Source: a virus. From it: a stretch of DNA of 24,740 nucleotides. The position numbers and the translations under genes are program-made. The notes beneath the pieces are model-generated. The model made no database searches, was not told the DNA's origin, and worked only from the letters and a program-made list of their open reading frames with translations. The stretch lies in the IMG/VR virus record IMGVR_UViG_3300049810_000060, positions 1 to 24,740 of that record; one strand, given 5' to 3'. Shown piece by piece: positions 1 through 24,740 of this stretch (positions are counted from its first letter, which is position 1; each line of letters starts with the position of its first letter).

Positions 1-248
1 TCGAAGTCGAATCCTCTTTCTCTACAAAACTCGTCAATGTAGGGTAGTAGACCTATGTATATCTTCTGAGTTTTTAGAGAGAAAAGTCTTACTTTACCAT
101 CCCACCATTTGTTTTTGTATGACGGCATGAACTTGGCGCCAGGTACAGTAAATGAAAAGAAATCGTATAAGTCTCTTGCTAGACCTTTATCACAATTTAC
201 TTTGAGAAAACATTCATCTACTTTAGAAACAGTGACTAGATTAGACAT
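1..248 (-). CDS. uvsW: UvsW helicase, N-terminal fragment (runs off window)
   Basis: UvsW is the T4 superfamily-2 DNA/RNA helicase that unwinds R-loops and branched recombination intermediates and promotes the switch to recombination-dependent replication. Only the first 82 codons are present; the rest lies beyond base 1. The visible part is the small N-terminal substrate-binding domain before the ATPase core. It carries the family pattern DFFSF...F.P.YKNKWWDGKVRLF followed by a Gly-Leu-Leu-Pro...FCRERGF stretch, which lines up well with my memory of T4 UvsW (DFFSF...NWDGRIRL...KKFCDNFGY). No ATPase motif can be checked here. The ATG (246-248) lies inside the end of the upstream oxygenase gene, an 8-base overlap, with no strong ribosome-binding site, so translation is probably coupled. 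Its position after uvsY agrees with a recombination gene pair. Confidence 0.9.
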   Translation of the reverse strand, partial: MSNLVTVSKVDECFLKVNCDKGLARDLYDFFSFTVPGAKFMPSYKNKWWDGKVRLFSLKTQKIYIGLLPYIDEFCRERGFDF

Positions 249-930
249 AAGGATTGCCATGAAACCAACTGACTAAAGATATTCTAGTACCTCTGGTAAC
301 TGGTGTGACTTGATGATGCACAAAAGAAGGAAATACAATTAGACTTCCTCTTTCTTTACCACTAAAGGGTACTGTTTTAATATAATCGTCTACTGATACA
401 CTCTGAAGATTTTCATTATTTCTTAACAAATCAAACATGCCCTTTGGTTCTATCCATTGAAAGTTTCCACCTTCATAATCATCCGGACTAGATAATTGAA
501 TTGTAGAACTTAACTTTCTATAACGACCACCATGAGATTGTTCTGAATCTCCTGAATCTGTATGCCATGTATAGAAGTCTCCTTGTACTCGTGCTTCTGG
601 TCTATGCCTATATGTTGTGTATTGATGATGTTCTACATAATCCCATTGATGCAACCAATCTGCATCTACTGATGCCATGTTAATGCCATCTTCAATTTTT
701 TTGGCAAGGTCTTCTGGAAACTCTTCGTGTATTAACCATCTGATATCTGATTGTCTGATACTATCATCAATCGTGCCTTGTTCTTGTACATCTGGCGCAT
801 CTAAATCGTCTGTTCTTTGACCTACACCGCCAATGACTTCTTCATATCTATTTGCAAATTGAACTATTCTATCGCACTCATGTTCAGTGAAATAACTAGG
901 ATATATCATTGCATAGTTTCTTAGATTCAT
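241..930 (-). CDS. 2OG-Fe(II) oxygenase, PiuC/PKHD-type hydroxylase
   Basis: This 229-aa protein is a member of the 2-oxoglutarate/Fe(II)-dependent dioxygenase superfamily, prolyl-4-hydroxylase branch, closest in motif style to PiuC/PKHD-type hydroxylases. The iron triad is visible: H123 and D125 in WHTDSG, and the distal His, most likely H206, in PSFVHHQVTPVTRGTR. R216 is the likely 2-oxoglutarate-binding Arg. The phrase HxVTPVTRGxR is characteristic of the PiuC group. The substrate cannot be told from sequence. The start is joined to the uvsY stop by TAATG (1-base overlap), and its 3' end overlaps the uvsW start by 8 bases, so it is embedded in the recombination operon. That is odd: UvsY and UvsW are functional partners and the oxygenase sits between them. 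It could act on protein, DNA or a host metabolite. Confidence 0.9.
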   Translation of the reverse strand: MNLRNYAMIYPSYFTEHECDRIVQFANRYEEVIGGVGQRTDDLDAPDVQEQGTIDDSIRQSDIRWLIHEEFPEDLAKKIEDGINMASVDADWLHQWDYVEHHQYTTYRHRPEARVQGDFYTWHTDSGDSEQSHGGRYRKLSSTIQLSSPDDYEGGNFQWIEPKGMFDLLRNNENLQSVSVDDYIKTVPFSGKERGSLIVFPSFVHHQVTPVTRGTRISLVSWFHGNPYV

Positions 931-1373
931 TATTGACCTGCCATAAATTTACGCCACTCGATTGTATTCTTAATAGTTTGATGTCTCCAAGTGATATTAT
1001 CCATGCATCTTTTTATAAAGTCTACAGTCACTTCTAAGTAATCAATCTTTGCCTTAAGTTTAACTAAATCTTCATCAGCGTTAAAAAAGTAATTGAAATC
1101 GTTCTTCATTATTTTAAGACCATCGAATGGGTCTGTTTGCCAACCAAGTTCTTGTATCTTATCATCGTCAAGTTTTCCATTGAACCACATCCACTTATAC
1201 TTAAGTAGTTGATTGTAGTCTTGGTTGTATTTCTTTAACAGTAAGATTTTACTTGTTAATAAGTCGGAATACTTTGCGTGTAGTTTGGGAACATGTAAAG
1301 ATGCTGTATCTAATTCGATATCATCTATCTCACAATCCTTCACCCATTGTTCTTTCAATTGTTCTAAATTCAT
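930..1373 (-). CDS. uvsY: UvsY recombination mediator
   Basis: This 147-aa protein is close in length to T4 UvsY (137 aa), the mediator that helps the UvsX recombinase displace single-strand-binding protein gp32 from ssDNA. The N-terminus (MNLEQLKEQWVKDCEIDDIELD) matches the T4 pattern M.LE.L.EE..KD..ID...L. The middle holds a short KYNQDYNQLLKYKWMWFNGK segment equivalent to the T4 stretch ending in YYSG, and the C-terminus is helical and ends in FMAGQ, as T4 ends in AFEAGK. The protein is mostly helical, as expected of the hexameric mediator. It sits directly upstream of a 2OG oxygenase and uvsW. The ATG at 1371-1373 follows a 31-base gap that contains a perfect palindrome and an A+T-rich TATAAT-like element, so an own promoter is possible but unproven. 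Confidence 0.88.
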   Translation of the reverse strand: MNLEQLKEQWVKDCEIDDIELDTASLHVPKLHAKYSDLLTSKILLLKKYNQDYNQLLKYKWMWFNGKLDDDKIQELGWQTDPFDGLKIMKNDFNYFFNADEDLVKLKAKIDYLEVTVDFIKRCMDNITWRHQTIKNTIEWRKFMAGQ

Positions 1374-1385
1374 AATATACCATTA

Positions 1386-1401
1386 TACACCATATGGTGT
1401 A
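1386..1401. repeat. 16-bp perfect palindrome upstream of uvsY
   Basis: The sequence TACACCATATGGTGTA reads the same on both strands. It lies in the 31-base gap between the tail-tube-like gene and uvsY. In RNA it would fold as a 6-bp stem with an AUAU loop, but no U-run follows, so a terminator is unlikely. On the minus strand a TATAAT-like hexamer (1382-1387) overlaps its edge. It may be an operator for a dimeric regulator, or an RNA hairpin that protects or insulates the uvsY transcript. Confidence 0.5.
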
Positions 1402-1404
1402 AAA

Positions 1405-1950
1405 TTACGAGGTGGTTTTAATTTCGTAATACGAGAATCTAAACGATACAGATACTATTGCCGGTTCGGCATCTGCACCAGATTCTAATTCAATTGACCC
1501 CAATGATACAGGAAATGCATCATGGAATCTTATGTACCTGTTGGGTACATTTTTGTTTGTGTTTATCACTAATGTGATATCTGAGTATTGATTTCTATCA
1601 TTGTCGATAGATGCAAGTATGTTAGTTCTATTCACAGCAGTATCAGTGTATGTGCCATACAATGCTGGGTCATTCAAAGGAACTATAGAGTCTATCCAAT
1701 TGTATATCTCTGAGAAGTTCTCTAAGTCTTCGTCAACAATGAATGATACTTCTAATGTATCAAATGATGCCTTATCTCCTGGAAAGAAAGCATCTAGACC
1801 AACACCTGCTGATTGAACAGTTTCGCCAAATTGAACACCTGGTATGTTTACTGTTCTAACATAATACTCTACAGTAGGAACTTTATCTATGAGTAGTCTA
1901 AAGTTATTTCTGTTTAGTATTGACTTGTTTATATCTGTTTTTATACCCAT
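1405..1950 (-). CDS. Tail-tube-fold structural protein (gp19/gp54-like paralogue)
   Basis: A 181-aa protein that I read as a member of the tail-tube fold family. It opens with NNFRLLIDKVPTVEYYVRTVNIPG, the usual tube-protein start in which a strand leads to a turn at P-G. It continues with LEVSFIVDEDLENFSEIYNWI, resembling the T4 gp54 phrase VISFRMDSEACNYRAMQDWV, and ends in alternating strands (AIVSVSFRFSYYEI) like the ETFDVTFAY ending of tube proteins. It is much shorter than T4 gp54 (320 aa) and differs from the true gp19 elsewhere in this window, so it may be a tube initiator, a baseplate component or a terminal tube protein. The start has a CATAAATA late-promoter box exactly 5 nt upstream and no Shine-Dalgarno sequence. 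The assignment rests on remembered family patterns. Confidence 0.65.
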   Translation of the reverse strand: MGIKTDINKSILNRNNFRLLIDKVPTVEYYVRTVNIPGVQFGETVQSAGVGLDAFFPGDKASFDTLEVSFIVDEDLENFSEIYNWIDSIVPLNDPALYGTYTDTAVNRTNILASIDNDRNQYSDITLVINTNKNVPNRYIRFHDAFPVSLGSIELESGADAEPAIVSVSFRFSYYEIKTTS

Positions 1951-1955
1951 AATAC

Positions 1956-1963
1956 TATTTATG
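1956..1963 (-). promoter_or_regulatory. Late promoter box CATAAATA
   Basis: On the minus strand this reads CATAAATA, one base from the T4 late consensus TATAAATA. It is 5 nt from the ATG of the tail-tube-like gene, so with T4 geometry (+1 about six bases past the box) the transcript would begin at the start codon. It directly follows the terminator at 1966-1989. Confidence 0.65.
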
Positions 1964-1965
1964 CG

Positions 1966-1989
1966 AAAAGGGGACCGAAGTCCCCAAAA
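1966..1989 (-). terminator. Rho-independent terminator with cUUCGg loop
   Basis: On the minus strand: GGGGAC, loop TTCG, GTCCCC, then TTTT. The C(UUCG)G tetraloop is exceptionally stable. It lies a few bases after the stop of the 72-aa gene and just before the next late promoter box. The A-run on the other side means it could also work on the plus strand, but no plus-strand gene is seen. Confidence 0.85.
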
Positions 1990-1991
1990 GT

Positions 1992-2210
1992 TTACTTCTC
2001 GTTTACAAACTCATTCAATTCACTTGCAACAGAAATTATCTCCTGTGCATCGATTGATTTTGTTGGTAAAGGTTTCTTATCATCTGGATGATTATCGTTG
2101 TGCGAGTAAACCGCATCAATCTTCCTTTGTAAGTTTTCGATTAGTATGGATTGCGCCATACTTAGTAAATCGGCTCTTATTTCATAACCGCTCTTTCCTT
2201 GATTTGCCAT
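1992..2210 (-). CDS. Small protein between gp23 and the tail-tube-like gene
   Basis: A 72-aa, mostly helical, charged protein beginning MANQGKSGYEIRADLLSMAQ. I recall small proteins with a SGYEIR-DLL-MAQ opening at this position in marine T4-like phages, but no function is known to me. The tail NHPDDKKPLPTKSIDAQEIISVASELNEFV is a Pro/Asp/Lys linker followed by a helix. It has a strong ribosome-binding site (GGAGGAA, 2214-2220) and stands as its own transcription unit: a strong terminator lies before it (2274-2302) and another just after it (1966-1989). Independent high-level late expression suggests a structural or assembly role. That is inference only. Confidence 0.75.
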   Translation of the reverse strand: MANQGKSGYEIRADLLSMAQSILIENLQRKIDAVYSHNDNHPDDKKPLPTKSIDAQEIISVASELNEFVNEK

Positions 2211-2213
2211 ATT

Positions 2214-2232
2214 TTCCTCCGTGTGTGTGTGT
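2214..2232 (-). promoter_or_regulatory. Strong ribosome-binding site preceded by (CA)6
   Basis: GGAGGAA lies 4 nt before the ATG of the 72-aa gene. Immediately upstream on the minus strand are six CA dinucleotides (2221-2232). The Shine-Dalgarno match decides this start. The CA tract is unstructured and prone to slippage, and might keep the site open. Confidence 0.7.
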
Positions 2233-2239
2233 TTATGAC

Positions 2240-2268
2240 TGTATCTTTATGATACAATAGTATTTAGT
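2240..2268 (-). promoter_or_regulatory. Possible variant late promoter and leader hairpin
   Basis: On the minus strand ACTAAATA (2261-2268) differs from TATAAATA at its first two bases. Downstream of it a 6-bp hairpin (2240-2256, stem TGTATC/GATACA with a 5-nt loop) would sit in the leader of the 72-aa gene. A promoter is expected here because a strong terminator precedes it, but the box is weak. Confidence 0.35.
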
Positions 2269-2273
2269 GCGCT

Positions 2274-2302
2274 AAAAAAAAGGGTCTCGAAAGACCCTTT
2301 TT
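2274..2302 (-). terminator. Rho-independent terminator after gp23
   Basis: On the minus strand: AGGGTCT, loop TTCG, AGACCCT, then a long T-run. A 7-bp G+C-rich stem with a UUCG loop and a poly-U tail, 28 bases past the gp23 stop codon. It should end the major capsid transcript. The flanking A-run and T-run make it potentially bidirectional. Confidence 0.9.
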
Positions 2303-2330
2303 AATTCGATTAAAATCGAAACTACTAAGT

Positions 2331-3644
2331 TTACAGGATATTTGAAACTGCAATCTTTCTGTAGTATTGGTTTACACCAGCAGTACTTGACAAAGCGTCT
2401 GAAGGAGTAGCACCTACGAATGGATTTGCAACCATACCGTATCGTGTTTTGAAACCAATTTTCGGTTGGAATGTGTTCTCGCCAACTGCACGAACCATTT
2501 GTAATGGAACATACGGACAATAGAACATACCAGCGTCATAAGGGTTACTTCCTCTATAACCTACTGTCATGTAGTCTGACCCAGCATATGGGTCGATGTA
2601 TACTTTAACTCTTCCGTTTAGAAGACCAGCAAATGTATTGCCAGTATCGTCAACATTTAAAGAAGTTGAAAGTGCTGGAGCGTAATCTAATACGCCTGCC
2701 ATTGAAAGAGCAGATGCAACATCACTAGAACATAGAATAAAGTTACCTTTACCTCTTCTTGTTTCTTTTGCAATCTTGTTTGATTCTCTTTCGATTTGGA
2801 ATAATAAACCTTTGAACTTTTCAACTGACCATCTTCCGTTAGCGTCAACATCTAAGTTGAATGTACCAGCAGATGCAGTGCCTTCAGCACCAGTTTTTGC
2901 TTGTACATTTACACTTCTTACTACTTCCCTGTTGATTTCAGCAAGGATTTCAGAAGATAAGATGTTTGCTAACTCAGACTCAGCGTCAAGACCGTGGATA
3001 GCTTTTAAGTCTTGTGCAAGTTCTAGAGTGTATTCTGCTTTTAATGCTCTGGATACAGCTGTCACTGTTGATTTCTCAATTGTGAAAGACATTTCAGCGA
3101 ATTCATTTGTAGTTGCATCGCCTAATGCTTCAGCTTTATCTGTGCCCATACCAGTTGGAGTTGCATTTTTATATGCATTTGAACCGGCAAATGGATCGCC
3201 CTCTCTAGCACTGTATAATCCAGACTCACCGTCAACTCTTCCATGGTCGTGTGAAGCATCTTGTACTTCGTTTACGCCCATAGCTTCTGTTGATTGAAGT
3301 CTAGTAGCACCTGTAGGGTAATCTTGATATCTTGCTTTCATAGCGAAGATAAGTCCTGTAGGACCAGTCATCGGTTGAACACCGCAAATGTCGTAAGCAA
3401 CGAGATTTGGCATAGCTCTACGCACTAAACTAATTAGGATTGGATCCCAGTTAGAAATGGCAGAACCAGTAGCATTTAAAGGTGCAGCTTCTGAAAGAGT
3501 AGCTCTATCTTCGTTTAGGGCTTTCTCTTGGTTTTCAAGAATTACTGCTGTGACTGCTCTTTTGTAGTTGTCTTCGATTTTTGGCAAATCGGAGTGCTCT
3601 AGAATAGGGCTCCACTTTTCTTGTAAGTTTTCTGATAAAAACAT
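2331..3644 (-). CDS. gp23: Major capsid protein gp23
   Basis: The 437-aa precursor of the T4-type major head protein (HK97 fold), which forms the hexameric lattice of the prohead. Recognisable segments are SNWDPILISLVRRAMPNLVAYDICGVQPM, the hallmark phrase of gp23, and GPTGLIFAMKARY. The conserved C-terminal region includes NPFVGATPSDAL and ends in NQYYRKIAVSNIL. The prohead protease gp21 cuts T4-type proteins after (L/I)xE. The sequence TLSE|AAPLNATG gives a likely cleavage after E52, matching T4 (after E65) in place and context. The protein is shorter than T4 gp23 (521 aa), as is usual in marine relatives. The ribosome-binding site AAAGGAAA precedes the ATG. It follows gp22 by 28 bases and is closed by a strong terminator. 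Confidence 0.98.
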   Translation of the reverse strand: MFLSENLQEKWSPILEHSDLPKIEDNYKRAVTAVILENQEKALNEDRATLSEAAPLNATGSAISNWDPILISLVRRAMPNLVAYDICGVQPMTGPTGLIFAMKARYQDYPTGATRLQSTEAMGVNEVQDASHDHGRVDGESGLYSAREGDPFAGSNAYKNATPTGMGTDKAEALGDATTNEFAEMSFTIEKSTVTAVSRALKAEYTLELAQDLKAIHGLDAESELANILSSEILAEINREVVRSVNVQAKTGAEGTASAGTFNLDVDANGRWSVEKFKGLLFQIERESNKIAKETRRGKGNFILCSSDVASALSMAGVLDYAPALSTSLNVDDTGNTFAGLLNGRVKVYIDPYAGSDYMTVGYRGSNPYDAGMFYCPYVPLQMVRAVGENTFQPKIGFKTRYGMVANPFVGATPSDALSSTAGVNQYYRKIAVSNIL

Positions 3645-3663
3645 TTTTATTTCCTTTAAATAA

Positions 3664-3684
3664 CCTTAGGGTTTATCCCAAAGG
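3664..3684 (-). other. Hairpin spanning the gp22 stop codon
   Basis: On the minus strand CCTTTGGG, loop ATAAA, CCCTAAGG forms an 8-bp stem with one internal T-T mismatch, across the gp22 stop. No U-run follows. It could be an RNA-processing or stability element between the scaffold and the much more abundant capsid protein. No late promoter box is visible for gp23 in the gap. Confidence 0.45.
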
Positions 3685-5052
3685 TTTAAGTTTACTAATA
3701 GCAGAAGCGTACTGATTCATTGCAGGGTCAAGTCTGACTTCATTCTCTTCTGAGAAATCACCAGTTCCTTCTTCTACTACAGTTTCTTCTGCGATGTTTT
3801 CTTCTTTTGGAAAGTAAGCGTTCTTTAGTTCTTCAACTTTATCACTAAAGTCTTCAGCACTAACGAAATCTACACCTTCTGCAAGAGAAACCATCTTCTC
3901 TGTTTGTGATTCAGATAGGTCTTTACAGGCCTCTGAAATCACGGTGCCTCTTTTGAGTTGGTCGTTCTCTGCAACAACTTCCATATTTTTAGATACTTCG
4001 TTGTCTAGTTTCTCTTCCATCTCATCAAGACGATTTGCGAGTTCATCAATAACATTGTACTTATCTTCAGGCACTTCAACATAATGTTCTACGAACAATG
4101 CTTTCATACCTTCGATGAAGTTTTCTGTCATTTCTGACCTCAAACCTCTCTCAATTGCAAGTTCGTTTTCTTTCGTCCACTCTTCTGCACAATACGATAG
4201 ATACTTATCAACTGCTTCTGTTAGGTCGCCTTTGACAGTTTCTACTGAGGTTTTTAAATTTTCTGAATAAGTTGTTTCTAACTCTTCTTTTATTTCTGCA
4301 ACTTTTGAAGTGACAGCAGCCTTAAAGATAGTTCTTGCCTTTTCAGAATTTTCTTCTGATAAGTCTAGAGCTTCTGAAATTTTTGATAGGTCGTCCTCTA
4401 TCTCCATTTCAACGAGGTCTGAATCAATTTCTGAGGATTCTTTTACTTCTTCCTCATCATCTTCATCTTCATCATCTTTTTCGTCTTCTTTCTCTTCTTT
4501 AGTCTTAGCTTCAATAATTGAATTGTAAGTTTCTTCGACTGTTTCTTCGTCTGAACTCTTTAAGAATTCTACGATGTTTCTCGCAATCTCTGCTTTAGTC
4601 AAGGATTCGTCAACCTTCTTTGAGTCTTCGTCTTCATCTTCATCGTCAACTTTCTTCATTTCTGAATACATTGCTGATAAATCTGATTTACTCATATCCT
4701 TCATAGCGTTGACCATAGCCTTGATAGTTTGCATCTTAGAAGGTTTCTCTGATTCGGAAACTTCTTCTTCTTTAACATTCTTCAACTTAGGTTGCTTCTC
4801 GGCAGGAGATTCGCCTTTCTGTTGTGGATCACCACTAACTTCTTTGGTTCCTTTCTCTGCGCTCTTAACTGATGCAACTGCTTTGTCAACAGGATTTTCT
4901 TCTGGTTTGACGACTTCAGCCTTACCACCATCTATTTTGGCGGCATCGGATGAACCTTGCTTAACAGGTTTTGAGTCACCTTTTTCGGCTTTCGAATTCG
5001 GCTGCATAGCCTCTGCGATTGCCTGTTCTAGGTTTTTTTCTAAATCTGCCAT
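3673..5052 (-). CDS. gp22: Prohead core scaffolding protein gp22
   Basis: A 459-aa, extremely acidic and Lys/Glu-rich, largely coiled-coil protein in the gp22 position between gp21 and gp23. It would form the internal core of the prohead and be degraded by gp21. An N-terminal Lys/Pro/Ala-rich low-complexity stretch (about residues 15-100) precedes long helical segments with runs of Asp/Glu (about 135-145 and 188-205). Helices with heptad character follow (about 225-400), and the end is DPAMNQYASAISKLKPLG, a short C-terminal helix as in other gp22 proteins. It is longer than T4 gp22 (269 aa). A perfect late promoter lies 35 bases before the ATG and a ribosome-binding site (AGGAG) just upstream. 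Identification rests on position and composition more than on residue matches. Confidence 0.85.
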   Translation of the reverse strand: MADLEKNLEQAIAEAMQPNSKAEKGDSKPVKQGSSDAAKIDGGKAEVVKPEENPVDKAVASVKSAEKGTKEVSGDPQQKGESPAEKQPKLKNVKEEEVSESEKPSKMQTIKAMVNAMKDMSKSDLSAMYSEMKKVDDEDEDEDSKKVDESLTKAEIARNIVEFLKSSDEETVEETYNSIIEAKTKEEKEDEKDDEDEDDEEEVKESSEIDSDLVEMEIEDDLSKISEALDLSEENSEKARTIFKAAVTSKVAEIKEELETTYSENLKTSVETVKGDLTEAVDKYLSYCAEEWTKENELAIERGLRSEMTENFIEGMKALFVEHYVEVPEDKYNVIDELANRLDEMEEKLDNEVSKNMEVVAENDQLKRGTVISEACKDLSESQTEKMVSLAEGVDFVSAEDFSDKVEELKNAYFPKEENIAEETVVEEGTGDFSEENEVRLDPAMNQYASAISKLKPLG

Positions 5053-5087
5053 TTTTTTCTCCTGTTTGAGTTTTAGCTTAACTCTTT

Positions 5088-5095
5088 TATTTATA
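5088..5095 (-). promoter_or_regulatory. Late promoter TATAAATA for gp22/gp23
   Basis: A perfect T4 late box on the minus strand, placed right after the gp21 stop codon and 35 nt upstream of the gp22 ATG. It probably drives gp22 and gp23 together up to the terminator at 2274-2302. The leader it creates contains AGGAG before the ATG. Confidence 0.85.
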
Positions 5096-5097
5096 TA

Positions 5098-5751
5098 TTA
5101 TAGGTTCTCTACGAACTTTTTCCACATGTTTAATTTGGTTTCTTCAAGTTTATTCATCTTTGCAGTCCTTAATTTGTTCTGCATAACTTCGATGTCTTGT
5201 GCTTTCAGTACACCAGATTCATAGACCCATTCTACACCTTCCATGATTCCTTCAACGAAGGCTTCTGGTGCGGAGGGGTCTGCAACGATATCAGCTGCGG
5301 TTGCAAGTTGAAAATCGCCTTTAACATATTGGGCACCACCTCTTTGTTCGAGCGAACCCAAACCTCTTGATGATACGCCAAGTTTTGCACCATCATTAAT
5401 CAAATTTCTTACGATTTGACCGTTTGGGGTGCTTAAAATTTTTGCTCTTCCCATGAAATTAGAACCATCTTCTTCTAATTTTGTTATCATGTGAGATACT
5501 TTGTCTAAATTGATTGTTGGTCCGTCAGGATGTCCTAACTCACCAAATGCTCGTCCTTTCTCAACGAACTCTTTACAGTAGCGGTCTACTTCTTTTTTCA
5601 TTACTTCTTTAGGATAAACTCTGCCGTTTCTGTTTTTAATGTCGGCCTGCATGAATACACCTTCGATGAAGTAATCTTTCTCGCCCTTTTCGTTTTCTTC
5701 TACGATTACTGGTTCAATTGCGTAATCAACAAATTCAGATATTAGTTTCAT
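5098..5751 (-). CDS. gp21: Prohead maturation protease gp21
   Basis: A 217-aa serine protease of the T4 gp21 family, about the length of T4 gp21 (212 aa). It sits in the prohead core, activates itself and cleaves gp23, gp22 and other core proteins after (L/I)xE. The motifs are clear: F(M/I)QAD-KN-NGR-YP near the N-terminus, the catalytic His in ELGHP (H74), and the catalytic Ser in LGVSSRG (S127 or S128). The ending FVENL is short. The start lies inside the end of gp68 (17-base overlap). GGAG stands 7 nt before the ATG, so translation is coupled but also has its own ribosome-binding site. Confidence 0.97.
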   Translation of the reverse strand: MKLISEFVDYAIEPVIVEENEKGEKDYFIEGVFMQADIKNRNGRVYPKEVMKKEVDRYCKEFVEKGRAFGELGHPDGPTINLDKVSHMITKLEEDGSNFMGRAKILSTPNGQIVRNLINDGAKLGVSSRGLGSLEQRGGAQYVKGDFQLATAADIVADPSAPEAFVEGIMEGVEWVYESGVLKAQDIEVMQNKLRTAKMNKLEETKLNMWKKFVENL

Positions 5752-6043
5752 TTATAACTCCTAAAATTTCTTCTAATGAGATGTCTTCTTCATTCATTTG
5801 TTTCATTACCATTTTAATATTCTTCATCTCTTTTTCAGCTTCTTTCATGTTTCTGTATGGGTCTCCCATTGAGACTGTATTAACATAAACATGAATCTTG
5901 CCTCGTTTATCTTCGCCGAATCTTATGTCCAGTGTTTTACTGCCTACTTTTTCAGTAGACTTCTTAACTTCTTTCTGTCCTGACGGAAGTTTAAACTTCG
6001 CCTCATTAAGAATCGTTGTTATCTGGTCCCAAGTTTTCGCCAT
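5735..6043 (-). CDS. gp68: Prohead core protein, gp68-like
   Basis: A 102-aa basic, helical protein in the exact gp68 slot of the T4 order 20-67-68-21. In T4 gp68 is a minor prohead core protein, 141 aa, needed for correct prohead shape. Seen here: an N-terminal helix (WDQITTILNEAKFKLPSG), a Lys-rich linker, two beta-like strands (KTLDIRFG and KIHVYVN), then the Met/Glu-rich helix EAEKEMKNIKMVMKQMNEE, and a C-terminal SLEEILGVIN. It overlaps the preceding gene by 38 bases and gp21 by 17 bases. The assignment is from gene order and general character. Confidence 0.7.
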   Translation of the reverse strand: MAKTWDQITTILNEAKFKLPSGQKEVKKSTEKVGSKTLDIRFGEDKRGKIHVYVNTVSMGDPYRNMKEAEKEMKNIKMVMKQMNEEDISLEEILGVINETNI

Positions 6044-6188
6044 TCATCCAATCAACTGACATTTCGACTCTTTTCATGTCGACCTGGTCAGCAGCCTTTT
6101 GTTTGATACCCTTGAAAATAGAATCTTGAGCATCTTGTAATTTACCGGACTCTATTTGGTCCACTATGTTTTTTGCTATTTCTGACAT
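6006..6188 (-). CDS. gp67: Prohead core protein, gp67-like
   Basis: A 60-aa protein starting on the gp20 stop (TAATG overlap). T4 gp67 (80 aa) is a major prohead core component cut by gp21, beginning with a helix of the type IEAIKSND--AARKLF. Here the equivalent is IVDQIESGKLQDAQDSIFKGI, followed by KRVEMSVDWM. The T4 acidic C-terminal tail is missing or reduced to GPDNNDS. The last 38 bases overlap the gp68-like start in another frame. Position and the N-terminal helix support the call; a search would be needed to settle it. Confidence 0.7.
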   Translation of the reverse strand: MSEIAKNIVDQIESGKLQDAQDSIFKGIKQKAADQVDMKRVEMSVDWMNGENLGPDNNDS

Positions 6189-7717
6189 TAAAAGTCTTCT
6201 CCTTCTTCACTATGTCCCTCTGAATCTATTTCGCCTTGTATTCTAGCGATATCATCTTCTGAGAAACGAAGTATATGTTTTCTGACATAATCGTCTGAAA
6301 AATACTTACCAATAAATGATTCTGCCTGTGAAAGAATATCTAATCTTTCTCTGATAATCTCTCCCTCTTTTAACTCTTGGAAGTGATTGTCTGTTGCAAA
6401 ATCATAATGTATAAAATCTTTCATTGCATCAAACTCAGCGCCTGATACAATATTTTTTAGAACCATTTGAGTTCTAAGTAAATCAGTAAAGAGTCTTGCA
6501 AACTTAGTTTGTAGTCTCTTAGTGAACTTATTAAATTTAAGTTCATCTCTACTAATTTCTGATGCCCTACCCATGTTGAAACCATTATCTGCTTCAAGTC
6601 TAGATGTAGGTACATTGAGAGAACGATATAGTTTCTTTTTAAAGTATTCTATATCTTCTATCTCTGCAAGGTTCTGACCACCTGGTAGTGTAGTAATCTC
6701 TGTTCCTCTACCACCTTCTCTTCTTGGTAACCAAAAGTCTTCTAACATTGACATGTGGCGTCTATCATCTTTGATTTCGCCTGTGTCTGCATTGTAAACA
6801 AGTTTATTTCTATACTTGTTCATTGTATCTGCAAGGTATTGTTCTGCCTTTACTTTAGGTAAATTACCAACATCAATATAGAAGATTCTTCTTTCTGGTG
6901 CCCTTGATATTCTGTAAATAACAAGTGCATCTTCCATCATTGATAACTGATTTGCAGTCTTCAATGCCTTATGCAAATATCCGATTACAACATTCTTTGT
7001 GTAATCTAACATACCAGAAGTAGTATAACTTACTGCCTCTGGTGCAATCTTAACTGTGGCGCCTTCATTTGCGACACCTTTGTCGAATCCTTTGTCGTTA
7101 AACATATAGAATTCTTCAACTTTTTTGATTATATCTATTTTCGTTTTAGTGTCTTTTTCTTTTTCAACATTACGAACTTTCTTAATCTTTAATGGGTCAA
7201 CATTTCTAATGTCAACCATGCCTTGTTGTGGTCTTTTAGAATCTACAATCTTATGAAAGTAAATACGACCATCAACATACCATTTACGGAATAGTTCATG
7301 TGAATTTTGATGGAATTTCATCAAGGTTAGAATCACCTTGAATTCTTCGTGCATCTTTTGTTTGATGCTGTCGGACAATTCTACATCTCTTAAATCTAAT
7401 GAGACTACTCTATCTTGGGTATCTGAAACTATACATTCATTTACTATATCTTCGATAGCAATATCACATTCTGGCACAAGAGATGTCTCTCTGTATCTTC
7501 TAATGAGTGCGACCTCATTCTTGATACCTCCTTCCATATCAACATAGGAACCATATGCCCCACCTGATATGAAACCACCTGGCGACTGTTGAACAATGGG
7601 AGTTCCATCATCCTCGGCCGGTGCTACAAAAGAAGTCGCTGACTTCTTCTGTATATCTACATCTCGTAATTCGTCTTTCAACCCCTTACGATTTATTTCA
7701 AACCCAAAAATATCCAT
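6188..7717 (-). CDS. gp20: Portal vertex protein gp20
   Basis: A 509-aa portal protein (T4 gp20, 524 aa). Twelve copies form the ring at the head vertex through which DNA is packaged by gp16/gp17 and to which the neck attaches. Conserved parts seen include LIRRYRETSLVPECDIAIEDIVNE near residue 75, the DVDP-like phrase IRNVDPLKIKKVR, YRISRAPERRIFYIDVGNLP, and the PGGQNLAEIEDIEYFKKKLYRSLNVPTSRL segment typical of T4-like portals. The C-terminus is acidic. A TATAAATA late box lies 5 nt upstream of the ATG with no Shine-Dalgarno sequence, so the mRNA from this promoter would be leaderless. Read-through from gp19 is also possible. Confidence 0.97.
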   Translation of the reverse strand: MDIFGFEINRKGLKDELRDVDIQKKSATSFVAPAEDDGTPIVQQSPGGFISGGAYGSYVDMEGGIKNEVALIRRYRETSLVPECDIAIEDIVNECIVSDTQDRVVSLDLRDVELSDSIKQKMHEEFKVILTLMKFHQNSHELFRKWYVDGRIYFHKIVDSKRPQQGMVDIRNVDPLKIKKVRNVEKEKDTKTKIDIIKKVEEFYMFNDKGFDKGVANEGATVKIAPEAVSYTTSGMLDYTKNVVIGYLHKALKTANQLSMMEDALVIYRISRAPERRIFYIDVGNLPKVKAEQYLADTMNKYRNKLVYNADTGEIKDDRRHMSMLEDFWLPRREGGRGTEITTLPGGQNLAEIEDIEYFKKKLYRSLNVPTSRLEADNGFNMGRASEISRDELKFNKFTKRLQTKFARLFTDLLRTQMVLKNIVSGAEFDAMKDFIHYDFATDNHFQELKEGEIIRERLDILSQAESFIGKYFSDDYVRKHILRFSEDDIARIQGEIDSEGHSEEGEDF

Positions 7718-7722
7718 AATTA

Positions 7723-7730
7723 TATTTATA
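7723..7730 (-). promoter_or_regulatory. Late promoter TATAAATA at gp20
   Basis: A perfect late box on the minus strand, 5 nt from the gp20 ATG. With T4 geometry transcription would start at the start codon itself. It shares the spacing and the following ATGGRTAT with the boxes at 1956 and 15856. Confidence 0.75.
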
Positions 7731-7747
7731 ACACCCTAAATGGTGCT
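7730..7747 (-). other. Weak hairpin between gp19 and gp20
   Basis: On the minus strand AGCACC, loop ATTTAG, GGTGTT pairs over 6 bp with one G-U. It abuts the gp20 late promoter. No U-run follows, so termination would be weak at best. Confidence 0.3.
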
Positions 7748-7762
7748 ATTTTCACTTTATTT

Positions 7763-8260
7763 TTAAAGGACTCTTTCCCAATGCGAATACTGGAATTCAA
7801 CATCAAATGTCTCCAATGTGTCAACTGTCTCATAAGATAAGTCAATCGCACCAATACTAGTTGGAAACATGTTAAAGAATTCGTATCTCGCAAGGACGGA
7901 ATCATCTTTGTTTAATTGTTCAACAAATGCTCTGTCTACTAAGTAGTCAAGGTTTGTTTGTCCTTCACCACTGTCTAAGTCTTGAATGTCTGTTTGCCAT
8001 CCTTCTAGTGCAGTTCTTGCTGAGAATTCTACATCATTAATAATTGTCACGGTCCAAGGTTCGAATGTTCTATCTCCTGCGAGTTTTAAAACATGTCCTC
8101 TGAACTGTTGTTCAACAACACCTAATGTAGCAGCAGGAATCTGTGCTGATTGACATAAGAATTCAATCTTATTACCTGTTCTAGGTATAAAAACTCTAAA
8201 ACGGTTAGCTCTTGGGCCACCACCTAGAAGTTGTGCTTTGAATTGGTCTATACTTGCCAT
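7763..8260 (-). CDS. gp19: Tail tube protein gp19
   Basis: A 165-aa protein, the same size as T4 gp19 (163 aa). It polymerises as hexameric rings into the inner tail tube, around which gp18 assembles. Matches to T4 gp19 are clear: IEFLCQSAQIPAATLGVVEQQFRGHVLKLAGDRTFEPWTVTIINDVEFSAR corresponds to the T4 CKATALPAG...INVAGDRTFDDWTVTVMND. The C-terminal NMFPTSIGAIDLSYETVDTLETFDVEFQYSHWE corresponds to the T4 LWPTNVGELQLDW...ETFEV...YWE. It follows gp18 by 11 bases with a good ribosome-binding site (AAGGAG), so it is probably transcribed with gp18. Confidence 0.98.
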   Translation of the reverse strand: MASIDQFKAQLLGGGPRANRFRVFIPRTGNKIEFLCQSAQIPAATLGVVEQQFRGHVLKLAGDRTFEPWTVTIINDVEFSARTALEGWQTDIQDLDSGEGQTNLDYLVDRAFVEQLNKDDSVLARYEFFNMFPTSIGAIDLSYETVDTLETFDVEFQYSHWERVL

Positions 8261-8271
8261 CTAATTACTCC

Positions 8272-10275
8272 TTATACTGCGCCGTAAATTTCTTCAAACT
8301 GAACACCACTTCTAGCAGCAACAAAGTTTAAAGTTATGTAGTTAATTGATTTAGAAGGTTTCAAGAAGATAGAACATACAAATTCGTTTCTATCTTGTAC
8401 AGCGTCTGTATTGTTTGTTTCGTCACAAACGACTGAGAAATCTACTAATCCTCTTCTGTTTTTAACATCTCTTAAGAAAGGTTCTACAGCAGCCCTAAAC
8501 TGAGCCCTTGTGAATGAATCGTTGAATTCAAACAATTGAGCCTTAGCAGCAGTTGAAATTGCCTTTTCTAAAGTGATGAATAGTCTTCTTACATTTATTC
8601 TATCAAATGCGGAAGGTGATGTTAATGCAGTCTTATCTCCAAATAGTACTGTTCCCTGTCCTGGGAAGGTAACTACTGGATTAATTCTTGCACGATATAG
8701 GTCATCTCTACTTGACTGTTTCGGATTGAAAGCAAGTTTAGTGATACCTAAGTATTGTCCTCTTGAGAACCCAGCAGGCGAGAACCATGGGTCTTGAAGT
8801 AAGTCACTTCTTGCCATAATTCCAGCAGTGTGTCCACATGCAGGTACCCAACAATATTTGTCATTGTACTTCTCGTATTGATAAGTCCAACCACTGTCGA
8901 ATACTGCGTAAGAACTAGATGTGCATGATGCGTAATCTGCCTTAACATTTGTTGATTGTGTTGACTCACTTGATACGCCAACTACTGAGGCTCTTCTTGG
9001 AGATGCAACTACTAAACAGTCTTTTCTATTTTCTGCAATCTGTATTGCACTGTTTACTAGTGAATTGTGGTCTGCAAGAGTATCTTGAGCACCCTCTGAA
9101 CCACCCCCAGCGTCACTGGATGTTGACCCAACGACTAAGAAAGCCATATCTATTGTTTCTGCATCTGAGAAATGTTTGTCCCATGCATCGGTCTTTTGAC
9201 CAACTGTTGGGTTTGCACGACCATCTGCACCACCTGTTAGTGATGAGATTTCAGGAAGAGCAGGTCTTGTGAAGACATTACCGACTGCAGCCTGTAATGT
9301 TCTGTTTTCTGCGACTGTTAAGTCTGTTGCAGTTGAGTGACCTGACCACCAAACATACTTTGATTCTCTTTCGATTACATCTTTGTAGTAGTTTGAATTA
9401 CCTGTAGAATTCTTTGCATCTGACCCTAGTGATACGAATGAGAATGACTCTAACACAGCGCCTTTAGTGCCTGTGAATAGACCATCTTCATCTTCAACAA
9501 CAAGGTGAATCTCATCATTTACTGCGCCAACTAATGTGGCCCCTGCTGATGTTCCTGGTGCTTTGTCGAATAATGCGTAATGTTCCCAATATCTATCAAC
9601 TGATTCATCATCAACAACAGCACTTGTAAGACCAGTACCTTCTGGTTGATTTAATGCCTTAAATGTCAATGTGTTTGTTGAAATACCAACTACTTGATAA
9701 TGAGTCGTGTGATTTGCGAACTTAATGATGTCGCCAATTATAACAGCGGCGCCTGAATCTACTACAACTGATGTTGCTCCAATTGCGTAGCCTGACCCAT
9801 TGTTGACTGCGGTAGCAGCGTCATTGAAATATGCGTTTGAAGAAGCACACATGTGAACTTTAATAGAATTACCTAAAGCCCCAGCGTGTCTTGCAACCCA
9901 CTTACCGACTGTACCTGCTGCCCCACCTGATTTATAGGTGTTTACATAGTCGTCTGAATTTTTTAATAATGTTGCTGAGTTTCCTGTTTGGTTTGCGTTG
10001 AATAAACCAGTGTTAGAAATTCTAACTACTGATAATGAAGAACCATATCTCAAGAAAGACTCGGCAGTGTAGAAGTCTTCAACAGAGGCGTTATTGTCTG
10101 CTGGTTTGTAGAATTCTTCAACTAGTTGTTGTCCATCTGAAACTGTTTTTACTTCATCAACAGGTCCCCATTGGAATACGCCAGCGAATCCACCTCTTGT
10201 TGAGGATACTGCTGGAACAACATTCGATAAGTCAATCTCTTTGACCTGAACGCCTGGTGAAACTTGAAATGCCAT
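8272..10275 (-). CDS. gp18: Contractile tail sheath protein gp18
   Basis: A 667-aa sheath protein (T4 gp18, 659 aa). It assembles around the tube and contracts at infection. The N-terminus FQVSPGVQVKEIDLSNVVPAV and GGFAGVFQWGPV is the typical sheath opening. The C-terminal conserved region has the RRLFITLEKAI motif, FEFNDSFTRAQFRAAVEPFLRDVKNRRGLVDFSVVCDETNN, and SINYITLNFVAARSGVQFEEI. The middle carries the more variable surface domains. A structured leader and a tandem pair of late promoters precede it, consistent with very high late expression. The ribosome-binding site is AGGAGAA. Confidence 0.98.
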   Translation of the reverse strand: MAFQVSPGVQVKEIDLSNVVPAVSSTRGGFAGVFQWGPVDEVKTVSDGQQLVEEFYKPADNNASVEDFYTAESFLRYGSSLSVVRISNTGLFNANQTGNSATLLKNSDDYVNTYKSGGAAGTVGKWVARHAGALGNSIKVHMCASSNAYFNDAATAVNNGSGYAIGATSVVVDSGAAVIIGDIIKFANHTTHYQVVGISTNTLTFKALNQPEGTGLTSAVVDDESVDRYWEHYALFDKAPGTSAGATLVGAVNDEIHLVVEDEDGLFTGTKGAVLESFSFVSLGSDAKNSTGNSNYYKDVIERESKYVWWSGHSTATDLTVAENRTLQAAVGNVFTRPALPEISSLTGGADGRANPTVGQKTDAWDKHFSDAETIDMAFLVVGSTSSDAGGGSEGAQDTLADHNSLVNSAIQIAENRKDCLVVASPRRASVVGVSSESTQSTNVKADYASCTSSSYAVFDSGWTYQYEKYNDKYCWVPACGHTAGIMARSDLLQDPWFSPAGFSRGQYLGITKLAFNPKQSSRDDLYRARINPVVTFPGQGTVLFGDKTALTSPSAFDRINVRRLFITLEKAISTAAKAQLFEFNDSFTRAQFRAAVEPFLRDVKNRRGLVDFSVVCDETNNTDAVQDRNEFVCSIFLKPSKSINYITLNFVAARSGVQFEEIYGAV

Positions 10276-10290
10276 ACTTTTCTCCTGTTA

Positions 10291-10321
10291 ATGTATTTTT
10301 ACATTGTAAAAGTTGTTTACA
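10291..10321 (-). promoter_or_regulatory. Two small hairpins in the gp18 leader
   Basis: The leader from the tandem promoter can form TGTAAA/TTTACA (10305-10321, 5-nt loop) and then ATGTA/TACAT (10291-10304, 4-nt loop), just before the ribosome-binding site AGGAG. Such A+U hairpins are weak; a role in mRNA stability is a guess. Confidence 0.35.
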
Positions 10322-10325
10322 CTTT

Positions 10326-10341
10326 TATTTATATATTTATA
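10326..10341 (-). promoter_or_regulatory. Tandem late promoters (two TATAAATA boxes) for gp18
   Basis: Two perfect TATAAATA boxes sit head to tail with no gap on the minus strand (10334-10341 and 10326-10333), 4 bases past the gp17 stop. Transcription would start about 45 nt before gp18. The duplication of the box is unusual. Confidence 0.8.
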
Positions 10342-10345
10342 ATAT

Positions 10346-11929
10346 CTAAGAACCCTTAGAGTACCATCTGTCGCCACTAGCGTCAACAAATGATTCGACT
10401 TCGCCTTGGTCCCCAAATACTCCCGCTGGTAACATGTCATCCTCTATCATTTTCTGTTGTTCAGAATATAATAAATCTTTAACAGCGGTGTCTGTTAAGT
10501 GTGTGAAGAACTCTGTGGTTACAAACCACGCAAAGAGTACACAATTCATTACCATGTCGTCATGATAACCTCTGTCTGCCTCGAATGAAGAACCTTTATT
10601 AACAAATGTCATAAGTTCTGTAATCGTTGCTCTATCTACTACAGATAGTCTGTTTTCTTCTAGTAGTTCCTTTAAAGTGGAACAACCAACTCTCTTAATC
10701 TTTCTAGACATTGTGATACCAATGTCTTTCGCATGTGTCATACCTTGCACAAAGACATTTGGATATTCTATGTCATAGTGCAATTGTGTAGCGACCATTG
10801 AACCCTCTGCATTGTTTTCTATTATTACAAGTGCTTCATTATATCTACTACAGTACTTATTTATTAAATCCGGAAACAGCATGGGGCTAATCATGTTATC
10901 TCTGTATGTACAAACCTGTTTAAATGGTCTTTGAGACACATCAAAGATACTAAAAGTAGAATAGTCGAACCCTCTACCTTGTGATACATCAACGGTTACA
11001 ACATAGTTATGGTCTTGTTTTGGCGTATCATATACTATTAAACCATCTTTTTTCCATTCGCCATCTACTGCTCTCATACCCAATAATGTATCTGCATTGA
11101 TAAGAGTATTACCAGTACCTAAGAAACTGTTGCCATATTCTTGTTCAAACTGTGCCTCTGAGGTGTTTGCAATAGTCTGTTTCTTCCACTCTTCATCACG
11201 ACCTGGCACATCTTGCCAACCAATAGTGAATGATTTATACTCTGATTGGTCATGTATAGCACTTTCGTATATCTTATGAAACATATTACCCACACCATTT
11301 GCAGTAGATGTGATAATAACTTTTGAATCTTTACCAGATGTGACAACAGGATATGTAGCAGTATAAAATGTCTCTGCATCTTCTACGAAAGCAAACTCAT
11401 CAAGGTACAACATGTTAATTGACATACCACGAATGGACGATGAAGATGTGGCAGCTGCGACCAGTTTACTATCATTGCCGAACTCGATGTTTCCTTTGTT
11501 TAGAATCTTTACGCCTGGTTGTAAGAAGAATGGCACGGTCTCCAACATGGTTACAATACGAGACACCATCTCTCTGGCAATCGCACCTTTGTTCGCCAGA
11601 ATCGCTGTGGTGACTTCTGGAGTGAACAATAGATACCATAAAAGATATGCACATGATGTAATTGATTTACCACTCTGTCTGGCGGCAAGAATGACACTGA
11701 ATCTATTGTCATTAAAATGATTTATGAGTTTATCTTGATATCCACGAAGTTTAAACGGTACTAGACCTTCATCTAGTGATATAATCTGACAATAATTTTG
11801 TATAAAGTGGCAAGGATCCTCAGAACATTTTTGATATTCTGCTATCTCTTCTGGTGTATACTTTGTTTCTACACCTGCTCTTTTGATTAAATTGTTACCT
11901 AAGTAACCTTCGTTCTTCGCTTGAACCAT
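10346..11929 (-). CDS. gp17: Large terminase subunit gp17
   Basis: The 527-aa DNA-packaging motor and headful nuclease, which docks on the gp20 portal. The ATPase domain has an adenine-binding LRGYQ (61-65), a Walker A variant ARQSGKS (83-89), Walker B MLYLDE (D177, E178) and coupling motif TSTANG (207-212). The C-terminal RNase H-like nuclease has VDVSQGRG (D314), IIENN (E371) and GYHDD (D457/D458), matching the D-E-D triad of T4 gp17 (D401, E458, D542). It is shorter than T4 gp17 (610 aa) mainly at the N-terminus. It follows gp16 by 3 bases. No intron or homing gene interrupts it. Confidence 0.98.
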   Translation of the reverse strand: MVQAKNEGYLGNNLIKRAGVETKYTPEEIAEYQKCSEDPCHFIQNYCQIISLDEGLVPFKLRGYQDKLINHFNDNRFSVILAARQSGKSITSCAYLLWYLLFTPEVTTAILANKGAIAREMVSRIVTMLETVPFFLQPGVKILNKGNIEFGNDSKLVAAATSSSSIRGMSINMLYLDEFAFVEDAETFYTATYPVVTSGKDSKVIITSTANGVGNMFHKIYESAIHDQSEYKSFTIGWQDVPGRDEEWKKQTIANTSEAQFEQEYGNSFLGTGNTLINADTLLGMRAVDGEWKKDGLIVYDTPKQDHNYVVTVDVSQGRGFDYSTFSIFDVSQRPFKQVCTYRDNMISPMLFPDLINKYCSRYNEALVIIENNAEGSMVATQLHYDIEYPNVFVQGMTHAKDIGITMSRKIKRVGCSTLKELLEENRLSVVDRATITELMTFVNKGSSFEADRGYHDDMVMNCVLFAWFVTTEFFTHLTDTAVKDLLYSEQQKMIEDDMLPAGVFGDQGEVESFVDASGDRWYSKGS

Positions 11930-11932
11930 ATT

Positions 11933-12328
11933 TTAGTCTTTGTTCTTCTTAAGGAACTTTTGTAATTCAGAAGTTGACCCAACATACAAATGATTGTGTT
12001 GTTGTCCTATCTTCTGTTGTTCTTCGCCCTCTAACTTCTTCAATTTACTCTGTAAATCTATAAGTTTCTCTGCTGTTTCACCTACTGTTTTAATTAACTG
12101 ACCTGCAACTTCGTATGCACGAGGGTGTTCTGTTTCTTTTGATAATTGTAGTATGCCTTCGATTGCATCTTGTCCTCTTTCTACGAGTCCATACAGATTT
12201 TCTCTAGCGTATTTGTAATCTGTTTCCATGTTCTCATGTCGAGAAGGAAGTTTAACTATCTTTGTTTCTTCTTTGATGTCCGATTCTATATTTAAAAGGT
12301 CATCTAATTTTTCATCTATATCATTCAT
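11933..12328 (-). CDS. gp16: Small terminase subunit gp16
   Basis: A 131-aa, mainly helical protein upstream of gp17. In T4 gp16 (164 aa) forms a ring that regulates gp17 and recognises DNA for packaging. Conserved features: METDYKYARENLYGLVERGQDAI, as in T4 [22 protein letters not shown]. A central coiled coil follows (ETEHPRAYEVAGQLIKTVGETAEKLIDLQ). The C-terminal phrase LYVGSTSELQKFLK is equivalent to T4 VFMGSPTELMDEI, the segment thought to contact gp17. The start is joined to the stop of the preceding oxygenase by a 4-base ATGA overlap. Confidence 0.95.
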   Translation of the reverse strand: MNDIDEKLDDLLNIESDIKEETKIVKLPSRHENMETDYKYARENLYGLVERGQDAIEGILQLSKETEHPRAYEVAGQLIKTVGETAEKLIDLQSKLKKLEGEEQQKIGQQHNHLYVGSTSELQKFLKKNKD

Positions 12329-12825
12329 GTTATTGCCTCGAAATAGTCTATATTCAGTACATGTCTATATTTTTTACTACATGTATTGGTTGTACCTGTG
12401 TGTTGTGTATGTCCATCAAACATCAATATTCTATTCGCAACACTATCAATACATTCTATTTCATCTGATTCTTTTAGCATAGTATATCCATTATTTGTAT
12501 TTAAGTATAACAATGCAGTTTTTAAATTTTTTGGTGCAGTCTCAATGTCCACATGAAATTCATTTTTTATAATTGTATCAGTTCTTGGCAACATATTAAG
12601 TTTACATCGCACTAAAGAACAAACATTTAATTTATCTAATAATGGTTCAATCCACTCATATGCATCACTCTGAGGTTGATTGTCAAAGTATAATGCATGT
12701 ACAAATTGTATCTCATCACCATCTCTATTGACTGTATTTAAAAAATATGGAAAAGTTGGATGAGTAAATTTATCTACTAGTTCATTAAAGTAGTTTTGGT
12801 CTAATGCATTATCTATTATTTTCAT
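12325..12825 (-). CDS. Small 2OG-Fe(II) oxygenase between gp15 and gp16
   Basis: A 166-aa protein with the compact 2OG-Fe(II) dioxygenase core. It opens with IIDNALDQNYFNEL, the usual opening helix. FHVDIE carries H91 and D93 of the iron triad, followed by KTALLYLNTNNGYT, a typical strand pair. MFDGHTQHTGT holds the distal His (H142), and KKYRHVLNID holds the 2-oxoglutarate Arg (R154). It resembles the small prolyl-4-hydroxylase-like proteins of marine phages whose substrates are unknown. It interrupts the T4 gp15-gp16 order and is translationally coupled to gp16 (ATGA). It is more A+T-rich than its neighbours by eye, which might mean later acquisition. Confidence 0.85.
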   Translation of the reverse strand: MKIIDNALDQNYFNELVDKFTHPTFPYFLNTVNRDGDEIQFVHALYFDNQPQSDAYEWIEPLLDKLNVCSLVRCKLNMLPRTDTIIKNEFHVDIETAPKNLKTALLYLNTNNGYTMLKESDEIECIDSVANRILMFDGHTQHTGTTNTCSKKYRHVLNIDYFEAIT

Positions 12826-12840
12826 CTATTTCATTCATAA

Positions 12841-13878
12841 TTAACTATTGTCTTCTTCACTGTAATCATCTTTGACACCATCGTCATAGAAAGATACATT
12901 CTCTGCAACAACGAAAGTATCGTCTGCATCGACTGAACCAACAAAGAGTAATTTATTACTAGCATCGGTCATGTTCACAGCAGCCGAAACTGTTATTTGT
13001 TCTCTGTTAGTTGCAATTGTGGTTATTGTGGGATTGGTATCTAAGTTGGTACCAAATACTTCATCTCCTACACTTATCTTACTATTTATTGCACTAGGGA
13101 AGGTGATTATGTTTAGGTCACTTACTGCATTTGATAACTCTTGGAATGCAGGTTCATAGTGTTTAACTTCTTTAACAAGTCCTGATACACCTATATTTGA
13201 TGATGTAAATGTTTTATTGCCATCTCCAATATAAGTTCTTTCAATAACATTCTTAATGATATTGCCTGTATAGATAGGACCAAAGAAGTATGTCTTCATT
13301 GTAAAGTCTAAAGTATATTCTATAACTCTTCTATCTTCCATTGAACCCTCATAGTCATCTTGAAATGATACTGAGTTTAATATTATGGGTACATCTCTAT
13401 GGTCTGCCATATCATCAACCATCTTCATGGTGACTGTATATTCTGGTTGAAAGTAAGGTAGTATCTGTTCTACGATTTGCAATGCATCATTCATATTCTT
13501 AGTTAGAATAGTTAATGTGAAGTTTAGATTGTAAGGTGCAGGTGCGTATTGAAAACCTTTTTTACCATTTGTTTCCATTATAGGTTTGACTGCCCTTATG
13601 AGTTTGTTCTGTTGTCTCTGTACATCATATTCAAAACCTGTCAATTCAAATGCCATCCTTGGCAACGATATTGCACTCCTATTTCTATCTGATAGATTCG
13701 CCTCTTCAGCAATTCTATCTAAAAACTTTTGTTTAGGACCATATGATATTGGTACCATAGGAGAAGATAAGACTGTTCCGTCTGATTTGATTTTCTTGAA
13801 TTGAATGTTATTAAACATTGTACCAAATACTGATACGCATCGTTTAATAGTTTCATTGTAAAAATATGTACCGAACAT
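12841..13878 (-). CDS. gp15: Tail sheath stabiliser / tail terminator gp15
   Basis: A 345-aa homologue of T4 gp15 (272 aa), the hexamer that caps the finished tail and binds the neck. The N-terminus MFGTYFYNETIKRCVSVFGTMFNNIQFKK matches T4 MFGYFYNSSFRRYATLMGDLFSNIQIKR. VPISYGPKQKFL, the QYAPAPYNLNFTLTILTKNMNDALQIVEQILPYFQPEYTVTM stretch and the RVIEYTLDF phrase also match T4 closely. About 120 extra residues at the C-terminus (from about residue 225) look like an added beta-rich domain ending in an acidic tail. The start overlaps the gp14 stop (TAATG). Confidence 0.97.
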   Translation of the reverse strand: MFGTYFYNETIKRCVSVFGTMFNNIQFKKIKSDGTVLSSPMVPISYGPKQKFLDRIAEEANLSDRNRSAISLPRMAFELTGFEYDVQRQQNKLIRAVKPIMETNGKKGFQYAPAPYNLNFTLTILTKNMNDALQIVEQILPYFQPEYTVTMKMVDDMADHRDVPIILNSVSFQDDYEGSMEDRRVIEYTLDFTMKTYFFGPIYTGNIIKNVIERTYIGDGNKTFTSSNIGVSGLVKEVKHYEPAFQELSNAVSDLNIITFPSAINSKISVGDEVFGTNLDTNPTITTIATNREQITVSAAVNMTDASNKLLFVGSVDADDTFVVAENVSFYDDGVKDDYSEEDNS

Positions 13879-14729
13879 TATGGTTCACCAAATGGGTTTG
13901 TTTCTGATAAGTCTAAGTATGATGAATCTTTATTCTCAAAGTCTAAGTTCTGAGCGGCTGCATCATTGTTGAATGTCATTCTATCGTCTATAGATGAGAT
14001 AGTAAATGTTGCGCCATTGGCACCATTTAATACATCGCCAACTTGTAGTGTTGTTGTGATATCTTTTGCGAGAAGTTTACTTGTCGGTTGATTCCAAGAT
14101 ACAACTTCTGCAACAACTGTACCATTGAGTGCGAGAGTTTCATTCGCAATATAGTCTGTTGCATTACCATTGTTCATTGTCATATTCAATGAGTATGCTT
14201 GTTCATCTTCTATCAAGTCTATGTCACCAATTCCAGTATCGAAATCTTCTTGACTGTATTCAAACAGTTCACATCTTAGTTTAAATACAAACAGTTTACC
14301 TACTTGATAGAAAGGGTCTTCATGTTCTACAAATTTAATTTCAAACATAGAACCACTAAGAGGGAAGTAGATTAAATCTCCTTCGTTTGGTCTAAATGAT
14401 GTTGCGAGATTTGAGTCTAGTGAGATGAATCTTTCCCAACTTCTTAATGATATAACAAAGGTCGCCTGGTCTCTAATCTGTAAACCAAACTTAGACATAA
14501 GGTCGCCTTCGCCTTCGAAACCATCTGTATTCTCAATGTACATTTCAACTGAGTATGCATCACCAAATTTAGATTGCACATCTTCATTGAGTATACTATC
14601 CTCTTCGATAACTTGTCGAGGTAGATACATTGTCTCGTGACCATACATTCTTAAAGACTCAACAACTAAATCTTCATAGAGATGTTGTTCAGAATTTACT
14701 GCATGATTAAAAAATACATTTGTTGCCAT
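13878..14729 (-). CDS. gp14: Neck protein gp14
   Basis: A 283-aa homologue of T4 gp14 (256 aa), which with gp13 forms the neck connecting the filled head to the tail. Shared features: FFNH...[25 protein letters not shown] corresponds to T4 [62 protein letters not shown] corresponds to T4 [29 protein letters not shown]. The ending NPFGEP parallels SPFDNDF in T4. A segment from about residue 185 to 255 is less conserved. It is coupled to gp15 downstream and 6 bases from gp13 upstream. Confidence 0.97.
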   Translation of the reverse strand: [283 protein letters not shown]

Positions 14730-14735
14730 AATTTA

Positions 14736-15551
14736 TTAGCCCATCATGTCCATGGGTAACATGTCATGATTTAGTCTTGCCTCTTCTTCGAGTCTTGTTA
14801 TTTCTTCTTGTGCCTCTTGTTTCATCTGTTGTCCATCTAGTGTCACACCACCTGGTAATGCGATACCTGAGAATTTAGATAAGTTCTCTCCCCACTGATA
14901 TTTACATAATGCAGTTGCATATTTTTTTAACCACATGTCATTGTATACATCTGTAAAGTTATTTGGGTCTATCTTTCTATAACATTCAATAACAATATAC
15001 TCACCTTCATGTACAAAGTTTGAGTCCATGTGTAAGTATAATCTGTTTTGATGTTGATTGTAATTGATTGGTGTTCTACCAATAAGAATGTGATTCATTG
15101 TTTGAATCTGTTGTTGAACCATTTCATAGTGCAACATGTTAGTAGCGTTCATACTATATAAATCATTTAATCTTAACTGATATCTAATGTCCCACATGTT
15201 GAGCGCTGACTTATCATTGAATGGAAATATGTTCATAACTGCCATAACAAACTCTGGAAGAACAATGTAATTTTGTTGTTGTTTGAATTGTTCGTCTGTA
15301 TATGCGTGAGTACCAGCTGCGCTTTCAGTGAATGATTCATCACTCTTCATTGTTTGTTTTTTGGTACCTGTCATCTGATGTTTTAGATAACATTTAATCG
15401 TTCCATCGTAATGATAATTGTAGAAGTATTGAAGTGCTTCGTCTATTCTATCATCAAACTGGTCTTCATCGATGTTGATTTCCAGAACAGGTGCACCAAG
15501 TTTTCTTTTGATGTACTCTTTGAATGTTGCTTTACTGTTTGGAGTTGCCAT
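14736..15551 (-). CDS. gp13: Neck protein gp13
   Basis: A 271-aa homologue of T4 gp13 (309 aa), partner of gp14 in the neck. Features: SKATFKEYIKRKLGAPVLEINIDEDQFDDRIDEALQYF at the N-terminus, the common opening of T4-like gp13 proteins. A central region holds YQLRLNDLYSM, then VIECYRKIDPNNFTDVYNDMWLKKYATALCKYQWGENLSKF, and an acidic helical end follows. A late promoter box lies 25-32 nt upstream and AGGAAA serves as ribosome-binding site. It opens the gp13-gp14-gp15 transcription unit. Confidence 0.95.
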   Translation of the reverse strand: MATPNSKATFKEYIKRKLGAPVLEINIDEDQFDDRIDEALQYFYNYHYDGTIKCYLKHQMTGTKKQTMKSDESFTESAAGTHAYTDEQFKQQQNYIVLPEFVMAVMNIFPFNDKSALNMWDIRYQLRLNDLYSMNATNMLHYEMVQQQIQTMNHILIGRTPINYNQHQNRLYLHMDSNFVHEGEYIVIECYRKIDPNNFTDVYNDMWLKKYATALCKYQWGENLSKFSGIALPGGVTLDGQQMKQEAQEEITRLEEEARLNHDMLPMDMMG

Positions 15552-15575
15552 AGTAGTATTTCCTGTTTATACTAC

Positions 15576-15583
15576 TATTTATA
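15576..15583 (-). promoter_or_regulatory. Late promoter TATAAATA for gp13-14-15
   Basis: A perfect late box on the minus strand, just past the stop of the 86-aa gene and 24 nt before the gp13 ATG. The short leader includes AGGAAA. Confidence 0.8.
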
Positions 15584-15589
15584 TGAATT

Positions 15590-15850
15590 CTAATCTTGGA
15601 AAAAAGTTTTTGTTTGTAGTCTATCTATCTTCTCATCTATACGCTCTATAGAATCGATAATTCTCTGAAAAGACTTCTCCATCTGTTCTCTAGTGACATA
15701 ATCCTTGGCGATTTCTTCTCTTGTTTTATTGATAAGAATATCCATTCTCTTTTGTTCAGCAAAGATTCCTCGAATCATCCATCCGACAGGAACTACTACA
15801 ACAGTAAGAACAATATTCCAAAGTAAGTGTGGGTCTATGACTATATCCAT
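15590..15850 (-). CDS. Small membrane protein with coiled coil
   Basis: An 86-aa protein. Residues about 8-30 (from HLLWNIVLTVVVVPVGWMI) form one hydrophobic segment, followed by a charged coiled coil (about 32-80) rich in Lys/Glu/Arg with Ile and Leu in heptad-like positions, ending KTFFQD. A single membrane anchor plus coiled coil is seen in holins, spanin-like and superinfection-exclusion proteins, but nothing here decides between these. I recall similar small proteins beside gp13 in marine T4-like phages with no known function. The start has a CATAAATA late box 5 nt upstream and no Shine-Dalgarno sequence, so a leaderless late mRNA is likely. Confidence 0.7.
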   Translation of the reverse strand: MDIVIDPHLLWNIVLTVVVVPVGWMIRGIFAEQKRMDILINKTREEIAKDYVTREQMEKSFQRIIDSIERIDEKIDRLQTKTFFQD

Positions 15851-15855
15851 ATTGT

Positions 15856-15863
15856 TATTTATG
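15856..15863 (-). promoter_or_regulatory. Late promoter box CATAAATA
   Basis: A one-mismatch late box on the minus strand, 5 nt before the ATG of the 86-aa protein. Same spacing and downstream ATGGATAT as at gp20. Confidence 0.6.
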
Positions 15864-15870
15864 AATATGA

Positions 15871-16581
15871 CTACTGTATCAACTTACCAAATCTATCTGT
15901 TCTGAACACTAAACCCATGTTTTCTTTATGCCATTCTTCGCCATTCTCTTCAATAAGAGTTTCTCCATCGGGATGTTGAATCTCTATATTAAACGATATA
16001 CTATATCTATCTTTATCTGTCGTGTTTGGTTCAACCATATGCATGGTGCCACTAGGAAATAAAAGTATGTCTCCAGTTTTTGGTTGCCAACCCCAAGATT
16101 CTTCCATTCTAGGTGAAGATAGAGCCATTCCAACATAGTGTTTAGTTGTTTCTATAAACTTAATATCTCCCTCGTCTCCGTCTGCCCTAATATAACATGC
16201 ACCAGAATAAGTACAACCATTATGTAAATGTGGTGCATTATATCCACCTGGATAGTTTATGTTTCCCCATGAGTTATGCATAACACATTGAGCAGTTCCT
16301 TTTTCAAATCCACAATAACCCATAATCTCTTCCGTCACTGTTCTTTTAATTTGTCTCATCAACTTATTGAATATGGGATTGTTATCGATACCATCGTTTG
16401 ATTGCCAACCGAGACCTTTATTAGACCTTCTTCTACCTTCACGGTCTCTAGTTCTCATAGCGTCCATTTCATCCTTCAACATTTGAAAATACTCTGGCGT
16501 CAATCCTTCCACTTTGTCTTCTGGATTATATAACCATTCTCTAATACAAATTACTGCTGGACTAAATAATTTAATCGCCAT
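15871..16581 (-). CDS. 2OG-Fe(II) oxygenase, TIGR02466/2OG-FeII_Oxy_5-like
   Basis: A 236-aa protein with the features of the putative 2OG-Fe(II) oxygenase family TIGR02466. In NINYPGGYNAPHLHNGCTYSGACYI, the His-x-His pair H118/H120 and SG-x-x-YI match that family's HxH...SGxYY. Then come GDILLFPSGTMHMVEP with the distal His (H181) and DRYSISFNIE with a likely 2-oxoglutarate Arg (R192). The N-terminal 100 residues are helical. This family is frequent in cyanophages and pelagiphages; the substrate is unknown. It overlaps the next upstream gene by 11 bases, so it belongs to a coupled cluster with the DUF6065-like and the fourth oxygenase genes. Confidence 0.85.
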   Translation of the reverse strand: MAIKLFSPAVICIREWLYNPEDKVEGLTPEYFQMLKDEMDAMRTRDREGRRRSNKGLGWQSNDGIDNNPIFNKLMRQIKRTVTEEIMGYCGFEKGTAQCVMHNSWGNINYPGGYNAPHLHNGCTYSGACYIRADGDEGDIKFIETTKHYVGMALSSPRMEESWGWQPKTGDILLFPSGTMHMVEPNTTDKDRYSISFNIEIQHPDGETLIEENGEEWHKENMGLVFRTDRFGKLIQ

Positions 16582-17407
16582 CTATTTCTCCTTTATGAAA
16601 TGGACACTCTGGTGGAGGTTCCATTTCTTTGAAATTCTTACCTTTTTGTTTCCAATGTCCTTCACTTCTATATGCACCCATATTGTTGGGTTTCTCTTTT
16701 AATAGTTTATCGTACTTCTCTCTGTTTACTTGGTCCATGCTAGGAAGTTCTTGTACTCTTTCTTCGGTTCTATCTTTGTGCCATCCAGCAGTGTCTTTTA
16801 ACTGATAAGTCGATACCCATTCTTCTCTTTTAAAAGGTATAACTTGAACTAGGGGAGTTCCTTTTGGTATAACAAACGAATGACTAACTTTAGGATAGAA
16901 AATAATTTGTGAATTGTCTTGATTGATATTAAAGTCATCTGTATCTATAACACCTTGCCATGTTGCAAAATGATTGTTTTGAAATAAAAAGGGGTCTAAA
17001 TAGAAACAAGAATAACCTTTTGGCGTTATTATATTCCAAGCATTTCTCATTTTAAATGCATCTTTAATTGGACCTTCTTCCCCCAAATAACTGAATGAGT
17101 GTGCAAACTGAGCTGCAGGATGAGAAGGAGATGCTTGAGATTGTGAAACCTCTTTGCCAAATTCTTGAGTATATGTTTTGCCGTTATCAAAAACAACTTC
17201 CATATCTCTATTTGCAAGAATATACCAACCAGATTTTAACCAATCATCCATTGCCGGACAAGCACGAATAGTCTGTATTCTTTGTCCTCTATCGTGTTGA
17301 AAGACTTTCATCTTTTTCCACCAATCAGGACTTAACGATTTAGCAAGAACTGGTTTCCAGTCTCTAAGACTCTCTTCGTTAAATGTAGTGAAATCTATCG
17401 TTGGCAT
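16571..17407 (-). CDS. DUF6065-like protein
   Basis: A 278-aa protein that I connect, tentatively, to the DUF6065 family of bacterial and phage proteins of unknown function. Seen: a beta-rich middle (about residues 45-210) with GWYILANRDMEVVFDNG, then WNIITPKGYSCFYLDPFLFQ, then ATWQGVIDTDDF and FYPKVSHSFVIPKGTPLVQVIPFKREEW. This suggests a double-stranded beta-helix (cupin-like) layout. There is no clear HxD triad, so I do not call it an oxygenase. The C-terminus is charged and ends with a CPFHKGE motif that could bind a metal. It overlaps both neighbours (11 and 29 bases), both of them 2OG oxygenases, so a common pathway is likely. Confidence 0.55.
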   Translation of the reverse strand: MPTIDFTTFNEESLRDWKPVLAKSLSPDWWKKMKVFQHDRGQRIQTIRACPAMDDWLKSGWYILANRDMEVVFDNGKTYTQEFGKEVSQSQASPSHPAAQFAHSFSYLGEEGPIKDAFKMRNAWNIITPKGYSCFYLDPFLFQNNHFATWQGVIDTDDFNINQDNSQIIFYPKVSHSFVIPKGTPLVQVIPFKREEWVSTYQLKDTAGWHKDRTEERVQELPSMDQVNREKYDKLLKEKPNNMGAYRSEGHWKQKGKNFKEMEPPPECPFHKGEIDGD

Positions 17408-18113
17408 TATATAATTCTTCCTTATCTACTAGTTCTATCTCGTCACCCCTAAGTACGATAGAACATCTATCTGCATATCGAGCTCGTTCTGTTGGTGCAT
17501 CTGCACCATGTGGTATTCTTCCATCAAACATTAACAATCTGTTTGGTTTAAACTCTATACTTCCTATAGAATGTTTTTCTATGTGTTCTTCTCTTCCATC
17601 TAAACCGGCTTGATAAACACCTTTATCATAAAATCTTAAATCTCCACCCCATGCAGGATTCCAGAATTTATTGTAGTAATATAGAAATGATAGGTTCCAT
17701 TCATCTTGTTCATCACAATCACAATGAGTTGTACCATGTTGACCATGAGTTTGAGAATTGGTTCCCATATACTGAAATCTTTTCCATTTAAAACCAAAGT
17801 CTGTACATATTCTTCTGTTCAACCATCTAGCGTGTTCTACACTTTCGGTTGTTTCTCCATATTCCATTTCTGGATTACCATAATCATCTGTTTTAAAGAA
17901 TGATGCACCCCAAAGTTGATGATGAGGTAAACCTGTGGGATGTTGTGCGTTTACTTGATTTTGTTTAGCCCACCTAGGACCTTCAGAAGTTTTACGATGA
18001 ATCCATCGATGTATAGAAGTCTCTAAGTAATCATCGATTACATAGACTTTATTTCCTAAAGGAAAGTCTTTAATAGTAAAAGGTTTATCTACCTTGACTA
18101 TTTCTAGGGACAT
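17379..18113 (-). CDS. 2OG-Fe(II) oxygenase, prolyl-hydroxylase-like
   Basis: A 244-aa protein with the 2OG-Fe(II) dioxygenase core. GTTHCDCDEQDEWNLSFLYYYN carries H130 and D132 of the triad, and GGDLRFYD is the usual turn between strands. The segment IEFKPNRLLMFDGRIPHGADAP carries the distal His H202, and R216 in ADRCSIVLRG is the likely 2-oxoglutarate Arg. This WGGxLxFYD...PxxNRLLxFDGxxPH pattern is common to viral and bacterial prolyl-4-hydroxylase-like proteins. The last 29 bases overlap the DUF6065-like gene and its start is 3 bases after the stop of the 183-aa gene, so it is translated from one polycistronic message. The substrate is unknown; see the finding on repeat-protein hydroxylation. 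Confidence 0.88.
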   Translation of the reverse strand: MSLEIVKVDKPFTIKDFPLGNKVYVIDDYLETSIHRWIHRKTSEGPRWAKQNQVNAQHPTGLPHHQLWGASFFKTDDYGNPEMEYGETTESVEHARWLNRRICTDFGFKWKRFQYMGTNSQTHGQHGTTHCDCDEQDEWNLSFLYYYNKFWNPAWGGDLRFYDKGVYQAGLDGREEHIEKHSIGSIEFKPNRLLMFDGRIPHGADAPTERARYADRCSIVLRGDEIELVDKEELYNANDRFHYI

Positions 18114-18116
18114 AAA

Positions 18117-18668
18117 CTACTCTATTAATGCTTTTTGTGGAGGTGGGAATCTATTAATATATTCTTCTACATCTGGAAGTAAATCTTCTCTAGTTGATTT
18201 TACATCATTCATAACATTTACATAGATGTTCCACAGTACATCATAGTATTCCAATACTCTTCTTGCATCTGACCTTAAAGGATGATTTGAACCATCTCTA
18301 CCTGCAGCCATAACATCTACCAGACTTTCAAATCCATAAGATTGAATTTGTTGGTCTAAGTAATTTCTACCAACATCATTAATTTGTTGACTGTATTGAT
18401 TGGATAATGTCACATCGGAAGGTGGAACAGAATTTTCAATGTAGTTTTCGATTGCATCTAACTCAACATCTGTTAATGAAATTTTTTCTTGTTCATCAAA
18501 CTGAACATTGTCTTTCCATTCCATAATCTTGACTTCGATGTCATCATAGATAAGAACATCATACTCAAACCCCAAATTAGGTTTATCGACATTATCATGT
18601 CTCCATTCTAGGCCATTTGGTTTTCTAATAGTGAGATGACCATTCTCACAATAAATTAACATATTCAT
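18117..18668 (-). CDS. Hypothetical protein, possible tail-fibre-accessory domain
   Basis: A 183-aa protein without a family I can name with confidence. Residues 1-60 are beta-rich with a LTIRKPNGLEWRHDNV and VLIYDDIEVKIMEW pattern. From about residue 95 it is helical: YLDQQIQSYGFESLVDVMAAGRDGSNHPLRSDARRVLEYYDVLWNIYVNVMNDV. The latter recalls the C-terminal region of many phage tail and fibre-accessory proteins, where a 'YxFxSxxxAxxYaxxxnpxxxxdAxxlxxWRDxvW' style sequence occurs (DUF4376-like). This would fit its place between the fibre-like repeat genes and the modification genes. Closely spaced with both neighbours (14 and 3 bases). Confidence 0.6.
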   Translation of the reverse strand: MNMLIYCENGHLTIRKPNGLEWRHDNVDKPNLGFEYDVLIYDDIEVKIMEWKDNVQFDEQEKISLTDVELDAIENYIENSVPPSDVTLSNQYSQQINDVGRNYLDQQIQSYGFESLVDVMAAGRDGSNHPLRSDARRVLEYYDVLWNIYVNVMNDVKSTREDLLPDVEEYINRFPPPQKALIE

Positions 18669-18682
18669 AACAACTCCATAAT

Positions 18683-20230
18683 TTAGTTTTGATGTTTGTT
18701 TTTAAATCTTTCATACATATTTAGGTGTTCTATTTCAGAAGTATCCATACCTTCAATCCAAGGACCGCCTCTAGTATAATGTATAGCACAAGCACGCCAC
18801 TTTTCTTCTTGTGTATCATGCCCCTCAGTTATAACATACCATTCTGGTATTTCTGATATCTTATCTGTCCATTCAAATTGATGTAGATATTTACCACTTT
18901 CAGTATTGATAACTTCTGGTGTAAGTTTTTTACAGTCTTCATGACCATTATTAAATATCATTAATGATGACCAAAGTTTTTTAGGATAAGATACATTCTT
19001 TTCACCGTTAAATTTTGTTTCAGCATAAGTATCAAAATCATACTGAACACATGCAACTGCATCATCTAAATCTAAGTAGTAGAACATTGGTAAGATACTT
19101 TCATTGAATAGTATATCATCATCAATAAAAATACTAAATCCTTCATAGTTTTCTAAGTAAGGAATTAAGAATCTACTATATGTGAACTCTGTTGATTGAG
19201 CTGCATACTCTCTATTATACTCTGGAATCTTTGATATGTCAAGAAACTTTATCTCAGGAGTCCAATCTCCTAATATATCATGTACATCACCACGACCTGC
19301 TCCAAATAATATACTACTCTTAAGACATTTAGCACTTAGTTCTGCAATGTCTTTGTGTCTACTATCATATCCGACATAGATTGTCAAGGGTTTGCCAGCA
19401 GAAAGTTTATTTACTTTTTTATTGAAGTCTGTCACATCTCCTCTGAAGTTCATCTTCAATAAGTCACTATGTATTTCTAAATATCCACGAGTGAATGAAA
19501 ACGACATTGAGTAGTGGGCTGCATTTCTTTCTACAAGTTGCGACTTCATTTCCTCAATCATTTCATCTATGGGTGTTTCTGGAAGAGGTATAGCATCGTG
19601 GTCATCCCATATCCATAAATCTAAGTCTGGGTCATCCATAGTTTCGAAAACACCTGAACGAACAGAACCTGGATGTATAGATAATTGATACATTCGTTCA
19701 TCTCTGGAGTTCATACCTGCTGTAGCTACAGTACCTTGAATTGCATTCCATAGACCTTCTTTTCTGATACTATCGACTAACCAATGTGCCTTTGCACCAT
19801 GATAATATACAGCATTAAGACTACCATCTTGTTGTTCGCTTAACTTAGTACCTGTAAATTCTTCTATCTTTTGATATTCATCATTTGAATTTTTAAAATC
19901 CATACCTGCAATTCCTGGTTTTGGATTTTCGGGTGGTGCAGTGTATCCTTTAGAAAGAAAGTAATGATATGCCCATGAATGAGATTGTAGTTTGTTCCAA
20001 CCAAGAAACTTTTGTTCCTTGATTAACTTAGTCATATCACCCCATTTGACCTGTTTTAATTTTCCTGTTTTGTTCGCTGTCACCCATTTTAAAGATTTAT
20101 ATGCTTCTGTTTCTTTATAATCTTTTGATACATCAAAAGAACCCAACTGAACATGTGTGTTCTTATCTGTTGGATCCCAATCTTTGAGAAGTTCCTTTGT
20201 GTGCTCGAGTGAGTCTGATTTTACGCTCAT
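18683..20230 (-). CDS. Glycosyltransferase (GT8-like) with N-terminal ParB-like domain
   Basis: A 515-aa two-part protein. The C-terminal part (about 280-500) is a GT-A glycosyltransferase of the GT8 kind. PLTIYVGYDSRHKDIAELSAKCL is the N-terminal nucleotide-sugar-binding strand. SRFLIPYL precedes FIDDDILF, the DxD metal/sugar-nucleotide motif at D370-D372. IHYTRGGPW (H484) is the terminal His-containing motif HxxxGGPW. The N-terminal part (about 1-260) is separate: HGAKAHWLVDSIRKEGLWNAIQGTVATAG...YQLSIHPGSVR carries a ParB/sulfiredoxin-like pattern with HPGxxR (186-191), usually a nucleotide-binding or NTPase motif. Sugar and acceptor are unknown. Directly after the repeat-protein genes, it might glycosylate them or the host envelope. 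Confidence 0.8.
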   Translation of the reverse strand: MSVKSDSLEHTKELLKDWDPTDKNTHVQLGSFDVSKDYKETEAYKSLKWVTANKTGKLKQVKWGDMTKLIKEQKFLGWNKLQSHSWAYHYFLSKGYTAPPENPKPGIAGMDFKNSNDEYQKIEEFTGTKLSEQQDGSLNAVYYHGAKAHWLVDSIRKEGLWNAIQGTVATAGMNSRDERMYQLSIHPGSVRSGVFETMDDPDLDLWIWDDHDAIPLPETPIDEMIEEMKSQLVERNAAHYSMSFSFTRGYLEIHSDLLKMNFRGDVTDFNKKVNKLSAGKPLTIYVGYDSRHKDIAELSAKCLKSSILFGAGRGDVHDILGDWTPEIKFLDISKIPEYNREYAAQSTEFTYSRFLIPYLENYEGFSIFIDDDILFNESILPMFYYLDLDDAVACVQYDFDTYAETKFNGEKNVSYPKKLWSSLMIFNNGHEDCKKLTPEVINTESGKYLHQFEWTDKISEIPEWYVITEGHDTQEEKWRACAIHYTRGGPWIEGMDTSEIEHLNMYERFKNKHQN

Positions 20231-20251
20231 AATATAGTTCCTTAATTTCTA

Positions 20252-20266
20252 CACTAATATTTAGTG
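20252..20266 (-). promoter_or_regulatory. Inverted repeat with variant late box before the glycosyltransferase
   Basis: CACTAA, ATA, TTAGTG on the minus strand forms a 6-bp hairpin and contains ACTAAATA (20258-20265), a late-box variant also seen at 2261-2268. It lies immediately past the stop of the 488-aa repeat gene, where other late promoters in this window are found. Either a weak promoter or a hairpin. Confidence 0.35.
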
Positions 20267-20267
20267 A

Positions 20268-21734
20268 TTAGGAATTAACAGGTGTTCCTGGCCATGTTTG
20301 TGACAATGAACCATCCCAACGGATAACAGGTGTTTGACCTTGTCTAGCATATGTACTAGGTGACCTATGTTGATAAGTCGTTGGTGTCTGACCTTGTCTA
20401 GCATATGTAGAAGGACTTCTATGTTGATAAGTCGTTGGTGTTTGACCTTGTCTAGCATATGTAGAAGGACTCTGATGTTGATATGTAAGAGGTGTCTGAC
20501 TATTTGCAGGATTTCTGTAAGTAAACGGACTTCTATGGTCATATGTTAAAGGAGACCTGTGGTCATATGTCAACGGACTTCTATGGTCATATGTAAATGG
20601 AGTCTGATTATTTCTTATAAACGGATTCTGAGCATTTACAGGATTCTGATAGTTCGCTGTTGTTTGTCTGTTTCTAATATTAGGTTCTTGTTGAGCTCTA
20701 ATATTAGGTTCTTGTTGTGACCTTATGTTTGGTTCTTGAGCATTTCTAATAAACGGATTTTGTGCATTAGCAATATACGGAGATTGTGCATTTCTAATAT
20801 TAGGTTCTTGCGTTACCGTTTGACCTGAACGAATATTAGGTTCTTGTTTTGCCCTAATATTAGGTTGTTGAGCATTACTAGGTGATTGAGCATCTCTAAT
20901 ATTAGGTTCTTGTTGATTCTTAATAGTAGGTTGTTGAGCACTCTGCTGTTTGTTTCTAATATTAGGTTCTTGTTGTGACCTTATGTTTGGTTCTTGTGCT
21001 GACTGTTGCGCTGAACGAATATTAGGTTCTTGTTGTGACCTTATGTTTGGTTCTTGTGCATTTGAAGTGGTTTGTGCGTTTGCAATATAAGGTGTTTGTC
21101 TGTTTCTAATATTAGGTTCTTGTGCATTTGCAGTGTTTTGTCTGTTTGCAATATAAGGTGTTTGTGCATTTCTGATATTAGGTTCTTGAGCTGCACTAGC
21201 CCCTTGTGCATTAGCAATGTAAGGAGTCTGAAAGTTTCTGATATTTGGTTCTTGAGCAGACTGTTGAGAATCTCTTATATTAGGTTCTTGTTTGTTCTTA
21301 ATTGTAGGTTGCTGAGCATTACTAGGTGACTGAGCATCTCTAATATTAGGTTCTTGTTGGTTTCTAATATTAGGTTGTTGTATGCTTCTAATATTGGGTT
21401 GCTGATTGTTCCTTATATTAGGTTCTTGATTATTCGCAATGTATGGACTCTGGAAAGTATAAGGTTGTTGACCAGTATAAGGAGTCTGACCATTCTTAAT
21501 AGTAGGTTGTTGATTATTTCTAATATTAGGTTGTTGATTATTCGCAATATAAGGACTCTGGAAAGTATAAGGAGTCTGACCAGTATAAGGAGTCTGACCA
21601 GATGCAATATATGGCGACTGATATGTAAATGGTTGTTGACCAGTATAAGGTTGCTGGCCATTAGCAATAGACGGAGTTTGCACATTAGAAGTGCTTGGCG
21701 ATTGAGCGATGCCAATTAGAGGTTGCTGTGGCAT
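20268..21734 (-). CDS. Octapeptide-repeat structural protein (fibre-like)
   Basis: A 488-aa protein made almost wholly of about 8-residue repeats with one Pro each: Q-(E/Q)-P-N-I-R-N-x (EPNIR about sixteen times), Q-(S/T)-P-Y-I-A-N-x, and near the C-terminus H-R-S-P-x-T-Y-x. The N-terminal third favours QQPYTGQ and QSPYIAN units, the middle AQEPNIRN, and the last third HRSPLTYD plus three tandem 18-residue units TPTTYQHRSPSTYARQGQ. The end, from PVIRWDGSLSQTW, is non-repetitive. No globular domain, signal peptide or membrane segment is visible. It shares units with the adjacent 700-aa protein, so the two are related by duplication. I recall similar repeats in marine phage structural proteins, of unknown function. 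A fibre or extended tether is the likeliest role. The start has GGGAG 9 nt upstream. Confidence 0.75.
   Translation of the reverse strand: MPQQPLIGIAQSPSTSNVQTPSIANGQQPYTGQQPFTYQSPYIASGQTPYTGQTPYTFQSPYIANNQQPNIRNNQQPTIKNGQTPYTGQQPYTFQSPYIANNQEPNIRNNQQPNIRSIQQPNIRNQQEPNIRDAQSPSNAQQPTIKNKQEPNIRDSQQSAQEPNIRNFQTPYIANAQGASAAQEPNIRNAQTPYIANRQNTANAQEPNIRNRQTPYIANAQTTSNAQEPNIRSQQEPNIRSAQQSAQEPNIRSQQEPNIRNKQQSAQQPTIKNQQEPNIRDAQSPSNAQQPNIRAKQEPNIRSGQTVTQEPNIRNAQSPYIANAQNPFIRNAQEPNIRSQQEPNIRAQQEPNIRNRQTTANYQNPVNAQNPFIRNNQTPFTYDHRSPLTYDHRSPLTYDHRSPFTYRNPANSQTPLTYQHQSPSTYARQGQTPTTYQHRSPSTYARQGQTPTTYQHRSPSTYARQGQTPVIRWDGSLSQTWPGTPVNS
20330..20491 (-). repeat. Three tandem 54-bp repeats
   Basis: Three contiguous 54-bp copies (starting at 20330, 20384 and 20438) differ at few positions, and encode three 18-residue units of the 488-aa protein. 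The near identity at DNA level shows recent tandem expansion. Confidence 0.9.
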
Positions 21735-21774
21735 TAGATTTTACTCCCTAATCTTAATTTAATTATCATCTTCA

Positions 21775-23877
21775 TTATTTTTGCCCAATTGGTAGACCTT
21801 GGTTGTTAAAGTTATGTGCTAACATTCCATTAACAAAGAAGTTCGAGTTATCTTCAATATCAGTTAAGTTATAAACTTCCATTTCTGAATGTTCTTCTAC
21901 TGATACTATCTCTAGTCCCATTTCATCTTGTCTATCAAACATTATTCCATCTAACATACTGAATACACTATCTCCAACTGTAAGTTCATGTGTTTCTATA
22001 TCTTCCATCCAACTATGTTCTTTGACTGATTTCTCAACATCAAATGCACCCCATTCGCCATTTGGTAGCATCAATGGGTGAGTATCAGTCATCTGTAGAA
22101 TTCTACCATCTGAGAATGTTATATCCCATATAGAACTGATTGGTTGAGGATTAATTTGTTGTATTCTCTTAGGTTCAAGTAATTTAGTACTTTCGTTCCA
22201 AGACATGACCCATTGACCAATAACACATGACTCGATAGGTGCATGTGAACCATCGCCTAACCATATCATTGAACCTGGAGCGAAGCAACCTCCGCCTCCT
22301 CCTCCACCACCAAAGGTAAACGGATTTCTGTATCCATAAGATGCAGGAGACTGATTGTTTGCAATCGAAGGCGTTCTATGTTGATAAGTGAAAGGATTTC
22401 TTCCACTAAATGGGTTTCTAGCAGAGTTTGGTTGTCTTGCCTGATAAGTGAACGGTTGTCTTGCACTAAATGGTTGTCTAGCACTATTCGGTTGTCTTGC
22501 CTGATATGTACTAGGTGACCTGTGATTATATGAACTAGGCGACCTATGGTCGTATGTAAATGGTTGTCTTGCACTAAATGGGTTTCTAGCAGCGTTAGGT
22601 TGTCTTGCCTGATATGTACTAGGTGACCTATGTTGATATGTACTAGGCGACCTATGGTCATATGTATATGGTGACCTGTGATTATATGTAGTAGGTGACC
22701 TATGGTTGTAAGTAAACGGATTACGATATGTAAACGGTGACCTATGGTCATATGTAAATGGCGACCTATGTTGATAAGTAAACGGACTTCTATAAGGTGA
22801 CCTATGGTCATATGTACCAGGTTGTCTATTGTTGTAAGTACTAGGATTCTGGTAAATACTTGGCGACTGATGCTGATAACTACTAGGTTGTCTGTTCTGA
22901 TAGGTACTCGGATTCTGGTAAATACTTGGCGACTGATGCTGATAAGTACTAGGTTGTCTGTTCTGATAGGTACTTGGATTCTGATAGATACTCGGTGACT
23001 GATGTTGATAAGTCAACGGACTTCTATGCTGATAAGTGAACGGACTTCTATAAGGCGACCTATGGTCATATGTCAACGGACTTCTATGGTCATATGTAAA
23101 CGGACTTCTATAAGGTGACCTATGGTCATATGTTAAAGGAGACCTGTGATTATAAGTAAACGGATTACGATATGTAAACGGTGACCTATGGTCATATGTA
23201 AATGGTGACCTATGTTGATAGATGAACGGACTTCTATAAGGCGACCTATGGTCATATGTATTAGGTTGTCTATTACTATATGTAGAAGGTGACCTATGGT
23301 CATATGTAAATGGTGACCTATGTTGATATGTCAACGGACTTCTATGTTGATATGTCAACGGACTTCTATGATTATATGTAGAAGGATCCTGATATGTTCT
23401 AGGGTCTCTATATGTAGAAGGTGACCTATGTTGATATGTGCCAGGTTGTCTAGCATTTCTAATATTAGGTTCTTGTTGTGACCTAATATTTGGTTCTTGT
23501 TGATTTCTAATATTAGGTTCTTGTGCATTTACTGGATTTTGATAAATCGCAGGTTGTCTTCTATCTCTAATATTAGGTTCTTGTGCATTAGCAATATAAG
23601 GATAAGGATTCTGTTTGTTTCTTATATTAGGTTCTTGTGCATTAGCAATATAAGGATAAGGATTCTGTCTGTTTCTTATATTGGGTTCTTGTGCGTTTGC
23701 GATATAAGGATAAGGTTGTTGAACACTCTGTTGTCCAGAAGCATTATTCCAACCGGTAGGCGTCTTTACATAAATCTGGTCTGCAGCTTTCCATGTGCCT
23801 GAGTCTGTTTTTACCCATGCACCTCGGGTTGCATTCCAACCGGTTGGTGTTTTTACCTTTTGTGAGCCTGTCGCCAT
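21775..23877 (-). CDS. Repeat fibre protein with C-terminal Hint (intein-like) domain
   Basis: A 700-aa protein. Residues 1-50 hold two copies of VKTPTGWN (8-15 and 37-44), a W/G motif common at the N-terminus of phage tail proteins. Residues about 52-520 are about 8-residue Pro-centred repeats: first NPYPYIANAQEPNIRN, then mostly (D/N/Q)HRSP(F/L/S)TY, with QARQPNSA units near the end. Residues 523-530 are eight Gly. Residues 531-689 are a Hint domain: C531-FAPGSMIWLGDG, block B TDTH (597-600), block F VYNLTDIEDNSNFFVNG, terminal H688-N689. It has no endonuclease insert. Eleven residues follow, starting with Phe690 rather than Cys/Ser/Thr, so canonical splicing is not expected. N- or C-terminal self-cleavage is possible. 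Tail-fibre or surface role inferred from position after a fibre gene. The ribosome-binding site is AAGGA. Confidence 0.85.
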   Translation of the reverse strand: MATGSQKVKTPTGWNATRGAWVKTDSGTWKAADQIYVKTPTGWNNASGQQSVQQPYPYIANAQEPNIRNRQNPYPYIANAQEPNIRNKQNPYPYIANAQEPNIRDRRQPAIYQNPVNAQEPNIRNQQEPNIRSQQEPNIRNARQPGTYQHRSPSTYRDPRTYQDPSTYNHRSPLTYQHRSPLTYQHRSPFTYDHRSPSTYSNRQPNTYDHRSPYRSPFIYQHRSPFTYDHRSPFTYRNPFTYNHRSPLTYDHRSPYRSPFTYDHRSPLTYDHRSPYRSPFTYQHRSPLTYQHQSPSIYQNPSTYQNRQPSTYQHQSPSIYQNPSTYQNRQPSSYQHQSPSIYQNPSTYNNRQPGTYDHRSPYRSPFTYQHRSPFTYDHRSPFTYRNPFTYNHRSPTTYNHRSPYTYDHRSPSTYQHRSPSTYQARQPNAARNPFSARQPFTYDHRSPSSYNHRSPSTYQARQPNSARQPFSARQPFTYQARQPNSARNPFSGRNPFTYQHRTPSIANNQSPASYGYRNPFTFGGGGGGGGCFAPGSMIWLGDGSHAPIESCVIGQWVMSWNESTKLLEPKRIQQINPQPISSIWDITFSDGRILQMTDTHPLMLPNGEWGAFDVEKSVKEHSWMEDIETHELTVGDSVFSMLDGIMFDRQDEMGLEIVSVEEHSEMEVYNLTDIEDNSNFFVNGMLAHNFNNQGLPIGQK
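21811..22287 (-). other. Hint autoprocessing domain (159 residues)
   Basis: This stretch encodes residues 531-689 of the 700-aa protein. Catalytic elements are all present: first-residue Cys, block-B TxxH (T597, H600), block-F strand ending NFFVNGMLAHN, and the final His-Asn. Size fits a mini-intein or bacterial intein-like domain. The residue after Asn is Phe. Confidence 0.88.
22710..22816 (-). repeat. 107-bp duplicated block, copy A
   Basis: Nearly identical to 23154-23260 (444 bases away). Both encode PYRSPF-x-YQHRSPFTYDHRSPFTYRNPFTY. A large segmental duplication inside the repeat gene. Confidence 0.85.
22838..23010 (-). repeat. 66-bp tandem repeats
   Basis: A 66-bp period (for example the matches at 22861, 22927 and 22993) encodes three copies of a 22-residue unit containing QHQSPSIYQNPSTYQNRQPS. 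Copies differ by a few bases only, indicating recent expansion. Confidence 0.85.
23154..23260 (-). repeat. 107-bp duplicated block, copy B
   Basis: Partner of 22710-22816, in the same orientation and the same gene, with only scattered base differences. Confidence 0.85.
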
Positions 23878-23903
23878 ATTATATAGTCCTTAAAATACTA
23901 TTC

Positions 23904-23911
23904 TATTTATT
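23904..23911 (-). promoter_or_regulatory. Possible late promoter AATAAATA for the Hint-repeat gene
   Basis: AATAAATA on the minus strand overlaps the stop codon of the upstream fibre gene and lies 26 nt before the ATG. It has one mismatch to the late consensus, at the first base, where the other boxes here also vary. Confidence 0.45.
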
Positions 23912-24740
23912 AAGAGTAAAGAACCCATAAATCGCCAACTGCGCCATCACTTCCGCCTGGTGCTGATGTTGACTGATATATGTTTCTCGCTGTGCCACCA
24001 CTGTTTGTTGCATTTGTAATTGTCAATGCGCCAGTGTTTACTGCACTTGGGGTAATCGTTAAATCACCTGTTGATGCACCTGTAAATGTTCCTGTTCCGA
24101 ATGTGACTGCATCAGCACTTTCATCCCAACCAATAAATACATTGGCATCACTTCCTCTTTCGATAACAAAACCTGAATCGCCTGAAGCAGAACCACTATT
24201 ACCTGTCCCTAACTCTATAAGTTGGTCTTCGATAGTTGTATTTGTTGCCGAATTGGTTACTGTTGAACCATTAACTGTTAAGTCGCCTGTGAGAACTAAG
24301 TTTCCAAATTGAACATTACTTGATGTTCCAACTGCCTGTCCAATAGAGATTGTTGCGGTTGCACCTTCTCCAGAACCACTTACTGAGACACCAGTTCCTT
24401 GACTTACACCTGCAATATAATTACCTGTTGTGTCTGTTCCAAGTGCGACTGAGTTAGCAGCGACTGTAGTAGAGATACTAACATCACCTAAATTGGTCAT
24501 TGTAGCAGAACCTGTCACATCGCCTGTCAAGGATATTGTTGGGTCACTAACATTCAAATCAATTGTGCCATCTGCATCTTGATATGTTGCAGTAATACCA
24601 CTTTCAGTATTACTTGAGAACATCGCCCCAGCGATATCTTGTACATTCTCTGTTGATAATTGAGTGTTAGTTGTTGTGACTGAACCACCCAATGCAACTG
24701 ATTGACCATCAATTGTTATCGTACTATTAGCAAGTTTTGC
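23910..24740 (-). CDS. Tail-fibre-like structural protein, C-terminal part
   Basis: Open frame from the window edge to the stop at 23910; 276 residues are visible and the N-terminus lies outside. The first visible residues AKLANSTITIDGQSVALGGSV are part of a longer protein, so a TTG at 24690-24692 should not be taken as a start. Composition is Gly/Ser/Thr/Asn-rich and beta-strand-prone. It includes phrases like GTGVSVSGSGEGATATISIG, VQFGNLVLTGDLTVNGSTVTNSATNTTIEDQLIELGTG, and a terminal SAPGGSDGAVGDLWVLYS. This style is common to phage tail fibre and tail collar proteins in cyanophages and other marine myoviruses, where the DLTVNG segment often precedes a receptor-binding or trimerisation part. 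Directly upstream of the Hint-repeat gene. Confidence 0.85.
   Translation of the reverse strand, partial: AKLANSTITIDGQSVALGGSVTTTNTQLSTENVQDIAGAMFSSNTESGITATYQDADGTIDLNVSDPTISLTGDVTGSATMTNLGDVSISTTVAANSVALGTDTTGNYIAGVSQGTGVSVSGSGEGATATISIGQAVGTSSNVQFGNLVLTGDLTVNGSTVTNSATNTTIEDQLIELGTGNSGSASGDSGFVIERGSDANVFIGWDESADAVTFGTGTFTGASTGDLTITPSAVNTGALTITNATNSGGTARNIYQSTSAPGGSDGAVGDLWVLYS

What the first reader, a model, noticed from the sequence alone, without database searches (positions are those of the whole stretch)
21811..22287. Hint domain with Phe at +1 at the end of a repeat fibre protein
Seen: C531 ... T597-D-T-H600 ... H688-N689, then Phe690 and only ten more residues. Established: class 1 inteins need Cys/Ser/Thr at +1 for splicing; Hedgehog and bacterial intein-like domains with other +1 residues cleave or transfer their N-terminal part instead. 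Inference: the 530-residue repeat fibre is released from, or covalently transferred to another molecule by, the Hint domain at its Gly8-Cys junction, and the 11-residue tail may be cut off after N689. A virion fibre that attaches itself covalently to a partner would be a new use of Hint chemistry in phage.
Basis: partly seen in the sequence, partly recalled or inferred. Interest (0 to 1): 0.88.

Follow-up and report, generated by a model that had tools for sequence, protein, structure and literature searches.

The report
Self-cutting insert at phage fibre tip
A marine virus of bacteria carries, near the end of a repeat-rich fibre-like protein, a domain of the kind that cuts itself out of proteins; relatives of the protein do without it and simply run on to a short end, so it looks like an optional intein-like insert rather than a device that the fibre needs.

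Summary
In detail: a Hint domain (C531...T597xxH600...H688N689) lies after eight glycines in a 700-aa fibre-like protein of a T4-like marine phage, followed by Phe690 and ten more residues. The catalytic residues are invariant in 24 aligned phage Hints down to 24% identity. By profile and predicted fold it is closest to Tetrahymena BIL2, and its residues fit type A bacterial intein-like (BIL) domains. In the same gene cassette, homologous fibres without the Hint end mostly in a glycine run plus a short tail, and the state changes at least five times on the cassette tree. A second, unrelated phage protein occurs with and without a Hint, its N-terminal parts being 96% identical. So the Hint is best read as an intein-like insert at a Gly-run/tail junction, dispensable for the host protein. 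Phe+1 excludes ordinary class 1 splicing; what remains is nucleophile-free BIL splicing, cleavage, or transfer. No reaction product was observed. Tail homology is good in the second family, weak in the fibre family (a cross control was also positive). New variant of a known kind.

The parts
21775..23877 (-). 700-aa fibre-like host protein (repeats such as QEPNIRN, SPFTYDHR) that carries the Hint domain
   Evidence: same slot in relatives. That it is a virion fibre is inferred from place and repeats
23698..23877 (-). conserved N-terminal 60 aa, 77-100% identical in the relatives that reach it
22288..22311 (-). Gly8 run just before Cys531; -1 is Gly in 31 of 31 cassette Hints
21811..22287 (-). 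Hint domain, residues 531-689 (159 aa, too short for a homing endonuclease part)
22285..22287 (-). Cys531 (intein position 1)
   Evidence: invariant
22078..22089 (-). block B T597-D-T-H600
   Evidence: T and H invariant
21811..21816 (-). His688-Asn689, C-terminal catalytic pair
   Evidence: invariant
21778..21810 (-). 11-residue tail FNNQGLPIGQK (Phe690 = +1), read here as the C-terminal remnant of the fibre tip
20268..21734 (-). second repeat protein (488 aa), no Hint; found after the fibre in 31 of 31 Hint-bearing and 15 of 17 clean Hint-less loci
18683..20230 (-). 515-aa protein with GT8 glycosyltransferase domain (cassette member)
18117..18668 (-). 183-aa unknown protein, used as cassette marker
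15871..18113 (-). two 2OG-Fe(II) oxygenase-like genes (17379-18113, 15871-16581) and a 278-aa unknown between them (16571-17407)

Best explanation
The domain is a type A BIL-like Hint (mini-intein fold, Cys1, TxxH, His-Asn end, no +1 nucleophile) that sits as an intein-like insert between a glycine run and a short C-terminal tail at the tip of a phage fibre-like protein. Shown: the motifs and their conservation, the fold (as a prediction), the Hint-less relatives, and repeated change of state. Inferred: it is active; Cys531 takes over the Gly530 carbonyl as a thioester, Asn689 cyclises and frees the tail, and the freed amine of Phe690 attacks the Gly thioester, so that the tip is rejoined at least in part (nucleophile-free BIL splicing), with hydrolytic cleavage as a side or even main product. 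The tip made this way would look like that of Hint-less relatives.
For: Closest solved structures by sequence profile are BILs (BIL2 9e-18, CthBIL4 6.5e-16, then DnaB intein 2.3e-13); by fold BIL2 is first (Z 21.8, rmsd 1.9, 149 aligned; DnaB mini-intein 19.3; CthBIL4 17.5). C1, F2, I18, T67, H70, P71, W79, G105, H158, N159 invariant in 24 rows. -1 Gly 31/31 in cassette Hints found through another gene. Hint-less fibres in the same cassette, e.g. L248 FGGGGGFNSYMPLFDQR, L287 GGGGGGGGGFYPQDLK, L293 SGGGGFFEP; in 8 of the 16 that have a final GG run the next residue is Phe, as at +1 in 15 of 31 Hint-bearing ones. Five state changes on the cassette tree, all forced by starred branches, with sister pairs L225/L227 and L229/L231+L232. 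Second family: 7 Hint-bearing and 44 Hint-less of 51, N-terminal parts up to 178/186 identical, three state changes (two forced), tails alike (20.4 against 11.4 shuffled, 0 of 500), also with +1 removed (0 of 1000). Tail amino acids look constrained (pN/pS 0.37 against 0.44 in the N flank and 0.26 in the Hint).
Against: Characterised BILs mostly cleave, and a BIL with Tyr+1 did not splice until Tyr was changed to Cys (PMC4031507, passages; PMC7664689, passages). In the fibre family the tail likeness rests mainly on +1 Phe: in the window's own clade 74 of 1000 shuffles reach it with +1 held, over all tails 38 of 1000 with +1 removed, and fibre tails also match the unrelated family-2 ends (0 of 1000), so part is a generic layout; the other all-Hint clade has no signal alone (404 of 1000). 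In family 2, [KR]D near the end occurs in only 14 of 44 Hint-less ends and Lys+1 seems to come with the Hint. Of 41 cellular Hint loci read, 23 also end 1-15 residues after His-Asn, so a short tail does not by itself show an extein. Tail pS is near saturation and the 12 pairs are not independent. The trees are quick ones and L229, L247, L222 and L212 are long branches. No product was seen.
Confidence: 0.5

Rival explanations
1. Cleavage without rejoining: the thioester at Gly530-Cys531 is hydrolysed and the tail cut off, so the mature fibre ends in polyglycine and the Hint is shed (maturation or release device).
For: Characterised BILs give mainly cleaved products (passages). No +1 nucleophile; 17 of 21 non-redundant C-terminal phage Hints in the polyGly sample have a +1 other than Cys/Ser/Thr. 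Tails are short and vary more than the Hint.
Against: The tail keeps amino-acid constraint and, in family 2, likeness to Hint-less ends; most Hint-less relatives keep a tail after the Gly run.
Confidence: 0.3
2. Transfer: the Gly thioester is attacked by a lysine or other amine of a partner (second repeat protein, another fibre, or the host surface), giving a covalently attached fibre, as BIL2 is reported to do with a ubiquitin-like domain.
For: BIL2 is the closest solved structure and is reported to make isopeptide bonds to lysines of other proteins (passages). A possible partner, the second repeat protein, follows the fibre in 31 of 31 Hint-bearing loci.
Against: The same second protein was found beside 15 of 17 clean Hint-less fibres too, and Hint-less relatives persist, so transfer is not required. 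No partner-binding part is seen.
Confidence: 0.1
3. Inactive or purely structural Hint-fold cap kept at the fibre end.
For: No activity shown; 13 of 34 non-redundant polyGly-Cys-Phe ORFs lack a His-Asn end, nine of them, by eye, of one Hint-like class and some not Hint at all.
Against: C1, TxxH and HN are among the few invariant columns in 24 rows down to 24% identity; low pN/pS in the Hint (0.26).
Confidence: 0.1

Closest known systems
Type A bacterial intein-like (BIL) domains, e.g. Clostridium thermocellum BIL4 (2LWY)
   Same: Hint fold, Cys1, TxxH, His-Asn end, no Cys/Ser/Thr at +1; second-best profile match (6.5e-16), Z 17.5; in variable proteins
   Different: Here in phage virion-type proteins, at a Gly-run/tail junction, with Hint-less alleles of the same protein; activity unknown
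Tetrahymena BUBL BIL2 (6TMM, 6Y75)
   Same: Best profile and fold match; Met follows the (mutated) His-Asn in the crystallised chain, and Met is +1 in L020; its N-terminal partner ends in RGG (PMC9200820, passage)
   Different: BIL2 lies between ubiquitin-like domains and is reported to conjugate one of them to lysines; here the N part is a repeat fibre and the C part is 11 residues
Class 1 mini-inteins (Ssp and Npu DnaB)
   Same: Fold, Cys1, block B, His-Asn; sporadic presence with Hint-less alleles
   Different: Phe at +1 instead of Cys/Ser/Thr; a fast-evolving tip instead of a conserved enzyme site
Hedgehog autoprocessing domain (1AT0)
   Same: Hint fold (Z 15.8), N-S acyl shift, no C-terminal nucleophile
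   Different: Hedgehog lacks the His-Asn step (recalled) and has a downstream sterol-recognition part (PMC7765530, passage); here His-Asn is invariant and only 11 residues follow
Phage NCTB 'large intein domain protein' (LT598654); BFVD 'Hint domain containing protein' models of uncultured Caudovirales
   Same: NCTB: SGGGGGG-Cys Hint near the C-terminus, HN plus APVDQKH. BFVD: matched by fold only, sequences not read
   Different: Other host proteins; no report on processing found

Membership tests
Type A BIL domain | Hint fold with nearest kin among BILs | tested here: met
   BIL2 first by profile and by VIA Z, CthBIL4 second by profile; but DnaB inteins are close behind, NpuDnaB is first in plain Foldseek, and CthBIL4 is only 12th by Z
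Type A BIL domain | Cys1, block B TxxH, C-terminal His-Asn | tested here: met
   invariant in 24 rows
Type A BIL domain | no nucleophile at +1 | tested here: met
   Phe690; 31 cassette Hints: F15 G10 Y2 M L K A
Type A BIL domain | found in variable, non-conserved proteins | tested here: met
   fast-evolving repeat fibre; feature from PMC7765530, passage
Type A BIL domain | autocleavage, low-level splicing | not testable with these tools
   needs expression
Class 1 intein | Cys/Ser/Thr at +1 | tested here: not met
   Phe690; 0 of 31 cassette Hints have C, S or T
Class 1 intein | Hint-less alleles of the host gene | tested here: met
Class 1 intein | sits at a conserved site of a conserved protein | tested here: not met
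   variable Gly-rich tip
Hedgehog (Hog) domain | adduct-recognition region after the Hint | tested here: not met
   only 11 residues after Asn689
Pretoxin-HINT of polymorphic toxins | a toxin domain follows the Hint | tested here: not met
   only 11 residues follow; by sequence 14 of 24 aligned Hints do match PF07591 at E 0.01
BUBL (ubiquitin-like plus BIL) | ubiquitin-like domains flank the Hint | tested here: not met
   Pfam lists only two Hint-type families for the protein at E up to 10

The most novel reading that the evidence does not exclude
Marine phages carry a widespread class of intein-like elements that live at glycine-run/tail junctions of virion proteins and splice themselves out without a +1 nucleophile: the invariant -1 Gly gives a reactive thioester that the freed amine of the tail attacks. 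This would be natural, selected protein ligation by a BIL, with Hint-less alleles showing what the product should look like. A bolder form is that the same thioester is used to bond fibre tips to lysines of partners or host.
Probability: 0.35. Interest if true: 0.78.

Novelty: new variant of a known kind. Interest (0 to 1): 0.6.

Why it matters
BILs are reported to ligate poorly in tests, and whether nucleophile-free splicing is ever the natural job of such a domain is, as far as the passages read here go, open. Phage proteins that occur with and without the domain (one family 96% identical in the N-terminal part) give a natural with/without comparison and a predicted product peptide that can be looked for directly. 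If the domain only cleaves, it is a maturation device at fibre tips; if it ligates or transfers, it is an ATP-free ligation tool that works with Gly at -1 and many residues at +1.

Tried and rejected
Rejected: (1) ordinary class 1 intein, because +1 is Cys/Ser/Thr in 0 of 31 cassette Hints; as contrast, of the seven distant loci (L044-L050) the six outside fibres have Cys (L045 and its near copy L046, L047, L049, L050) or Ser (L048) at +1 and C-exteins of roughly 80 residues or more. (2) A feature unique to this phage: refuted. (3) The second repeat protein as a Hint-specific partner: it is found with and without Hint (recognised by motif). (4) A Hint elsewhere in Hint-less loci: none at E 0.01 in six frames of 14 loci.

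Led nowhere: first scan of genome contigs (0 of 27 confirmed); tblastn of the fibre N-terminus against phages (no match; the low-complexity filter is on); PHROGs (one unnamed family at E 0.11 for the fibre); NCBIfam (weak intein-type matches only); literature on Hint in fibres and on AXH with Hint. The BIL primary papers were not held, so BIL biochemistry is cited from passages of reviews. The Hint tree groups 30 of 31 cassette Hints (support 93, not starred) with L229 apart, but many long branches meet, so I build nothing on it.

Counts and dropped rows: one search had 140 loci: 55 Hint, 8 Hint with 5' end open, 33 without, 44 with no fibre found; deduplicated to 52 (27, 4, 21). Dropped from tree and tests: L177 (frame-broken copy of the window's fibre), L246 (other C-terminal end), L294 (probably the second repeat protein). 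L227 has an in-frame stop before its end; it counts as Hint-less in the tree, its downstream end is used as read, and it is not among the 17 clean ones. Of family 2, 5 of 56 distinct loci run off the contig; an early notebook entry says 8 Hint-bearing there, the right count is 7. One search read 41 of the 80 cellular loci: 23 of 41 end 1-15 residues after His-Asn, +1 is Lys in 29 of 41 (17 of the 23) and Cys in 5. One search kept 56 of 80 loci (complete, at most 200 aa after Cys), 34 after dereplication. The reference list of the fibre tail test was 14 distinct ends; for family 2 one search used all 44 ends, a typed list of 18.

Full report
What is there. The window is one virus record of 24,740 bases, a fragment of a T4-like marine phage: the large terminase is 56% identical to that of Phage C48C1 (Kyanoviridae) and about 46% to those of Synechococcus phages. 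On the minus strand, 21775-23877 encodes a 700-aa protein of proline/tyrosine-rich repeats that ends in Gly8, a 159-aa Hint domain (C531 to N689), Phe690 and ten more residues.

It is a Hint domain. Pfam gives Intein_splicing at 6.8e-9 for the domain. An alignment-based AlphaFold2 model is confident (pLDDT 85, pTM 0.82; stretches under 50 only at residues 1-8 and 174-180 of 180), and the 50 PDB entries listed by the second-look aligner are Hint, intein or Hedgehog structures, Tetrahymena BIL2 first (Z 21.8, rmsd 1.9, 149 residues), Ssp DnaB mini-intein at 19.3, CthBIL4 at 17.5, Hedgehog at 15.8; plain Foldseek puts NpuDnaB first and BIL2 second. A profile of 24 phage Hints ranks BIL2 (9e-18) and CthBIL4 (6.5e-16) above the inteins. 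In that set, down to 24% identity, the invariant columns are C1, F2, I18, T67, H70, P71, W79, G105, H158 and N159; in 9 rows C1 and F2 were part of the search pattern. Block F position 4, Asp in most inteins (recalled), is Asn in the window family and His in some others.

It is one of many. Of 34 non-redundant complete ORFs with at most 200 aa after the Cys, 21 end in His-Asn plus 3-18 residues, with +1 V6 G4 K3 S3 I2 A T P; 13 lack His-Asn. A named public record with the same build is Phage NCTB, 'large intein domain protein'. So +1 residues other than Cys/Ser/Thr are the rule in such proteins.

The cassette. In relatives the order tail protein - Hint fibre - second repeat protein - GT8 protein - 183-aa unknown - 2OG oxygenase - 278-aa unknown - 2OG oxygenase - 86 aa - gp13 - gp14 holds as far as the contigs reach, down to Hint identities of 26-30% (31 loci); L052, L110 and L120 have about 1.3 kb extra between the 278-aa gene and the second oxygenase. 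A paper on pelagimyophages describes a host recognition cluster between VrlC and gp14 that holds tail fibres and glycosyltransferases, GT8 being the most represented family in those phages (PMC7029224, passages). This supports, but does not show, that the protein is a fibre.

Key result: Hint-less homologues. I searched with the 183-aa neighbour, independently of the Hint (each keeps the best 80). Of 52 deduplicated loci with a fibre, 31 carry the Hint (4 of them 5'-truncated) and 21 do not; of these 21, 17 have clean ends, 3 were dropped and one (L227) has an in-frame stop. Hint-less fibres end in an aromatic stretch, mostly a Gly run, and a short tail: FGGGGGFNSYMPLFDQR, GGGGGGGGGFYPQDLK, SGGGGFFEP and others; L236 and L227 have no final GG run. 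Hint-bearing fibres have the Hint between Gly-ending stretch and tail. On a quick tree of four cassette proteins (49 loci) the state changes five times, all forced by starred branches (SH-aLRT 95 or more); L225 (Hint, YRFPYFYTNFQGGGGG before Cys1) is sister to L227 (no Hint, YRFPYFYQNFQPTPNVSEF), and L229 (Hint) to L231 and L232 (ends). L229, L247, L222 and L212 are long branches, and the tree cannot tell gain from loss.

Second family. A 200-aa protein with a weak match to a baseplate hub N-domain (PF09931, below its cut-off) shows the same: 7 of 51 distinct complete loci carry the Hint, six after WGRSSSN plus a Gly-rich stretch and L352 after WGSSSTKGGSSGGGG, and 44 do not. State changes three times, two of them forced. 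The nearest pair is identical at 178 of 186 residues before the tip: GGGGGGG-[Hint]-KKDEGIGNKNEQQK against GGGGGGVRDDGKNVVVQEER. Tails match Hint-less ends better than any of 500 shuffles (20.4 against 11.4), also without +1 (0 of 1000), and do not clearly match the fibre family's ends (81 of 1000). Against: [KR]D near the end is in only 14 of 44 Hint-less ends, and +1 is Lys in 7 of 7 Hint-bearing ones but not in the nearest Hint-less ones.

How far the tail evidence goes in the fibre family. The first test was positive (8.1 against 5.4, 0 of 500; unrelated polyGly-Hint tails 212 of 500). But in the window's own clade 74 of 1000 shuffles reach the score with +1 held, and the other all-Hint clade has no signal (404 of 1000). 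Over all tails with +1 removed, 38 of 1000 reach it, and the cross control against family-2 ends is positive too (0 of 1000), so part of the signal is a general layout, glycine or asparagine early and Lys/Arg late. What remains is +1 Phe (15 of 31) against Phe after the last Gly run (8 of 16), the sister pairs, and amino-acid constraint on the tail (pN/pS 0.37 over 12 non-independent pairs). Of 41 cellular Hint loci read, 23 also end 1-15 residues after His-Asn, Lys first in 17 of these.

Mechanism. Phe690 cannot take the acyl group, so class 1 splicing is out. Reviews describe type A BILs as having His-Asn and no +1 nucleophile, mainly cleaving, with some ligation by the freed amine of the C-terminal part (PMC4031507, passages; PMC7664689, passages). 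BIL2 is reported to conjugate its N-terminal ubiquitin-like partner to lysines (PMC8616854, passages). The Hint-less alleles suggest that the host protein works without the Hint; that is against a required release or attachment device and for an intein-like insert. I rate self-excision with at least partial rejoining at 0.5, cleavage only at 0.3, transfer at 0.1, inactive at 0.1.

Novelty. In the held library I found no paper on Hint domains as inserts in phage fibre or hub tips (listings, and passages of ten papers over the session); that library lacks most subscription papers. Database names such as 'Hint domain containing protein' for uncultured phages exist. I call it a new variant of a known kind: a type A BIL living like an intein in virion-type proteins.

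Noticed in passing
15871-20230: Beside the proline-rich repeat proteins lie a GT8 glycosyltransferase and two 2OG-Fe(II) oxygenase-like proteins (with a 278-aa unknown between), conserved as a block with them; this could be a hydroxylation-plus-glycosylation system for the repeats, reminiscent (recalled) of collagen or extensin modification.
   Followed up: partly
18683-20230: The GT8 match covers only part of the 515-aa protein; the N-terminal half has no Pfam match and evolves faster than the C-terminal half (34-36% against 59-61% identity in the distant relatives).
   Followed up: no
Hint domains of L229, L225 and L057: Some phage Hint domains match the Pfam AXH (ataxin-1) model: 5 of 24 rows, best 2.3e-14 (row not identified), L229 3.7e-5, L225 0.0018, L057 0.0088; the Hint profile matches ataxin-1 structures at about 1e-6. 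A possible common origin of Hint and AXH.
   Followed up: partly
L060, L072, L078, L100 and others: A class of about 140-aa Hint-like C-terminal domains after polyGly with a VSGxHM block and no His-Asn end (many end in NILNA).
   Followed up: no
L070, L071, L076, L085: polyGly-Cys Hint domains 15-27 residues from the start of very long phage ORFs (J-like by recall), followed by over 500 residues; +1 is T, K, G, G.
   Followed up: no
L227 2989 to about 4950; L177 2779-4891 (same contig as L008): The Hint-less fibre gene of L227 has an in-frame stop inside the repeats, and L177 is a frame-broken copy of the window's fibre; sequencing error or variation in repeats was not distinguished.
   Followed up: no
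L052, L110, L120: About 1.3 kb of extra DNA between the 278-aa gene and the second 2OG oxygenase gene of the cassette, not examined.
   Followed up: no
L387-L466: Flavobacteria and other cells carry Hint domains near the C-terminus of large proteins with HN plus a short tail (23 of 41 loci read), Lys first in most: the same build in cells.
   Followed up: partly
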